Shown: piece by piece, positions 1 to 64,000 of the stretch
Layout of the letters: each line of letters begins with the position of its first letter
Numbering within the stretch: position 1 is the first letter of the stretch
Source: Alistipes sp.
GTDB taxonomy: Bacteria; Bacteroidota; Bacteroidia; Bacteroidales; Rikenellaceae
NCBI GenBank assembly: GCA_017555105.1
Contig: JAFZHB010000021.1
Location: 88,929 to 152,928 of the forward strand
Direction: 5' to 3'
Length of the DNA stretch: 64,000 nucleotides
Made by a program: the position numbers and the translations under genes
The notes under the pieces: model-generated
The model's database searches: none
The model's input: only the letters and a program-made list of their open reading frames with translations
What the model was told of the DNA's origin: nothing

Positions 1-380
1 ATGTGACTGTGGGTGAGCGTTTCGAGTCGGATGAGGAGTTCCGCGATTGGCGCTTCCGCTACCAGAAGAGCCGCATGGAGATCGAGATGAAGCCGCAGAG
101 CGAGGGGGATACCACGCACCGTGTGGCTCCTGCCGAGAAGAAGCAGGAGAAGCCGGCTGCCGAGCCGCGTCGTGAGGAGCCGCGTGTCCAGCGATCGCCG
201 CGCAGCCATGATCTGTTGCCGAAAACGGGAGGTGCTCCCCAGGTTAGGGTCAATGAGCGTGAGCGCATCTCTGATGGTGAGTTGCGTCCGCACGACCGCA
301 TGCAGTCGCGCATGCAGCAACCGAGCTTGGAGGCTAAACCGATGGGGCAGGAGGGAATGGTTCCTTTGCAACACCGATAG
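1..380 (+). CDS. lptC: LPS-export protein LptC, C-terminal part (5' end outside window)
   Basis: Only the last ~125 residues are present; the frame is open through the left edge. The segment GERFESDEEFRDWRF resembles the end of the LptC beta-jellyroll in Bacteroidetes, where a 'G.GFES...F.DW' string closes the domain. LptC is the bitopic inner-membrane/periplasmic subunit that passes LPS from LptBFG to LptA. After this point the protein carries an unusual ~90-residue tail rich in Pro, Arg, Glu and Gln with no visible fold. The following gene (CNNM/CorC) starts 33 bases on and then a PpiD-like foldase, an order I associate with lptC in Bacteroidales, which supports the call. The family assignment rests on a short stretch plus context, so it is probable rather than certain. 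Confidence 0.68.
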   Translation, partial: VTVGERFESDEEFRDWRFRYQKSRMEIEMKPQSEGDTTHRVAPAEKKQEKPAAEPRREEPRVQRSPRSHDLLPKTGGAPQVRVNERERISDGELRPHDRMQSRMQQPSLEAKPMGQEGMVPLQHR

Positions 381-413
381 TCTCCCGATCGATTAAGTAC
401 CAATTCGCCATTC

Positions 414-1691
414 ATGATCCAGACCGCTGATATATTGACCTCGTTGCTCATCATCTTCCTGATGTGCTTGCTCTCTGCCTTCTTTTCGGGTATGGAGATT
501 GCTTTCACGAGCAAGAACCGCCTGAAATTGGAGTTGGACCGCAAGCAGAGTACCCTCTTCAATACGATTGCAGGGCTCTTTGAGCGCCACCCGAGCCAGT
601 ATATCACGACGATCCTTGTGGGTAACAACATCGCCCTGGTCGTCTATTCGCTCTGCATGTCGCTCTTGCTGCGCGGAATCTTCACGCTCTTGGGCTGGGA
701 CCTCACCGAGCAGGGCTCACTGGCGGTCGAGACGGCTGTATCGACGATCATTATCATCTTCGTGGGCGAATTCTTGCCGAAGTCGATCTTCAAGAATAAT
801 CCGAACTTCTACTATCGCACCTTTGCCCCGCTGATCTATATCTTCTACATTGTGCTCTATCCCCTGGCACGCCTCACGACGCTCCTCTCACAGGGTATTT
901 TGCGACTGGTGGGTCGCCGTGTGGAGGTGGAGGAGACGATGCCTACCTTCAACCACGACGATCTGGCTGCGCTGCTCGATGCTACGAACAACGAGACGCA
1001 GGCGGAGGCCGAGAACGAGCTAAAACTCTTCCAGAATGCGCTCGATTTTGCCGACCTGCGCGTGCGTGACTGCATGGTCCCGCGTGTCGATGTTGAGGGC
1101 GTGGATGTGGAGGCAACGATCGAGGAGCTTACCGAGCAGTTCGTCGAGTCGAAGTACTCGCGTCTGTTTGTCTGGCGCAATAACATCGACAACATCATCG
1201 GCTATGTCAACTCGAAGAGCCTCTTCCTGAATCCGAAGACGATCGAGGAGGTGCTCATGGAGGTGCACTATGTGCCCGAGACGATGCCCCTGCAGACGGT
1301 TTTGGAGCAGTTTATCAAGCACCGCTCGAGCATTGCGGTCGTGATTGACGAGTTTGGCGGTACGGCCGGCATCATCGCCCTGGAGGATGTTCTGGAGCAG
1401 ATCTTTGGCGAGATTGAGGATGAGCACGATGAGGCGGAGGAGATCGAGAAGCAGGTGGCTGACGATGAGTTTGTCTTCTCGTGCCGCTTGGAGGTTAAGT
1501 ACCTGAACGAGCGCTACGAATTGGGCATCGAGGAGAACAAGGAGTACGACACGCTGGCCGGTCTGATTATCTACCACTACGACGGAATCCCCGCCGCAGG
1601 CGAGATTTTGGTGATCGGAGGATTGCAAATCAAGATCCTTCGGACCGTTCGATCGCGTGTTGAGTTGGCGAGGGTGAAAAAAATAGGGTAG
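414..1691 (+). CDS. CNNM/CorC (HlyC) family membrane protein
   Basis: 425 residues. Three parts are visible in order: an N-terminal DUF21/CNNM transmembrane domain (hydrophobic segments within residues 1-165, including FFSGMEIAF), a pair of CBS domains (about 205-335, with DCMVPRVDV and VIDEFGGTAGI), and a C-terminal CorC_HlyC domain (about 350-425). The family comprises Mg2+/Co2+ efflux-type transporters and is often misnamed hemolysin C; CBS domains bind nucleotides such as Mg-ATP. It lies 33 bases after lptC and 72 bases before the PpiD-like gene, which has its own -7 promoter element. Substrate is not determinable from sequence. Confidence 0.9.
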   Translation: MIQTADILTSLLIIFLMCLLSAFFSGMEIAFTSKNRLKLELDRKQSTLFNTIAGLFERHPSQYITTILVGNNIALVVYSLCMSLLLRGIFTLLGWDLTEQGSLAVETAVSTIIIIFVGEFLPKSIFKNNPNFYYRTFAPLIYIFYIVLYPLARLTTLLSQGILRLVGRRVEVEETMPTFNHDDLAALLDATNNETQAEAENELKLFQNALDFADLRVRDCMVPRVDVEGVDVEATIEELTEQFVESKYSRLFVWRNNIDNIIGYVNSKSLFLNPKTIEEVLMEVHYVPETMPLQTVLEQFIKHRSSIAVVIDEFGGTAGIIALEDVLEQIFGEIEDEHDEAEEIEKQVADDEFVFSCRLEVKYLNERYELGIEENKEYDTLAGLIIYHYDGIPAAGEILVIGGLQIKILRTVRSRVELARVKKIG

Positions 1692-1718
1692 AAACGCACG
1701 CTATTCGAATAAATTTAT

Positions 1719-1726
1719 TACCTTTG
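1719..1726 (+). promoter_or_regulatory. Bacteroidetes -7 element TACCTTTG upstream of the PpiD-like gene
   Basis: TACCTTTG matches the TAnnTTTG consensus and lies 38 bases before the ATG at 1764. No clear TTG-type -33 element is seen at 19-21 bases upstream, so only the -7 box is claimed. Confidence 0.6.
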
Positions 1727-1763
1727 GAGGCTAAAACGCAAAATAATTAAATTTTCAATTTAT

Positions 1764-3782
1764 ATGATGAGCTTAAACACACTTCGTACCAAGTTTGGTG
1801 TCGTGCTGTCGGTTGTGATCGGCGTGGCCCTCTTGGCATTTATTCTCTCGTTGAAGACCGAGCTGGGCTTCACGGGCAATGATCCGAAAGTCGGCGTAAT
1901 GAACGGCGAGAAGATCAACTATTCGGAATACTACAACCGCTACGAGCAGATCAAGGCCCAGTCGGGTATGCAGGAGAGCAACGAGCAGCAGGCGGCTGCT
2001 TTGGCCAACGCTACCTGGCAGGCACTCATGACGGAGCACATCTTCGAGCCGGCTCTGGAGCAGACGGGTCTCTCCCTTTCGGAGGCCGAGCGCATGGCTC
2101 TGTTGAGCGGTGAGCAGTTCTCGCAGACGCTCTACAACGCCTTTGCTGACGCTACGGGCGCCTACAATGTAGCTGCTGTGAGCCAGTTCCTGATGGCGGC
2201 TGAGACCGATCCGCAGGCAGCTGCAGCTTGGGCTGAGCTCCTGAACCAGGTGCGCCTCGAGGTGCTGATGCAGAAGTACTACGGTCTGGTGAAGAACGGC
2301 GTGCATGTAAATCCGCTTGAGATCGCTAACGGCGTGAACGCTGCTAACGAGACCTTCAGCGGTAAGGTGATCACGAAGCCCTATTCATCGGTGCCCGATT
2401 CGCTCTTCAAGGTTTCGTCGAGCGAGATCAAGGCCTACTACAAGGCTAATAAGAACAGCTACAAGAAGCAGCCCTCGCGCTCGATCTCGTATGTTGTCTT
2501 CGAGGTAAGCCCCACGGAGCAGGATTTGGCTGCTCTGGAGCAGGAGGTGAAGCTCGTAGGCGAGGAGTTCGCAGCTACGAAGGAGCTGAAGAGCTACACG
2601 CGCTCGAACCGCTTCGGTACGATCGCTCAGAACTATGTATCGGCTGATCAGCTGATGGACGATGAGGCTGCTGCCCTGATGGCCGGCAAGACCTATGGTC
2701 CGGTGCTGAAGAACAACGAGTGGACGATGGCTCGTGCCCTCGATACGAAGATGCTGCCCGACTCGATCGGTCTGCGTCACATCGTGCTCCCCTACACGGA
2801 GACGGCTCTGGCTGATAGCCTGATGACGGTGCTGAAGGGTGGTGCTGACTTCGCAGCGTTGGCTGCTCAGTACTCGGCTGTTCAGACCGCTGCCGTAGGT
2901 GGCGAGCTGGGCGTGATGCCCTTCGCAGGCTTCCCGATGGAGTTCGTTGAGGCTCTGCAGGGCGCCAAGAAGGGTCAGGTGGTGAAGGTCGCTTCGGGCG
3001 ATGCCATCCAGCTCTTGCAGGTTACGCGCGTAGACAAGCCGACGAAGCATGTACAGGTTGCTTCGATCGTATACCCGGTTGAGGCTTCGAGCGACACGCG
3101 TCGTGTGGCTCACACGCACGCCGGTTCGTTCACGGTGAACGCCAAGGAGGGCTTCAATGAGGCTGCTACGACGGCTGCTGTTACGCCGCGCGTTGCTACG
3201 CTGCGCCAGGGTGACCGTATGATCGCCGGCCTGGAGGAGTCGCGCGAGGTTGCTCGCTGGGCCTTTGGCGCTAAGGAGGGCGATGTATCGGAGATCTTCA
3301 CGGTGGGTGATGACTATGTGATCGCTACGCTGACGAAGATCGATGAGGAGGAGTACACGAGCGTTCAGGAGGTTGCTCCGATGATTCGCCAGCAGCTGCT
3401 CCGCGACAAGAAGTATGACTATGTAGTAAACCAGATCAAGGGCGCAACGCTCGAGGAGGTTGCTGCTGAGCTGGCTGTTGAGCCGGTTGAGTTCTCGGAT
3501 GTAACCTACGGTTCGTACTACATCGCAGGTGCAGGCCTGGAGCCCCGCCTCGTAGGCGCTATCGCTACGACGGAGGAGACGGGTAAGCTGTCGGCTCCCG
3601 TGAAGGGTATGACGGGCGTATGCCTCTTCGTAGTAGACGCTGTTGAGAACAGCGAGGCACAGACGGCTGAGGCTGAGCAGGTGCGCGCGCAGGCTGTTCA
3701 GGAGAGCATCGTAGCGCAGTATGCGCTGCAGGCTATCCAGGAGATGGCAGGCGTAGAGGATCTGCGTGGTCAGTACTTCTAA
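1764..3782 (+). CDS. ppiD: PpiD-like periplasmic folding factor (SurA_N / parvulin domains)
   Basis: 672 residues. One N-terminal transmembrane anchor (VVLSVVIGVALLAFILSL, residues ~13-30) is followed by a SurA_N-type helical domain (residues ~40-260) and a parvulin PPIase domain beginning around GLRHIVLPY (~337) with the family string GGELGVMPFAGFPMEFVEA. A second chaperone-like module follows. Such proteins are membrane-anchored chaperones near the Sec translocon that help fold outer-membrane and periplasmic proteins. Codon use is extremely regular (ttc, gct, gag), as expected for a highly expressed gene. A strong terminator follows at 3801. It is one of three parvulin-type proteins in this window (others at 37325 and 38776). 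Confidence 0.87.
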   Translation: MMSLNTLRTKFGVVLSVVIGVALLAFILSLKTELGFTGNDPKVGVMNGEKINYSEYYNRYEQIKAQSGMQESNEQQAAALANATWQALMTEHIFEPALEQTGLSLSEAERMALLSGEQFSQTLYNAFADATGAYNVAAVSQFLMAAETDPQAAAAWAELLNQVRLEVLMQKYYGLVKNGVHVNPLEIANGVNAANETFSGKVITKPYSSVPDSLFKVSSSEIKAYYKANKNSYKKQPSRSISYVVFEVSPTEQDLAALEQEVKLVGEEFAATKELKSYTRSNRFGTIAQNYVSADQLMDDEAAALMAGKTYGPVLKNNEWTMARALDTKMLPDSIGLRHIVLPYTETALADSLMTVLKGGADFAALAAQYSAVQTAAVGGELGVMPFAGFPMEFVEALQGAKKGQVVKVASGDAIQLLQVTRVDKPTKHVQVASIVYPVEASSDTRRVAHTHAGSFTVNAKEGFNEAATTAAVTPRVATLRQGDRMIAGLEESREVARWAFGAKEGDVSEIFTVGDDYVIATLTKIDEEEYTSVQEVAPMIRQQLLRDKKYDYVVNQIKGATLEEVAAELAVEPVEFSDVTYGSYYIAGAGLEPRLVGAIATTEETGKLSAPVKGMTGVCLFVVDAVENSEAQTAEAEQVRAQAVQESIVAQYALQAIQEMAGVEDLRGQYF

Positions 3783-3800
3783 ACCGATCTGACGGATAAA

Positions 3801-3831
3801 AAATAGCAGCCGCGAGGCTGCTATTTTTTTT
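3801..3831 (+). terminator. Rho-independent terminator after the PpiD-like gene
   Basis: An 11-bp perfect stem AAATAGCAGCC / GGCTGCTATTT with loop GCGA, running into a T tract (3824-3831), 18 bases after the stop codon. Confidence 0.9.
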
Positions 3832-3971
3832 GTCTATAAGCAAAGATTAGACGATGATCGGGAATGAGATCAAGCGCGTCTGAAAGCCATTTAACAGCGC
3901 CGTAAACAAGTTCTTGCTACTCGGATTGTCCGAACCTCCGGTTCTCGCCCTCATCCTTGTCCAACCGGAAA
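3832..3971. other. Intergenic segment between two facing terminators
   Basis: No gene is supported. Read on the minus strand, an open frame runs from the tRNA through its terminator into this stretch and contains ARTGGSDNPSSKNLF; I take it as spurious, but the bases 3850-3955 look more GC-rich and ordered than typical spacer. The 11-mer CCGGAGGTTCG of the adjacent tRNA T-arm recurs here on the minus strand (near 3928-3938). Confidence 0.3.
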
Positions 3972-4001
3972 TAAAAAAGGACAAACCTTTCGATTTGTCC
4001 T
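3972..4001 (-). terminator. Terminator of the initiator tRNA gene
   Basis: On the minus strand, AGGACAAA and TTTGTCCT (8 bp, + coordinates 3994-4001 and 3978-3985) form a stem followed by a run of T (3973-3978 on the + strand as A), just downstream of the tRNA 3' end. Confidence 0.85.
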
Positions 4002-4007
4002 CTTTAG

Positions 4008-4080
4008 TAGCGGGGGGAGGACTCGAACCTCCGGCCTCCGGGTTATGAGCCCGACGAGCTACCAACTGCTCTACCCCGCG
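4008..4080 (-). tRNA. initiator tRNA-fMet (CAU)
   Basis: Minus-strand cloverleaf of 73 bases starting CGCGGGG, D-arm GAGC/GCTC, anticodon loop CTCATAA closed by three G-C pairs (GGG...CCC), which is the initiator signature, and T-arm GGAGGTTCGAGTCCTCC. Position 1 (C) faces U72, so the first pair of the acceptor is unpaired as required for initiators, although the classical mismatch is C1-A72. CCA is not encoded. Confidence 0.93.
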
Positions 4081-4125
4081 ATGTATCGTTGATGCGCTGT
4101 GCGCTATCTTTCGCGTTTGCAGGTG

Positions 4126-4156
4126 CAAAGATAATACAAAAAAAGGAAAACACCAA
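4126..4156 (-). promoter_or_regulatory. Promoter of tRNA-fMet
   Basis: On the minus strand TATCTTTG (4133-4126) with cTTG 20 bases upstream (4156-4154), matching the Bacteroidetes -33/-7 pattern. The start would be about 40 bases before the mature tRNA. Confidence 0.6.
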
Positions 4157-4230
4157 GAAAAAGTTGGTGAAAAATTCACTTCCTCGCGGGAGTGGTTGAT
4201 ATAGAGCCAAATAGGGCAGCAAAAAACTGC

Positions 4231-4713
4231 TTAGGCTCGTTCGTAACGCTCGAAGCGGAACGGATACGGGTAGCTTTCGCCCTGCTCGTGACGCTCGCAG
4301 GCCACCAGACGCCATGCTGTACGATCCCATTCGGGGAAGCGGGTGTCACCCTCGTAGGGGCGCTCAACGACGGTCAGATAGATCCGATCGGCCAGCGGGA
4401 GTGCCTGCTCGTAGATCTGTGCGCCACCGATGATGAAGCACTCCTCCTCGGCCGAGACGAGTGTAAGGGCCTCCTCGAGCGAGTGCGCTACCTGGCAGCC
4501 CTCGAGTGCGATCTCTTGGCGCGAGACGACGATGTTGGTGCGGTTGGGCAGGGCTCTGCCCATCGAGTCGTAGGTCTTGCGTCCCATAATGACGGGGTGT
4601 CCCGTGGTGGTGCGACGGAAGAACTGCATATCCTCCTTGATGTGCCAAAGCAGGCTGTTCTGATCGCCGATTGTGCCATTCTCGGCCACGGCTACAATGA
4701 TGGAGAGCGACAT
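4231..4713 (-). CDS. folA: Dihydrofolate reductase
   Basis: 160 residues, the usual length of bacterial chromosomal DHFR. It reduces dihydrofolate to tetrahydrofolate with NADPH and is the trimethoprim target. Visible motifs: IVAVAENGTIGDQNSLLWHIKEDM (substrate loop; the Trp and acidic residue in place), GHPVIMGRKTYDSMGRALPNRTNIVVSR (cofactor-binding GR.T motif) and FIIGGAQIYEQAL (GG cofactor motif). It is the last gene of a minus-strand run with thyA 14 bases upstream. The pairing recycles the dihydrofolate made by ThyA. Confidence 0.97.
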   Translation of the reverse strand: MSLSIIVAVAENGTIGDQNSLLWHIKEDMQFFRRTTTGHPVIMGRKTYDSMGRALPNRTNIVVSRQEIALEGCQVAHSLEEALTLVSAEEECFIIGGAQIYEQALPLADRIYLTVVERPYEGDTRFPEWDRTAWRLVACERHEQGESYPYPFRFERYERA

Positions 4714-4727
4714 CTCTTGTGGAGGTA

Positions 4728-5621
4728 TTAGAACGACATCGGGGCTTTAATAGCGGGGTGGGGGTCGTAACCCTCCAGCGTGAAATCCTCGAAGCGGAAC
4801 TCGAAGAGCGACTTGCGCTCGGGGTTCAAACGCATCGTGGGCAGCGTACGCGGCGTGCGCGAGAGCTGTTCGTCTACCTGCTCCATGTGGTTCAGGTAGA
4901 GGTGCGTGTCACCCAGCGTATGGATGAACTCACCCGGCTCGAGGCCACATACCTGCGCCATCATCAGGGTCAGCAGGGCGTAGGAGGCGATGTTGAAGGG
5001 TACGCCGAGGAAGGTGTCGGCACTACGCTGGTAGAGCTGGCACGAGAGCTTCCCGTCAGCTACATAGAACTGGAAGAGCACATGGCAGGGAGGTAGCGCC
5101 ATATCTTCCACCTCGGCCACATTCCACGCCGAAACCAGGATGCGGCGCGACTCGGGGTTGTGGCGAATCAGCTCCACAGCCGCCGTGATCTGGTCGATGA
5201 TGCCTCCATCGGCCTTGGGCCACGAACGCCACTGGTAGCCATAGACATGGTTTAGGTCGCCGAAACGGTATCCGTCGATCGGTGATTCGATGCCCGCAGC
5301 AGCCAGGAAGGTGTCGCGGTCTACGGGGAGCACACCGTGGCGGATGCAGAGCTCGTTGTAGTAACGGAAGGCATCGTTGTCCCAGATGTGTACTCCGTGC
5401 TCGACCAGGTAACGGATGTTCGTGTCGCCACTCAAGAACCACAACAGCTCGTGAATAACCCCCTTCAGGAAGACCTTTTTGGTCGTCAGCAGCGGGAAGC
5501 CGTCAGCCAGGTTGAAGCGCATCTGGTGGCCAAATACGCTCTTGGTGCCTGTGCCGGTGCGATCACCGCGCACGATCCCCTCCGTCTTGATGCGTTGCAG
5601 CAGGTCGAGATATTGTTTCAT
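4728..5621 (-). CDS. thyA: Thymidylate synthase (ThyA type)
   Basis: 297 residues. Converts dUMP to dTMP using methylene-tetrahydrofolate. Motifs: [12 protein letters not shown] at the N-terminus, the catalytic cysteine in [12 protein letters not shown], the dUMP-binding [20 protein letters not shown] and the C-terminal [10 protein letters not shown]. It is about 30 residues longer than the E. coli enzyme; the extra sequence lies around residues 85-120 ([12 protein letters not shown]... to YRFGDLN), an insertion known in other ThyA lineages. The gene follows lpxH by 9 bases and precedes folA by 14, so the three are probably co-transcribed. Confidence 0.97.
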
Positions 5622-5630
5622 TGTTGTGTT

Positions 5631-6362
5631 TTATTTCAAGGTGATATGGCCCGCATTGTCGAGCATGGCGTAGCTCTCGCCCTCCTCCCAACAACCGAGG
5701 TGAACCGTGTGCAGCGCCCCGTCGCGGTAGTCGCGCGGGAAGTGCATATGGCCAAAGATGTAGTGATCGATCAGCTCGGTGGCTGTTGTGGCGTGCTCGC
5801 GGGCATAGGCGATCAGCGGCTCGGTGACAGCCTCGGTGAGTGTCGAGCGTTGGTGGCGTTTGCGCGAATTACCGCTCCACCAGCGACCAAAGCGTACCGC
5901 CAGGTCGGGGTGCACGAGCCACGAGAAGAGCACGCGTGCTAAGCGCGAACGGAAGGTGGCGTTCATCGCTTTGAGCAACCAGTCGCCATCGATCTTCATG
6001 TTGTCGCCGTGGGCTACGAAGAGACGCGCTCCGCCGAGCGTCAGGATCTGCGGGGTGGTGTAGAGTTCGATGCCGCACTCGCGCGTGAGGTAATCTCCTA
6101 CCCACATATCGTGGTTGCCCGTCAGCAGCACCACGCGGATGCCGCGCTCGGTCAGCTCGGCGAGCTTGGCAAGTGAGCGTGTGAAGCCCTGCGGCACTAC
6201 GCGTCGGTACTCGAACCAGAAATCGAAGATGTCGCCTGCGAGGACGATCGTCTCGGCATCGGTAGCCACACGGTCGAGCCACGCTACGAAACGATGCTCC
6301 GTAGCATGGGCCTCGGCGGGTGTTCCTGCGCCCAGATGGATATCCGAGGCGAAGTAGTGCAT
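5631..6362 (-). CDS. lpxH: UDP-2,3-diacylglucosamine diphosphatase (LpxH-type)
   Basis: 243-residue calcineurin-like metallophosphoesterase. Metal-binding signatures are all present: SDIHLG, AGDIFDFWFEY, LTGNHDMW, VAHGDN and FGHMHFPRD. The FDFW string and the surrounding residues are typical of LpxH, which hydrolyses UDP-2,3-diacylglucosamine to lipid X in lipid A synthesis. The start codon overlaps the stop codon of the upstream lipoprotein gene by one base (TAATG), indicating translational coupling. Confidence 0.92.
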   Translation of the reverse strand: MHYFASDIHLGAGTPAEAHATEHRFVAWLDRVATDAETIVLAGDIFDFWFEYRRVVPQGFTRSLAKLAELTERGIRVVLLTGNHDMWVGDYLTRECGIELYTTPQILTLGGARLFVAHGDNMKIDGDWLLKAMNATFRSRLARVLFSWLVHPDLAVRFGRWWSGNSRKRHQRSTLTEAVTEPLIAYAREHATTATELIDHYIFGHMHFPRDYRDGALHTVHLGCWEEGESYAMLDNAGHITLK

Positions 6363-7504
6363 TAGCGGGTCAGTTCGGCGAGTTTCTTCTCCAACTCGGC
6401 ACCGCGGATGTCGCGAGCAACGAGCTCACCCTCCTTGTTGAAGAGATAGTTCGAGGGGAGCTTCTGCACATTGTAGAGGCCAAGTGCCGTCGTGGCACCG
6501 CCGCGCAGGTCGCTCACCGAGATCCAGGGCAGACCCTGCTCCTGTACGGTCGAGATCCAGAGCGGCTTCGAGGTGTCGATGGCCACCTGGTAGATCTCAA
6601 ACGGGGTCTTTGCACCCTTGTATTTCGCATAGATCTCCTTCAGCTCGGCATTCTGCACATTGCTGTTGCCCAGCTCTGCCGACCAGAACTCCAGGAGGAA
6701 GACCTTGCCCTGCAACGACGAGAGCTTGATCTTCTTGCCATACATATCGGGCAACTCCACCTCGGGGAAGGCACTCTCTACGATCTCCGAAGCCAGGCGA
6801 GCCGTGGCATCCATGCGGTCAACCTCCTTCTGCAACAGGGTCAGGTAGGGCGACTCGGGGTAGGTCTCGGCCAGCGCCTCGGCTACCATGCGGTAGTAGA
6901 TCACATCGCTCGTGCCGTTGTAGAGGTAGCGATCGCCCGGCAGACGCTGGTAGATGGCGTAAACAGCCGCCAGCGACGATTTGTTGCGGGTGATGAACTC
7001 CAACTGTGCGCGGCGTGCGCCGTAGTAGCTCTTCGAATACTGCTCCACGAGCGCCGTGCGGGCGCTCTCCGTGAGCGACTCATTGGCCGTAGCTACGGCC
7101 GTCTTCTCCAACTCCTGAGCCGAGCTGATGAACGACTGGTAGAAGTTGCGCAGCAACTCCGACTCGGTCGATCCTGCCACCGTGTAGTTGCTGGCAAGGC
7201 TGCCGGCAGCGTTGATCGTCAGGTGGTCGCCGGCTGCTACGAAGAGCGGAATGCGCTCGCCGTTGCAGAGCAGGTTGTAGAGTACGGGGCTCTTCGGAGC
7301 CTGTTTGATCTCAAAGTGGTAGTTTCCCTCGCTATCCAGCGCCGTCGAATCGACGATCTGCTGGTTGAACGATGCAGCTTGCTCCAGGTAGACGGTTTTA
7401 GCATCGGTGCCGACGAAGCGGCCGTTGATCTTCACCGTAGTGTTTTGGCAGCCGACCATGAACATCGTGGCGGCCGCGATAAGCAGGATGGGTAGTTTAT
7501 TCAT
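6362..7504 (-). CDS. DUF4369-type lipoprotein with a thioredoxin-like fold lacking the CxxC
   Basis: 380 residues. A lipoprotein signal with MVGC (Cys19) leads into a DUF4369-like beta domain (KINGRFVGTDAKTVYLEQ...), a helical middle (115-240) and a TlpA/AhpC-like thioredoxin domain from about residue 245. At the position where the active-site WCxxC should be, the sequence is EFWSAELGNS (from Trp ~274), so both catalytic cysteines are absent; the cis-Pro region KLPSNYLF is kept. It is therefore unlikely to be an oxidoreductase and may be a binding or scaffold protein. It heads the lpxH-thyA-folA run. Confidence 0.85.
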   Translation of the reverse strand: MNKLPILLIAAATMFMVGCQNTTVKINGRFVGTDAKTVYLEQAASFNQQIVDSTALDSEGNYHFEIKQAPKSPVLYNLLCNGERIPLFVAAGDHLTINAAGSLASNYTVAGSTESELLRNFYQSFISSAQELEKTAVATANESLTESARTALVEQYSKSYYGARRAQLEFITRNKSSLAAVYAIYQRLPGDRYLYNGTSDVIYYRMVAEALAETYPESPYLTLLQKEVDRMDATARLASEIVESAFPEVELPDMYGKKIKLSSLQGKVFLLEFWSAELGNSNVQNAELKEIYAKYKGAKTPFEIYQVAIDTSKPLWISTVQEQGLPWISVSDLRGGATTALGLYNVQKLPSNYLFNKEGELVARDIRGAELEKKLAELTR

Positions 7505-7527
7505 TTCGTTAAGTCTAATTCAAAAAA

Positions 7528-7535
7528 CAAAGATA
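7528..7535 (-). promoter_or_regulatory. -7 element TATCTTTG for the DUF4369-lpxH-thyA-folA run
   Basis: Minus-strand TATCTTTG about 24 bases before the ATG at 7504. No convincing -33 element. Confidence 0.55.
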
Positions 7536-7560
7536 GCCTTTTTTTGCGAATTGCGCACGA

Positions 7561-8244
7561 TTATTTCTGCGAATTGCTGTGGCGCTGGTTATTTTTTCGA
7601 TAGTTGCCGGTGTGAGGCTGCTGGCGGTTTTTCTGCTGGCGAGCCGCTCCGCGCTGTCCATTTCCCTTTTGTGGGCGTGCCGAAAAGTGCTGTTTGTACT
7701 CACTTCGGAGGTTGTTGAGTGCCGTTTCGTTCAGCTCAATCGCGCCGTCAGACATCTCCTTGAGGTCTTTTATGATCACCTCGTTGTTCGGGTGCTCCTG
7801 GTTGTATTCGTAGCTCTTGGCACGCATGTAACGCGCCAGCTGATCGGCCGCGGCGGTAGCACGCTCCTGGGGCTGATCCTTCAACGAACGAACGATGCGC
7901 TCGACATATTTGCCGTAGTGCTTGTAGGAGATGCGCCCCTGCGAATAGTTGAGCGGGCGGGGCTTGATGATCAAATCCTGACGCGACGGACGCGGGTAGG
8001 GCGAGTCGACATCGAGCTGAAAATCAGACATAATGAAGAGGTGATCCCAAAGCTTGTGCGTGAAGTCGGCCGTGTCGCGCAACAGGGGGTTCAGGTTGCC
8101 CATGACGGCAATCACGGCGCGTGCCTGACGGTTACGCTCGTAGCGATCCTCGATCTGCATCAGCGAATCGATCATCTCGTGGATGTGGCGACCATACTCC
8201 GGAAGGTAGAGCTTGCGTCGCGTGTAGTTGTAATTTTTTTTCAT
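7561..8244 (-). CDS. DUF4290 family protein
   Basis: 227 residues from the ATG at 8244 (MKKNYNYTRRKLYLPEYGRH). The frame stays open upstream to 8346, but the extra 34 residues are Cys/Ser-rich and do not look coding, so I use the internal start. The core (to about residue 170) is helical and contains the DUF4290 strings PEYGRHIHEMID and DLIIKPRPLNYSQGRISYKHYGKYVE. The last ~55 residues are Gln/Asn/Arg-rich low complexity, which suggests nucleic-acid contact. Function of the family, which is confined to Bacteroidetes, is unknown to me. Confidence 0.85.
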   Translation of the reverse strand: MKKNYNYTRRKLYLPEYGRHIHEMIDSLMQIEDRYERNRQARAVIAVMGNLNPLLRDTADFTHKLWDHLFIMSDFQLDVDSPYPRPSRQDLIIKPRPLNYSQGRISYKHYGKYVERIVRSLKDQPQERATAAADQLARYMRAKSYEYNQEHPNNEVIIKDLKEMSDGAIELNETALNNLRSEYKQHFSARPQKGNGQRGAARQQKNRQQPHTGNYRKNNQRHSNSQK

Positions 8245-8356
8245 GGTGTGTGAAATCGTTATCGGTGCGCTGCATGGGCAGTTGCACCGCTCGAAAAGTG
8301 ACCTTTCATCCCTTGAAAAGAGCCTCTTTCGACTCGTCGAGACCACGGATGCGCCA

Positions 8357-8388
8357 TTGGGTTTCGACGATAAGAATTTCTAATTTTG
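8357..8388 (+). promoter_or_regulatory. Promoter of the RpoN-type regulator gene
   Basis: TTG (8357-8359), 21-base spacer, TAATTTTG (8381-8388). Predicted start near 8395, about 30 bases before the ATG at 8425. It overlaps the opposite promoter at 8392-8421. Confidence 0.55.
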
Positions 8389-8391
8389 GGA

Positions 8392-8421
8392 CAAAAATAA
8401 GTAAAAATTCAGAATTTTCAA
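8392..8421 (-). promoter_or_regulatory. Opposed promoter for the DUF4290 gene
   Basis: Minus strand: TTG (8421-8419), 19-base spacer, TATTTTTG (8399-8392). Predicted start near 8385, giving a leader of about 140 bases. Its -7 box sits within 4 bases of the -7 box of the plus-strand promoter. Confidence 0.45.
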
Positions 8422-8424
8422 GTT

Positions 8425-9576
<1,152 letters not shown>

Positions 9577-9646
9577 GATAATCAACCGGATAAGCTATTT
9601 TTGCGAGCGGGAGCGAAAAAGTTTTTTGTAAATTTTTTGAAAAATA

Positions 9647-9678
9647 GTTGCACAATTCAAATTTTCGCCCTACATTTG
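9647..9678 (+). promoter_or_regulatory. Promoter of tRNA-Arg
   Basis: GTTG (9647-9650), 20-base spacer, TACATTTG (9671-9678); the start would lie about 6 bases before the mature tRNA. Confidence 0.65.
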
Positions 9679-9690
9679 CACTCGCAATTC

Positions 9691-9764
9691 GGCACCGTAG
9701 CTTAATTGAATAGAGCATCTGACTACGGATCAGAAGGTTACAGGTTTGAGTCCTGTCGGTGTCA
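9691..9764 (+). tRNA. tRNA-Arg (ACG)
   Basis: 74-base cloverleaf: acceptor GGCACCG/CGGTGTC (one G-U pair), anticodon stem TCTGA/TCAGA enclosing CTACGGA (anticodon ACG, read as ICG after deamination), T-arm ACAGG...CCTGT. CCA is not encoded. It marks the left border of the AT-rich segment. Confidence 0.95.
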
Positions 9765-9768
9765 CAAG

Positions 9769-9798
9769 AGCGACCTACGAAAGTGGGTCGCTTTTTTG
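9769..9798 (+). terminator. Terminator of tRNA-Arg
   Basis: Stem AGCGACC/GGTCGCT (9769-9775, 9786-9792) followed by a T tract. Confidence 0.85.
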
Positions 9799-9820
9799 TT
9801 TTGTATTTGCTCCAAAACAA

Positions 9821-9845
9821 AAAAAAGGAGGCTCGACAGCCTCCT
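9821..9845 (-). terminator. Terminator of the SPFH operon (minus strand)
   Basis: Perfect 8-bp stem AGGAGGCT/AGCCTCCT with a 4-base loop (9826-9845), followed on the minus strand by eight T. It shares CTCGACAGCCTCCTT with the terminator near 49660. Confidence 0.85.
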
Positions 9846-9871
9846 TAGATATGCACCCCTGTCGATGGGCT

Positions 9872-10051
9872 CTAATCTGCTACATTCAAATGTTTAAGCA
9901 TTAATTCATACACATCTTTGATGGTGGGATTAATAACTATAATGTCTCCACATGGAATGTATGTATCTACATCATTGCTTTTGTCATCCGTAGATAATCC
10001 ACCGGCATGGATTACTAAAAATGGAATATCAAGGTTTCTTACTTGATAGAT
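9872..10051 (-). pseudogene. C-terminal remnant of an unrecognised gene
   Basis: A 59-codon open stretch on the minus strand, ending in TAG at 9872-9874, reads as ordinary protein (PFLVIHAGGLSTDDKSND, then TYIPCGDIIVINP...) but has no start codon: it begins directly after an in-frame stop and overlaps the last 13 bases of the 4-TM gene in another frame. The AT-rich composition matches its neighbours. I do not recognise the family. It is most simply the tail of a gene whose 5' part was lost when the 10039-10383 gene was joined to it. Confidence 0.5.
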
Positions 10052-10383
10052 TTAGAGGTTATGTGGCAAATCACAAGAGAGATTGCCTCAATAGCAGCAA
10101 GTGCAATGACTGCAATGACATAGCCATTATCTTGCACCTCCTGCCCTGATACAAGCCCCAAGATATAACCCACAATGCCGAAGAGTGCAAACATGAATCC
10201 CAAACCTATAATGAATCCATCTTTCATCTTGATGGTGCACAATAGATAGAGAAGTAGTGTTGTGGTGACGATTACCATGGAGGTGAATACTAAATTGAAG
10301 GTGTCATATCCTGAAAGCAAAAGTCCGAACAGGCCATTGACAACAAACAATACTATACCTATAGATAGAAGAACCTTCTTCAT
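10039..10383 (-). CDS. Small four-helix membrane protein of unknown function
   Basis: 114 residues with four hydrophobic segments (about 4-23, 32-50, 54-77, 88-108) and almost no soluble part. It starts 12 bases after the SPFH gene and is the third gene of the AT-rich operon. I recognise no family. Its stop overlaps a remnant frame (see 9872-10051), so the present C-terminus could be a product of rearrangement. Confidence 0.7.
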   Translation of the reverse strand: MKKVLLSIGIVLFVVNGLFGLLLSGYDTFNLVFTSMVIVTTTLLLYLLCTIKMKDGFIIGLGFMFALFGIVGYILGLVSGQEVQDNGYVIAVIALAAIEAISLVICHITSKSIK

Positions 10384-10395
10384 GTTTTGTGAATT

Positions 10396-11502
10396 TTAAA
10401 GTGTAGGAATTGGTGGAGGAGTCTGCATTGTCAGTAGTTGAGCGAGTTCTGCCACCTGTGCAAGTGGAGTCCATGAGGCCATACCCGCTGCCCAAACTAA
10501 AGTGTTGGCATTAACAACACCTTGTGTGACCATATTGGCGATCATTTGGGGTGTTTGTCCTGCAAGTTGCTGACCGTTTACATAGACGAAATAGGTTATT
10601 TGTGGAGGCATTGGCGGAGGAGTCGGATTGATGTTCATAGTCTGAGCCGACATTTGCCCTGCTACAGAGCCAAAGCTCATCCCTGCGCCAAGTCCTGCAC
10701 CCATTGCTGCCATTTGGCCACCTGCTCCTGTGTCCCCTGCTGCAGTTTCAAGAACATCAAAACTACGCCCCATTTGGTAGTTGTCCCTCCCCATAATATT
10801 GATTCGAGCCATCTCATCTTTCGTTGCCTTAAGTTTTATGATGCTCGGATCATCTTGAGGTACATTTACCGACATGATGGTGAAATCACACAACTCCACC
10901 CCATACTTCACCATCGAACAAGCAATCTGCTCTTGGCAATACGCCGACATTTCCAACAGATTTGTATTAATGTCGAGAATTGATATCTTATCAGTTGCAA
11001 TCTTTTGGGATAACAAAGTATTCAAGGACGAAATCATCTTCCCTTTGAAATAAGCATCAATTTGTTCGGCAGAGAACCCTTGCATATTGCCAATCAATGT
11101 CTCCAAAAACAATCGCGCATCCCCAATTCGAAAACCATATTGGCCAAAAGCCCGCACAGGGACAATGATATGATAGCGCGGATCCTCCACCTGAATAGGC
11201 TGTGGCGTTCCCCATTTCATATCCAATTTAGAGATGTGATTAACGAACCACACCTCAGCCTGAAACGGAGAATCGCTACCAAAGGGAAGATTAACAATCT
11301 TATTAAGCAATGGGATGTTTGCTGTTTTAATAGTATGAGTGCCAGCGGCAAACTCATCGCAAATAGTTCCACCCTTAACAAAAAACGCAGTCTGAGCAGG
11401 ATAAACCACCAATTGAGAGCCTATACGCAAATCTGCAGATGGGAATTTCTGGCAAAAAGATTTGCCATCCATCTCGCATTTAACAACATCTATTATTGCC
11501 AT
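10396..11502 (-). CDS. YdjI-like SPFH protein with C-terminal GYF_2 domain
   Basis: 368 residues. Residues ~1-230 form an SPFH/prohibitin-type module of the 'virion core protein'/YdjI class (SQLVVYPAQTAFFVKGG, then FAAGTHTIKTANIPLLNKI). Residues ~250-310 are a Gly/Ala/Met/Pro linker, and the C-terminus (about 314-360) is a GYF_2 domain: YFVYVNGQQLAGQTP, then NTLVWAAGMASWTPLAQV. No transmembrane segment is visible, so membrane contact would be through partners. In Bacillus subtilis the related YdjI works with a zinc-ribbon membrane protein and PspA in envelope stress. The upstream gene here is also a zinc-ribbon membrane protein, but no PspA is present. AT-rich compared with the surrounding core genes. 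Confidence 0.85.
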   Translation of the reverse strand: MAIIDVVKCEMDGKSFCQKFPSADLRIGSQLVVYPAQTAFFVKGGTICDEFAAGTHTIKTANIPLLNKIVNLPFGSDSPFQAEVWFVNHISKLDMKWGTPQPIQVEDPRYHIIVPVRAFGQYGFRIGDARLFLETLIGNMQGFSAEQIDAYFKGKMISSLNTLLSQKIATDKISILDINTNLLEMSAYCQEQIACSMVKYGVELCDFTIMSVNVPQDDPSIIKLKATKDEMARINIMGRDNYQMGRSFDVLETAAGDTGAGGQMAAMGAGLGAGMSFGSVAGQMSAQTMNINPTPPPMPPQITYFVYVNGQQLAGQTPQMIANMVTQGVVNANTLVWAAGMASWTPLAQVAELAQLLTMQTPPPIPTL

Positions 11503-11522
11503 GGTTTAAACTTTAAAATACC

Positions 11523-12554
11523 CTACGAACACATCAAGATAAAGAGCACAATGATAACGAGCATAAAGATACTGCCTATTGCTATAAACAGACTACCTGA
11601 ATCACCATTTTCAGGTTCTTTTTCATTACTACTCTCTTTATCTAATGCTTCTTTTAATGCTTCTTTATATTCCACATACGATTGAGGTCTCAAGCTCTTG
11701 ATTATGTTGAGGTGTTCCTTACGCTCTTCCACGGCCTCATCAGAAATGTGCGTGTTGTATAATCCGAATCTGTAGTTTAACGCCTTTGTGGCATCTTCGT
11801 ACGATTCGGCCATGTAATCTAGTATCTCAGCTTCAATGCATTCTACATAACCATTCTCATAGGAATGAATATCGAAGTACGCAACATCAACCTCATCTAA
11901 CATATCAAATGCCAGGCTTTCATATACTAAACATGTCTCAACAAAATCAGCGTCTTCTTGATTCATGATTTCTTCGTGCTCATGTTGTCCCCAATGGGCT
12001 ATTTGTCCTGGGTAGCAAATATCTTCTAACTCTGCAAGTCTGTTATGCACATAGTCAACATCACTTAATTGATTCACAACATCTAATAAACACCTTGCGC
12101 TCTGCACCAGATAAAAAATGTTAATAATCTTCTTATACTTTGTATCATCTTTCCCATATTTAATCATATTTGCAGCAGTTCTTTGGGCTAGCTTAAACTT
12201 ATTATAACCCATTATATCACCTTGAACTTCGCGTATCCAATAATCTTCATATTCATCTAAACTACATTGACCTATACAACATAAGTTGTAGTACCAAAGA
12301 TCTGGGGATTGCGGATCTATTTCAAGAGCTTTTTGAACTCGCGATTGGGCTAGTTCATAATCCCCTGCCTCCACATCTTCTTTTATTAACACGAGCAGGT
12401 TTGCTAAATCAGCGCTCTTATCAAGCTTGATGTTTCGAATCTCCTGTTGCACTTTGATTTGCCCACCGCAATATGCGCAGAATGCGTTTTGCATCGCGTC
12501 GTCAAGTTGAAGAGATGCGCCGCAGCTGGGACATTTCAAACTCACAATACCCAT
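11523..12554 (-). CDS. Zinc-ribbon, TPR-like protein with a C-terminal membrane anchor
   Basis: 343 residues from ATG 12554 (MGIVSLKCPSCGASL). The frame remains open upstream to 12740, but a zinc ribbon at the very N-terminus and the leader structure upstream favour this start. Cysteines C8/C11 and C26/C29 (CPSCG, CAYCGG) make the ribbon; a TPR-like helical region follows (AGDYELAQSRVQKALEIDPQSPDLW, residues ~57-82), then an acidic helical region with many Glu/Asp, and one transmembrane helix at the extreme C-terminus. Topology suggests a tail-anchored cytoplasmic protein. It is the first gene of the operon with the SPFH protein (20 bases downstream) and resembles, in layout only, YdjG of the YdjI system. 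Confidence 0.8.
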   Translation of the reverse strand: MGIVSLKCPSCGASLQLDDAMQNAFCAYCGGQIKVQQEIRNIKLDKSADLANLLVLIKEDVEAGDYELAQSRVQKALEIDPQSPDLWYYNLCCIGQCSLDEYEDYWIREVQGDIMGYNKFKLAQRTAANMIKYGKDDTKYKKIINIFYLVQSARCLLDVVNQLSDVDYVHNRLAELEDICYPGQIAHWGQHEHEEIMNQEDADFVETCLVYESLAFDMLDEVDVAYFDIHSYENGYVECIEAEILDYMAESYEDATKALNYRFGLYNTHISDEAVEERKEHLNIIKSLRPQSYVEYKEALKEALDKESSNEKEPENGDSGSLFIAIGSIFMLVIIVLFILMCS

Positions 12555-13000
12555 AACACTTAAAGTTTTTGTTACCGTAGCATCTCCTGTGCGGTGGTTA
12601 GTAGTAATAAAAAGAAAGTGTGGAGATGATTCCCGTTTATCTACAAAGAGGTTCTGACAAAACCCAAGCAAAAATAAACGATACAATGCCCCACACTCGG
12701 ATAGTATGGGGATATATGCACCAAAGCGCATAGCCCACATAGCTACACAAGAAATGAGTGCTGTTCGTCGTCTTTTTGCTTTTTGAAATTGTCAGATTTC
12801 TTTGTAAAGACTGCGAAAACACTTTCAATATGTCTGCTTTGCGGCCCAAAACGAGCCACTCTGCATTACAAAATTAAAAAATGTTTTTCAAATGAACAAC
12901 ACTTGCAGGGGCATTGTCTCCGAAAAATACAACAGCAATAGATAATAACTCGCTCGCGGGAGCGGGCTGATGGCAGTATTCGTTTTTTCTCCGCCGAGTG
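12555..13000. other. Long leader of the SPFH operon and divergent intergenic region
   Basis: About 500 bases without a supported gene between the minus-strand operon and the pectinase genes. The minus-strand promoter at 12869-12900 implies a ~300-base leader. Within it, paired segments are 12618-12623 with 12691-12696 (6 bp), 12634-12640 with 12674-12680 (7 bp) and 12650-12653 with 12661-12664 (GGTT/AACC), nested as one structure. A second hairpin, 12689-12697 with 12703-12711 (8 of 9 pairs), uses the same CCACAC bases and excludes the first. An in-frame open stretch continues to 12740 but reads unlike protein. Confidence 0.5.
12869..12900 (-). promoter_or_regulatory. Promoter of the zinc-ribbon/SPFH operon
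   Basis: Minus strand GTTG (12900-12897), 20-base spacer, TAATTTTG (12876-12869). Start predicted near 12862. Confidence 0.5.
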
Positions 13001-13032
13001 TTTGGATTTTCGCCAAAAAATGGCTATCTTGT
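13001..13032 (+). promoter_or_regulatory. Probable promoter of the pectinase operon
   Basis: TTTG (13001-13004), 20-base spacer, TATCTTGT (13025-13032), one or two bases off the -7 consensus; about 30 bases before the ATG at 13062. Confidence 0.4.
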
Positions 13033-13061
13033 TCCAAAATAGCACTAAAACAACCCAACCT

Positions 13062-15176
13062 ATGAAACGATCAACACTTTTGGGCGGCCTTGTGGGGGCG
13101 TTCCTGCTCTTGTGTGGTGTGGTGCCCGTGGAGGCACAGCGCTCCTCGCGCGCCTGGATGCGCGAGCGCTCGCCCGAATTTTTTCGCAGCGAGGCGGGAC
13201 GCCTGGTGGGCGACCAGATCCTGCTCTATCAGCGTGAGACGGGCGGATGGCCCAAGAATGTAGATATGGCAACGCCCATGACCGAGCGTCAGCGCGCCGA
13301 GGTGCTTCGCGAAAAGACGCGCCGCGACGACTCGACGGTCGACAACGGTGCAACCACGACGCAGATGTACTTCCTCGCATCGCTCTACCAAGAGTGTGGC
13401 GATGTGCGCTACCGCGACGGCTTCCGTGCGGCGCTCGACTACCTCCTCTCGGGGCAGTATGAGCATGGTGGATGGCCGCAGTTCTGGCCCATCACGGTCG
13501 GTTATCAGACGGCGATCACCTACAACGACGACGCTATCGTACACATCCTCGAGCTCTTCGACCGCATCCATCGTGGCGAAGCACCCTATGGGGGCGACCT
13601 GATCGATCCTGCGGTGCGTAAGCAGGTAGGCAAGTCTTTTGATAAGGGCATCGACTGTATCCTGCGCACGCAGATCGTCACCGACGGTGAGCTCACCGTG
13701 TGGTGTCAGCAGCACGATCACGAGACCTTCCTCCCCACCTCGGCACGCAGCTATGAGTTGCCCTCGTACTGCTCGTCGGAGAGTGCCGGCATCGTGCGCC
13801 TCTTGATGTCGCTGCCGAAGCCCGATAAGCGGGTGAAGCGCGCGGTGCATGCCGCCATGCGGTGGTTCGATACCTATAAACTGACCGGCCTGCGCATCGA
13901 GTACAGCGGTTGGCGTCCTAACGAGCCGCGCAATGTGCGTCTGGTGGAGGATCCCGCTGCGAAGGTGCCCATCTGGGGGCGTTTCTACGATTTGGAGCAT
14001 TGCGAGCCCTATGTATGCGACCGCGACGGCATTCCGCGTCGCCGCCTCGATCAGATCGGCACGGAGCGTCGCACGGGTTACAGCTGGTACAACAGCAGCG
14101 CGGCGCACCTCTACCCCCTTTACGAGCAGTGGGCAGCCAAGCACGATCCGAAAAACAAGGTGGCGATCGACCTGCACTCGAAGGGCGCTAACGAGAACGG
14201 CACGATTCAGATGGAGCGCCGTCCGACGGTCGATCGCGCAGCGTTCGATGTGATTGTGAAGGAGGGTGAAAGCATCCAAGCCGCCATTGAGCAGGCACCG
14301 GCCAATCCGACCGAGCCCTTCAAGATCCTCATCTCGAAGGGTACCTACAACCAAAAGGTGATCATCGACAAGCCGAACATCGTCCTCGTGGGCGAGGATC
14401 GCGACGAAACGAAGCTCGTTTTGGCCGAGATGATGCACACGCGCACGATCAAGGAGTATAAGGGTAAGCCCGTGGGGAATGGTGTGATTGTGCTCCAGGA
14501 GGGTGCCGACGACTGCGTGATCAGCGGCCTGACGGTCTATAACAACTATGGCTCGACGGTCGAGCCGACCACGGCGCATCAGATGGCGATCTTCGGCCGT
14601 GCTACGCGTACGATTGTGATCAACTGCAACATCCTGGCCGACGGCAACGACGCCCTCTCGCTCTGGGCGCGTGAGGATGGTATGTACTACCACGCCGATC
14701 TGGATATCCGCTGCCCGGGTGTCGATTTCCTCTGTCCGCGCGGCTGGTGCTATGTGACACGCAGTAAGTTCTACGGCGACAGCCGTGCGATGATCTGGCA
14801 CGATGGGCGTGGTGATCAGGCCAAGAAGCTCGTGATCACCGACTCCTCGTTCGATGCTGCTTCGCCGACGCTGCTGGGGCGCTACCACCACGATTCGCAA
14901 TTCTTCTTGGCCTACTGCACCCTCTCGGAGCGTGTGCTCGACGGAAATATCCACTACGCCTACTCGGATAAGGTGCTCGATCCCTGCCCGTGGGGTTTGC
15001 GTACCTATTACTACGGATGTACGCGTGAGGGCGGTCACAGCGGTTGGCTCAAAGATAACCTGCACGAGGCGGAGAATGCCCCTGCCCCCTATGGCGTGAC
15101 GGCGCACTGGACCTTCGAGGGGAAGTGGAATCCCGAGAAGCGCATCCGCGATCTGTGGCATGTCTTGGCTTACTAA
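13062..15176 (+). CDS. Bifunctional pectate lyase (PL10) - pectin methylesterase (CE8)
   Basis: 704 residues from ATG 13062, chosen because it begins with a signal peptide (MKRSTLLGGLVGAFLLL, cleavage near VEAQ). The N-terminal half (about 40-385) is a family-10 polysaccharide lyase: GGWPKNVDMATPM, TTQMYFLASLY, HGGWPQFWP and YNDDAIVHILELF are typical. The C-terminal half (about 405-700) is a CE8 pectinesterase beta-helix: VKEGESIQAAIEQAP, KGTYNQKVIIDKPNIVLVGE and GVDFLCPRGWCYV, the last containing the active-site Asp of the GxVDFI motif. The enzyme would remove methyl esters and cleave homogalacturonan. It precedes a PL1 lyase by 10 bases. No SusC/SusD, sensor or other lyase is near, so this is a minimal pectin locus. 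Confidence 0.92.
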   Translation: MKRSTLLGGLVGAFLLLCGVVPVEAQRSSRAWMRERSPEFFRSEAGRLVGDQILLYQRETGGWPKNVDMATPMTERQRAEVLREKTRRDDSTVDNGATTTQMYFLASLYQECGDVRYRDGFRAALDYLLSGQYEHGGWPQFWPITVGYQTAITYNDDAIVHILELFDRIHRGEAPYGGDLIDPAVRKQVGKSFDKGIDCILRTQIVTDGELTVWCQQHDHETFLPTSARSYELPSYCSSESAGIVRLLMSLPKPDKRVKRAVHAAMRWFDTYKLTGLRIEYSGWRPNEPRNVRLVEDPAAKVPIWGRFYDLEHCEPYVCDRDGIPRRRLDQIGTERRTGYSWYNSSAAHLYPLYEQWAAKHDPKNKVAIDLHSKGANENGTIQMERRPTVDRAAFDVIVKEGESIQAAIEQAPANPTEPFKILISKGTYNQKVIIDKPNIVLVGEDRDETKLVLAEMMHTRTIKEYKGKPVGNGVIVLQEGADDCVISGLTVYNNYGSTVEPTTAHQMAIFGRATRTIVINCNILADGNDALSLWAREDGMYYHADLDIRCPGVDFLCPRGWCYVTRSKFYGDSRAMIWHDGRGDQAKKLVITDSSFDAASPTLLGRYHHDSQFFLAYCTLSERVLDGNIHYAYSDKVLDPCPWGLRTYYYGCTREGGHSGWLKDNLHEAENAPAPYGVTAHWTFEGKWNPEKRIRDLWHVLAY

Positions 15177-15186
15177 TCCGTTGGCT

Positions 15187-16653
15187 ATGAAGCGGTTGCT
15201 CTATCTCTTGCTGCTGCTCCCCATGTGGGGCTTGGCGGCCGAACCGATCGCCTTCCCGGGTGCGGAGGGGTTTGGTCGCTACGCCACGGGAGGTCGTGGC
15301 GGCAAGGTCTATCATGTGACAACCCTCGAAGATGGCATGCAGCCCGGTACGCTGCGCCATGCCATCGAGCAGGAGGGCCCCCGCACGGTTGTATTCGATG
15401 TGGCGGGCACGATCTTTCTGGAGCGTCCGCTCCGCATCACGAAGGGCGATTTGACCCTTGCCGGTCAGAGTGCCCCGGGCGAGGGTATCTGCATTGCCCG
15501 CAATCCGGTGACGATTCAGGCTGAGAATGTCATTGTGCGCTACCTCCGCTTCCGCGTCGGCAACGACTGCCAGGGCGACCCCGACGGCTTGGGGTGCTCG
15601 AGCTCGAAGCGCATCATCATCGACCACTGCTCGATCAGCTGGTCGGTCGATGAGAGCTGCTCGGTCTATGGCGGTGAGGAGCTCACGGTGCAGTGGTGTC
15701 TCGTCTCGGAGAGCCTCCGCAATGCGGGACACAAGAAGGGTAGCCACGGCTATGGCGCGATCTGGGGCGGAGCACGCGCCTCGTTTCACCACAACCTCTT
15801 GGCGCACCACGACAGCCGCACGCCGCGCCTCGGGCCGCATCAATCGACCCAGACGCGCGAGTATATGGATATGCGCAACAATGTGATCTACAATTGGGCC
15901 GGAGGTGGCTGCTATGGCGGCGAGGGTATGCAGGTCAATATCGTGAACAACTACTACAAGCCCGGCCCAGCCACGCCGAAGGAGAGCCGTATCCACTACC
16001 GCATTGCGGGCATTGGTATTCGCACGACGAAGTATGTCACGCGCCGCGATGGTAGCTTCAACGGCTGGAAGCCGATGGAGCATGTCTGGGGTCGCTTCTA
16101 TGTCGATGGGAATGTGGTCGAGGGCCACCCCGAGGTCTCGCGCGACAACTGGACGAAGGGTGTCTACGAGCAGATTGACAACAGTGCTTGTGACAACACC
16201 TTCACCGACCAGGTGCGCCGCGAGATGCGCCTTGCCAAGCCGCTGGAAACAGATGTGGTGACGACCCACTCGGCCGAGGAGGCCTATCGCCTGGTGTTGG
16301 AGGGTGCAGGTTGCTCGAAGGTGCGCGATGCGATTGATCGCCGCATCGTCGAGGAGACGCGCACGGGTACGGCTTCGTGCATCGGTAGCGTGAGTGCCGA
16401 TGCTACCACCCACCCGGGGCTGATCGACCTGCCGACAGATGCGATGCCGAAGGGGGCAACGAGCCCCTGGTGCGCGCTGAGCGACGGTGGCGTGACGCCC
16501 GACAAGCTGCGCGACACGGACGGCGACGGCATGCCTGATTGGTGGGAAAAGGAGCAGGGCTTGAAACCCCGCAAGGCCGACGGCAATGCCACCACATTAA
16601 GCGCAGAGGGCTACACCAACTTGGAGGTCTATCTGAACGGATTGGTAAAGTGA
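15187..16653 (+). CDS. Secreted pectate lyase-like protein (PL1-type beta-helix)
   Basis: 488 residues from ATG 15187, with a signal peptide (MKRLLYLLLLLPMWGLAA). The body is a right-handed beta-helix with FPGAEGFGRYATGGRGG at the N-terminus, NVIVRYLRFRVGND, KRIIIDHCSISWSVDES (the Ca-binding/catalytic region of PL1-type lyases) and NVIYNWAGGGCYGGEG. The C-terminus holds a Ca-binding DTDGDGMPDWWE motif followed by a short Ala/Asn-rich tail, as in many Bacteroidetes pectate lyases. It follows the PL10-CE8 gene by 10 bases and is presumably co-transcribed. Confidence 0.9.
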   Translation: MKRLLYLLLLLPMWGLAAEPIAFPGAEGFGRYATGGRGGKVYHVTTLEDGMQPGTLRHAIEQEGPRTVVFDVAGTIFLERPLRITKGDLTLAGQSAPGEGICIARNPVTIQAENVIVRYLRFRVGNDCQGDPDGLGCSSSKRIIIDHCSISWSVDESCSVYGGEELTVQWCLVSESLRNAGHKKGSHGYGAIWGGARASFHHNLLAHHDSRTPRLGPHQSTQTREYMDMRNNVIYNWAGGGCYGGEGMQVNIVNNYYKPGPATPKESRIHYRIAGIGIRTTKYVTRRDGSFNGWKPMEHVWGRFYVDGNVVEGHPEVSRDNWTKGVYEQIDNSACDNTFTDQVRREMRLAKPLETDVVTTHSAEEAYRLVLEGAGCSKVRDAIDRRIVEETRTGTASCIGSVSADATTHPGLIDLPTDAMPKGATSPWCALSDGGVTPDKLRDTDGDGMPDWWEKEQGLKPRKADGNATTLSAEGYTNLEVYLNGLVK

Positions 16654-16681
16654 TTTAGCACGCGATAGCTGCGAATTTAGT

Positions 16682-16733
16682 GAAATTAGGGAATTTAAGG
16701 ATTGCGTGAGCCGTCCTTAAATTCCCTAATTTC
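16682..16733. terminator. Perfect 20-bp inverted repeat between convergent genes
   Basis: Bases 16682-16701 and 16714-16733 are exactly complementary (20 bp, 12-base loop). It is AT-rich with a GGGAA core and lies between the pectate lyase stop and the kdsB stop, so it can serve as a bidirectional terminator, though it is longer than usual and lacks a clean T tract. Confidence 0.7.
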
Positions 16734-16750
16734 TTTAACTTCCCTAAAAA

Positions 16751-17500
16751 CTACAGCGCTTTCAGAAAGGCTTCGGCGCGCGCCAGATCCTCGGGCGTGT
16801 CGATGCCGATGGTCTCCATCGGTGTGATGCCCACGCCGATTTCGTATCCGTTCTCCAACCAGCGCAGCTGCTCAAGCGACTCGGCCAGCTCCAGCGAGGA
16901 CTGCGGCAGTTTGGTCACCGCCTCCAATACCTCGGTGCGGAAGGCGTAGATGCCGATGTGCTTGTAGAAGGTGTGGTGCTGCAGCCACTCCTCACGCGGC
17001 ACATTGCGCAGGTAGGGGATCACCGAGCGCGAGAAGTAGCGTGCGCGCTGCGCGCCGTCGAGTACTACCTTCGGCGAGTTGGGATTCTCCAGCGCCGACA
17101 GCCCATCCTCCGCCGTGAAGGGCTTCACGAGCGTGGCGATCTGCGTCGAGGGCTGCTCGAAGCAGGCCTTCAGAGCGAGGAGTTGCTCTCGCTGAATGAA
17201 GGGCTCGTCGCCCTGCACATTGACCACTACATCGTAGGGCTTGCCCTGCTTGCAGTAGGCCTCCCAGCAGCGGTCTGTGCCACTGCGGTGGGCGGTTGAG
17301 GTCATCTCAACCTTGCCGCCAAAGGCTTTCACAGCGTCATAGATGCGCTGGTCGTCGGTCGCTACGACCGCCTCGTCCAGCACGCCTGCAACCTGCTCAT
17401 AGACGCGCTGGATGACCGTCTTGCCACCCAATACGGCGAGCGGCTTTCCCGGGAAACGGGTCGAGGCGTAGCGGGCCGGAATGATTGCAATAAATTTCAT
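16751..17500 (-). CDS. kdsB: 3-deoxy-manno-octulosonate cytidylyltransferase
   Basis: 249 residues, normal length. Activates Kdo with CTP to CMP-Kdo for the LPS inner core. Signatures: [19 protein letters not shown] at the N-terminus (CTP binding), [30 protein letters not shown] and the C-terminal [12 protein letters not shown]. It starts 6 bases after the stop of lon, so the two share a transcript; the functional link between protease and Kdo activation is not obvious. Confidence 0.96.
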
Positions 17501-17506
17501 GGTGCT

Positions 17507-19936
17507 TTATACCAATGCGAGGCGCAAGACCTCATCGTTCGTGCGTACATAGTGGAAGGTGAGCCCCTCGATGTAGTCGGCCTTGATCTCGGCCACATCC
17601 TTGCGGTTCTCCTCCGAGAGAATCAGTTCGGTGATGCCGGCGCGCTTGGCTGCCAGGATCTTCTCCTTCACGCCACCTACGGGCATCACGCGACCGCGCA
17701 GGGTCGTCTCGCCGGTCATGGCGATGCGCTCCTTGATCTGGCGACCCGTGAAGGTCGAGGCGATCGAGGTCACCATCGTGATACCGGCCGATGGGCCATC
17801 CTTCGGAATAGCGCCTTCGGGTACATGGATGTTGATGTCGTGCTTCTCGAAGAGCGTGGGGTCGATGCCGAGCTCGGCGTGGTGTGCCTTCACCCACTCG
17901 TAGGCGATCGTGGCCGACTCCTTCATCACATCGCCCAGGTTACCCGTCAGGCTGATTGCGCCCTTGCCCGGGGTGAGCAACGATTCGATGTAGAGGATGT
18001 CGCCACCCACTTCGGTCCAGGCCAGACCCGTTACAACGCCGACCATGCCGCCCACCTCATACTCCTCCTTGAGGAACTTCGGGATGCCGAGGATCTTCTC
18101 TACATCGGCCGGCGTGATGGCCGCCTCGTAGGGCTCCTCGAAGGCGATCTGCTTGGCGCGCGCGCGTGCCATCTTGGCCAGCAGCTTGTCGAGCGTGCGG
18201 ACACCCGCCTCGCGTGTGTAGCCGTTGATGATCTGCTCGACGATCTCGGGCGTGAGGTTCATCTGCTCGGTCGTGAAACCGTGTGCCTCACACTGCTTGG
18301 GCAGCAGGTGGTCGAGTGCGATGCGCACCTTCTCCTCGATCAGGTAGCCGGCGATGTTGATCATCTCCATGCGGTCGCGCAGCGCCGGTGCAATGTTCTG
18401 AATGTTGTTTGCCGTGGCGATGAAGAGCACCTTCGAGAGATCGTACTCCATGTCGATGTAGTTGTCGTGGAAGGTGGTGTTCTGCTCCGGATCGAGTACC
18501 TCCAAGAGTGCACTCGACGGATCACCGTGGTTCGATACGGTGAGCTTGTCCACCTCATCGAGAATGATCACGGGGTTCGACGAGCCACACCGCTTGATGG
18601 TCTGGATGATGCGACCCGGCATAGCACCGATGTAGGTGCGGCGATGACCACGGATCTCCGACTCGTCGTGCAGACCGCCGAGCGATACGCGCCCGAACTT
18701 ACGCCACAGGGCAGCGGCTACCGACTTACCGAGCGAGGTCTTACCCACGCCCGGAGGGCCGTAGAGGCAGAGAATCGGCGACTTCATATCGCCCTTGAGC
18801 TTCAGAACAGCCAGGTGCTCCAGGATGCGCTCCTTGACCTCCTCCAAACCGAAGTGGTCGCGGTCGAGCTGCTCACGGGCGGTGCGCAGGTCGGGGTTGT
18901 CCTCCGTGCAATCCTCCCACGGCAGGTCGAGCAGGAGCTCCAGGTAGGTGATCTGCACCGTGTATTCAGCTACGGCAGGGTTCATGCGTTCGAGCTTCTG
19001 CACCTCCTTCTCGAAGTTCTCGCCGACCTCCTTCGGCCAATGCTTCTTCTCGGCAGCCTCGCGCAGACGCTCGATGTCGCCGTTCGATCCCTCGCCCAGC
19101 TCATCCTGAATCGTGCGCATCTGCTGCTGCAGATAGTAGTCGCGCTGCTGCTTGTCGATCTCCTGCTTTACGCGCTCCTGGATCTGGTTCTTTAGTTCGG
19201 CGAGCTGCTGCTCACGGATCAGGATCTCGAGCAGCTTGCGGGCGCGAGCCAGGAGACCCGGTGCCTCGAGCAGCGCTTGACGATCCTCGTCAGCCAGCTC
19301 CATATTCGAGCAGACGAAGTTAATCATGCCACGCTTCGAGTCGATGTTCTTGATGGCGAAGGCCGCCTCCTTAGGCATGGCTGGCGAGATGTTGATGATC
19401 GCCAGTGCTGTGTCGCGGATCGACTCGATGAGCGCCTCGAACTCTACGCTCTTCAGGTCGGGCGTCGTGTCGCGCAGCGCCTCGACGCGTGCCGTGAAGT
19501 AGGGCTCGGTGGAGATGTATTCCTTTACCTCGATCTTCTGCAAGCCGTTGAGAATCACCGTCAGGTTGCCGTTGGGCATCTCCAAGATCTTGATGATGCG
19601 GGCAGCCGTACCCACGCGGTACATATCCGACGGGGTGGGGTTCTCCACCTCGCTCTCGCGCTGCAGCACAGCACCCAGCATGCCGTGCTCTTGGTTGACG
19701 GCACGCACGAGCGCGATCGACTTATCGCGGCCGACCGTGATCGGGGTGATGGCACCCGGGAAGAGTACCGACGAGCGGAGCGTAAGGATCGGCATCACCT
19801 CGGGGATTTCGCACTCCTCGACCGGCTCATCCTCGCCCCCTACGATCGGAATTACGCGGTGGTTTCCGTCGAAGAGTTCGGGTGTGAGGCTGATCTCTTC
19901 AACCTCCATATTATCTATCAGATTCTTCTTACTCAT
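17507..19936 (-). CDS. lon: ATP-dependent protease Lon
   Basis: 809 residues from ATG 19936 (MSKKNLIDNMEVEEISL). A TTG nine codons upstream is in frame but lies within the -7 promoter element, so it is not used. N-terminal LON substrate domain (about 45-245: MPILTLRSSVLFPGAITPITV), coiled coil (RVKQEIDKQQRDYYLQQQM), AAA+ module with Walker A GPPGVGKTS and Walker B IILDEVDKL, and the C-terminal Ser-Lys protease domain with catalytic Ser in PKDGPSAGIT and Lys in GGVKEKILAAKRAG. Cytoplasmic, degrades damaged and regulatory proteins. Confidence 0.97.
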   Translation of the reverse strand: MSKKNLIDNMEVEEISLTPELFDGNHRVIPIVGGEDEPVEECEIPEVMPILTLRSSVLFPGAITPITVGRDKSIALVRAVNQEHGMLGAVLQRESEVENPTPSDMYRVGTAARIIKILEMPNGNLTVILNGLQKIEVKEYISTEPYFTARVEALRDTTPDLKSVEFEALIESIRDTALAIINISPAMPKEAAFAIKNIDSKRGMINFVCSNMELADEDRQALLEAPGLLARARKLLEILIREQQLAELKNQIQERVKQEIDKQQRDYYLQQQMRTIQDELGEGSNGDIERLREAAEKKHWPKEVGENFEKEVQKLERMNPAVAEYTVQITYLELLLDLPWEDCTEDNPDLRTAREQLDRDHFGLEEVKERILEHLAVLKLKGDMKSPILCLYGPPGVGKTSLGKSVAAALWRKFGRVSLGGLHDESEIRGHRRTYIGAMPGRIIQTIKRCGSSNPVIILDEVDKLTVSNHGDPSSALLEVLDPEQNTTFHDNYIDMEYDLSKVLFIATANNIQNIAPALRDRMEMINIAGYLIEEKVRIALDHLLPKQCEAHGFTTEQMNLTPEIVEQIINGYTREAGVRTLDKLLAKMARARAKQIAFEEPYEAAITPADVEKILGIPKFLKEEYEVGGMVGVVTGLAWTEVGGDILYIESLLTPGKGAISLTGNLGDVMKESATIAYEWVKAHHAELGIDPTLFEKHDINIHVPEGAIPKDGPSAGITMVTSIASTFTGRQIKERIAMTGETTLRGRVMPVGGVKEKILAAKRAGITELILSEENRKDVAEIKADYIEGLTFHYVRTNDEVLRLALV

Positions 19937-19960
19937 ACTTTCATATAGGTATATTCGGGA

Positions 19961-19968
19961 CAAAGGTA
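19961..19968 (-). promoter_or_regulatory. -7 element TACCTTTG of lon
   Basis: Minus-strand TACCTTTG, 24 bases before the ATG at 19936; this placement also rules out the upstream TTG as start. Confidence 0.55.
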
Positions 19969-20012
19969 ATCATTTTTGTTGCATTAACGCCTTTTGTTTG
20001 GTGAAAAAAGAG

Positions 20013-20020
20013 TACATTTG
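20013..20020 (+). promoter_or_regulatory. -7 element TACATTTG of asnA
   Basis: Matches TAnnTTTG, 27 bases before the ATG. The nearest TTTG upstream is only 16 bases away, so spacing is off consensus. Confidence 0.5.
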
Positions 20021-20047
20021 CGTTTTAACTCACCAAAAAAGACCCTT

Positions 20048-21085
20048 ATGGCTTTGACCCTTCCCGCGGTGTATAATACTCCGATTCCCGATGCCGAGAG
20101 CACAGAGCGTGCCATCCGACAGGTGAAAGAGATGTTTCAAAACAACCTCTCAGCGCAGTTGGCGCTCCTGCGTGTGACGGCTCCGTTGGTGCTCCTGCGT
20201 CGCAGTGGTTTGAACGACGACCTCAGCGGTACGGAGCGTGCTGTGCGCTTTCCGGTGCGCGGGGTGGGAGGCGAGGAGGCCGAAGTGGTGCACTCGCTGG
20301 CCAAGTGGAAGCGTTGGAAGCTCTCCGAGCTGGCCATTCGCCCGGGGCGTGGCATCTATACGGATATGAACGCCCTGCGGCCCGAGGAGGAGCTCGATCA
20401 TCTCCATTCGATCTATGTCGATCAGTGGGATTGGGAGCAGGTGATCCGTCCCGAGGAGCGTACGGTGGCCTTCCTGAAAAAGACCGTGCGACGCATCTAT
20501 GAGTCGATCAAAGTAACTGAAAATAAACTCTATACGGAATTTCCGCAGATCGAACCGTACCTGCCCGAAGAGATCCATTTTATCCACGCCGAGGAGCTGC
20601 TTCAGCGCTACCCGAATCTCACGCCCAAGGAGCGCGAGAACGAGATTACGCGCCACTACCGCGCCGTCTTTATCATCGGCATCGGAGCTGCGCTTTCGAA
20701 TGGTCAGCCGCACGATACACGCGCCTCGGACTACGACGATTGGTCGACCCCGAACGAGGAGGGATTTGTGGGGTTGAACGGCGATTTGATGCTTTGGAAT
20801 CCCGTCCTGGAGCAGGCTGTCGAGATCTCGAGCATGGGCATTCGTGTCGATCGCGAAGCATTGCTGCGTCAGCTTGCGCTGCGCGGTGAGGAGCACAAGG
20901 CGGCGATGCCCTACCACAGTCGTCTGCTCGAGGGAGGGTTGCCGCTCACGGTGGGTGGCGGTATCGGTCAGTCGCGCCTCTGTATGTACCTCCTGCGCAA
21001 AGCGCATGTCGGTGAGGTGCAGTCCTCGATCTGGCCCGAGGAGATGGTGGAAGAGTGTCGCCGACACGGAATCTTCCTGGCGTAA
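20048..21085 (+). CDS. asnA: Aspartate--ammonia ligase
   Basis: 345 residues from ATG 20048. Ammonia-dependent asparagine synthetase, a class II aminoacyl-tRNA-synthetase relative that adenylates aspartate. Family strings: [78 protein letters not shown] and [19 protein letters not shown]. The valS gene follows 88 bases later under its own promoter. Confidence 0.97.
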
Positions 21086-21124
21086 AAAATCGAGAATTAT
21101 TACCCAAGACTCCCAAATAATTTG

Positions 21125-21132
21125 TATCTTTG
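21125..21132 (+). promoter_or_regulatory. -7 element TATCTTTG of valS
   Basis: TATCTTTG 41 bases before the ATG at 21174; no clear -33 element. Confidence 0.55.
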
Positions 21133-21173
21133 CCGTTCGTAACGACGAAAACAAAACAATAACATCATACACT

Positions 21174-23798
21174 ATGCAAATCGCTGACAAGTACACGCCT
21201 CAATCGTTGGAGGCCAAATGGTACGAATACTGGATCGAGCATCGTCTGTTCCACTCGGAGCCTGATGCGCGCGAACCCTATACGATCGTGATCCCGCCCC
21301 CCAATGTGACGGGTATGCTCCACATGGGTCACATGCTCAACAATACGCTGCAGGATGTCTTGGTGCGTCGTGCGCGTATGTCGGGCAAGAACGCCTGCTG
21401 GGTGCCGGGTATGGACCACGCTTCGATCGCTACGGAGGCCAAGGTGGTTGCCATGCTCCACGAGCAGGGTATCGAGAAGTCGCAGCTCACGCGTGAGGAG
21501 TTCCTCAAGCATGCGTGGGAGTGGAAGGAGAAGTATGGCGGTGTGATCCTCAAGCAGCTGCGCAAGTTGGGCGCATCGTGCGACTGGGAGCGCACCTGCT
21601 TTACGATGGACGACGAGCGCACGGAGAGCGTGCTGCGCGTCTTCTGCGACCTGTATGAGAAGGGTAAGATCTACCGTGGTGTGCGTATGGTGAACTGGGA
21701 TCCCTCGGCTAAGACGGCCCTCTCGGATGAGGAGGTGATCTTTAAGGAGTCGCACGGCAAGCTCTACTACCTGCGCTACAAGGTGGAGGGTTCGGACGAG
21801 GCGCTGATCGTAGCTACGACGCGTCCCGAGACGATCCTGGGCGATACGGCGCTCTGCGTCAACCCGAACGATCCGCGCTACCAGCACCTGCCTGCTGATG
21901 CGCGTGTGATTGTGCCGATCGTAGGTCGTTCGATCCCCGTTATTCGCGATGAGTATGTGGACATTGAGTTTGGTACGGGTGCCTTGAAGGTGACGCCGGC
22001 ACACGATGTGAACGACTATATGCTGGGTGAGAAGTACAACCTCGAGACGATCGACATCTTCAACGACGATGGTACGATCAACGACAAGGTGGGTATCTAT
22101 GTCGGCATGGATCGTTTCGAGCTGCGCAAGCAGATCGAGAAGGATCTCTTGGCTGCTGACCTGCTGGCGAAGACCGAGGATTACACAAACAATGTGGGTT
22201 ACTCGGAGCGTACGGGTGTAGCCATCGAGCCGAAGCTCTCGATGCAGTGGTTCCTCTCGATGGAGGAGCTGGCCAAGCCCGCTACGAAGGCCGTGCTGGA
22301 GGATGTGATCCGCTTCGTGCCCGAGAAGTATAAGAACACCTATCGCCACTGGATGGAGAACATCAAGGATTGGTGCATCTCGCGTCAGCTGTGGTGGGGT
22401 CAGCGTATCCCGGCCTACTACCTGCCGAAGGGTGGCTATGTAGTGGCTCTGACGGTGGAGGAGGCGCTCGAGAAGGCGCGTGCCAAGACGGGCGATCAGT
22501 CGCTTACGGCCGCCGATCTGCGTCAGGATGAGGATGTGCTCGACACCTGGTTCTCGTCGTGGTTGTGGCCCATTTCGGTCTTCGACGGTATCCGCAATCC
22601 GGAGAACGAGGAGATCAGCTACTACTACCCGACGAATGACCTGGTTACGGGTCCGGATATCATCTTCTTCTGGGTAGCGCGTATGATCATGGCCGGCTAC
22701 GAGTACCGTTCGGCCGAGCCTTTCCGTAATGTCTACTTCACGGGTATCGTGCGCGACAAGATCGGCCGCAAGATGTCGAAGCAGCTCGGTAACTCGCCCG
22801 ATCCGCTCGATCTGATCGAGAAGTATGGCGCCGATGGTGTGCGTCTGGCGATGCTGATGTCGTCGTCGGCCGGTAACGATGTGATGTTCGATGAGGCGCT
22901 CTGCGAGCAGGGTCGCAACTTCGGTAATAAGATCTGGAATGCCTACCGTCTGGTCAATGGTTGGACGGTGAAGGAGGAGCCGCAGAGCGAGAACAACCGT
23001 CTGGCTGTGGCTTGGTTCGAGCAGGCGCTCGGCCGCACGCTCCGCGAGGTGGAGGCCGACTTCCGTCAGTATCGTATTTCGGAGGCCTGCATGGCACTCT
23101 ATAAGCTCTTCTGGGATGAGTTCAGTGGTCTCTACCTCGAGATGGTAAAGCCGGCCTATGGCGAGCCGATTGATGCGGAGACGATGGCCGCTACGAAGCG
23201 TTTCTTCGATGCGCTGATGCGTACGCTGCACCCCTTTATGCCCTTCATTACGGAGGAGATCTGGCAGGATATCGCACCGCGCCAGGAGGGTGAGTCGATC
23301 TGCGTGGCAGCGATGCCCGAGGCCGTGGAGGCTGATCCCTCGATCATGGCACGCTTCGAGCTGGCTCACGAGGTGATCTCGGCCGTGCGTAATATCCGCA
23401 ACCAGAAGAACCTGCCGCAGAAGGAGCAGCTGACGCTGCGCGTGATCGCTGATGAGAACTACCCGCAGGAGTATGCTCCCGTGCTGGCGAAGATGGCTAA
23501 CCTGAAGGCGATCGAGCTGACGACGGAGAAGGATGCGGCCGCTGCGGCCTTCATCGTCAAGACGACGCAGTACTTCGTGCCGCTGGAGGGTATGATCGAT
23601 ACGGAGGCCGAGAAGAAGAAGCTGGCCGAGGATTTGACCTACTACGAGGGCTTCCTCAAGAGCGTAATGGCGAAGCTCTCGAACGAGCGCTTTGTGCAGA
23701 ATGCTCCGGAGAAGGTGGTAGCCAATGAGCGCGCTAAGCAGGCTGATGCCGAGGCAAAGATCGCCGCTATCAAGGAGCAGCTTGCTGCGATGAAGTAG
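21174..23798 (+). CDS. valS: Valyl-tRNA synthetase
   Basis: 874 residues from ATG 21174 ([20 protein letters not shown]). Class I synthetase with the normal HxGH signature as HMGH (in [13 protein letters not shown]) and KMSKS as KMSKQLGN. Editing (CP1) domain in the middle with [12 protein letters not shown], anticodon-binding helical domain, and the C-terminal coiled coil typical of ValRS ([18 protein letters not shown] to the end). Note that the related IleRS at 29091 has a different HxGH motif. rnhA follows after 3 bases. Confidence 0.97.
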
Positions 23799-23801
23799 GC
23801 G

Positions 23802-24254
23802 ATGCAGATCACCATCTATACCGACGGTTCGTCATTGGGCAACCCGGGGCCGGGAGGTTTCGGGTGTGTCCTGATCGCCGGGCCGCACCGCAAGGAGATT
23901 GCCGCAGGCTTTCGCCTGACGACCAACAACCGCATGGAGCTGATGGCCGTCTGTGTGGCGCTTGAGGCATTGAAGTTCGAGGGCTCGCAGGTGACGCTCT
24001 ACTCCGACTCGAAGTATGTGGTCGATGCGGTCGAGAAGCGTTGGGTCTTCGGTTGGGAGCGTAAAGGCTTCTCCGGCAAGAAGAACCCCGATCTCTGGCA
24101 GCGTTTCCTGCGCGTCTATCGCCGCCATCAGGTGCGATTCGTCTGGGTGAAGGGACACGCCGAAACGGTGGAGAACAACCGCTGTGACCAGCTGGCTGTG
24201 GCGGCCGCCAACGGCTCGAACCTCTCGGAGGATTATGGCTATCAGCCTGAATAA
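23802..24254 (+). CDS. rnhA: Ribonuclease HI
   Basis: 150 residues. Degrades RNA in RNA-DNA hybrids. The acidic catalytic residues are in YTDGSSLGNPGPGGFG (first Asp), NNRMELMAV (Glu), YSDSKYVVDAV (Asp) and VKGHAETVENNRCDQLA (His and last Asp). The basic protrusion with tryptophans (KRWVFGWERKGFSGKKNPDLW) is present. Starts 3 bases after valS. Confidence 0.96.
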   Translation: MQITIYTDGSSLGNPGPGGFGCVLIAGPHRKEIAAGFRLTTNNRMELMAVCVALEALKFEGSQVTLYSDSKYVVDAVEKRWVFGWERKGFSGKKNPDLWQRFLRVYRRHQVRFVWVKGHAETVENNRCDQLAVAAANGSNLSEDYGYQPE

Positions 24255-24264
24255 CCGATACAAA

Positions 24265-24296
24265 TTTGGCAATATCGAAAGATATTGCTATTTTTG
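24265..24296 (+). promoter_or_regulatory. Consensus promoter with a hairpin exactly filling the spacer
   Basis: TTTG (24265-24268), 20-base spacer, TATTTTTG (24289-24296): both elements match the Bacteroidetes consensus. The spacer is GCAATATC-GAAA-GATATTGC, a perfect 8-bp inverted repeat. Followed by T-rich sequence, the same element can act as the rnhA terminator. The exporter ATG is at 24323. Confidence 0.7.
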
Positions 24297-24322
24297 TCTA
24301 ATCTAGTAATAAAGAACAGACT

Positions 24323-26152
24323 ATGTTTAAGACCTATTTGCGATTGCTGGGCTTTGCTCGTCCGATCGAGAAATATGCCATTCCGTATTTTTTCTACTCG
24401 CTCTTCTATGCGGTGTTCAACTCGTTGACTTTCGTGCTGATCGTGCCGATCATGAACACGATGTTCGACCCGGAGTACACCTTCGAGCGGGTGACCGAGC
24501 TCCCTCCCTTTGAGCTCAAGGCGGACTACCTGACCTCGTTCTTCAACTACATCTACTCGCTTATGTATACCGAGTATGATCGCCAGCGTGTGCTGATCAT
24601 GCTCGCCCTCTTCACGATCACGATCAGCCTCCTGAGCAACTTCTTCCGCTATATGGGAGCCTGGACGGTGGAGTCGATGCGTGCCCGCACGCTGCAGCGC
24701 ATGCGCGACGAGATGTTTTCGCGCGTGATGGATATGAATGTCGGTTACTTCAGCGACCAGCAGAAGGGCGACATCATCTCGCGCATCACGGCCGATGTAA
24801 ATGTTGTGCAGTTCTGCATCACGAATACGCTGCTCGTAGCCTTCCGCGAACCCTTCCTGATCATCGGCTATGTGGCGATGATGATCATGCTCTCGTGGGA
24901 GTTGTCGATCTTCTCGGTGCTCTTCCTGCCCCTCGTGGCGCTCTTGATTGGTAGCATCGTGAAGCGCCTGCGCCACCCGGCACGCACGAACCAGAAGCGC
25001 CTGGGCGAGATGGTCTCGACGCTCGATGAGTCGCTGGCGGGTGTGAAGGTGATCAAGAGCTACAACGCTACGGAGTATGTGAAGAAGAACTTCTTCGGCA
25101 TCAACGCCGATGTGGCGCGCCTTACGCTCTCGATGGCACGCCGTCAGCAGCTGGCCTCGCCCATGAGCGAGTTCCTCGGCATCACGGCCGTGGGTGTGGT
25201 GTTGGTCTTTGGCGGTATCTTGGTGGGTAACGGCTCGCTCGATCCGGGTAGCTTCATCGCCTTCGTGGCGATCTTCTCGCAGATCACGCGCCCTGTGCGC
25301 CACTTCGTCGATCAGTTTGCCAACATCAACCAGGGTATTGCTGCCGGTGAGCGTATCTTCCAGCTGGTGGATTCGCGCCCCGCAATTATGGATCGCGCCG
25401 ATGCGAAAAAGTTCGAGGGATTGAAGGAGAAGATCGAGTTCCGCAATGTACACTTCAGTTACGATGGCCAACGAGAGGTGATCGACGGCGTTTCGTTTGA
25501 GGTTAAGCGCGGCCAGACGGTGGCGCTGGTAGGCCCTTCGGGCGGCGGTAAATCGACCCTCTCGGAGTTGATCCCGCGCTTCTACGATCCCGCTTCGGGT
25601 GAGATCTGCATCGATGGTGTATCGCTCACGGACTATACGCAGGAGAGCTTGCGTGCCCATATGAGCATCGTGGCGCAGGAGACCGTGCTGTTCAACGACT
25701 CGATCGAGGGTAACCTGCGCATGGGTAAGCCCGACGCTACGCGCGAGGAGATTGTGCGTGCGGCGCAGATCGCCAATGCCGAGGAGTTTATCAATCAGCT
25801 CCCCGAAGGCTACGAGACGAATATCGGTGACCGCGGTGGAAAACTCTCGGGTGGTCAGCGTCAGCGCCTCTCGATTGCCCGTGCTGTGCTGAAGAACCCC
25901 GAGATCCTGATCCTCGACGAGGCTACCTCGGCGCTCGATACCGAGAGCGAGAAGCTCGTGCAGGAGGCCTTGAACAACCTGCTCAAGGGTCGTACTTCGG
26001 TGATTATTGCTCACCGTCTCTCGACCATCCAGGGAGCGGATAAGATTATCGTTGTCTCCGAGGGTAAGATTGCCGAGCAGGGCACGCACGAGGAGCTCTT
26101 GGAGAAGAACGGCATCTATGCTCACCTGATCGAGATGCAGAGCTTTGCCTAG
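24323..26152 (+). CDS. MsbA-like ABC exporter (fused membrane and ATPase domains)
   Basis: 609 residues. Transmembrane exporter domain (about 1-330, six helices, first around PYFFYSLFYAVFNSLTFVLI) and an ABC ATPase domain (about 370-609): Walker A GPSGGGKST, Q-loop VAQETVLFNDS, signature LSGGQRQRLSIARA, Walker B ILILDEATSALD, H-loop AHRLSTI. The family includes MsbA, which flips lipid A-core across the inner membrane, and multidrug exporters. With kdsB, lpxH and an OstA-like gene nearby a lipid role is plausible but not shown; I leave the symbol empty. Confidence 0.92.
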   Translation: MFKTYLRLLGFARPIEKYAIPYFFYSLFYAVFNSLTFVLIVPIMNTMFDPEYTFERVTELPPFELKADYLTSFFNYIYSLMYTEYDRQRVLIMLALFTITISLLSNFFRYMGAWTVESMRARTLQRMRDEMFSRVMDMNVGYFSDQQKGDIISRITADVNVVQFCITNTLLVAFREPFLIIGYVAMMIMLSWELSIFSVLFLPLVALLIGSIVKRLRHPARTNQKRLGEMVSTLDESLAGVKVIKSYNATEYVKKNFFGINADVARLTLSMARRQQLASPMSEFLGITAVGVVLVFGGILVGNGSLDPGSFIAFVAIFSQITRPVRHFVDQFANINQGIAAGERIFQLVDSRPAIMDRADAKKFEGLKEKIEFRNVHFSYDGQREVIDGVSFEVKRGQTVALVGPSGGGKSTLSELIPRFYDPASGEICIDGVSLTDYTQESLRAHMSIVAQETVLFNDSIEGNLRMGKPDATREEIVRAAQIANAEEFINQLPEGYETNIGDRGGKLSGGQRQRLSIARAVLKNPEILILDEATSALDTESEKLVQEALNNLLKGRTSVIIAHRLSTIQGADKIIVVSEGKIAEQGTHEELLEKNGIYAHLIEMQSFA

Positions 26153-26185
26153 CGGCAATTCAAAATGTAGAATTTAACATTCAAA

Positions 26186-27619
26186 ATGGGGGCGATGAGA
26201 ACGCTTTTTGTTGCCTTTCTGGCACTCGTTGCATTGCAGAGTTGTAGCGAAACGACCATTTCGACCACGCATCCCGGCTGGGAGGGGAAACCACGCGTGG
26301 TGGTAATGACCGATGGTGAGATCGACGATCGCTGTTCGATGGTGCACTTCCTGCTCTATACGAACCAGTTGCAGGTGGATGCTATCATCCAGAGCAACTC
26401 CTGCTTCCAGCGCAAGGGGTGGAGCTCGGAGCCTTGGATCGAGGAGCAGCTGGCCGCCTACGAGCAGGTGCTGCCCAACCTGCGTGTGCATGATCCAGCT
26501 TATCCTTCGGCCGACGAATTGCGCCGTGTGGTCTACGTGGGCGACGAAGATCCTACGCATATTCCCGAGGGTATTTCCTATAAGACGCTCTTGCCGGGTG
26601 AAGAACCCTTCATTGATCCCTCGGAGTGGGCTGATACGCCCGGTTCGGATCGCATTGTGGAGATTCTCTTGGAGGAGGATTCGCGTCCAGTCTATATCCA
26701 GTGCTGGGGTGGTGGAAATACCGCTGTCAGAGCTTTCGATAAGCTGAAGCAGGAGCATCCTGCCGACTACGATCGCGCGATCCGCAAGGCGGTGCTCTAT
26801 TGCATCTGGTATCAGGACGGTGCAGGCAGCTACATCGAGCGTGTCCACCCGCAGGCAACTATTCTCCTCAGCCACCATTTCAGTGGCAGTTGGGACTACG
26901 GGTCGTTGCCTAACAGTGACCATTTCGTGAACGAGCACCTGCGCAACAAGGCTAATCCGCTGGGTAAGTTCTATGAGCAACCCTTCATTAGCGAGGGTGA
27001 TACGCCAGCCTTCCTCTATGCCCTTCCGAATGGATTGCGTTCGTATGAAAATCCCACCTATGGCGGCTGGGGAGGTCGATTCTATAAGGTTGAGGGATTT
27101 GAAAAGGTTTATCGTGATGTCAGCTTGGGCTCGTTGCGCGAGTGGGTTGAAACGGCACTGTGCGAATTCCAGGCACGCCTGAAGTGGTGCGTCACCCCGA
27201 ACTATGAGGAGGCTAACCACGCCCCCGTGATCGAGGTTGAGGGGGCTTTGGACCGTGTGGTGCGCAGTGGCGAAGAGGTGGTGCTGCGTGCAAAGATTTC
27301 GGATAAAGATCCGCGCGACATCGAGGGCGCATGGCGTGTGCGTGGCCACATGTGGCAGCAGAAGGGCCGCACGCGAGCGTGGCTCGAGGAGGATCCCGAG
27401 AAGCGCCTCGAGGAGTATCGCACCGATTGGTGTCAAGATCCTGCGGGTAGTTATTCGGGAAGTGTTGATCTGCAGTTCCTTGGCAAGGAGGCGGTGAGTT
27501 TTGTGGCTCCTGAGGTGGATCAGCCTGAAACCATTCATGTGATCCTGGAGGCCTTCGATATGGCCGTTCCGCGCCTGACCTCTTATGCGCGCTACATTGT
27601 AACGGTCGTGCCGAATTAA
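26186..27619 (+). CDS. DUF1593 (nucleoside hydrolase-like) lipoprotein
   Basis: 477 residues; lipoprotein signal with LVALQSC. The N-terminal domain carries VVVMTDGEIDDRCSMVHFLLY, the DxxxDD metal motif of nucleoside-hydrolase folds, and VYIQCWGGGNTAVRAF, both typical of DUF1593. The C-terminal ~130 residues are a beta-sandwich (HAPVIEVEGALDRVVRSGEEVVLRAKISDKDPRD). Members have been discussed as glycoside hydrolase-like enzymes of Bacteroidetes; substrate is unknown. An alternative start three codons downstream (26195) is equally possible. It follows the ABC exporter by 33 bases and ends in a strong terminator. Confidence 0.85.
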   Translation: MGAMRTLFVAFLALVALQSCSETTISTTHPGWEGKPRVVVMTDGEIDDRCSMVHFLLYTNQLQVDAIIQSNSCFQRKGWSSEPWIEEQLAAYEQVLPNLRVHDPAYPSADELRRVVYVGDEDPTHIPEGISYKTLLPGEEPFIDPSEWADTPGSDRIVEILLEEDSRPVYIQCWGGGNTAVRAFDKLKQEHPADYDRAIRKAVLYCIWYQDGAGSYIERVHPQATILLSHHFSGSWDYGSLPNSDHFVNEHLRNKANPLGKFYEQPFISEGDTPAFLYALPNGLRSYENPTYGGWGGRFYKVEGFEKVYRDVSLGSLREWVETALCEFQARLKWCVTPNYEEANHAPVIEVEGALDRVVRSGEEVVLRAKISDKDPRDIEGAWRVRGHMWQQKGRTRAWLEEDPEKRLEEYRTDWCQDPAGSYSGSVDLQFLGKEAVSFVAPEVDQPETIHVILEAFDMAVPRLTSYARYIVTVVPN

Positions 27620-27640
27620 AGAATTAGTAGATCGAACCAT

Positions 27641-27680
27641 AAAATTAGCACAGCGAACTTTTTGCTGTGCTAATTTTTTA
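27641..27680 (+). terminator. Terminator after the DUF1593 gene
   Basis: 14-bp stem AAAATTAGCACAGC/GCTGTGCTAATTTT (27641-27654, 27664-27677) with T run. Confidence 0.9.
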
Positions 27681-27816
27681 ATAATAATGTGAGACTATAT
27701 TAGAATAGAAAGCAACAATGATATATATTAAAAGTTTATAGAATGGGAAAGACTTTGTTTCAGTGAAAAAATTCAAGATAATAAATGACAGCCAGGCTTT
27801 TTACATAAAGAATAAC

Positions 27817-27824
27817 TACCTTTG
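27817..27824 (+). promoter_or_regulatory. -7 element TACCTTTG of the orphan lipoprotein gene
   Basis: TACCTTTG 15 bases before the ATG at 27840, giving a very short leader. Confidence 0.5.
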
Positions 27825-27839
27825 CGAAAACGTAACACA

Positions 27840-28640
27840 ATGAAGAAACTACTACCATTGTTAATCTGTTTAACTACTATCATAGCTTGCAATAATCAGA
27901 ACAGAGCAAACAAAGAAAAACGCAAGGAAGAAATCTGCATTAATATCCACTACAAACAAAAAGTAAATGGATATGATGTGTCGGTTAAAATAATAACCGA
28001 TTCATTACACGAAGAGTACTTTTCGGACATAGTGTCGAGAAGGGCAATTCTTTGCTTCAAAAAAGAGAGCCAAGAACTAATAATACAAAACCCCTCATAT
28101 GCAGACAACAACCTAATCGGGAATATAAATTTAATGAAAAACGGAGCGTTTGTAGAGAGCGATTACCTCCCATTTGAGAAGGGTAAAAACAACACCTTCA
28201 ATGGTAATAAATCCCCTTTCTTCTTTTTCGATGTTGATTTTGACGGCGAGCAGGAGTTGGTCGTTTGTCTGTGGGAGGAGATGGGCTATCGCGGTCACCA
28301 CGCTTACGAAGCATACAAAATAAATACAAACAACAATAGTTGCCGACTATCTCCAATGCGAGGAGAACCTTTTAACGAATTAGATGATTATACAGAGTTC
28401 GATGCAACAAAGCAAACAATAAGCATACCATATGATGTTGGACTAAAAATAGGTGGCTTAAAAGTGTACGGATTGATAGATGGAACATTCGCATTGATAG
28501 AACGAGTGCAATATGATTGGGAACACACAGAAGGTGTGAAATATGAGCCTTGCGAACCAACTATTTATTATTTCAAAATAGTAAACGGAATTGAAAAATT
28601 GGATAGGATAGAACGATGTCCTAATGATAAACAAGAATAA
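27840..28640 (+). CDS. AT-rich orphan lipoprotein of unknown function
   Basis: 266 residues from ATG 27840, which starts a lipoprotein signal (MKKLLPLLICLTTIIAC, Cys17). I recognise no family. A Ca-binding-like FG-GAP string DVDFDGEQELVVCLWEE lies near residue 128; the remainder is beta-rich with many Asn, Lys and Tyr. Codon use and base composition are far more AT-rich than the flanking core genes, and it has its own promoter and terminator, so it looks like a recently acquired single-gene insert. Likely located in the periplasmic leaflet or on the cell surface. Confidence 0.75.
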   Translation: MKKLLPLLICLTTIIACNNQNRANKEKRKEEICINIHYKQKVNGYDVSVKIITDSLHEEYFSDIVSRRAILCFKKESQELIIQNPSYADNNLIGNINLMKNGAFVESDYLPFEKGKNNTFNGNKSPFFFFDVDFDGEQELVVCLWEEMGYRGHHAYEAYKINTNNNSCRLSPMRGEPFNELDDYTEFDATKQTISIPYDVGLKIGGLKVYGLIDGTFALIERVQYDWEHTEGVKYEPCEPTIYYFKIVNGIEKLDRIERCPNDKQE

Positions 28641-28642
28641 CA

Positions 28643-28670
28643 AAAGCCAGCCCGTTGTAAACTTGGCTTT
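28643..28670 (+). terminator. Weak terminator after the orphan lipoprotein
   Basis: AAAGCCA/TGGCTTT (7 bp) with an imperfect T-rich tail. Confidence 0.45.
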
Positions 28671-29090
28671 CTTAATTCTAATATGACACATAATAATGCT
28701 CCATATGTAACAATAATCTCAATATCCCCAACTGATTCCCAATATCCCATCGATATCCAAGTTTAATAATTTAACATGGTAATTCTCTGGGACTTTTGTG
28801 AAATACCAAGCTACGCATGCAAATTCACAAAACACCCCAACTTATTGGCAGCCAATCTCTGGGATTTTATTTTGTTACACATCTGATATTTTAACTAATT
28901 TTTTTCTATCTTTGTGGCTTATTGGAGTTTTATACACTTGTAAGGGGTGCAAAGCGAGCATTTGCCGCAGCGGCACATAAGCCCCTGCCTAAGGCGGGGG
29001 GGGGTGGGTAAAATTTGCAAATGACGCCGAAGACGGCAAGTGCGCCCGTTGAAAGCGTGATAAGTAGAGCGTAACAAAATAACTATACAG
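28671..29090 (+). other. AT-rich spacer and structured leader of ileS
   Basis: No gene seen. 28671-28900 is AT-rich with short direct repeats (AATATCCC twice; CTCTGGGA at ~28789 and ~28857). A -7 box TATCTTTG at 28907-28914 implies a ~170-base ileS leader that is suddenly GC-rich. In it, TGCCG/CGGCA (28963-28967, 28971-28975), a hairpin CCCCTGCC/GGCGGGGG (28982-29000) and GCCG-AAGA-CGGC (29026-29037) can form; AGGGG at 28943-28947 could instead pair with CCCCT at 28982-28986. A run of nine G is at 28996-29004. Confidence 0.5.
28907..28914 (+). promoter_or_regulatory. -7 element TATCTTTG of ileS
   Basis: Matches TAnnTTTG; no -33 element at the right distance. Confidence 0.5.
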
Positions 29091-32000
29091 ATGAAATTCA
29101 AGGAGTACAAAGGTCTTGACCTTGCAAACATTGCAGACGAGGTGCTGGCTCGTTGGGACAGCGACCAAACCTTCGAGAAGAGCCTCACGACGCGTGAGGG
29201 ACACCCTTCGTTTGTCTTTTATGAGGGTCCTCCCTCGGCAAACGGTATGCCGGGTATTCACCATGTGATGGCGCGTACGATCAAAGATGTCTTCTGCCGC
29301 TATAAGACGCAGCAGGGCTATCAGGTGCACCGCAAGGCGGGTTGGGATACGCACGGTCTGCCCGTAGAGCTGGGTGTGGAGAAGAAGCTCGGTATCACGA
29401 AGGAGGATATCGGCAAGAAGATTACGATCGAGGAGTACAGCCACGCCTGCCGCGAGGCGGTGATGGAGTTCACGGGCGTGTGGGAGGATCTCACGCGCAA
29501 GATGGGCTACTGGGTCAATATGCAGGATCCCTACATCACCTACGACAACAAGTACATCGAGACCCTCTGGTGGATGCTCAAGCAGCTCTACGAGAAGGGA
29601 CTCCTCTATAAGGGTTACACGATTCAGCCCTACTCGCCGGCTGCCGGTACGGGTCTCTCGACCCACGAGCTGAACCAGCCGGGTTGCTACCGCGATGTGA
29701 AGGACACGACGATGGTGGCGCAGTTCAAGATGGTTGATCCGAAGCCCGAGATGGCCGAGTGGGGTACGCCCTACTTCATCGCGTGGACGACGACCCCCTG
29801 GACGCTCCCCTCGAATACGGCGCTCTGTGTGGGCCCGAAGATCGACTATGTGGCCGTGCAGAGCTACAACGCCTATTCGGGTGAGAAGATCACGGTCGTA
29901 CTGGCCAAGCCGCTGCTCTATACCCACTTCAACAAGAAGGCCGAGGGTATCGCCCTCGAGGAGTATAAGGTGGGCGATAAGCTCGTGCCGTTCCGTGTCG
30001 TGGGCGAGTACAAGGGTTCGGACCTCGTCGGTATGCACTACGAGCAGCTCATCCCTTGGGTGAAGCCCGTGGAGATGGTCGGCGACAAGCAGTGGCAGGT
30101 AGCCTCGGAGAAGGCTTTCCGTGTGATTGCCGGCGACTATGTGACGACCGAGGATGGTACGGGTATCGTACACATCGCTCCGACCTTTGGTGCTGATGAC
30201 GCCTTTGTGGCACGCGCCGCAGGTATCCCGGCCCTCTACATGATCAACAAGCGTGGCGAGACCCGCCCGATGGTCGATCTGCAGGGTAAGTTCTACCTTA
30301 CGGAGGAGCTCGACGAGCAGTTCGTGGAGGCATGTGTGGATACGGAGCTCTACAAGGACTACGAGGGTCGCTTCGTGAAGAACGCCTACGATCCGCAGTT
30401 CACGGTCGATGGCAAGTACGATGAGCAGGCAGCCCAGGCAGCCGAGACGCTCGATGTCTACATCGCCATCCGCCTCAAGGAGCAGTTCAAAGCCTTCAAG
30501 ATTGAGAAACATACGCACAACTATCCCCACTGCTGGCGTACGGATAAGCCCGTCTTGTACTATCCGCTCGATTCGTGGTTCATCCGTTCTACGGCGCTCA
30601 AGGAGCGTATGATGGAGCTCAACAAGACCATCAAGTGGAAGCCCGAGTCGACCGGTACGGGTCGCTTCGGCAAGTGGTTGGAGAACCTGAACGACTGGAA
30701 CCTCTCGCGTTCGCGCTTCTGGGGTACGCCGCTGCCGATCTGGGCAACGGAGGATCGTTCGGAGATGCGTTGCATCGGTTCGGTGGAGGAGTTGATGGCC
30801 GAGATCGAGAAGTCGATCGCTGCCGGCCTGATGACGGAGAACCCCTACAAGAACTTCGTTGTAGGCGATATGTCGAAGGAGAACTACTCGATCGAGCGCA
30901 TCGATCTGCACCGTCCCTATGTGGATCAGATTGTACTCTGCTCGTCGAAGGGCGAACCGATGCACCGCGAGGCTGACCTGATCGATGTATGGTTCGATTC
31001 GGGTGCTATGCCCTATGCGCAGGCTCACTATCCCTTCGAAAACAAGGAGGGCTTCACGGAGCGTTATCCGGCTGACTTCGTGGCCGAGGGTGTCGATCAG
31101 ACGCGCGGTTGGTTCTTTACGCTCCACGCGCTGGCTACGATGCTCTTCGACTCGGTGGCCTTCAAGAACATCATCTCGAATGGTCTAGTGCTCGACAAGA
31201 ACGGCAACAAGATGTCGAAGCGTCTGGGCAATGCCGTCGATCCGTTCGATGTGTTGAAGAGCTACGGTGCCGATGCTACGCGTTGGTATATGATTTCGAA
31301 CTCGCAGCCGTGGGACAACCTAAAGTTCGACCGCGAGGGCGTTGATGAGGTGCGTCGTAAGTTCTTCGGTACGCTCTACAACACCTACTCGTTCTTCGCC
31401 CTCTACGCCAATATCGATGGCTTCACGGGGCAGGAGGCAGAGGTGGCTATCGAGCGTTGCCCGGAGATCGACCGCTGGATCCTCTCGGAGCTCAACACGC
31501 TGACGAAGCGTGTGACGGAGTGTCTGGAGGACTACGATCCGACCCCGGCCGCGCGTGCGATCCAGGATTTCGTGGGTGAGCACCTCTCGAATTGGTATGT
31601 ACGCCTGAACCGTAAGCGTTTCTGGGGTGGTGAGATGACCGAGGATAAGCTGGCCGCTTACCAGACGCTCTACACTTGCTTGGAGACGGTAGTGATGCTG
31701 TCGGCTCCCTTTGCTCCCTTCATCTCGGATCGCATCTTCACGGATCTGAACGCTGTGAGCGGTCGCCACACGGAGAGCTCGGTACACATTGCCGACTTCC
31801 CGAAGGTGAACGAGGAGCTGATCAACGCCGATTTGGAGGCGATGATGGGCATCGCCCAGCAGCTCTCGTCGATGGTGTTGGCTCTGCGTCGTAAGGTCTC
31901 GATCAAGGTGCGTCAGCCGCTGACCAAGATCATGATTCCCGTACTCGATCCCGCCATGGCTGCCCACATCGAGGCCGTGAAGGGTCTGGTGATGAACGAG

Positions 32001-32576
32001 GTGAATGTGAAGTCGATCGAGCTGTTGCACGATACGACGGGCATCATTACGAAGCACATCAAGCTTAACTTCAAAAATTTCTGTACGCGCTACGCCAAGT
32101 ACTCGAAGCAGATGGCTGCGCTGCTCGCTTCGTTTACGCAGGAGCAGATCGCTGCCATCGAGGGCTCGGCCGAGACGCAGCTCGAGATCGATGGCGAGAC
32201 GCTGACCGTTACACCGGCCGACTTCATCATCACCTCGGAGGATATGCCGGGTTGGCTGGTGGCTTCGGAGGGTACGCTCACCGTGGCGTTGGATATCACT
32301 GTTACGGAGGAGTTGCGCCGCGAGGGTGTAGCTCGTGAGCTGGTGAACCGCATCCAGAATATCCGCAAGGAGTCGGGCTTCGAGGTGACGGATAAGATCC
32401 GTGTCGAGATCGAGCAGAAGGAGTCGGTTGAAGCCTCGGTGGAGGAGTATGCCGCCTACATTGGTCAGCAGACGCTGGCCGTTGAGGTGAAGACGGCTGC
32501 CGTTCCTGCCGGTGAGGTGGTGGTTGACTCGGAGCTCGACGAGGAGCCGCTGAAGATCGCTGTGACGCGCGTTTAG
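29091..32576 (+). CDS. ileS: Isoleucyl-tRNA synthetase, type 2-like, with GxHH in place of HxGH
   Basis: 1161 residues. Class I synthetase with CP1 editing domain, KMSKS as KMSKRLGN (in NGNKMSKRLGNAVDP), GWDTHGLPVELGVEKKLG, and a long C-terminal region. No CxxC...CxxC zinc finger occurs at the C-terminus, which with the KMSKR form and the length points to the eukaryote-like IleRS2 group, known for lower mupirocin sensitivity. The HxGH signature, expected in ANGMPHxGH, reads PGIHH (G55-I56-H57-H58, bases 29253-29264): first and third positions are exchanged relative to HIGH. ValRS in this window has a normal HMGH, so this is not a general feature of the genome. The reading frame is intact over the whole length, so the enzyme is presumably functional and the only IleRS visible here. 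Confidence 0.95.
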   Translation: MKFKEYKGLDLANIADEVLARWDSDQTFEKSLTTREGHPSFVFYEGPPSANGMPGIHHVMARTIKDVFCRYKTQQGYQVHRKAGWDTHGLPVELGVEKKLGITKEDIGKKITIEEYSHACREAVMEFTGVWEDLTRKMGYWVNMQDPYITYDNKYIETLWWMLKQLYEKGLLYKGYTIQPYSPAAGTGLSTHELNQPGCYRDVKDTTMVAQFKMVDPKPEMAEWGTPYFIAWTTTPWTLPSNTALCVGPKIDYVAVQSYNAYSGEKITVVLAKPLLYTHFNKKAEGIALEEYKVGDKLVPFRVVGEYKGSDLVGMHYEQLIPWVKPVEMVGDKQWQVASEKAFRVIAGDYVTTEDGTGIVHIAPTFGADDAFVARAAGIPALYMINKRGETRPMVDLQGKFYLTEELDEQFVEACVDTELYKDYEGRFVKNAYDPQFTVDGKYDEQAAQAAETLDVYIAIRLKEQFKAFKIEKHTHNYPHCWRTDKPVLYYPLDSWFIRSTALKERMMELNKTIKWKPESTGTGRFGKWLENLNDWNLSRSRFWGTPLPIWATEDRSEMRCIGSVEELMAEIEKSIAAGLMTENPYKNFVVGDMSKENYSIERIDLHRPYVDQIVLCSSKGEPMHREADLIDVWFDSGAMPYAQAHYPFENKEGFTERYPADFVAEGVDQTRGWFFTLHALATMLFDSVAFKNIISNGLVLDKNGNKMSKRLGNAVDPFDVLKSYGADATRWYMISNSQPWDNLKFDREGVDEVRRKFFGTLYNTYSFFALYANIDGFTGQEAEVAIERCPEIDRWILSELNTLTKRVTECLEDYDPTPAARAIQDFVGEHLSNWYVRLNRKRFWGGEMTEDKLAAYQTLYTCLETVVMLSAPFAPFISDRIFTDLNAVSGRHTESSVHIADFPKVNEELINADLEAMMGIAQQLSSMVLALRRKVSIKVRQPLTKIMIPVLDPAMAAHIEAVKGLVMNEVNVKSIELLHDTTGIITKHIKLNFKNFCTRYAKYSKQMAALLASFTQEQIAAIEGSAETQLEIDGETLTVTPADFIITSEDMPGWLVASEGTLTVALDITVTEELRREGVARELVNRIQNIRKESGFEVTDKIRVEIEQKESVEASVEEYAAYIGQQTLAVEVKTAAVPAGEVVVDSELDEEPLKIAVTRV

Positions 32577-32635
32577 TGACGATAAATTGTTTCATTGGTG
32601 CAATTTTGTCAGGGAAGAGGCGTTATTTTTACAAA

Positions 32636-32643
32636 TATATTTG
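32636..32643 (+). promoter_or_regulatory. -7 element TATATTTG upstream of the DksA-like gene
   Basis: TATATTTG 52 bases before the ATG at 32696; a weak AAATTG/CAATTT stem (32584-32606) may end ileS upstream. Confidence 0.45.
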
Positions 32644-32695
32644 GTTATTTCGTGAAAATGATTTAATTTTACATATAACCTAAGATGTAACAATT

Positions 32696-33076
32696 ATGGC
32701 AGAAGAGAAGACCCGTTATAGCGACGCGGAATTGGAAGAGTTCCGAGAGCTGATCTTGAAAAAGTTGGAGAGTGCTCGTGCTGATTACGAGTTGTTGCAC
32801 GCGACCATTACCCACGCATCGGGAAACGACATAGAGGATACCTCGCCTACCTATAAAGTATTGGAGGAGGGAGCCGCTACGCTCTCCAAAGAGGAGAATG
32901 GTCGCCTGGCGATGCACCAGATGAAGTTTATCCGCAACTTGGAGTATGCCCTTATGCGCATCGAGAATAAGACCTACGGCATCTGCAAGACGACCGGTAA
33001 GCTGATTCCGAAGGAGCGCCTGATGAAGGTGCCTCACGCAACGGAGTGCATCGAGGCCAAGATGGCAAATCACTAA
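32696..33076 (+). CDS. TraR/DksA-family protein with a half-lost zinc finger
   Basis: 126 residues: an N-terminal helical hairpin (about 8-92) and a C-terminal DksA/TraR finger. The finger pattern C-x2-C-G-x2-I...R-L...P...C-x2-C is recognisable, but the second and fourth cysteines are replaced: C97-KT-T100-G...C118-IE-A121. DksA-type proteins insert their coiled coil into the RNA polymerase secondary channel and modulate transcription with ppGpp. With only two of four Cys, zinc binding is doubtful; two-Cys DksA variants exist in other bacteria. A strong terminator follows. Confidence 0.88.
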   Translation: MAEEKTRYSDAELEEFRELILKKLESARADYELLHATITHASGNDIEDTSPTYKVLEEGAATLSKEENGRLAMHQMKFIRNLEYALMRIENKTYGICKTTGKLIPKERLMKVPHATECIEAKMANH

Positions 33077-33100
33077 TCGGTTGCTACGGATAAGACAAGA

Positions 33101-33135
33101 AAGAAGACCTGCCCATCGGGCAGGTCTTCTTGTTT
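33101..33135. terminator. Strong hairpin between convergent genes
   Basis: 14-bp perfect stem AAGAAGACCTGCCC/GGGCAGGTCTTCTT with a 3-base loop (33101-33131), followed by TG and TTTT on the plus strand; on the minus strand it lies past the transporter stop at 33171. Confidence 0.9.
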
Positions 33136-33170
33136 TGTGTAGTGTTGCTTGTGTTGCGAGAGGAAGATCT

Positions 33171-34832
33171 TTAGAGCAGTAAGAGCAGCACCAGCTGGAT
33201 GATGATCACGCGCAGGAACATGCAGACAGGGTAGACCGTCGCATAGGCTACCGAGGGGTTGTCACCCTCGATCGTCTCGTTCGCGTAGCCGAGCGCCATC
33301 GGATTGGCCATCGATCCGCAGAGGAGTCCCGTGATCGAGCCAAAATCAAGATGCAGGCGTCGCAGCGCATAGAGACCGATAAGCACCACCGGTACTACGG
33401 TGACGATCAAACCGAGCACCAACCATAAGGCACCTTCGGGGCGCATAATCGTCTCGAAGAACTGCGCACCGGAGCGCAGACCGAGGCAGGCGAGGTAGAG
33501 ATCGAGACCCAGGGCGCGCAACATCATATTGGCGCTGCGGGTGGTGTAGGTGATCATGTGTAGGCGTGGACCGAAGGTGCCGATCAGAATACCAACCAGG
33601 ATCGGACCACCGGCAAGGCCGAGCTTCACGGGCACGGAGATACCCGGCACCGAGAAGGGGATGTAACCTACCATCAAACCGAGGATCATGCCGATGAAGA
33701 CCGAGACGAGGTTCGGCTCGTTGAGGCTCTTGACGGCGTTGCCGAGGATCTGCTCCACGCGCTTGATGTCCGAGGCCTCGCCTACGACCGTCAGGCGGTC
33801 GCCAAGCTGCAGGATCAGGTCGGGTGTAGCCAACAACTGCACGCCCGAGCGGTATACGCGCGAGATATTAATGCCGTAGTTGTTGCGCAGGCGCAACGAG
33901 GCAAGGCGCTTGCCGTTGATCTCGGGACGCGTCACGAGGATGCGCTGCGAGATTAGCTGGCTGTCGATCTTGTTCCAGTCGATGTTCTCCGCGTTCCAAT
34001 CCGTTGCCTCCTGCTCGCCGAAGATCAGGCGCAGGGCGTCGACCTCGTGAGGCGTGGTGATGACCATCAGCACATCGTGCTCGGCCAAATGCTTATCCGA
34101 GGTCGGAATCGAGACATGTCCGTCGCGCCACATGCGCGAGATGACAAAGTGGTGATGACTCTCGGCTGCTAACTCCGAGATGCTCTTGCCGAAGATGGCC
34201 GGATTGGTTACTCGGAAGCTGGCAATAAAGATGTTCTTGCGGTGCTCGGCATCAGGACCGGTCAAATCGCTCGGGCGTACAAACCACTTGCGCATCAGGG
34301 CGATGGCCAGGATCACGCCCACAACGCCGAGCGGATAGGTCAGCGCACATGCCAATGCTGCGCTGCCGGCATCGATGCCGAGCTGCTCGAGCGTCTGCTG
34401 CGCCGCGCCGAGGGCGGGTGTGTTGGTTGTAGCTCCGCAGAGAATGCCGGCCATGTCGGGCATTGAAACGCCGCAGAGGTAGGCCATGCCGATTGCCAAA
34501 AGGGTGCCGACAAGGAGCAGTGAGATGGAGGGCAGGAGTAATCGTATTCCCTCCGTGCGCATCGACGAGAAGAAGCCGGGACCCACCTGCAGACCGAGGG
34601 CATAGACAAAGAGTACGAGTCCGAATGACTCGGCATAGCGCAGCATATCCCCGTCGATCGTCAGGCCAAAGTGGCCGACCAGGATGCCGACAAAGAAGAT
34701 CAGAGCCGTGCCGAACGAGATGCCGAAGAGGCGGATACGCCCCAGGATAACGCCCAAGGCAGAGATCAGTGAGAGCACGATGATCGCCTGCAGGGCGGAG
34801 TGCTCGATAAAGAGTGTGTGTAGATACTCCAT
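33171..34832 (-). CDS. AspT/YidE-type transporter with two TrkA-C domains
   Basis: 553 residues. Two membrane halves, each with about five to six helices (1-185 and 385-553), surround a soluble middle of two TrkA_C (RCK_C) domains (about 200-375: SFRVTNPAIFGKSISELA..., RPEINGKRLASLRLRN...). This is the AspT/YidE/YbjL architecture: an aspartate:alanine exchanger-type fold, with the RCK_C pair as a probable ligand sensor. GATTNTPALGAAQQ and CGSMANPMALGYA are the matching re-entrant motifs of the two halves. Substrate unknown. It follows the OstA-like gene by 20 bases. Confidence 0.88.
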   Translation of the reverse strand: MEYLHTLFIEHSALQAIIVLSLISALGVILGRIRLFGISFGTALIFFVGILVGHFGLTIDGDMLRYAESFGLVLFVYALGLQVGPGFFSSMRTEGIRLLLPSISLLLVGTLLAIGMAYLCGVSMPDMAGILCGATTNTPALGAAQQTLEQLGIDAGSAALACALTYPLGVVGVILAIALMRKWFVRPSDLTGPDAEHRKNIFIASFRVTNPAIFGKSISELAAESHHHFVISRMWRDGHVSIPTSDKHLAEHDVLMVITTPHEVDALRLIFGEQEATDWNAENIDWNKIDSQLISQRILVTRPEINGKRLASLRLRNNYGINISRVYRSGVQLLATPDLILQLGDRLTVVGEASDIKRVEQILGNAVKSLNEPNLVSVFIGMILGLMVGYIPFSVPGISVPVKLGLAGGPILVGILIGTFGPRLHMITYTTRSANMMLRALGLDLYLACLGLRSGAQFFETIMRPEGALWLVLGLIVTVVPVVLIGLYALRRLHLDFGSITGLLCGSMANPMALGYANETIEGDNPSVAYATVYPVCMFLRVIIIQLVLLLLL

Positions 34833-34852
34833 GGGTTAATGGTTGTGGCAGG

Positions 34853-37297
34853 TTACTCCTCGCGCGGTTGCTCGGGCTCGAAGCCCAGCATGCGCATCCA
34901 CTCTACGGTAGCCGGATCGAGCGTCTCATTGCGATCGCTCCAAACGCCGCGTTCGGTGAGTCGGATGCGCTCCTCGTCGAAGCGCTTGCGAATCGGGAAG
35001 GCGGGACGACGGATCAGGGTGCGCTGGAGGCGTTCCGAGGGGCGGATCGTGCGGTCGAAGACATCCTCACGCTCGGGACGACGATCCCCCTGCCATTTGA
35101 ATCCTTTCAGATAGATCGATACATCCGCCGGCACCTGGTCTACGGGGTAGATCGGGCAGACGGGGTTGATGCGGTAGACGATACGCACCATCTGGCGATC
35201 CTCGAGGTAGAACGAGGCGTCGCCGCTCTCGATCGTGGCAATGCCGACCACCTCCTCGGGCCAACCATCCTTGTGGCAGAAGATCGTCTGCACATTGGTC
35301 TTGGCATCGAGGCGGTAGACCTCGTTGTTGTGGAAGTGTGCCGTCATCTGCTTCGAGGCAATCTGATCGTAATAGGTTGTATCGAACTGTGCAGCCATCA
35401 TCGGCGAGCCGACAAACTCGGCACGCGAGAGTTGCTGATTCGCCGTGTAGAGATCCATCACCTCCGAGGTGATCTGGTTGTTGGCGTTCCAGAGCACGGG
35501 CTCGATGTAGAGGTGGAGAGTCGAGTCGGACGAAAGACCCGTCAGCGAGTCGCAGACAGCCTGGAAGTCTCGACGGTAGATGCGGACATTGCGGAAGCCC
35601 TTCACCAGACGGTAGATGCTGTCCTGCGGGAGGGTGTCACCGAGCGTAGCCAACTGCTTGGCGATGCGCAACGAGTCGAGCGAGTCGAGGTGGCGATCCA
35701 GCAGCGAGTCTGTGCGGCGGATGTCGGCCAGTACGCCCAGGCGGAAGTTCCACACGGCGGTGGTGTCGAAGGGCTCCACCTTGCCCTTGCGCAGACGCGC
35801 CTGATAACGGCGGTTCATCTTCTCGCGCAGCTTAGTCACCTGCTTGGCGTGGGCAATTGAGTCTCGACGCTCCTGCGCCTTGAGGCGAGCCGCGGTCTTG
35901 GCCTGACGCTCGATGGCAATCTTCTCCAACAACTCCTTTTTGGCCTTCGCCTTCTCTGCCTTGCGGGCAATGGCGGCCTGCTTGGCCTCCTCCTTGGCTG
36001 CCTTCTTGGCAAGGGCACGCTGCTCGGCAGGGGTTAGTTGTATGCTATCTGCTGCCAACGAATCCACTGCAAGGCTATCGGTTGTGATCGAGTCCGTTTC
36101 GATTTCATTGGCAGACTCTTCTTTTTCCTCAGCTGTGGTGTGCGGTGCCGTTAGGGCGTCGGCATTCGGGATGGTCGGGAGCTGCGAGCGATCCAAACCC
36201 TTGAGACCGCTGGTGCGGGGGCGATCCTCCTCCTCGTCTGCATCCGCTTCGGCCTCCTGGGCTGCTTTGGCAGCGGCAGCAGCCTCGGCTGCGCGTTGCT
36301 CGGCATACTCGTCGGGCAGCGGATCGCCCAGACGCAGCGTGTAGAGGTAGATCGAATCGCTGCGCATAAAGAGCGAATCGGGGTTCTGCTCGGTGTCGTA
36401 GTTGATCACCGACGGACGCTTCGTGAGGAAGGCCTTGCCGCTCTCCTTCCAGTATTCACCGTAGTCGCCAAACGAGAGGTTCTTGTGCTCGCTCTCATTG
36501 ATCTGCAGGTTGCTGCGCAGCACGATATGCTCCTCGGCTCGGAAGTAGTCGAGCGTGTCGCACCACAACTCCTGCGTCTTGGTCAGCAGGTAGCCGTTGC
36601 GCGTCACAGCGTAGTGCGCATCCGCCTTGCGGTAGCGACCCTGATCGCCCGAGAGATACTCGCCGTCGATGTTCCAAATGTGGGTATTGGTGAAGAAGAA
36701 GGCCTCCTCGGTCGCCATGTTGTAGACCACCGAATCGCCCTTGAGATCATACTCCGAGTTGCTCATCTCCACTGCCTCGACCGCCACGAGCTCCTTCGTG
36801 TCGGCGTAGTAGTAGCCGCGTCGAGCCTCCATCACCTGATCGCCCTGTGTCAGTACGCCTCCGTTGGCAAACTGGCCGACATTGTCGAGCGTATTGAATT
36901 GGAACGAACGGGTGTAGAGCGTAGCATCGCCATCGACCACCTTCACCAGCGGCGAGTGGATCACCAACAGGTTCTTATCGCGGTCGTAGTCGGCGCGGTC
37001 GCCATAGATGTAGGTCGTATTCTTGTTGATCAGCACATTGCCGAAGCACTCGATGTGTGCATCGGAGTAGCGCACGGCCGAGTCGCAGGTGATCACCGCT
37101 CCGTTGTGCTGCGCAGCAAAGTTGCCCACCATGAAGATCACCGAGTCGCCGGGTTTTACCGGGCCCGAGTTGTCTGATTTGAGGTGTACAATCTTCTTCT
37201 CCGAGGGTTGTTCCTCGGGGGCTGCAAGCATGCCGCCACGCGCAAAGAGCAGCGTGGCAAAGAGCAGGGGTAGGGCTATGGAGAGCAGTCGTCGCAC
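34853..37297 (-). CDS. OstA-like (LptA/LptD N-terminal-like) periplasmic protein
   Basis: 814 residues with a signal peptide (MRRLLSIALPLLFATLLFARG). Residues ~35-320 are OstA-type repeats (VITCDSAVRYSDAHIECFGNVLIN, YIYGDRADYDRDKNLL, GYYYADTKELVAVEAVEM), the beta-jellyroll used to bridge LPS across the periplasm. Residues ~331-515 are a highly charged Ala/Lys/Glu/Arg insert, predicted coiled coil, ending before another beta region (about 520-790) with further OstA-like strands. Probably part of LPS transport, with lptC at the left end of this window. Its neighbours upstream are two parvulin-type chaperones. Confidence 0.85.
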   Translation of the reverse strand: MRRLLSIALPLLFATLLFARGGMLAAPEEQPSEKKIVHLKSDNSGPVKPGDSVIFMVGNFAAQHNGAVITCDSAVRYSDAHIECFGNVLINKNTTYIYGDRADYDRDKNLLVIHSPLVKVVDGDATLYTRSFQFNTLDNVGQFANGGVLTQGDQVMEARRGYYYADTKELVAVEAVEMSNSEYDLKGDSVVYNMATEEAFFFTNTHIWNIDGEYLSGDQGRYRKADAHYAVTRNGYLLTKTQELWCDTLDYFRAEEHIVLRSNLQINESEHKNLSFGDYGEYWKESGKAFLTKRPSVINYDTEQNPDSLFMRSDSIYLYTLRLGDPLPDEYAEQRAAEAAAAAKAAQEAEADADEEEDRPRTSGLKGLDRSQLPTIPNADALTAPHTTAEEKEESANEIETDSITTDSLAVDSLAADSIQLTPAEQRALAKKAAKEEAKQAAIARKAEKAKAKKELLEKIAIERQAKTAARLKAQERRDSIAHAKQVTKLREKMNRRYQARLRKGKVEPFDTTAVWNFRLGVLADIRRTDSLLDRHLDSLDSLRIAKQLATLGDTLPQDSIYRLVKGFRNVRIYRRDFQAVCDSLTGLSSDSTLHLYIEPVLWNANNQITSEVMDLYTANQQLSRAEFVGSPMMAAQFDTTYYDQIASKQMTAHFHNNEVYRLDAKTNVQTIFCHKDGWPEEVVGIATIESGDASFYLEDRQMVRIVYRINPVCPIYPVDQVPADVSIYLKGFKWQGDRRPEREDVFDRTIRPSERLQRTLIRRPAFPIRKRFDEERIRLTERGVWSDRNETLDPATVEWMRMLGFEPEQPREE

Positions 37298-37324
37298 AGA
37301 GTGGGAACTTTTGAGGGGAACGGA

Positions 37325-38728
37325 TTAGCGAACCCAGTGTTTATTCTCGAAGGCGCCGTTGCGGAACTCGGGCTCGATGTGGATATACATCTCGTCAATG
37401 TGGTCCGAGAGCCACTTCTCGAAGACGCGCTCCTGCTTATCCATCAACGCCATCTCCTCCAGGCGCAGGTAGTCCTCGGCCATCGAGGCGGTGTGGGTCG
37501 GGATGATCTTCACCAGCTTGACAATCTTGGCCATCTCGTTGCCCATGATGTCGGCCGTGAGGAACGAGCTCGATACCTCACCCTCCTTCAGCTGCATCAA
37601 CTTGTTGTAGTCGGCCAGGGCGTTGAACTGCGCAAAGTCCTCGCGCAGGAACTGCGTGACGGTCAACTTGGCATCGTAGGCCTGGTAGCGCTCCAAGATG
37701 TCGTGGTTCGATACGATACCGCCGTTCATCTTCGAGTTCTTGTCGTCGGAGTGCTCCAGCGCCGCCTGCTCGAAGGTGATCGAGTCGGCCTTGATCAGCG
37801 TAGCGAGGCTGTCGAGTGTATTGAGCGCTTCGCTCAGCTCGTTGGTCGTATAGGAGGGCTTGAGCAGGATGTGGCGGAAGCGGTAGCGTGCGCCACGCAC
37901 CGAGAGCAGCTGAATGATGTGGAAACCATACTGCGACTCTACCACCTCGGAGATCTGCTCGGGACGGAGCATCTCGAGTGCATCGGCAAAGGCGGGATCG
38001 AGCTCGGCAAGCGCTGCCTCCATCTCACCACCGCGTGTAGCCGTGCCGGGGTCCTGCGAGTAGATCAGTGCCAGGTTGGCAAAGCGAGCCTCCTTGTTGA
38101 TGACGCGGGCACGCATCTCCAGCAGACGCTCACGCGTACGCTGCTTGGCCTCGTTGATCGAGCTCGGGAACTTCGTGATGTGGGCATAGACAAACTGATC
38201 GGCAATGATCGGCAGACTATCCTTCGGGATCGAGTTGTAGTACTGCTCCACCTCGCCCGGGATGATCGATACGCGGCTGATCACCTGCTGGCGCATCGAC
38301 TGGGCAGTGGCCTGCTCGGTCATCTGGCGCTGCATCATGCTGCGCAGGTGGAAGATGGCCATGTGGTGCTTCTTCTCGAGCGCGGAGATCGAACCCTCCT
38401 GCTCGATCATCATCTGCACACGCTCCTCGACGCTCGACTGAATCTGCGCTTCGTTTACCTCCACCGAGTCGATCTGGCCCTGGTTGAAGAGCAGTTTCTG
38501 GGTCATCAGCGCCTCCAACGCCTCGTTCATCGGGTCGCGGTCCGAGGTGTAACCCTGCTCGCGGCGCTCGGCCACCAGCTGGCGGGCCTGCTGCTCCACC
38601 TCCGAATAGAGGATCGACGAGCCACCCACAACGGCTACCACCTTATCGACCATTACCTGGCGTTTTTGGGCAAAGAGTGCTGTCAGTGCCAGCAGCACCG
38701 TCAGCGACATCAAAACAACTTTCTTCAT
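37325..38728 (-). CDS. surA: SurA-type peptidyl-prolyl isomerase/chaperone
   Basis: 467 residues; signal peptide (MKKVVLMSLTVLLALTALFAQ). SurA_N domain (VDKVVAVVGGSSILYSEVEQQA) followed by two parvulin repeats: one around residues 170-265 (AHITKFPS... GTATRGGEMEAALAELDPAFADAL... GFHIIQLLSVRGARYRFRHILL) and a second from about 265 (HILLKPSYTTNELSEAL... NGGIVSNHD). Periplasmic chaperone for outer-membrane proteins. Co-directional with a PPIC-like lipoprotein upstream and the OstA-like gene 27 bases downstream. Confidence 0.93.
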   Translation of the reverse strand: MKKVVLMSLTVLLALTALFAQKRQVMVDKVVAVVGGSSILYSEVEQQARQLVAERREQGYTSDRDPMNEALEALMTQKLLFNQGQIDSVEVNEAQIQSSVEERVQMMIEQEGSISALEKKHHMAIFHLRSMMQRQMTEQATAQSMRQQVISRVSIIPGEVEQYYNSIPKDSLPIIADQFVYAHITKFPSSINEAKQRTRERLLEMRARVINKEARFANLALIYSQDPGTATRGGEMEAALAELDPAFADALEMLRPEQISEVVESQYGFHIIQLLSVRGARYRFRHILLKPSYTTNELSEALNTLDSLATLIKADSITFEQAALEHSDDKNSKMNGGIVSNHDILERYQAYDAKLTVTQFLREDFAQFNALADYNKLMQLKEGEVSSSFLTADIMGNEMAKIVKLVKIIPTHTASMAEDYLRLEEMALMDKQERVFEKWLSDHIDEMYIHIEPEFRNGAFENKHWVR

Positions 38729-38775
38729 CGTATTTTCTTCTCGTTTTATTTTCGTTTCTGTTTTCTGGTGAGGGG

Positions 38776-39666
38776 TTACTCGCCCGTCGTAGGTTGTTCC
38801 TCGGCAAAGATGCGGAATCCCTCCACCTCGGCTGCCTGTTGGTAGAGCGCCTCCTCGTGATCGCGGATCACCTGCTGCTGGCGCTGGTTGAAGAGCACGC
38901 GGCGAATCGTGGCCTTCAATCGTTCGATCGGCTCCGTGTCGCCCTTCTTGCGCACGGCGTCGATCGTAAAGTAGTAGTAGTGTGATGCGTCGCTCATCTC
39001 CTGGATCCCCTTCTTGGTGAGCAGCTCATCGTACGAACGCGATCGCACGATGGGGAGCAGGCTCAACAGGTCGGTATAGTCGACCCAGCTCTCGCTGAAA
39101 TCGTTTAATTCAAAATCATGTTTCAGGCAGAGATCGCGGAAATCCTGCTGCTGCGCCTCCTTCTTCGAGATCATCAGCTCACGCAGTCGGCGCGTCTGGC
39201 GGTAGCTCTTCGGCACGCGTACCACCATGCCTTTGACGATCGTGCGGTCGAGACGGAACTCGTTGAGGTGCTCGGTGTAGTAAGCCGAGAGCTCCTCCTC
39301 GGAGAAGGTCGTATCGGCCATGCGGTCCACGCAGTACTGGTCGAGCTTGCGGATAAAGAGCGCCTGACGATACTCCTCGACCATGCGGTCGATATCAGCC
39401 GCCGAAGCCGAAAAGAGTTGCTCGGCCTCCTGCAACTTGAGCTGCTTGCGGATCCAGAGATCCACATAGCGACGGGCATGAGCAACGCTATCCTCGGCCG
39501 AAAGACCTGCGGGCATCGTGCTGCGGAGGGCGTCGACCGTCAGTTCGCGTTCGCCGACGCGGGCAATGGGTTTCTCGCCTACGAAATAGCGCGGCAACTC
39601 CTGACACGCTGTCAGGAGCAGCAGGCAGAAAATCGCCGGCAGGGTATGTTGCACAAAATGTCGCAT
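38776..39666 (-). CDS. SurA/PpiC-related lipoprotein
   Basis: 296 residues from ATG 39666, which begins a lipoprotein signal (FCLLLLTACQE). A SurA_N-like helical region (VGERELTVDALRSTMPAG, KYVD-type helices) is present, but the C-terminal half lacks the clear parvulin signatures (no GG.LG or HILV-type strings), so it may be a chaperone without isomerase activity. It is followed by surA and the OstA-like gene, an arrangement of parvulin-like genes that recurs in Bacteroidales. Its -7 box is only about 10 bases before the start codon, so the transcript is nearly leaderless. Confidence 0.78.
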   Translation of the reverse strand: MRHFVQHTLPAIFCLLLLTACQELPRYFVGEKPIARVGERELTVDALRSTMPAGLSAEDSVAHARRYVDLWIRKQLKLQEAEQLFSASAADIDRMVEEYRQALFIRKLDQYCVDRMADTTFSEEELSAYYTEHLNEFRLDRTIVKGMVVRVPKSYRQTRRLRELMISKKEAQQQDFRDLCLKHDFELNDFSESWVDYTDLLSLLPIVRSRSYDELLTKKGIQEMSDASHYYYFTIDAVRKKGDTEPIERLKATIRRVLFNQRQQQVIRDHEEALYQQAAEVEGFRIFAEEQPTTGE

Positions 39667-39676
39667 AATGAATGGG

Positions 39677-39684
39677 CAAAGATA
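39677..39684 (-). promoter_or_regulatory. -7 element TATCTTTG next to the PpiC-like lipoprotein start
   Basis: Minus-strand TATCTTTG (39684-39677), 10 bases before the ATG at 39666; the implied leader is only a few bases. Confidence 0.5.
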
Positions 39685-39724
39685 CGCTTTTTTCCGTGAA
39701 ATAACGCGACTTGAGGTCGGATTA

Positions 39725-40570
39725 TTACGTGGTCGCGCGATTTTTCCCTTCGGGAGTGCTGCTTTTTGCCAGTTGGCGCAGGCGAAAAAGCGCGAAAAAG
39801 GCAAAGAGCAAGGCGGCGATCCAGAGGATGGCATAGAGTCGATCGTTGCCGATGAGCGTGCGCAGACTCTCCTCGCTGAGGCCGCTGATAAGCAGTAGGT
39901 AGGCCGTGGCGTTGTTCAGGGCGTGGAGCGCAATGGCAGACCAAAGGGTGGCCGTACGCTCGTAGATGTAGGCTAAAATCAACCCCATAAAGAAGGCGTT
40001 GATCAGCGCCGTTGGATGAAGGTGTAGAACCCCGAAAAAGAGCGCAGAAAGGAGCATGGAGGGGAGCATGCGGTAGCGTGTGCGCAGCGATCCATAGATC
40101 AGACCGCGGCAGATAAACTCCTCGAAAAGAGGGGCGATGATGACCAGCGCCACGATGCTGCCAAGACCGCGTCCGACCTGCTGGTCGAGCTCGGGCAGCA
40201 ACAGGTAGAGTGGCTCGAGTAACAGGCCGATGGCAGCCATCAAAAGGTAGCCCCAGAGAAGCAGTCGCGGATCGAAACGGCGTGGGCGCAACCCCCAGCT
40301 GATCGAGGGGGCACAACGCCATCGGCGATAGCCGACAAGCAGGATGCTGACAAGAAGCATAGAGGCAAAACTTGTGGCTGCAAGATATGCGCCTAACTCA
40401 TTGGGCTGTAGTGTGTTTAAACTTTTTCCGGCGAAGAGCAGCACGGCGATTCCGAGCAGTGAACAGCCGAGCTGTATAACGAAAAAGAGTCCGAGCATCA
40501 CGAGCAGATCGCCCGCCGAGGGGAAGGGTGCCGAACCCAATAGTTTTTTTTCTTCCATGGTCGTTTGCAT
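39725..40570 (-). CDS. CPBP-family intramembrane protease homologue
   Basis: 281 residues from ATG 40570 (MQTTMEEKK; a second ATG lies four codons on). About eight hydrophobic segments. CPBP (Abi/Rce1-like) motifs are intact: EExxxR in PLFEEFICRGLIYGSLR, FxxxH in FGVLHLHP, and HxxxN in IALHALNNA. These residues form the glutamate-based active site of Rce1-type proteases. The upstream -7 box (40589-40596) gives a short leader. Substrate is unknown. Confidence 0.9.
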   Translation of the reverse strand: MQTTMEEKKLLGSAPFPSAGDLLVMLGLFFVIQLGCSLLGIAVLLFAGKSLNTLQPNELGAYLAATSFASMLLVSILLVGYRRWRCAPSISWGLRPRRFDPRLLLWGYLLMAAIGLLLEPLYLLLPELDQQVGRGLGSIVALVIIAPLFEEFICRGLIYGSLRTRYRMLPSMLLSALFFGVLHLHPTALINAFFMGLILAYIYERTATLWSAIALHALNNATAYLLLISGLSEESLRTLIGNDRLYAILWIAALLFAFFALFRLRQLAKSSTPEGKNRATT

Positions 40571-40588
40571 TTTTGATGGATTCCGCTT

Positions 40589-40596
40589 CAAAGGTA
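40589..40596 (-). promoter_or_regulatory. -7 element TACCTTTG of the CPBP gene
   Basis: Minus-strand TACCTTTG 18 bases before the ATG at 40570; divergent from the parA promoter. Confidence 0.5.
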
Positions 40597-40616
40597 CGCA
40601 ATTTTCGGCGCAGAGT

Positions 40617-40648
40617 TGCGATTTTTTCGGATAAAATGTGTAATTTTG
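40617..40648 (+). promoter_or_regulatory. Promoter of the parA operon
   Basis: TTG (40617-40619), 21-base spacer, TAATTTTG (40641-40648); about 60 bases of leader to the ATG at 40716. Confidence 0.55.
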
Positions 40649-40715
40649 TCCCGCTTTGTGAATATACGATTCGTGAGCGTTGTAAGAGTAAAGATAATAA
40701 CGATAGAGAGAAGAT

Positions 40716-41477
40716 ATGGCAAAAGTGATCGCATTGGCCAACCAGAAGGGTGGTGTCGGAAAAACCACCACGGCCATCAACCTGGCCGCCTCGTTGGCGT
40801 TGCTCGGTAAAAAGGTGCTGCTGCTCGATGCTGACCCGCAGGCAAATGCCACCTCGGGTTTGGGCTTCGACATCAACCTGGAGGGTATCTACGAGTGCAT
40901 TTCAGGTACGCGCAAAGCCGAGGAGGTGATCTTGCAGAGCGCCGATGTAAAGAACCTCTGGGTGCTCCCCTCGTCGATCGATCTGGTGGCGGCCGATACC
41001 GAGCTGCCGAAGATGGAGCAGGCGCACCGCGTCATGCAGCGCATCATCAACGAGGTGCGCGACCGCTTCGACTTTATCTTCATCGACTGCTCGCCGTCGC
41101 TCGGCTACACGACAGTCAATATCCTGACGGCAGCCGATTCGGTGCTGATCCCCGTGCAGTGTGAGTACCTCGCGCTGGAGGGTCTCTCGAAACTGCTCAA
41201 CACGATCCGTAAGGTGAAATCGTCGCTCAATCCGAGCCTCGAGATCGAGGGCTTCCTGCTGACGATGTATATGCGCAACCGCCTGAACAACCAGGTGGTG
41301 ACCGAGGTGCGCAACCACTTTGGCGAGTTGGCCTATGAAACCATTATTTCGCGCAACATCCGCCTGGGTGAGGCTCCTTCGCACGGTAAGCCCGTGATGC
41401 TCTACGATGCATCGGCTGCCGGCTCGGTGAGCTACTTGGCTTTGGCACGCGAATTCCTCAAACGCAATAAAAAATAA
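40716..41477 (+). CDS. parA: Chromosome-partitioning ATPase ParA (Soj)
   Basis: 253 residues. Deviant Walker A KGGVGKTTTAINLA with the signature Lys, LLLDADPQANAT, FIFIDCSPSLGYTTVNIL and PVQCEYLALEGLS are all typical of Soj-type ParA. It works with ParB-parS to segregate the origin region. ParB follows by 9 bases. I saw no parS palindrome by eye. Confidence 0.97.
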   Translation: MAKVIALANQKGGVGKTTTAINLAASLALLGKKVLLLDADPQANATSGLGFDINLEGIYECISGTRKAEEVILQSADVKNLWVLPSSIDLVAADTELPKMEQAHRVMQRIINEVRDRFDFIFIDCSPSLGYTTVNILTAADSVLIPVQCEYLALEGLSKLLNTIRKVKSSLNPSLEIEGFLLTMYMRNRLNNQVVTEVRNHFGELAYETIISRNIRLGEAPSHGKPVMLYDASAAGSVSYLALAREFLKRNKK

Positions 41478-41486
41478 CAACCGAAT

Positions 41487-42347
41487 ATGAAACAACCGAA
41501 AGGATTGGGCCGTGGTCTGGATGCGATCTTCGGCACCGACGGACTCGATTTGAAGGCAAAGCCGATGGCCGAGATGGCCGAGTTGGAGTTGGCGCAGATC
41601 CATCCCAACCCCACGCAGCCGCGTACGAATTTTGATGAGGAGGCGCTCGATGAGTTGGCCGACTCGATCCGTCAGTTGGGTGTTATTCAGCCGATTACGG
41701 TGCGCAAGGATCGCAACGGCGGCTACATCATTATCAGCGGCGAGCGCCGCTGGCGTGCGGCACAGCGTGCCAACCTGGAGCGCCTGCCCGCCTACATTCG
41801 TGAGGTTGACGACGAGAACCTGCATGCCATGGCGCTGGTGGAGAATATCCAGCGTCAGGATCTCAATGCCATCGAGATTGCACTCGGTATGCAGCGTCTG
41901 ATTGATGAGTGCCACCTCACGCAGGACGCCCTCTCGGAGCGCGTCGGTAAGAAGCGTTCGTCGGTCGCCAATTACCTGCGTCTGCTGAAGCTCCCGAACG
42001 AGGTGCAGCTCGCCTTGAAGGAGGGCCTGATCTCGATGGGGCACGCCAAGGCCATTGCAGGTGCGCCGGAGGAGGAGCAGCTGCGTGTGCTGAAGAAGTG
42101 CTTGAAGCGCGCCTTGTCGGTGCGTCAGACCGAGGAGCTGGTGCGTGCCATCGCCGAGCCGAAGGCTGTGCGTGTGTCCGATGAGGAGGAGTATCCGGAG
42201 AGCTACTCGCGCCTGGTCGAGCAGCTCGAGCGCCTCTTTACCTCGGAGATCGCCATCAAGCGCACGAAGAGCGGTGGCGGTAAGATCACGATTGGCTTTG
42301 CCGATGACGCCGAGATTGAGCGCATGATCGAGCGCCTGACGAAATAA
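41487..42347 (+). CDS. parB: Chromosome-partitioning protein ParB (Spo0J)
   Basis: 286 residues. ParB/Srx CTPase domain with NPTQPRTNFDEEALDELADSIRQLGVIQP, the arginine patch GERRWRAA, and VENIQRQDLNAIE; a central HTH with LSERVGKKRSSVANYLRLLKLP, and a C-terminal dimerisation domain. It loads onto parS, spreads by CTP-dependent clamping and stimulates ParA. Immediately downstream of parA. Confidence 0.97.
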   Translation: MKQPKGLGRGLDAIFGTDGLDLKAKPMAEMAELELAQIHPNPTQPRTNFDEEALDELADSIRQLGVIQPITVRKDRNGGYIIISGERRWRAAQRANLERLPAYIREVDDENLHAMALVENIQRQDLNAIEIALGMQRLIDECHLTQDALSERVGKKRSSVANYLRLLKLPNEVQLALKEGLISMGHAKAIAGAPEEEQLRVLKKCLKRALSVRQTEELVRAIAEPKAVRVSDEEEYPESYSRLVEQLERLFTSEIAIKRTKSGGGKITIGFADDAEIERMIERLTK

Positions 42348-42381
42348 GATTGATAGTTAGAACAATACATCCACAACGCTT

Positions 42382-43557
42382 ATGACACTTCGGAGAGTAC
42401 TCCTCGTACTGCTTCTTCTGCTCGGCTGCATGGCTCTGCAACCTTGCTCGGCGCAACAACTCTTGCACCGAGGCAAGCGTACCATTGTGCGCGGAGGCCT
42501 CTTCCAACAGGCGGATTCGGTGCGTATAAAGGCCGATTCGTTGGCCTTCGAGCAGCTGATTCTGGCGGCCGACTCGCTCTTTGCCGAGGAGTTTGCGGCC
42601 GACTCGGCAGCCCTGACGCAACTTCGTACGGATGACCTTACGACGCTCGATTCGGTGGCGATGGCCGAGTTTATGATGGAGGGCGTGACGCGCGATACGA
42701 CGCGCCGCGAAATCTTCAAGAAGGGGTGGCTCATGAGCGACTCGATGAGCCTTACGAAGGTAAGCTGGGGCGCAGCCCTCTTGCCTGGTTACGGCCAGAT
42801 CTACAACAAGGAGTATTGGAAACTGCCGATCCTCTACGGTACGCTCGGTACGAGCATCGCCCTCTTTGCGCACGAGAACAAGATCTACAAACCGCTCAAA
42901 AAACAGTACGATGCAATCACCGATGTAAGTATGCAGCGTACGCCCGAGCTCGATGCCCTGCAGACGAAGATGATCCGCAGCAACACGAAGCGTCAGCTCT
43001 TCCTCGGTGCGGCAGTTGCCTCCTATGTCTACTTCATTGGCGATGCGGCGATCAACTACTCGACGAACGATGTCTCCTCGGTGAAGAAGGCCACGACGCT
43101 TGCCTTCATCTGCCCGGGTGCGGGTCAGTTCTACAACCGCAGCTACTGGAAGGTGCCTTTCGTGGTGGGTGGTTTTACGACGCTGGCCTACTGTATCGAT
43201 TGGAACAACCGTGGCTTCCAGCGCTTTAGAAAGGCTTACCACCTCCTCTCGGACTACGAGAAGAACCCCGAGAAGTACCCCAACGGCCCGACCGACGAGT
43301 TCCGTGGTCGCTATGCCGCGAGCTTTATGAAGAACCTGCGCAACAACTATCGTCGTAATCGCGACCTCTGTATCATCCTGACGGGTGGTATGTACCTCTT
43401 GCAGGTGATCGATGCCCATGTCGATGCGCACCTGAAGGATTATGACATCTCGGACGACCTCTCGATCAATATCGAGCCGATGATGGATTACACCTACCTG
43501 CCCACGGTTGGCAATCATCGTCCGGTGGTCGGCCTGAATATGAACATTACATTTTAA
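42382..43557 (+). CDS. DUF5683 membrane-associated protein
   Basis: 391 residues; signal peptide (MTLRRVLLVLLLLLGCMALQPCSAQ), then an acidic Ser/Asp/Leu-rich segment (to ~125) and the DUF5683 domain: a repeated motif SWGAALLPGYGQIYNKEYWKLP and AFICPGAGQFYNRSYWKVP with hydrophobic helices around each. The duplicated 'PG.GQ.YN..YWK.P' string identifies the family, which in Bacteroidetes regularly sits between parAB and a lytic transglycosylase gene. Function unknown; the location suggests a role in division or envelope. Confidence 0.88.
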   Translation: MTLRRVLLVLLLLLGCMALQPCSAQQLLHRGKRTIVRGGLFQQADSVRIKADSLAFEQLILAADSLFAEEFAADSAALTQLRTDDLTTLDSVAMAEFMMEGVTRDTTRREIFKKGWLMSDSMSLTKVSWGAALLPGYGQIYNKEYWKLPILYGTLGTSIALFAHENKIYKPLKKQYDAITDVSMQRTPELDALQTKMIRSNTKRQLFLGAAVASYVYFIGDAAINYSTNDVSSVKKATTLAFICPGAGQFYNRSYWKVPFVVGGFTTLAYCIDWNNRGFQRFRKAYHLLSDYEKNPEKYPNGPTDEFRGRYAASFMKNLRNNYRRNRDLCIILTGGMYLLQVIDAHVDAHLKDYDISDDLSINIEPMMDYTYLPTVGNHRPVVGLNMNITF

Positions 43558-43595
43558 TCCCTGAAAAAAAGACTCGATTGTATCGATCTCAACCG

Positions 43596-45002
43596 ATGAA
43601 AAAATTCCTGCTCATTCTCCTTGCTCTGACCCTTTCTTTAGATACTTTTGCCATAGATTTCGATTTCCTGCAGCTGAAAAAGCGCAACCGCAAACGCAAG
43701 CAGCAACCCACCGAGCAGGTCGAAACTCCCGTTGTAGATCTCTCTGCAGCCCCTTCGGAGGAGGTGTTGCAGCCCGAAGAGCCGGAGGCTGAGCCCGAAG
43801 AGGTGCCTCTGCCGCTCAACGACATCACGCTGAACTTCACGCCTGCACAGGCCGACTCGCTCGTGGCTGCTTGGCACGAGTACCGCATGGAGGTGGGCTA
43901 TGAGGAGTTCTTCAACCCTTTCGTGGTGGCAGATTCGCTCTTGATTGAGGGCACAGACTCGCTGGCCAATGCACGCCGCGATGCCCTCTATGAGCAGCGT
44001 CTGCGCGATCTGGTGTCGCCCATCCCGATGCCCTATAACTACTTGGTGCGTAGCCGTATTGTGAACTATGTCGAGAAGCACCCCGCAACGATCAGCCGCG
44101 TGGTGGGTCTGTCGCACATCTACTTCCCGATCATCGAGGATGAGTTGATGCGTCAGGGCTTGCCGATCGAGCTGCGTGCCTTGCCGATCATCGAGTCCGC
44201 GCTGCAGGTTAATGCCCTCTCGCGTGCGGGTGCGGTCGGTCTGTGGCAGTTTATGCCCACGACGGGCAAGAACTACGGCCTGGAGGTCAACTCGTTGGTG
44301 GATGAGCGTCGCGATCCGATCGCTTCGACGCGTGCTGCCTGCCGCTTTATGAAGGATCTCTACCGCATCTTTGGCGATTGGACGCTCGCCATTGCCGCCT
44401 ACAACTGCGGCCCGGGTAATGTTAATAAGGCGATTGCCCGCTCGGGTGGTAAGAGCTTCTGGGATATCTACTTCTACCTGCCCGTGGAGACGCGCGGCTA
44501 TGTCCCGGCCTTCATCGCAGCGACCTATGCCTACAACTACCACCGACAGCACAACATCGAACCGACCGAGCCTCCCATTCCACTCGCAATCGATACGATT
44601 CAGGTGCGTCGCGTGACCCATTTCCAGCAGATCGCCTCGACTATCGATGTTGATTTGGAGACGCTGCGAGCCCTCAATCCGCAGTATCGCCTCGATATTA
44701 TTCCGGCTACGACCAAGCCTTACACGCTTGTTTTGCCGCAACGCTCTGTGACGCGCTACATCGAGCACGAGGCGGAGATCATGGCCAAGGATACGATCTA
44801 CCTGAAGGAGTACCTCAATCCGGCCAACCTTGACAAGAAACGCATGGAGCGCGCTACGACGATCCACCGTGTGAAACGCGGTGAGACGCTGGGCGGTATT
44901 GCCCGTCGTTACGGGGTTTCGGTAAGCCAGCTTATGCGCTGGAACGGTATTAAGAACGCGGCCCACATTCGTGAGGGTCAGCGTCTGCGCATCGAACGAT
45001 AA
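43596..45002 (+). CDS. mltD: Membrane-bound lytic murein transglycosylase D-like (SLT + LysM)
   Basis: 468 residues from ATG 43596 with a signal peptide (MKKFLLILLALTLSLDTFA). A basic stretch follows, then the SLT domain (about 165-320) with catalytic Glu in LPIIESALQVNALSRAGAVGLWQFMPTT and the GPGNVNKAI string. After it come a degenerate LysM-like region (FQQIASTIDVDLETLRALNPQYRL) and a clear C-terminal LysM (HRVKRGETLGGIARRYGVSVSQLMRWNGI). Cleaves glycan strands in peptidoglycan. Its stop overlaps the mnmE start by one base (TAATG). Confidence 0.93.
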   Translation: MKKFLLILLALTLSLDTFAIDFDFLQLKKRNRKRKQQPTEQVETPVVDLSAAPSEEVLQPEEPEAEPEEVPLPLNDITLNFTPAQADSLVAAWHEYRMEVGYEEFFNPFVVADSLLIEGTDSLANARRDALYEQRLRDLVSPIPMPYNYLVRSRIVNYVEKHPATISRVVGLSHIYFPIIEDELMRQGLPIELRALPIIESALQVNALSRAGAVGLWQFMPTTGKNYGLEVNSLVDERRDPIASTRAACRFMKDLYRIFGDWTLAIAAYNCGPGNVNKAIARSGGKSFWDIYFYLPVETRGYVPAFIAATYAYNYHRQHNIEPTEPPIPLAIDTIQVRRVTHFQQIASTIDVDLETLRALNPQYRLDIIPATTKPYTLVLPQRSVTRYIEHEAEIMAKDTIYLKEYLNPANLDKKRMERATTIHRVKRGETLGGIARRYGVSVSQLMRWNGIKNAAHIREGQRLRIER

Positions 45003-46357
45003 TGTACTACGAAACAGATACGATCATAGCCCCTGCTACACCGGAAGGGGGTGCCCTGATGCTGATTCGGCTCTCGGGTCGGGATGCTGTTGCCATTGCT
45101 GACCGCCTCTTCCACGGGCGGCGTGCGTTGGCTGACTGTGCAACGCATACGGCACACTTTGGTACGATCTGCGACGGGGAGCGTGTGGTCGATGAGGTGG
45201 TTGCAACGCTCTTCCGAGCACCCCGCAGTTATACGGGGGAGGATACGGTGGAGTTCTCGTGCCACGGCTCGGCCTACATCACGCGCGAGGTGATGCGCCT
45301 GGCCTGTGAAGCAGGAGCACGACCTGCCGAGCCCGGTGAGTTTACGCGTCGTGCCTACCTGGCCGGCAAACTCGACCTGTCGCAAGCAGAGGCGGTGGCC
45401 GATCTGATCGCGGCAGGTACGCGTGCAGCCCACGCCTTGGCGGCAAATCAGTTGCGTGGAGGCTACTCCTCGGCGCTGGATCAGCTGCGCGAGGAGCTGC
45501 TGCACCTGACGGCGCTGCTCGAACTGGAGCTCGACTTCGGGGAGGAGGAGGTCGAATTTGCCAACCGCCGACAGCTAGCCGATACGATCGAACGCATCGC
45601 GGTGGAGATCGAGCGCCTGCGCAGCTCGTTTGCCCTGGGCAATGCGATCAAAGAGGGCGTGGCTGTGGCGTTGGTGGGTGCGCCGAATGTCGGTAAGTCG
45701 ACGCTGCTCAACCGCTTGTTGCAGGAGGAGCGTGCGTTGGTGTCGGATATTGCAGGTACGACGCGCGATGTGATCGAGGAGCGTCTGGTGATCGAGGGGG
45801 TGCTCTTCCGCCTGCTCGATACGGCGGGTCTGCGTCAGACCGAGGATCGCCTGGAGCAGATGGGCATCCTGCGCACCCGTACGAGCATCGAGCGCGCACA
45901 GGTGGTGGTTCGTCTGCTCGATGCTACAGAGGTGGCACGCGAGGGGATCTCGGAGCCCGATTTTGCCCTGCGCGCGGATCAGCGCCTGCTCACGGTGGTC
46001 AATAAGATGGATTGCGCACCCACGCTTACGCTGCCTGAAGGGGTGATTGCCCTCTCTGCCAAGTCGGGTGAGGGTATCGAAACCCTGCGCCGTACCTTGC
46101 GAGCCGTTGTGCCGACGGAGGTGCTGGAGGAGGGTAGCACGGTGGTCAGCTCGCTTCGCCATTATGAGGCACTGACGCGTGGCCGAGAGGCACTCGAACG
46201 CGCTGCAGCCGGTCTTCGCGAGGGACTTACGACTGACCTCTTGAGCGAGGAGGTGCGCGCGGTGATCGAGGCTGTCGGCTCGATTACGGGTCGTGGGGTC
46301 ATTCTGCCGGATGAGGTGCTCGGCACCTTGTTCAGCCGCTTCTGCATCGGAAAATAA
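45002..46357 (+). CDS. mnmE: tRNA modification GTPase MnmE
   Basis: 451 residues. Works with MnmG to install the cmnm5 group on U34 of several tRNAs. The folate-binding N-terminal domain begins TDTIIAPATPEGGALMLIRLSG; the GTPase domain has GAPNVGKSTLLNRLL (G1), DIAGTTRDVIEE (switch), DTAGLRQTEDRLEQ and NKMDCAPT; and the C-terminal catalytic motif ends FCIGK. Overlap with mltD by one base suggests translational coupling. Confidence 0.97.
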   Translation: MYYETDTIIAPATPEGGALMLIRLSGRDAVAIADRLFHGRRALADCATHTAHFGTICDGERVVDEVVATLFRAPRSYTGEDTVEFSCHGSAYITREVMRLACEAGARPAEPGEFTRRAYLAGKLDLSQAEAVADLIAAGTRAAHALAANQLRGGYSSALDQLREELLHLTALLELELDFGEEEVEFANRRQLADTIERIAVEIERLRSSFALGNAIKEGVAVALVGAPNVGKSTLLNRLLQEERALVSDIAGTTRDVIEERLVIEGVLFRLLDTAGLRQTEDRLEQMGILRTRTSIERAQVVVRLLDATEVAREGISEPDFALRADQRLLTVVNKMDCAPTLTLPEGVIALSAKSGEGIETLRRTLRAVVPTEVLEEGSTVVSSLRHYEALTRGREALERAAAGLREGLTTDLLSEEVRAVIEAVGSITGRGVILPDEVLGTLFSRFCIGK

Positions 46358-46371
46358 TTCAAGTATATAGC

Positions 46372-47622
46372 ATGAAAAAATGGTTATTGCTGGTATTGGC
46401 TGTGGTTGCACTGCAGCTCAATGCCCAAGATATTGCACACTACAAAAAGATCGTTAAAGAGCTCAGCTCGGCGAAATATCAGGGTCGCGGCTATGCCGAA
46501 GATGGCGCAAATAAGGCCGGCCGATGGATTGCGAAGGAGTTTGCCAAGGTGGGTGTGGATGAGGTCGTTTGTCAGCCCTTCACGCTCAATATCAACACCT
46601 TCCCCGGTAAGATGGAGATGCGTGTGGATGGCAAGCGACAGCGTCCGGGTGTGGATTTTACGCTCCGCGAGTTCAACCCCTCGATCCAGGGCGAGTTCCC
46701 GCTCTACTATGTGGATACGCTCAACTACAACCCCGAGAAGATCTTGGCCGATCTGGCTACGCCGCAGTATGAGGGTGCAGCCGTGGTCTGCGACTTTATG
46801 TTTACTTTCAAGCATGCTGCCGACTTTCGCAAGCTGCAGCGCAAGCAGGAGTGTAGCAACTCGGCGCTGATCTACACCTGGGAGACGCCGCTCAAGTTCT
46901 ACAAGGCCTACGGCGAGGTAGTGCGTGAAAAACCGATTATCTGGGTGACGCCCGATTTCCCGCAGGATGCAACGCGCGTGCGGTTCGATATGGAGAACGA
47001 GTTTTTGAAGGATTACGAGTGCTTCAATGTGATTGCCAAAGTGGAGGGCTTCCGCCACGACAGCTGCTACCTCTTTACGGCGCACTACGACCACCTCGGT
47101 AAACTCGGCAAGAAGACCTACTACCCGGGTGCGCACGACAATGCTTCGGGTACGGCTGCGATCATCACCCTGGCCGCCTACTATGCCCAGCACAAGCCTG
47201 CGTACGATATGTACTTTGTGGCCTTCTCGGGTGAGGATGCCAACCTGCGAGGCTCGGAGTGGTATGCCACGCACCCGCTGGCGCCGCTCTCCCAGATCAA
47301 ATACCTGATCAACCTCGACATGATCGGCGACAACAACCCTGCTCAGTATTGTGAGGTGAGCGATGAGGGTATGGAGGGCTTCGCACGCTTCGAGCAGATC
47401 AATGCCGAGAAGGGCTACTTCCAGGCGTTGGATCGTGCCGAGCTGGCCGGTAACAGCGACCACTATCCCTTTGCACAACGAGGTGTTCCCTGCATCTTCT
47501 TCATGAACGAGGATGGCGATGCCTTTAAATTCTATCACACGGTCTACGATAGCTGGAAGAATGCTATCTTCGATAACTACGAACCGACCTTTAAACTCAT
47601 TCGAGATTTTATCGGAGAGTAG
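46372..47622 (+). CDS. Secreted M28-family metallopeptidase
   Basis: 416 residues with a signal peptide (MKKWLLLVLAVVALQLNA). The M28 domain shows the zinc ligands in TAHYDHLGKLGKKTYYPGAHDNASGTAAI (His, Asp), VAFSGEDANLRGSEWY (catalytic Glu, metal Asp in place of the usual Glu), NLDMIGD and AGNSDHYPFAQ (His). Probably a periplasmic aminopeptidase. It follows mnmE by 14 bases and is the last gene of the parA-to-peptidase run; the terminator at 47649 follows. Confidence 0.92.
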   Translation: MKKWLLLVLAVVALQLNAQDIAHYKKIVKELSSAKYQGRGYAEDGANKAGRWIAKEFAKVGVDEVVCQPFTLNINTFPGKMEMRVDGKRQRPGVDFTLREFNPSIQGEFPLYYVDTLNYNPEKILADLATPQYEGAAVVCDFMFTFKHAADFRKLQRKQECSNSALIYTWETPLKFYKAYGEVVREKPIIWVTPDFPQDATRVRFDMENEFLKDYECFNVIAKVEGFRHDSCYLFTAHYDHLGKLGKKTYYPGAHDNASGTAAIITLAAYYAQHKPAYDMYFVAFSGEDANLRGSEWYATHPLAPLSQIKYLINLDMIGDNNPAQYCEVSDEGMEGFARFEQINAEKGYFQALDRAELAGNSDHYPFAQRGVPCIFFMNEDGDAFKFYHTVYDSWKNAIFDNYEPTFKLIRDFIGE

Positions 47623-47648
47623 GTGAGGTGCTACTCCTTATCACAAAA

Positions 47649-47681
47649 ACAACGAGCCCGCAGACTCTGCGGGCTCGTTGT
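47649..47681. terminator. Bidirectional terminator
   Basis: 14-bp perfect stem ACAACGAGCCCGCA/TGCGGGCTCGTTGT with loop GACTC between the convergent M28 and permease genes; flanked by A-rich and T-rich sequence. Confidence 0.85.
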
Positions 47682-47698
47682 GTTATCTACTCTAACTT

Positions 47699-49480
47699 CT
47701 ACAAGGGGAAGAGGATTAGCGTTGCGGTGAGGTTGGCAAAGAGAATGATGAAGTTCATCGGGATACCGATGCGGGCAAAATCGCTGAAACGGTAACCTCC
47801 CGGGCCATATACGAGCATATGAGTCGGCGATCCGATTGGGGTGGCGAAGCTCGATGATACGGAGATCATCAGGGCGATGCAGAAGGTCAGCGGATTGACT
47901 CCCAGGCTGATAGCTGTCTGGTAGGCGATCGGGCAGAAGATGGCTGCCGTAGCCGTGTTGCTCGTAAACTCGGTGATGAAGGTGCTCACCAGGCAGATGC
48001 CGAAGAGTGCCAGGTAGGCGTTGCTGTCGCAGAGCAGTAGAATACCCTGCGAGATCCACTCGGCAATGCCCGTCTCCTGAATGGCCGTGCCGATACTGAT
48101 ACTACCCGCAAAGATCATCAGCAGACTCCAGTCGATGCTCGCGCGCGCCTGGTTGATCGTGCAGAAGCGGCAGGTGATCATGGCGAAGGCGGCGATGAAG
48201 GCAGCCTGCAGCAGCGAGATATATCCTAAGGAGGATACGACCACCATGGCGATCAGGATCAACGACGAGAAGAGCGTTCTTTGGTTGGGCTGGCAGAAGG
48301 TCTCGTCCTCGATTTCCTGCAGGTCGTTGCCCCAGGTCTTGGCAGGATTGAAGCGGGCGGGGCACTCCAACAGCAGCGTGTCACCGGCCTTCAGCTCCAC
48401 CTCGCGCGGGCTGCCCTTGACCACCTCACCGTGACGGGCAATGGCTACTAACACCAGGTGGTTCTCCTCCTCGAAGGAGGTGTCGCACATGCGTCTCCCG
48501 ACAAGTGCACTGCGAAAGCCTACACTCGTCATGCGCAGACGGCGGTTCTTCTCGATGTCCTCCAGCGAGAAGACATGGTGCGTGGCGTTGACCAGCCCGA
48601 AGCGATCGCGCAGGGTTAAGATCTTCTCGATATCGCCCGAGAAGATCAGGCGGTCGCCGCCGAAAATAAACTCTTCGTCGCTTACCATCGTGATCACCTC
48701 ACGGTCCAGACGGATGATCTCGACGATATGACCGCCCTCCACCTTATCCAGTCCGGCCTCCTTGACCGACATACCGACCAGCTCTGACATGGTGGGGACC
48801 ATCAGCTCTACGGTGTACTCCTTGGTCTCCTGCAGCGCCTCCTCCGGCGACACGCGCACGGGGATCAGTCCGCTCAGCGCGATCACAGAGAGCACACCCA
48901 CAAAGAGGCAGAAAAGACCCACACCCGTCGTTGTGAAGAATCCCAGCATCTCACCCGTCTCGTTGGCATACATGGCCGAGATCAGCAGGTTGGGGGCTGT
49001 GCCGATCAGCGTACAGATGCCGCCCATGCCCGAGGCATAACTGAGCGGGATCAAGAGCTTCGAGGGGGCGATGCCCAACTTCTTGGCCCAGAGACGCACG
49101 ACGCGCGTAAAGAGGGCGACCACCGCCGTGTTGTTCAGCACGGAACTCAAGGCAGCTACGGGCAACATCAAGCGCACCACGGCCCTACGGTAGTTCTTGG
49201 GCGATCCCAGGCAGTTGCGGATGACCCATTGCAGGAATCCCGTGTGCACCAATCCACAGATGACGACAAAGAGTGCCCCGATTAAAACCACGGTGGAGGA
49301 GGAGAAACTGCTCAACACCTTCTCTGTCGGAATCACGCCGCTGACCAGCAGAAGCATCATGCCTCCCAGGAAGACAAAGTCGGAGGGGAGCTTGGTGCAC
49401 AGCTGGAGCACAAAGACCAAGATGACGATACCGATGACAAACCAGGCTGCGCCTGTTAAGCCTAAAAAGAGGATTTCCAT
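47699..49480 (-). CDS. SLC13/ArsB-type permease with two TrkA-C domains
   Basis: 593 residues from ATG 49480 (MEILFLGLTGAAWFVIGIV); the frame is open further upstream but without hydrophobic start and past its promoter. Two membrane halves flank RCK_C domains (about 195-370; VELMVPTMSELVGMSVKEAGL, DTSFEEENHLVLVAIARHGEVV). SLC13 motifs: PLSYASGMGGICTLIGTAPN in the first half and STFITEFTSNTATAAIFCPIAYQ and SSFATPIGSPTHMLVYGPGGY in the second. Such permeases carry anions such as sulfate, dicarboxylates or arsenite; substrate not determinable. Same RCK_C pair as the transporter at 33171. Confidence 0.9.
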   Translation of the reverse strand: MEILFLGLTGAAWFVIGIVILVFVLQLCTKLPSDFVFLGGMMLLLVSGVIPTEKVLSSFSSSTVVLIGALFVVICGLVHTGFLQWVIRNCLGSPKNYRRAVVRLMLPVAALSSVLNNTAVVALFTRVVRLWAKKLGIAPSKLLIPLSYASGMGGICTLIGTAPNLLISAMYANETGEMLGFFTTTGVGLFCLFVGVLSVIALSGLIPVRVSPEEALQETKEYTVELMVPTMSELVGMSVKEAGLDKVEGGHIVEIIRLDREVITMVSDEEFIFGGDRLIFSGDIEKILTLRDRFGLVNATHHVFSLEDIEKNRRLRMTSVGFRSALVGRRMCDTSFEEENHLVLVAIARHGEVVKGSPREVELKAGDTLLLECPARFNPAKTWGNDLQEIEDETFCQPNQRTLFSSLILIAMVVVSSLGYISLLQAAFIAAFAMITCRFCTINQARASIDWSLLMIFAGSISIGTAIQETGIAEWISQGILLLCDSNAYLALFGICLVSTFITEFTSNTATAAIFCPIAYQTAISLGVNPLTFCIALMISVSSSFATPIGSPTHMLVYGPGGYRFSDFARIGIPMNFIILFANLTATLILFPL

Positions 49481-49575
49481 AGATTCGTCTGCGTTTTGTA
49501 GTTGATGCGTATGCTTGTGAGAGGGGTGCAATCGATGATTTTTGTGTGACGACGGTTGACCGCTCTTTGTGTCGG

Positions 49576-49606
49576 CAAAAGTAGTCAAACTTTCCGTGAT
49601 CTGCAA
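49576..49606 (-). promoter_or_regulatory. Promoter of the SLC13-type permease gene
   Basis: Minus strand aTTG (49606-49604), 20-base spacer, TACTTTTG (49583-49576); leader of about 90 bases. Confidence 0.5.
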
Positions 49607-49640
49607 TGAAAGCCTATTTAACCTATAAGTCTACCTATAA

Positions 49641-49678
49641 AATAAAAAGGAGGCTGTGTCATCTCGACAGCCTCCTTT
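49641..49678 (-). terminator. Terminator of the ferredoxin gene
   Basis: 12-bp stem AAAGGAGGCTGT/ACAGCCTCCTTT (49646-49657, 49667-49678) with T-rich tail on the minus strand. It shares a 15-base core with the terminator at 9821-9845. Confidence 0.85.
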
Positions 49679-49702
49679 ACAAGGTGTATTTCGTATGTGA
49701 AA

Positions 49703-49873
49703 TTACTCACCCGGTACAATCGCCTCGCTCGGGCAAACGCCAGCGCACGAGCCGCAGTCGATGCACTGCTCCGGATCGATTACATAAATATCGCCCTCCG
49801 AGATAGCCTCTACGGGGCACTCGCCAATACAGGTACCGCAAGCTACGCAAGCGTCGGTAATTTTGTAAGCCAT
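49703..49873 (-). CDS. 2[4Fe-4S] ferredoxin (56 residues)
   Basis: Minus-strand ORF of 56 codons starting MAYKITDACVACGTC and ending SEAIVPGE. Eight cysteines in two CxxCxxCxxxCP clusters (C9, C12, C15, C19 and C37, C40, C43, C47) bind two [4Fe-4S] centres. A low-potential electron carrier, common in anaerobes as partner of pyruvate:ferredoxin oxidoreductase. It has its own consensus promoter and terminator and stands alone between serS and the permease gene. Confidence 0.96.
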   Translation of the reverse strand: MAYKITDACVACGTCIGECPVEAISEGDIYVIDPEQCIDCGSCAGVCPSEAIVPGE

Positions 49874-49912
49874 AGTTGTAATGTTTTAAGTGTTAATGTG
49901 TGTTTCTTATTG

Positions 49913-49943
49913 CAAATATAACCATTTATTTGATAAAATCAAA
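49913..49943 (-). promoter_or_regulatory. Consensus promoter of the ferredoxin gene
   Basis: Minus strand TTTG (49943-49940), 19-base spacer, TATATTTG (49920-49913). The -33 box lies inside the 3' end of serS, so the ferredoxin can be expressed independently of serS. Confidence 0.7.
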
Positions 49944-51197
49944 TCCCGTGTAAGGAATTAATACCTCGGGTATGCGAATTCCCTCTTCGGTCTGGTTATT
50001 CTCGAGCAGAGCTGCTACGATGCGCGGCAGTGCCAACGACGAACCGTTCAAAGTGTGTGCCAATTGGGTCTTCTTGTCAGCCGAACGATAGCGCAGCTTG
50101 AGGCGGTTTGCCTGGAACGACTCGAAGTTCGATACCGACGATACCTCCAACCAGCGCTTCTGTGCCTCCGAGTATACCTCGAAGTCGTAGGTCAATGCCG
50201 AGGTGAACGACATGTCACCGCCGCAGAGACGCAGAATGCGGTAGGGCAGTCCGAGCGAAGCGACCAGCTTCTCTACATGGGCTACCATGCCGTCGAGTGC
50301 CTCATACGACGAGTCGGGATGAGCCACCTGTACGATCTCCACCTTGTCGAACTGGTGCAGACGGTTCAGACCGCGCACATCCTTGCCATACGAACCGGCC
50401 TCGCGGCGGAAGCAGGGGGTGTAGGCAGTCATCTTCACGGGGAGCTCCTTCTCGTCGAGAATCACATCGCGGAAGATGTTCGTTACGGGAACCTCAGCCG
50501 TCGGAACGAGGTAGAAGTTGTCGGCCGTGGCGTGGTACATCTGACCCTCCTTGTCGGGCAGCTGACCCGTACCGAAACCTGAAGCCTCATTGACCATGAC
50601 GGGGGGCTCTACCTCCTGATAGCCGGCTGCCGTGTTGCAGTCGAGGAAGTAGTTGATCAGGGCGCGCTGCAGACGAGCACCCTTGCCCTTGTAGACGGGG
50701 AAACCTGCGCCGGTGAGCTTTACGCCCAGGTCGAAGTCGATGATGTCGTACTTCGCAGCCAGATCCCAGTGCGGCAGCGGGTTCTCGGGCAGCTCCGAGT
50801 AGTTCTCTACGAGCTTCACCACGACATTATCCTCGGCCGTGCGACCCTCGGGAACGATCTCCGCGGGGAAATTCGGCAGCGATACGATGGCGGCGTTCAG
50901 CTCATCCTGCACGCTCTTCGAGTCTGCCTGGAGCTGAGCCGACTTCTCCTTCAGCGCAGCTACGGTCTGCTTGCGCTCCTCGGCCTCCTCGCGGCGACCC
51001 TGGCCCATCAGTTGACCAATCTCCTTGGCGGCTTTGTTCTGTTCTGCGAGCGTGTTGTCGAGCTCGACCTGCAAGGCACGACGGCGATCGTCGAGCGCAA
51101 TGATCTGTTCGATGACGGGGGCTGCATCGATACCCTTCTTGGCCAGCTTCTTGGCTGCTAACTCTTTGTCATCGCGGATTTGCTTGATTGTAAGCAT
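49926..51197 (-). CDS. serS: Seryl-tRNA synthetase
   Basis: 423 residues. N-terminal tRNA-binding coiled coil (residues ~30-110) followed by the class II core: motif 2 around TPCFRREAGSYGKDVRGLNRLHQFDKVE (with the GxxRxxQF pattern) and motif 3 in LNGSSLALPRIVAALLENNQ. Length is normal. It is transcribed away from the U32 gene, sharing an intergenic region with mirror-image promoter boxes. Confidence 0.97.
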   Translation of the reverse strand: MLTIKQIRDDKELAAKKLAKKGIDAAPVIEQIIALDDRRRALQVELDNTLAEQNKAAKEIGQLMGQGRREEAEERKQTVAALKEKSAQLQADSKSVQDELNAAIVSLPNFPAEIVPEGRTAEDNVVVKLVENYSELPENPLPHWDLAAKYDIIDFDLGVKLTGAGFPVYKGKGARLQRALINYFLDCNTAAGYQEVEPPVMVNEASGFGTGQLPDKEGQMYHATADNFYLVPTAEVPVTNIFRDVILDEKELPVKMTAYTPCFRREAGSYGKDVRGLNRLHQFDKVEIVQVAHPDSSYEALDGMVAHVEKLVASLGLPYRILRLCGGDMSFTSALTYDFEVYSEAQKRWLEVSSVSNFESFQANRLKLRYRSADKKTQLAHTLNGSSLALPRIVAALLENNQTEEGIRIPEVLIPYTGFDFIK

Positions 51198-51234
51198 CTT
51201 ATTATAAGTTTTTTGTTTGTTTTCGATTTACAAT

Positions 51235-51279
51235 CCACAAAATTACAAAACAATTCGTAAATTTATCTTAATTTTGTGG
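51235..51279. promoter_or_regulatory. Mirror-image divergent promoters of serS and the U32 gene
   Basis: CCACAAAATTA (51235-51245) and TAATTTTGTGG (51269-51279) are an exact inverted repeat (12 bp counting the outer T/A pair), separated by 23 bases. Each arm contains a TAATTTTG -7 box: minus strand for serS, plus strand for the U32 gene. No clear -33 boxes at the expected distance. The arrangement lets one dimeric protein bind both arms. Confidence 0.6.
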
Positions 51280-51296
51280 AAAATTATTCCTTGTTG

Positions 51297-53105
51297 ATGA
51301 AACGCATCGAACTGTTGGCTCCGGCCAAAGATTACGAAGCGGCCGTGGCAGCGGTCGATTATGGGGCGGACGCCATCTACATTGGTGGCACACGCTTTGG
51401 CGCGCGACAGGCAGCGACCAACTCGCTCGAGGAGGTGCGCCGCGTGGTGCAGTATGCCCACCGCTACGGAGTCCGTGTCTATGCTACCTTCAACACACTC
51501 ATCTGGGAGTCGGAACTCGCTGACGCCGAGCGTGAGGCGCGTGCGCTGCTCGAGACGGGTATCGATGCGCTCATCGTGCAGGATATGGCTGTGCCACGCA
51601 TGGGTCTGGGGTGCGAACTCCACGCCTCGACGCAGGTGCAGGTGCGTACCCCCGAGATGGCTCGTTTCCTGGGTGAGGCGGGCTTCTCGCGCGTGATCTT
51701 GGAGCGCGCCCTCTCGCTCGAGGAGATTCGGGCGTGTGCAGCAGCCACGACGGCCGAGGTGGAGTGCTTCGTGCATGGTGCGATCTGCGTGGGGTATAGC
51801 GGTCGATGCTTCCTCTCGCGTTCGATCTCTTCGCGCAGCGGTAACCGTGGCGCATGCAGCCAGCCCTGCCGCCTGAAGTGGTCGCTTACTGATGGGCGCG
51901 GCAAGACCTTTATAAAAGATAAACACCTGCTCTCGGTGCGCGATCTGAACCTCTCGGAGCGTTTGGGTGATCTGCTCGATGCGGGTGTCACCTCCTTCAA
52001 GATTGAGGGGCGTCTCAAAGAGGTCGATTATATTCGCAATGTCGTGGCTCACTATCGCCGTGCGCTCGATCGAGCCTTGGCGCAACGCCCCGAGTTGGTG
52101 CGCGCCTCGGTGGGAGCGAGCGAGGTGAGCTTTCAGCCTGATCCGGAGAAGAGCTTTACGCGCGGCTTTACGACCTACTGCTTCGATGGCCGAATGCGGG
52201 GTGTTGCCTCGTTCGATACGCCTAAAGCGGTGGGTGAGTACCTCGGCGAGGTGGAGCAGTGCTCGCCGCGCGGGGTGCGCCTGCGTACGAAGAAGGCGAT
52301 CGCTGCGGGCGATGGTCTCTGCTTTGTGACGCGTGAAGGGGTTGTCGGCAGCAATATCAACGCCGTCTCAGGCGCATGGCTCACGCCGAATCGCGCCCTG
52401 CGGGTGGAGGTCGGTACGCCCGTCTATCGCAACTATGACCACCTCTTTCATAAGACTTTGGCGGCCGATCGCACGCGTCGCCTGATTTCGGTAAAGGCCT
52501 TCGTGTGGTTGAATGAGCAGGGCGTTGTGTTGCGCTATACCGATTGCGAAGGGGTAGAAGCCGAGGCTGAGCGCGTGCTGACGCTTGATGTGGCACAGCA
52601 GCCGGCCAAGAATGAGGCTTCGATCGCTTCGCAGGTAGCCCGCACGGGTGATACGATCTTCCGCGTGGAGGGTGTTGAGGTTGAGGGCGCCGAGTGGTTT
52701 GTACCCGCTTCGCTGCTGGGTGAGATGCGCCGAGAGGCGATCGGAAAACTGCTCGCAGCGCGTGAGCAAAAGCCCCTGTGGCATACGGTGCGGAGTGAGG
52801 ATCGCGCGGCACGCTACCCCCATACGACCGTTACGGCCGATGAGAATGTTACGAACTCGCTCGCTGCGGCCTTCTACCGCGACCACGGGGTAGAGCGCAT
52901 TGTCGAACCGCTGGAGTTGGCACTCTCGACCGAGGGGGCTGTGGTGATGCGTTCGGCCTACTGCATCCGCCGCGAGATGGGTGAATGTCTGATGGAGCGT
53001 CCCCGCCTGAAGGGCGACCTCTACCTCGAAACGGGTGGCCACCGCTACCGTTTGGAGTTCGATTGCAAGCGGTGTGAAATGGCGTTAATTGATACCACAA
53101 AATAG
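51297..53105 (+). CDS. U32-family RNA hydroxylase-like protein
   Basis: 602 residues from ATG 51297, chosen because the -7 box overlaps the upstream in-frame codon. U32 domain: ELLAPAKDYEAAVAAVDYGADAIYIGG, then the iron-sulfur region AICVGYSGRCFLSRSISSRSGNRGACSQPCRLKW with spaced cysteines, followed by KDKHLLSVRDLNLSERLGDLLDAGVTSFKIEGRLKEVDYI. A further ~270 residues form a C-terminal DUF3656-type domain. Members include RlhA, which hydroxylates a cytidine of 23S rRNA, and the TrhP group acting on tRNA; length and C-terminal extension favour RlhA-like. Older annotations call it a collagenase-like peptidase. Confidence 0.9.
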   Translation: MKRIELLAPAKDYEAAVAAVDYGADAIYIGGTRFGARQAATNSLEEVRRVVQYAHRYGVRVYATFNTLIWESELADAEREARALLETGIDALIVQDMAVPRMGLGCELHASTQVQVRTPEMARFLGEAGFSRVILERALSLEEIRACAAATTAEVECFVHGAICVGYSGRCFLSRSISSRSGNRGACSQPCRLKWSLTDGRGKTFIKDKHLLSVRDLNLSERLGDLLDAGVTSFKIEGRLKEVDYIRNVVAHYRRALDRALAQRPELVRASVGASEVSFQPDPEKSFTRGFTTYCFDGRMRGVASFDTPKAVGEYLGEVEQCSPRGVRLRTKKAIAAGDGLCFVTREGVVGSNINAVSGAWLTPNRALRVEVGTPVYRNYDHLFHKTLAADRTRRLISVKAFVWLNEQGVVLRYTDCEGVEAEAERVLTLDVAQQPAKNEASIASQVARTGDTIFRVEGVEVEGAEWFVPASLLGEMRREAIGKLLAAREQKPLWHTVRSEDRAARYPHTTVTADENVTNSLAAAFYRDHGVERIVEPLELALSTEGAVVMRSAYCIRREMGECLMERPRLKGDLYLETGGHRYRLEFDCKRCEMALIDTTK

Positions 53106-53106
53106 T

Positions 53107-53988
53107 ATGCAAGAGCAACTGACCCCCGATTTTAAGGAGTATGAACTCCTCGATACGGGCGACTTCGAGAAGCTGGAACGCTTCGGTCGCTTTGTAACGC
53201 GTCGTCCCGAGCCGCAGGCCATTTGGCGCAAGAGCCTCGCTGAGAGCGAGTGGCAACGCTTGGCCGATGCCTCGTTCCTGCGTGATGAGCGCAGTGAGGA
53301 GCGTGGCGAGTGGCGCCTCAAACCGAAGATGGCCGACCGCTGGACAATCGGCTACCGCTACGGTGCGATGCAGCTCAAGATGCGCTTGGCGCTCACTTCG
53401 TTTAAACATGTCGGTATCTTTCCCGAGCAGGCGGCGAATTGGAATTTCATCTACGATAACTGCCTGAAGATCAAGGAGCGCAAAGAGCCGCGCGTGCTGA
53501 ACCTCTTCGCCTATACGGGAGGTGCTACGCTCGCCGCTCGTGCCGCCGGTGCCGAGGTGACGCATGTTGACTCGGTGAAGCAGGTGGTGACCTGGGCGCG
53601 TGAGAACATGGAGCAGAGCGGTCTGGAGGGGGTGCGCTGGATTGTGGAGGATGCACTGAAGTTTGTGCAGCGTGAGGTGCGTCGCGGCAACCGTTACGAC
53701 GGCATCATCCTCGATCCGCCCGCCTATGGCCGCGGTGCCAATGGCGAGAAGTGGGTCTTGGAGGAGCACATCGGTCAGATGCTCGCCTGCTGTGCCGAAC
53801 TGCTCGAGCCGCAGGGCTCGTTCCTGGTCTTGAACCTCTATTCGATGGGTCTGTCGTCGACCCTCGCGCGTACGGCTGTGCGTCAGGCCTTTGGTGAACC
53901 CCAGACCGAGCAGTATGGCGAATTGACCTTTACGGATCGGTCGGGGAAGGAGTTGCCGCTCGGTACATACTACCGATTTACAAGATAG
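53107..53988 (+). CDS. Class I SAM-dependent methyltransferase (RlmI-like)
   Basis: 293 residues from ATG 53107, one base after the U32 stop. The SAM-binding motif is RVLNLFAYTGGATLAARAAGAEVTHVD with the acidic end of strand 2, and the catalytic region is IILDPPAYGRG (DPPxYG). The N-terminal part has a PUA-like region around RRPEPQAIW... This is the RlmI/RlmL-type rRNA cytosine/guanine methyltransferase family; exact target not known. Pairing with a U32 RNA hydroxylase supports an RNA-modification role. The stop codon lies in a terminal inverted repeat of the adjoining small element. Confidence 0.86.
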   Translation: MQEQLTPDFKEYELLDTGDFEKLERFGRFVTRRPEPQAIWRKSLAESEWQRLADASFLRDERSEERGEWRLKPKMADRWTIGYRYGAMQLKMRLALTSFKHVGIFPEQAANWNFIYDNCLKIKERKEPRVLNLFAYTGGATLAARAAGAEVTHVDSVKQVVTWARENMEQSGLEGVRWIVEDALKFVQREVRRGNRYDGIILDPPAYGRGANGEKWVLEEHIGQMLACCAELLEPQGSFLVLNLYSMGLSSTLARTAVRQAFGEPQTEQYGELTFTDRSGKELPLGTYYRFTR

Positions 53989-54109
53989 AAGCTGTCTAAC
54001 AAGGTGATTTTTGCGTTACGCTCGCCCTCAAAATGCTCATTTACGCTCGGTAAACTCCGCTTTTTCGGGCTTCGCAAGCCTTGAAATCCCTCTTGTTATA
54101 CAACTTCTA
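53986..54109. mobile_element. 124-bp MITE-like element with 18-bp terminal inverted repeats
   Basis: TAGAAGCTGTCTAACAAG (53986-54003) and the complement of CTTGTTATACAACTTCTA (54092-54109) match at 16 of 18 positions. The methyltransferase stop codon TAG is the first three bases. The interior has two TTACGCTCG copies and a small GGCTT/AAGCC hairpin, with no gene. Confidence 0.55.
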
Positions 54110-54118
54110 CAAAATGGG

Positions 54119-54151
54119 GCTGTCCAACAAATTTGTTGGACAGCTTCTTTT
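54119..54151. terminator. 26-bp perfect palindrome used as terminator
   Basis: Bases 54119-54144 are a perfect palindrome (GCTGTCCAACAAA and its complement), followed by a pyrimidine/T stretch on the plus strand. It lies downstream of the methyltransferase and of the minus-strand membrane protein stop (54154). Its half, GCTGTCCAACAA, differs at one position from the terminal repeat at 53991-54002. Confidence 0.7.
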
Positions 54152-54153
54152 GT

Positions 54154-54801
54154 TTACCATTTCCACACCTCCCACACATTCCCGCTCCGGTCGGTCACCT
54201 CGCCCCACTTGTTGCTCGACGGCATCAGCAGCGCCGCGAGGAAGAAGATTCCGACAAAGAGCGGTGCCGAGACCCCCGAGGTCAGCATTAAACCGACATT
54301 AAGTAGCGGAAAGGTGATCACCATGCCGATAATCGGGCGGAGCCCCACGCCGCAAAAGATCCTAATCGTGTCGAGATAGTAGAAATTCCCCTTAAAGGTT
54401 GTTTTTATCAGCTCGAAGATCAGTTGCACGACCATCATGCCCATAACGAGCAGCGGTACTCCCAGCCAACATAGATGAAAAAGCATGCCGAGCCAGGCAA
54501 AGAAACCGGCAAAACCGGTTACCATGTGCCACGGCAGGAAATCGTTGAAAAACATCACCACAAAGAGAAAGCCCATGCCGAGAATGGCCCAGCCATCGTT
54601 TGGGAGAATGTCAATGTCATCGCCGCTGTCGTCCATCTGAAACCAGCGCGTACGCGCCAAGACGAAGGCGAGAGCCACCAACACAACACCCACGAGGCAC
54701 TGTACCCATGCCTTGTCGGAGATCGCTCCCGAGAACCAATGGTGCAGGTTGATGTAGAAATTCCAGACATTGCGAGCCAAATCGCAGATAAAATCAATCA
54801 T
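54154..54801 (-). CDS. Integral membrane protein of unknown function
   Basis: 215 residues with about five hydrophobic segments: AWVQCLVGVVLVALAFVLA (about 31-49), GWAILGMGFLFVVMFF, a Trp/Phe-rich stretch (WHMVTGFAGFFAWLGMLFHLCWLGVPLLVMGMM), GLRPIIGMVITFPLLNVGLM and APLFVGIFFLAALL. Ends in WGEVTDRSGNVWEVWKW. I do not recognise the family. It is the last gene after rsmE and two chromate-transporter halves, 21 bases past the second. Confidence 0.78.
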   Translation of the reverse strand: MIDFICDLARNVWNFYINLHHWFSGAISDKAWVQCLVGVVLVALAFVLARTRWFQMDDSGDDIDILPNDGWAILGMGFLFVVMFFNDFLPWHMVTGFAGFFAWLGMLFHLCWLGVPLLVMGMMVVQLIFELIKTTFKGNFYYLDTIRIFCGVGLRPIIGMVITFPLLNVGLMLTSGVSAPLFVGIFFLAALLMPSSNKWGEVTDRSGNVWEVWKW

Positions 54802-54822
54802 GGCGTTGTTTGTTTTGTAAGG

Positions 54823-55389
54823 TTAGTGATAGATAACGATTCCGAGCAGGGCCGATAAGAGAATCAGCAGGATCGGGTTGATTTTGCGGATCTGACCGAT
54901 CAAGACGCCGCCGAAGAGCACCCAGCTCCAGGCGTCGATAAAGCTCTGCTCATCGGCCGACGCGCTTGCGGGGAAGATCAGCATCAGGGCGGCCGCGGCG
55001 ATCATGCCGACCACCACGGGGCGCATGCCGCGCATCGCACCCTCGATCAGGCGGTTGTTGCGCAGGCGAATGAAGAAGTGCGTCAGGAGCAACATGATCG
55101 TCAGCGACGGCAACGAGACGGCCACCGTGGCGATAAGCGACCCCAGCACACCAAACCCTTCCGAGCCCATCTGCGCGCCGACCGTGTAGCCGACATAGGT
55201 GGCCGAGTTGATGGCAATCGGGCCAGGGGTGATCTGCGAGATGGCGACAATATCGGCAAACTCGCCGCCCGAGAGCCAGCCGTGGCGCACGACAATCTCG
55301 TTCTGTATGAGCGAGAGCATGGCGTAGCCGCCACCGAAGCCGAAGAATCCGATCTTCAGGTACGAAAGAAAGAGTTGCCAGAGAATCAT
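54823..55389 (-). CDS. Short chromate transporter (ChrA half 2)
   Basis: 188 residues, a single CHR domain of about five to six helices. The motif GFGGGYAMLSLIQNEIVVRHGWLSGGEFADIVAISQITPGPIAIN is the CHR signature. It overlaps the upstream half by four bases (ATGA). Short CHR proteins are normally encoded as pairs that act together as a chromate or related anion transporter; both are present here. Confidence 0.92.
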   Translation of the reverse strand: MILWQLFLSYLKIGFFGFGGGYAMLSLIQNEIVVRHGWLSGGEFADIVAISQITPGPIAINSATYVGYTVGAQMGSEGFGVLGSLIATVAVSLPSLTIMLLLTHFFIRLRNNRLIEGAMRGMRPVVVGMIAAAALMLIFPASASADEQSFIDAWSWVLFGGVLIGQIRKINPILLILLSALLGIVIYH

Positions 55390-55919
55390 CGGTTGAGGCG
55401 TTTAGCGTTCCACACTTCGTAGGCGATGCCGAGCAGGGCCCCGGCCAAGAGCAAGACCACGGGCGACCAGCCGAGCCAATGGATCGAGAAGGCCGTGGCA
55501 ACAATCACCGTCCAGAGCAGGCGGTGGACCGTCTTCGAGAGCGAGAGGATTGGGGCAGCGATCAGTGCCACCACGGCGGGTCGCATCCCCTTGAAGGCGG
55601 CCTCGATCCACGGGTTGTGGCGAATATCGGCAAAGAGCAGGGCGATGAGCAGAATCATCACAAACGAGGGGAGCACAATGCCGGCCACGGCCGAGAGCGC
55701 ACCACCCACCCCGCGCGTCTTGTAGCCGACAAAGACCGCCGTGTTGAGGGCAATGGGGCCGGGCGAGGATTGCGCGAGGATCATCATGTCGAGAAAATCG
55801 GCACGGCCGATCCACTTGTGGCGTTCGATCACCTCACGCTCGATAAGCGGAATCATCGCATAGCCCCCTCCGAACGAGAAGGCTCCGATCTTGAGAAAGC
55901 TCCAAAACAGCTGCCACAT
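55386..55919 (-). CDS. Short chromate transporter (ChrA half 1)
   Basis: 177 residues with the same CHR signature (FSFGGGYAMIPLIEREVIERHKWIGRADFLDMMILAQSSPGPIALN). Starts one base after the rsmE stop, so the pair is in the rsmE transcript. The two halves are clearly homologous. Chromate resistance or another anion, possibly unrelated to chromate, is the inferred role. Confidence 0.92.
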   Translation of the reverse strand: MWQLFWSFLKIGAFSFGGGYAMIPLIEREVIERHKWIGRADFLDMMILAQSSPGPIALNTAVFVGYKTRGVGGALSAVAGIVLPSFVMILLIALLFADIRHNPWIEAAFKGMRPAVVALIAAPILSLSKTVHRLLWTVIVATAFSIHWLGWSPVVLLLAGALLGIAYEVWNAKRLNR

Positions 55920-55920
55920 A

Positions 55921-56637
55921 CTACCGATTGTTTACCACCGAGACCATCGTGACGGCCACCACGGCCGCTGTCTCCGTGCGCAAGCGTTGCGTGCCGAGCG
56001 TAATCTCCTCGAAACCGGCCGCTACGGCTGCGGCGACCTCCTCCGGCGAGAAGTCCCCCTCGGGTCCGATCAGCACCAGCGCATCTTCGCCAGCTCGCAG
56101 GGTCGAGGCCAGGTAGCGTTTCCCCACCTCGCTCAGCGGCTCGTCGCAGTGGGCGATGAACTTGCGCCCCGCGAACGGCTCGGCCATGAGCTCGCGGAAC
56201 GAGGTTAGGGGCGAGAGCGTCGGGCGGTAGGCTTTCAGCGACTGCTTCATGGCGGCCGTGATCACCTTCTCGCCACGCTCGGCCTTGAAGACGCGGCGCT
56301 CGCTGTGCTCGGTCTCGAGCGGAATGAAACGCGAGACTCCCACCTCGGTCGCCTTCTCCAAGAACCACTCGTAGCGGTCGTTGTTCTTGGTCGGAGCGAC
56401 GGCCATCGTCAGCGTGTAGGGGAGCGGCTCGAACTGCTCCACGGTGCGTACTACCTCGATCGTGCAACGCTTCGGATGCGCATCGACGATGCGGGCGTAG
56501 TAGAGCGTGCCTACGCCATCTGTCAGCGCGAGCTCGTCGCCCTCGCCGAGGCGCAATACACGCACACAATGTTTCGACTCATCCTCCGTTAGTGTGTGGA
56601 GAGGAGGGATAATTTCAGGTGCATAAAATAGTTGCAT
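55921..56637 (-). CDS. rsmE: 16S rRNA (uracil-1498-N3)-methyltransferase RsmE
   Basis: 238 residues from ATG 56637 (MQLFYAPEI). SPOUT-fold family: N-terminal PUA-like region (HCVRVLRLGEGDELALTDG), AVAPTKNNDRYEWFLEKATEVGV, ERRVFKAERGEKVITAAMKQS and the knot motif LVLIGPEGDFSPEEVAAAVAAGFEEITLGTQRLRTETA. Methylates U1498 of 16S rRNA. It is the first gene before the chromate-transporter pair. Confidence 0.95.
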   Translation of the reverse strand: MQLFYAPEIIPPLHTLTEDESKHCVRVLRLGEGDELALTDGVGTLYYARIVDAHPKRCTIEVVRTVEQFEPLPYTLTMAVAPTKNNDRYEWFLEKATEVGVSRFIPLETEHSERRVFKAERGEKVITAAMKQSLKAYRPTLSPLTSFRELMAEPFAGRKFIAHCDEPLSEVGKRYLASTLRAGEDALVLIGPEGDFSPEEVAAAVAAGFEEITLGTQRLRTETAAVVAVTMVSVVNNR

Positions 56638-56651
56638 ACCGATTTTTTGCG

Positions 56652-56659
56652 TATCTTTG
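56652..56659 (+). promoter_or_regulatory. -7 element TATCTTTG of the M3 peptidase operon
   Basis: TATCTTTG about 74 bases before ATG 56733; divergent from the rsmE -7 box at 56698-56705. Confidence 0.5.
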
Positions 56660-56697
56660 TCGCTTGTGGTGCTCCCCCGTGGAGTACCTGCATGATG

Positions 56698-56705
56698 CAA
56701 AGGTA
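56698..56705 (-). promoter_or_regulatory. -7 element TACCTTTG of rsmE
   Basis: Minus strand TACCTTTG (56705-56698), 61 bases before ATG 56637. It overlaps the leader of the opposite M3 peptidase transcript. Confidence 0.45.
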
Positions 56706-56732
56706 GTTAAAAAAGCCAAATATTCACTCCTC

Positions 56733-58925
56733 ATGAAACGGATTGTAGCAATCTTAATGCTTTTATCATCCATGACGAACATTTCGTGCGACCAGAAGCA
56801 GGCCGCCCAAGAGAATCCGCTGCTCGCTGTGTGGGATACCCCCTACGGCGTGCCCCCTTTCGACCGCATCCGCCCCGAACACTTCCAGCCGGCCATCGAA
56901 CAGGCGATGGAGGAGCACCTCGCTGAGATTGAGGCCATCCTTGCCGTGACCGATGAGCCCTCGTTCGAGAATACGATCCTGGCCTTCGACGATGCAGGTC
57001 GTATGCTCGAACAGACCACGCTCGTCTTCGGCATGCTCGCTGCCGCCGAAACGAATGAGGAACTGCAGGCCATTGAGGCAGAGATCATGCCACTGCTCGC
57101 TCAACACGACGACCGCATCATGCTCAACGATGCCCTCTTTGCCCGCATTCGTGCGGTCTACGACCGTCGTGCTGTGCTCAACCTCGACGCCGAGCAGGAG
57201 CGCCTGCTCGAGAAGACCTATACGGCCTTCGTGCGTTCGGGTGCGCTGCTGCAGGGTGCCGAGAAGGAGCGCCTGATGGCGATCAACGAGGAGCTTTCGC
57301 ACACCTCCGTGCAGTATAGCCAGAACCTCCTGGCCGAGAACAACGCCTACCGCCTCGAACTTACGGCGCGCGACCTGGCCGGTCTGCCTACCGGCGTGCG
57401 CGATCAGGCTCGTGAGAAGGCCGAGGAGCTTGGCTTGAAGGATCGTTATGTTTTCACGCTCCATAAACCGAGCCTGCTGCCCTTCTTGACCTACTCTTCG
57501 CAGCGCGAACTCCGTGAGCAGCTCTACAAGGCCTACTTGAATCGCTGCAACAACGGTAATGAGTACGACAACAAGCAGTTGATCAACGATTTTATCCGTC
57601 TGCGTACGGAGAAGGCAAACCTGTTGGGCTACCGCTCCTATGCCGAGTATGTGATTGCCAACGAGATGGCCGGCACGCCGAAGGCGGTTTATAAGTTGCT
57701 CGATGAGATCTGGACGCCGGCCGTCGAGCAGGCCAAGCGCGAGGTGGAGCAGATGCGCCCCCTCTTTGAGAAGGACCACCCGGATGCCAAGTTCGCTTCG
57801 TGGGATTGGTGGTACTACGCCGAGAAGCTGCGTAAGCGTGACTACTCGCTCGATGAGGAGATGCTGCGTCCCTACTTCTCGTTGGAGAATGTGCGTGGCG
57901 GTATCTTCTTCCTGGCAAATCGCCTCTACGGCATCACCTTCCGCCCGATCTCTGTGCCGCTCTACCACCAGGAGGTGTCAGCCTACGAGGTGCTCGATAG
58001 CGATGAGTCGCACCTTGGTGTGCTCTACTTCGATTTCCACCCGCGTGCCGGTAAGGGTCAGGGTGCTTGGTGTGGCAACTATGTCGAGCAGAGCTATCGC
58101 AACGGCGAGCGTGTCGCTCCTGTTGTGGCGATCGTCTGCAACTTCACGCGTCCGACCGCTTCGACGCCCGCTCTGCTGACGCTTGATGAGACGGAGACCC
58201 TCTTCCACGAGTTTGGTCATGCGCTCCACTTCCTCTTCCACGATGTGAAGTATCGCGGTCTGACGGAGGTCGAGGGCGACTTTGTGGAGCTCCCCTCGCA
58301 GGTGATGGAGAATTGGGCTTTTGAACCTGAACTGCTCAAACACTACGCCGTGCATCACCGCACGGGCGAGGTGATCCCGAAGCACTTGGTCAATAAGCTG
58401 CAGCGTAGCGCCTACTTCAACCAGGGTTTCGTGACGACGGAGCTCATCGCCGCGGCGCTTTCGGATCTCGACATCCACTCGATTACCAAGTACGAGCAGT
58501 TCGATGTGGAGGCTTTCGAGCGCAATGCTCTTAACGAGCGTCGTGGCCTGATCGAGGAGGTCGAGCCACGCTATCGCTACCCCTATTTTAGCCACATTTT
58601 CGATGGTGGCTACTCGGCCGGTTACTACTTCTACACTTGGGCCGAGGTGCTCGATAAGGATGCCTTCGAGGCGTTCCGCGAGAGCGGTGACCTCTTCAAT
58701 CGCACCATCTCGGCACGCCTGCGTACGCTCCTCGAGAGCGGTGGCTCGCAGGATGGTATGAGCCTCTATCGCGCCTTCCGCGGTAAGGATCCCGACAAGA
58801 CGGCGATGCTCGTGGCTCGTGGCTTGATTGAGCCGCCGACCGAGGAGGAGGCTGCACCTTCGTTGGAGAAGGAGCCGAAACTCAAGGCGCATATCGAGCC
58901 GATCGAGCTGACCATAACCCGTTAA
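56733..58925 (+). CDS. M3-family peptidyl-dipeptidase lipoprotein (Dcp-like), copy 1
   Basis: 730 residues from ATG 56733 (MKRIVAILMLLSS; lipobox NISC). Zinc-binding HExxH in ETLFHEFGHALHFLFHD, with the third ligand in the downstream helix region. The N-terminal helical half and the C-terminal GYSAGYYFYTWAEVLDKDAFEAF are typical of Dcp/oligopeptidase A. It removes dipeptides from peptide C-termini; the lipoprotein signal places it in the periplasm or on the outer membrane, unlike cytosolic E. coli Dcp. The second copy follows after 29 bases. Confidence 0.92.
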   Translation: MKRIVAILMLLSSMTNISCDQKQAAQENPLLAVWDTPYGVPPFDRIRPEHFQPAIEQAMEEHLAEIEAILAVTDEPSFENTILAFDDAGRMLEQTTLVFGMLAAAETNEELQAIEAEIMPLLAQHDDRIMLNDALFARIRAVYDRRAVLNLDAEQERLLEKTYTAFVRSGALLQGAEKERLMAINEELSHTSVQYSQNLLAENNAYRLELTARDLAGLPTGVRDQAREKAEELGLKDRYVFTLHKPSLLPFLTYSSQRELREQLYKAYLNRCNNGNEYDNKQLINDFIRLRTEKANLLGYRSYAEYVIANEMAGTPKAVYKLLDEIWTPAVEQAKREVEQMRPLFEKDHPDAKFASWDWWYYAEKLRKRDYSLDEEMLRPYFSLENVRGGIFFLANRLYGITFRPISVPLYHQEVSAYEVLDSDESHLGVLYFDFHPRAGKGQGAWCGNYVEQSYRNGERVAPVVAIVCNFTRPTASTPALLTLDETETLFHEFGHALHFLFHDVKYRGLTEVEGDFVELPSQVMENWAFEPELLKHYAVHHRTGEVIPKHLVNKLQRSAYFNQGFVTTELIAAALSDLDIHSITKYEQFDVEAFERNALNERRGLIEEVEPRYRYPYFSHIFDGGYSAGYYFYTWAEVLDKDAFEAFRESGDLFNRTISARLRTLLESGGSQDGMSLYRAFRGKDPDKTAMLVARGLIEPPTEEEAAPSLEKEPKLKAHIEPIELTITR

Positions 58926-58954
58926 AAGAACAACAACTTAAATAAACAGATACG

Positions 58955-61072
58955 ATGAAACGCATTTTAATTATGGCACTTTCCGCATTTGCCGTAGCTT
59001 GTGGTGATCAGTCGATCCCGCAGGCAAATTATCCCGAGTTGGATCTCACCAACCCGCTGTTGGCCGAGTGGGATACCCCGCATCAGACGCCTCCCTTCTC
59101 GCTGATCAAGCCCGAGCACTTTGAGCCGGCTGTTGATGCCGCCATCGCCTGCTCGCGTGCCGAGATCGAGGCCATTGTAAACAACCCCGCCAAGCCGACC
59201 TTTGGTAACACGATCCTGGCCATGGAGCGCCAGGGCGAGCTGCTGGGTCGTGTGATGGGTGTCTTCTCGAACCTGATGGGTACGGAGTCCACGCCCGAGT
59301 TGCAGGCTATTGCCCAGCGCAACCAGCCGAAGCTCTCGGAGCTCTCGAACGACATCTCGCTCAACCCCGAGCTCTTCGCCCGCGTGAAGGCGGTCTATGA
59401 GCAGTGCAACTGGGGTCTGTCGAAGGCCGAGAAGAAACTCTTGGAGGATACCTACCTCAGCTTCTCGCGCAGCGGCGCAGCCCTCTCGGACGAGGATAAG
59501 GCGCTCTACCGCGAGTACTCGAAGGAGCTGGGCGCACTGACCCTGAAGTTTGGTCAGAACGCGCTGAAGGCTACGAACGCCTTCACGCTCAACATCACCA
59601 ACCCGAAGGAGGTAGCCGAGTTGCCCGACTTTGTGAAGCAGGCAATGGCAGCCGAGGCCAAGGCGCGTGGTGAGAAGGGCTGGACGGTGACCCTGCAGGC
59701 TCCGAGCTACATCCCCTTTATGACCTACTCGACGAACCGCACGCTCAAGGAGAAACTCTACCGTGCCTATAACTCGCGCGCGCTGGGTGGTGAGTTCGAC
59801 AATACGGAGGTGATCAAGGGTATCGTGAACTACCGCTTGAAGATTGCCAACCTCTTGGGGTATAAGAACTATGCAGACTATGTGCTCGAGAAGCGCATGG
59901 CCGAGAATACGCCGACCGTGATGAGCTTCCTCGATGAGCTGCTCGCAGCCACGAAGGAGTATGCCGAGTTGGACTACAAGACGGTGAGCGACTTTGCTGC
60001 ATCGCGCGGTTTCGAGGGTACGCTCATGCCGTGGGATTGGGCCTACTACAACGAGCAGTACAAGAACGAGAAGTTCGCCCTCTCGGATGAGGTGGTGAAG
60101 CCCTACTTTAAGCTCGAGAATGTGAAGCAGGCTGTCTTTATGCTGGCTAATAAGCTCTACGGCCTGACCTTCACCGAGTCGAAGGAAATCGAGGGTTACC
60201 ATCCCGAGACGACGGTTTATGAGGTGACCGATGCCGATGGCCGTTTCATGGCTGTCCTCTACCTCGACTTCCACCCGCGTGCTACGAAGCGTGCCGGCGC
60301 TTGGATGACCGAGTTCCGCGGCTCGAAGATCGTGGATGGCGTGGAGACGCGTCCGCTTGTGTCGCTCGTGATGAACTTCTCGAAGCCGACAGAGACCGCT
60401 CCCGCACTGCTGACCTTCGATGAGGTGGAGACCTTCCTCCACGAGTTCGGCCACGGTCTGCACGGCATTCTGGGTGAGGGTGAGTTTGAGTCGCAGACCG
60501 GCACCTCGGTTTATCGCGACTTCGTAGAGCTCCCGTCGCAGATCATGGAGAATTGGGCTACGGAGAAGGAGTTCCTCGACCTCTGGGCCGTACACTATGA
60601 GACGGGCGAGCCGATGCCGGCCGAGATCGTTGAGCGCATCGTGGCAGCACAGAACTACCTGGCAGCTTACGCCAATGTGCGTCAGCTCTCGTTTGGTATG
60701 ACCGATATGGCATGGCACACGATCGAGCAGCCGTTTGAGGGTGATGTGGTGGCCTTCGAGCAGGCTTCGATGGCTCCCACGCAGGTAACTCCCGTGGTGG
60801 AGGGTACGGCGATGGCTCCCGCCTTTACGCACATCTTCTCGGGCGGTTATGCGGCCGGTTACTACAGCTACAAGTGGGCTGAGGTGTTGGAGGCTGATGC
60901 CTTCTCGATGTTCAAGGAGCAGGGTGTATTCCCGCGCGAGGTGGCATCGAAGTTCCGCGAGCATGTCCTCTCGAAGGGTGGCTCGGAGCATCCGATGAAG
61001 CTCTACGAGGCCTTCCGTGGCCACAAGCCCGCAACGCAGGCGCTGATCGACAAGATGCAGCTCGGCAAGTAA
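58955..61072 (+). CDS. M3-family peptidyl-dipeptidase lipoprotein (Dcp-like), copy 2
   Basis: 705 residues; lipobox in FAVACGD. HExxH in EVETFLHEFGHGLHGIL, with the C-terminal FSGGYAAGYYSYKWAEVLEADAF. It is clearly a paralogue of copy 1 (both open NPLLAEWDTP-like after the lipobox) but moderately diverged along the length, so this is an old duplication with possible specialisation. The terminator at 61093 follows. Confidence 0.92.
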   Translation: MKRILIMALSAFAVACGDQSIPQANYPELDLTNPLLAEWDTPHQTPPFSLIKPEHFEPAVDAAIACSRAEIEAIVNNPAKPTFGNTILAMERQGELLGRVMGVFSNLMGTESTPELQAIAQRNQPKLSELSNDISLNPELFARVKAVYEQCNWGLSKAEKKLLEDTYLSFSRSGAALSDEDKALYREYSKELGALTLKFGQNALKATNAFTLNITNPKEVAELPDFVKQAMAAEAKARGEKGWTVTLQAPSYIPFMTYSTNRTLKEKLYRAYNSRALGGEFDNTEVIKGIVNYRLKIANLLGYKNYADYVLEKRMAENTPTVMSFLDELLAATKEYAELDYKTVSDFAASRGFEGTLMPWDWAYYNEQYKNEKFALSDEVVKPYFKLENVKQAVFMLANKLYGLTFTESKEIEGYHPETTVYEVTDADGRFMAVLYLDFHPRATKRAGAWMTEFRGSKIVDGVETRPLVSLVMNFSKPTETAPALLTFDEVETFLHEFGHGLHGILGEGEFESQTGTSVYRDFVELPSQIMENWATEKEFLDLWAVHYETGEPMPAEIVERIVAAQNYLAAYANVRQLSFGMTDMAWHTIEQPFEGDVVAFEQASMAPTQVTPVVEGTAMAPAFTHIFSGGYAAGYYSYKWAEVLEADAFSMFKEQGVFPREVASKFREHVLSKGGSEHPMKLYEAFRGHKPATQALIDKMQLGK

Positions 61073-61092
61073 GCGGCTTGCAACGACACGAA

Positions 61093-61127
61093 AAGAGCGG
61101 CGGTTCCTTTTTGGAATCGCCGCTCTT
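61093..61127. terminator. Terminator after the second M3 peptidase
   Basis: Stem AAGAGCGGCGGTTCC with GGAATCGCCGCTCTT (61093-61107, 61113-61127; one G-T wobble), T loop; lies between convergent genes. Confidence 0.85.
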
Positions 61128-61148
61128 GTGTTGATGGCCGAGGAGTGG

Positions 61149-61901
61149 TTAGCGCACCCCCTTGGCACGCTTGGCCATGGCCGAGGCGAAGACGAAGTCG
61201 TTCAGCTCGCGGTTCTCGGCCTGGAGAATATCCTCCTTCGAGCCTTCCCACCACTTGTTGCCCTCGTGGATGTAGACGATCTTCTCACCGATCTCCATCA
61301 CCGAGTTCATGTCGTGCGTGTTGATGATCGTCGTGATGTTGTACTCCTTGGTGATCTCGTGGATCAAGTTGTCGATCACGATCGAGGTCTGCGGATCGAG
61401 ACCCGAGTTGGGCTCGTCGCAGAAGAGGTAGCGGGGATTGAGCACAATGGCGCGGGCAATGGCCACACGCTTGATCATGCCTCCCGAGAGCTCGGCGGGG
61501 TAGAGGTGGTTGGCCGACTCGAGACGCACGCGCTTCAGGCAGAAGTTCACGCGCTCGAGCTTCTCCTCCTCGCTCTGCTCGGTGAAGAGGTCGAGCGGCA
61601 ACTTGACATTCTCCTCCACGGTCGAAGAGTCGAGTAGCGCACCCCCCTGGAAGATCATGCCGATATCCTTGCGGATCGCCTTGCGCTCGTGGAAACCAAG
61701 CGAGGTGAAGTTTGTATCGTCGTACCAGACCGATCCACTGTCGGGCGTATGGAGCCCGACCAGCGTCTTCAAGAGCACGGTCTTGCCCGAGCCGCTGCGT
61801 CCGATGATCAGGTTCGTGCAGCCGGTCTTGAACTCCACCGAGATGTCGTTCAGGATGGTGCGACCCTCGAAGCTTTTGATGATGTGTTCAGCGCGGATCA
61901 T
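61149..61901 (-). CDS. mlaF: MlaF-like ABC ATPase (lipid transport)
   Basis: 250 residues. Walker A GRSGSGKT, signature LSGGMIKRVAIARA, Walker B YLFCDEPNSGLDPQ and a His-loop; the MIKR and PNSGLDP strings mark the MlaF/MkI-type ATPase of the Mce lipid transporters. With the MlaE permease (overlap four bases), it would power retrograde or anterograde phospholipid trafficking at the inner membrane. No MlaD or other Mce-domain gene is seen in this window. Confidence 0.93.
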   Translation of the reverse strand: MIRAEHIIKSFEGRTILNDISVEFKTGCTNLIIGRSGSGKTVLLKTLVGLHTPDSGSVWYDDTNFTSLGFHERKAIRKDIGMIFQGGALLDSSTVEENVKLPLDLFTEQSEEEKLERVNFCLKRVRLESANHLYPAELSGGMIKRVAIARAIVLNPRYLFCDEPNSGLDPQTSIVIDNLIHEITKEYNITTIINTHDMNSVMEIGEKIVYIHEGNKWWEGSKEDILQAENRELNDFVFASAMAKRAKGVR

Positions 61902-62641
61902 ATCAGCAGTACTTGAGTCAGAATGAGGTTAAAGATCATGATTACGACCGAGCTGACCACTACGGCACGCGTCGAAGCCTTGCCCACCTCGAGCGAGTTG
62001 CCCTTGGCGTAGTAGCCGAAGAAGGCCGAGATCGAGGTGATGATGTAGGCGAAGACGGCCGATTTGATCAGCGAGTAGGTGATCGAGTAGGGTCGGAAGT
62101 CGAAGTGCAGACCCTCGATGTAGTTGGCTGGGATCATGATGCCCGTAGCGCACGAGATGAGGTATCCACCCAGGATGCCGATGCCGATCGAGAGGATCGT
62201 CAGCAGCGGGAAGAAGAGCACGGCGGCTACGATCTTCGGCAGGATGAGGTACGAGGCGGAGTTTACGCCCATGATCTCAAGGGCATCGATCTGCTCGGTG
62301 ATGCGCATTGTGCCGATCTCGGAGGCGATGGCCGAACCCACCTTGCCGGAGAGGATCAGCGCAACGACCGTCGAGGAGAACTCCAGAATCATCGTTTCAC
62401 GCGTGGCATAGCCGATGAGCGACTGTGGAATGAAGGGTGACTCGAGGTTGATACACATCTGCAGCGTGATGACCGCACCGATGAAGATCGAGATGATGGC
62501 CGTCAGACCGATCGAGTCGATGCCGATCGCCTCCATTTCATAGAGGATGCGACGGCGGTAGATGGCGCTCTTCTCCGGACGGGAAAAGACCTTTCCCATC
62601 AGGATGAAGTAGTGACCTATGAGTTCGAATACCTTGAGCAT
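61898..62641 (-). CDS. mlaE: MlaE-like permease
   Basis: 247 residues with five to six hydrophobic segments; SIGLTAIISIFIGAVITLQMCINL, FIPQSLIGYATRETMILEFSSTVVALILSGKVGSAIASEIGTMRITEQIDALEIMGVNS is the MlaE signature. Membrane subunit of the MlaF partner. Its start codon overlaps the DUF4834 stop by one base. Confidence 0.95.
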   Translation of the reverse strand: MLKVFELIGHYFILMGKVFSRPEKSAIYRRRILYEMEAIGIDSIGLTAIISIFIGAVITLQMCINLESPFIPQSLIGYATRETMILEFSSTVVALILSGKVGSAIASEIGTMRITEQIDALEIMGVNSASYLILPKIVAAVLFFPLLTILSIGIGILGGYLISCATGIMIPANYIEGLHFDFRPYSITYSLIKSAVFAYIITSISAFFGYYAKGNSLEVGKASTRAVVVSSVVIMIFNLILTQVLLI

Positions 62642-63045
62642 TACTTCTCTTTTGTCTCTTCAAATTCAACATAGTCGCCCACATCGTCTGCGATGCGCTT
62701 CTCATTGCTGTGCTGCGTTTGGCGGATCTTTACCTCGCCCTCATTGGGCGTCTCGGGGCGGCGACCAAAGGATGAAAAGCCCTGGAAGGGGTCTCCAGTG
62801 CGGCGCTGCTGCTCATCGAATTGGCGACGCACCTGTTGCTGCACTTTGTGCAGGCGCCAGCGCATCATCAGCAGGATCACTACGATGAAGAGCACGAAGC
62901 CCAAAATCAGGTAGAGGATCACCGTAGCCAGGCCTCGCAGCAGCGAGGGGGCGGTGATGGCCAGCACGATGATCAGCAATACGGTGAACGGATTGCGACG
63001 CACGAAGTTGACCAAAGAGTCTATGATAGCGGTCAGAAAATTCAT
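62641..63045 (-). CDS. DUF4834 family small membrane protein
   Basis: 134 residues: one transmembrane hairpin (FTVLLIIVLAITAPSLL... and VILYLILGFVLFIVVILLMMRW, about 20-65), followed by a soluble tail with FDEQQRRTGDPFQGFSSFGRRPETPNEGEVKIRQT. The tail matches DUF4834 of Bacteroidetes. It is the first gene of a run with mlaE and mlaF, suggesting a role in the same process. Confidence 0.82.
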   Translation of the reverse strand: MNFLTAIIDSLVNFVRRNPFTVLLIIVLAITAPSLLRGLATVILYLILGFVLFIVVILLMMRWRLHKVQQQVRRQFDEQQRRTGDPFQGFSSFGRRPETPNEGEVKIRQTQHSNEKRIADDVGDYVEFEETKEK

Positions 63046-63068
63046 ATATCGATAAAAAAGTTTTCAGG

Positions 63069-63076
63069 CAAAGGTA
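63069..63076 (-). promoter_or_regulatory. -7 element TACCTTTG of the DUF4834-mlaEF run
   Basis: Minus strand TACCTTTG (63076-63069), with TTG 20 bases upstream (63098-63096, off by small spacing); 24 bases before the ATG. Confidence 0.45.
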
Positions 63077-63107
63077 GCGAAAATTATGCTTTTATCAATA
63101 AATGTAG

Positions 63108-63115
63108 TAAATTTG
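63108..63115 (+). promoter_or_regulatory. -7 element TAAATTTG of purB
   Basis: TAAATTTG 30 bases before the ATG at 63145. Confidence 0.45.
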
Positions 63116-63144
63116 GTGCCGAAAATTGATAATATCCACTACAT

Positions 63145-64000
63145 ATGATGACTCCTCTGACAGCCATTTCTCCCGTTGACGGCCGCTACCGCAAGGTGAC
63201 CGAGCCGCTGGCAAACTATTTTTCCGAGCAGGCACTGATCCGCTACCGCATCCGTGTCGAGGTCGAGTATTTCATTGCCTTGTGCGAGTTGCCGTTGCCG
63301 CAGTTGGCTACGGTGGATCACGCGAAGTTTGCAGACCTGCGTTCGCTCTATCTGGACTTCTCGCCCGCTTCGGCAGAGCGCGTGAAGGAGATCGAGCGCA
63401 CGACGAACCACGATGTGAAGGCCATCGAATATATCCTGAAGGAGAAGATGGACCAGATCGGTCTGGAGGCCTACAAGGAGTTTGTTCACTTCGGTCTTAC
63501 CTCGCAGGATATCAACAACACGGCTGTGCCCCTCTCAATGAAGGAGGCACTCGTCGATGTGCTCTATCCGGCTTTTGAGGAGGTGCGCGAGAAACTCTAC
63601 GCCATGGCTATGGAGTGGATGGATACGCCGATGTTGGCGCGTACCCACGGTCAGCCGGCCTCGCCGACGGTGCTCGGTAAGGAGTTTATGGTCTATGTGG
63701 AGCGCCTTGATAAGCAGATTGAGCAGCTGAAGGCTGTGCCCGTGCCGGCCAAGTTCGGTGGCGCTACGGGTAATATGAATGCCCACCACGCAGCCTACCC
63801 CGAGCGTGATTGGGTCGCTTTTGCCAATGGTTTTGTGAACGAGACGCTGGGCTTGAGCCGTTCGCAGTATACGACGCAGATTGAGCACTACGATAACCTG
63901 GCAGCGATGTTCGATGCCCTGAAGCGCATCGACACGATCCTCTTGGACCTGGCGCGCGATATGTGGATGTACATCTCGTCGGAGTACTTCAAGCAGCAGA
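63145..64000 (+). CDS. purB: Adenylosuccinate lyase (3' end outside window)
   Basis: 285 residues are visible, from ATG 63145 (a second ATG follows immediately). MTPLTAISPVDGRYRKVTEPLANYFSE is the conserved start of PurB. Further motifs: ERTTNHDVKAIEYILKEKM, FGLTSQDINNTAVPLS, and ARTHGQPASPTVLGKEFMVY (catalytic His region). It acts twice in purine synthesis, releasing fumarate from SAICAR and adenylosuccinate. The right window edge cuts the gene before its signature SSxMPxKxNP loop. Confidence 0.96.
   Translation, partial: MMTPLTAISPVDGRYRKVTEPLANYFSEQALIRYRIRVEVEYFIALCELPLPQLATVDHAKFADLRSLYLDFSPASAERVKEIERTTNHDVKAIEYILKEKMDQIGLEAYKEFVHFGLTSQDINNTAVPLSMKEALVDVLYPAFEEVREKLYAMAMEWMDTPMLARTHGQPASPTVLGKEFMVYVERLDKQIEQLKAVPVPAKFGGATGNMNAHHAAYPERDWVAFANGFVNETLGLSRSQYTTQIEHYDNLAAMFDALKRIDTILLDLARDMWMYISSEYFKQQ

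Follow-up and report, generated by a model that had tools for sequence, protein, structure and literature searches.

A type 2 isoleucyl-tRNA synthetase of Alistipes with a swapped class I signature, and the spread of that signature in sampled Bacteroidota

The window analysed here, a stretch of 64,000 nucleotides from an Alistipes genome, carries a gene for isoleucyl-tRNA synthetase (IleRS) whose product reads GIHH at the place of the class I signature HxGH. We put at about 95% the probability that this is a housekeeping Bacteroidota IleRS2, which should charge tRNA-Ile normally and whose mupirocin Ki should fall between high micromolar and millimolar values; we infer both the catalysis and the resistance from published enzymes. 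The features on which the argument depends are as follows.

29091..32576, + strand: ileS, type 2 isoleucyl-tRNA synthetase, 1161 aa (TIGR00392, Pfam domains, solved IleRS2 as best relatives)
29235..29237, + strand: Ser49, where E. coli IleRS has Tyr59 (from the alignment with K-12 IleS)
29253..29264, + strand: class I signature GIHH at the HxGH place, aa 55-58 (sequence; aligned without gaps on PHVGH in 8c8u and in 1ile)
30144..30200, + strand: core of the editing site, TTEDGTGIVHIAPTFGADD, aa 352-370 (from the E. coli IleS alignment)
31026..31040, + strand: HYPFE, a eukaryote-like IleRS2 mark, aa 646-650 (mark as defined in the relevant part of PMC4861432)
31209..31223, + strand: KMSKR, second class I signature, aa 707-711 (sequence)

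Signature and type of the enzyme

The gene matches TIGR00392 (ileS, NCBIfam) with 1002.8 bits against a cut-off of 621.4, covering profile positions 5-852 of 861, and Pfam finds the domains tRNA-synt_1 and Anticodon_1 followed by a C-terminal DUF5915. Among solved structures the protein scores 812.8 bits to the laboratory GVHH mutant of Priestia megaterium IleRS2 (8c8w), 807.1 to the wild-type enzyme (8c8u) and 729 to 1ile, whereas the top IleRS1 chains reach just 298.4 and 297.6. By sequence the window enzyme is an IleRS2, nearer to the solved IleRS2 chains than to IleRS1.

The marks that distinguish the types (HYPFE, Tyr59, NKIL and a C-terminal Cys4 cluster) are taken from the relevant part of PMC4861432, which gives SSL at 572 as a further one. 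Tyr59, NKIL and the Cys4 cluster are all absent from the window IleRS and all present in E. coli IleS, which was aligned as a control. In E. coli the cluster consists of Cys 901/904/921/924; it is missing here because the last two cysteines of the protein are at 863 and 998. Asp370 of the window IleRS falls on E. coli Asp342 and is invariant in an alignment of 15 sequences, and we take it to be the editing residue. In S. griseus IleRS the mutant D334A is editing-deficient, as stated in the passage of PMC4861432 on that mutant.

The codons at 29253-29264 are GGT ATT CAC CAT, encoding GIHH. In phmmer comparisons with solved structures, PGIHH aligns without a gap on the PHVGH found both in 1ile and in P. 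megaterium IleRS2 (8c8u), and also on PGVHH of the mutant 8c8w; in the alignment with E. coli IleS, Gly55 lies on the first His of HIGH and His57 on its Gly. These alignments show a true exchange between the first residue of the signature and the third. The ValRS within the window (named by Pfam) has a canonical HMGH, and two loci elsewhere in the genome, which we take from sequence context to be LeuRS-like and MetRS-like, read HVGH and HIGH respectively. Among the four class I loci compared, the change is confined to IleRS.

All of this agrees with an earlier note on the same DNA, which had described an IleRS2-type enzyme with GIHH in place of HxGH, KMSKR as its KMSKS motif and no C-terminal zinc finger, had called the rest of the enzyme intact, and had held the change to be specific to IleRS. 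The codons and ungapped alignments bear out the GIHH; the bit scores, HYPFE and the missing Tyr59, NKIL and Cys4 cluster bear out the type; the family and domain matches bear out the intactness; and the signature comparison bears out the specificity.

Published counterparts and the expected response to mupirocin

Swapped-signature IleRS2 has been a known kind since 2023, and the window enzyme is an ordinary example of it. The work on GxHH variants tolerating extreme mupirocin concentrations to which the earlier note referred does exist: in its relevant parts, Brkic et al. 2023 (PMC10485003) describes type 2 enzymes in which a G/AXHH signature goes with a millimolar mupirocin Ki. With Gly in first place and His in third, and aligned on HVGH, the window GIHH belongs in this subgroup, where the first residue is either Gly or Ala and the third is His. 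The window enzyme is like these G/AXHH enzymes in being of type 2 and in having Gly first and His third, and theirs can be housekeeping enzymes; it differs in having Ser at the Tyr59 place and in its KMSKR, and it is known here from its sequence.

The natural ALHH IleRS2 of Deinococcus radiodurans has a mupirocin Ki of 6600 uM (PMC10485003, Table 1), and this falls 823-fold when the signature is made canonical. Two canonical IleRS2 enzymes, once swapped, go from a Ki of 0.20 to 35 uM and from 1.08 to 460 uM, with kcat and KM somewhat impaired, and the swapped IleRS1 of P. megaterium and of E. coli make no product, all according to the kinetic passages of PMC10485003. For S. griseus IleRS2, which reportedly has the same motif, a Ki of about 10 mM is given in the corresponding passage of PMC4861432. 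Both the D. radiodurans and the S. griseus enzymes thus share with the window enzyme a naturally swapped signature, theirs with a measured millimolar Ki; they come from other phyla, and that of D. radiodurans has Ala in first place. The closest solved relatives are P. megaterium IleRS2 (HVGH; 8c8u, 8c8v), whose natural signature is canonical whereas that of the window enzyme is swapped by nature, and its GVHH mutant 8c8w, for which the kinetic passages of PMC10485003 report a lower kcat and a higher KM.

The structural passages of the same paper (PMC10485003) offer a rationale. The tip of the alpha1 helix is shifted in IleRS2 relative to IleRS1, and because of this shift a third-place His fits without displacing the adenine and assumes the catalytic role of the first His; in a model, the third-place His clashes with bound mupirocin. 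In the window IleRS, His57 would likewise replace the missing first His in catalysis, and would clash with mupirocin. It is on account of this clash that the Ki of the window enzyme is predicted to be high micromolar to millimolar, and that the enzyme is expected to be mupirocin hyper-resistant. That an essential enzyme should carry its catalytic signature in swapped form is striking as enzyme evolution, and kinetics and crystal structures for it have already been published.

The stem Bacteroid is absent from the main text of PMC10485003, and the phylum may still be present in the tree of its source data. In titles and the starts of abstracts of the open-licence literature on IleRS2, or on mupirocin with Bacteroides or Bacteroidetes, no phylum-wide GxHH pattern was found. 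In the same literature, viewed as titles, starts of abstracts and some passages, neither a mupirocin Ki determined on an enzyme from the Bacteroidota nor a mupirocin MIC for Bacteroides or Bacteroidetes was found. Bacteroides and other anaerobes are given as mupirocin-insensitive in older MIC tables. In the relevant passage of PMC13085705, mupirocin in the medium is predicted to increase Bacteroidaceae diversity, which is only weakly consistent with insensitivity.

Spread across the Bacteroidota and persistence of the swap

What appears to be new here is the scale, GxHH holding without exception in a large sample from a single phylum. Genome sets of 41 and 198 were searched, with the own genome in both (238 in total). 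The signature was read in 121 of the 238, the own genome included, as well as in an N-terminal ileS piece at a contig end in G216, which reads GIHH (L151); the other 116 genomes lie outside the count. Of the named loci, 79 of 80 were read; these 80 are the best of at least 588 candidates, and the named sample therefore leans to close relatives. Their titles are those of Bacteroidota, for example Alistipes, Bacteroides, Prevotella, Flavobacterium, Chryseobacterium and Mucilaginibacter, and gut, root and marine sources occur among them. Left out of the count were L018 and L163, where the match starts beyond the signature; L002-L006, L128 and L129 do not encode IleRS and were also left out.

A readable signature was found at 205 loci; five of these repeat a gene that another locus already represents, and the distinct sequences number 200. 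Tabulating the signature residues, as the earlier note had proposed, gave GxHH in 200 of the 200 distinct ileS genes (the window's included) and HxGH in none, with 184 GIHH, 14 GVHH, one GMHH and one GLHH. The expression used to read the signature returned HIGH for its controls, which were E. coli IleS and a pair of IleRS2-like genes in Bacteriophage sp. records. Since it is present in every relative read, the swap is not peculiar to the source organism, and its uniformity would predict intrinsic mupirocin insensitivity throughout the phylum.

The same uniformity raises the question of whether the swap is kept by drug selection or by lock-in of the architecture. In the latter case the swap would be held by an ancient co-adaptation of the active site, and mupirocin resistance would be a by-product and not the trait selected today. 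This is quite possible, at somewhat less than even odds. No reversion is seen in any of the 200 distinct genes, gut, root and marine sources included, as lock-in would have it. However, reversion is possible, since one natural case in the Deinococcus-Thermus clade is reported in the evolutionary passages of PMC10485003, where antibiotic selection is argued, and the uniformity fits steady selection too; fitting selection and lock-in alike, it cannot separate them. The fuller proposal, that the swap became fixed no later than the root of the phylum, was never reverted in the genes read, and has left hyper-resistance as a by-product of ancient lock-in, is offered tentatively, as distinctly less than an even bet. 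If lock-in is true, the whole phylum would be hyper-resistant without any present-day selection for it.

The reading of the window IleRS as a housekeeping enzyme has a rival in which it is an extra synthetase, serving resistance only, beside a normal IleRS1. IleRS1 and IleRS2 may coexist in bacteria, according to the relevant passage of PMC10485003, which speaks for this rival. The copy number speaks against it, and makes it very improbable. A second ileS, which the earlier note had suggested looking for, was sought by the family cut-off in the own genome and 40 relatives and was not found: two are listed in none of the 41 genomes, and 36 of them have a match above the cut-off, with one such row apiece. 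In the own genome (22 contigs, 86% complete) the window gene is the sole one above the cut-off, where a fragmented second copy would score below it. The own genome holds a single ileS, with a small doubt left by its incompleteness. In G010, G016, G021, G033 and G034 there are ileS fragments or nothing above the cut-off. Applied to three genomes that lacked a strong IleRS2 match (G010, G034 and G216), the family search found nothing above it in G010 and G034, and in the latter (91% complete) a ValRS-like gene and weaker hits were all that it gave; we read the missing ileS in these two as assembly gaps, a reading that is unproven.

That the signature is a sequencing or assembly error, or belongs to a decaying gene, gains something from the incompleteness of the draft genome, but can be put aside as having a negligible chance, against an open frame of 1161 aa and the recurrence of GxHH in 199 further distinct genes. 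Codon use points the same way as regards the signature itself: over the 205 loci each of the four Gly codons and each of the two His codons occurs there, and the signature is therefore kept at the protein level. It is just as exceedingly improbable that GIHH is a chance string and the real HxGH sits in another part of the protein, an outcome that the earlier note had named as refuting its claim: a scan of all 1161 aa for H.GH, G.HH, H.HH and G.GH found no second place besides aa 55, the place that aligns on PHVGH and on E. coli HIGH.

Variation at other sites and the gene neighbourhood

Two other sites were read among these loci. At the place of Tyr59, one part of the phylum has Ser, as SANG in 58/58, 9/68 and 79/79 loci of three sets (L001-L134 and L155-L234), and another has Thr, as TANG in 43/68 loci and TVNG in 16/68. 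The KMSKS motif, in the 79 named loci among L155-L234, is KMSKR in 72, KMSKH in four and KMSKS in three.

The two Bacteriophage sp. records mentioned above, MT835484.1 (L236) and MT835536.1 (L237), are faecal and unannotated. Their IleRS2-like genes, with the canonical HIGH, cover 97% of the window protein at about 39% identity. The records are possibly bacterial contigs.

About 120 bases downstream of ileS, at 32696-33076 on the + strand, there is an open reading frame for a 126-aa protein that contains a DksA/TraR C4 zinc finger. Antisense to the first 58% of ileS runs an open frame of 712 aa (28989-31127, - strand), which is most likely a shadow of codon bias and not a gene. At the Rfam gathering threshold there is no match at ileS, and two tRNAs are found in the window. 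A tRNA at 4007-4080 on the - strand has a CAT anticodon and is called tRNA-Met, but may instead be a tRNA-Ile reading AUA.
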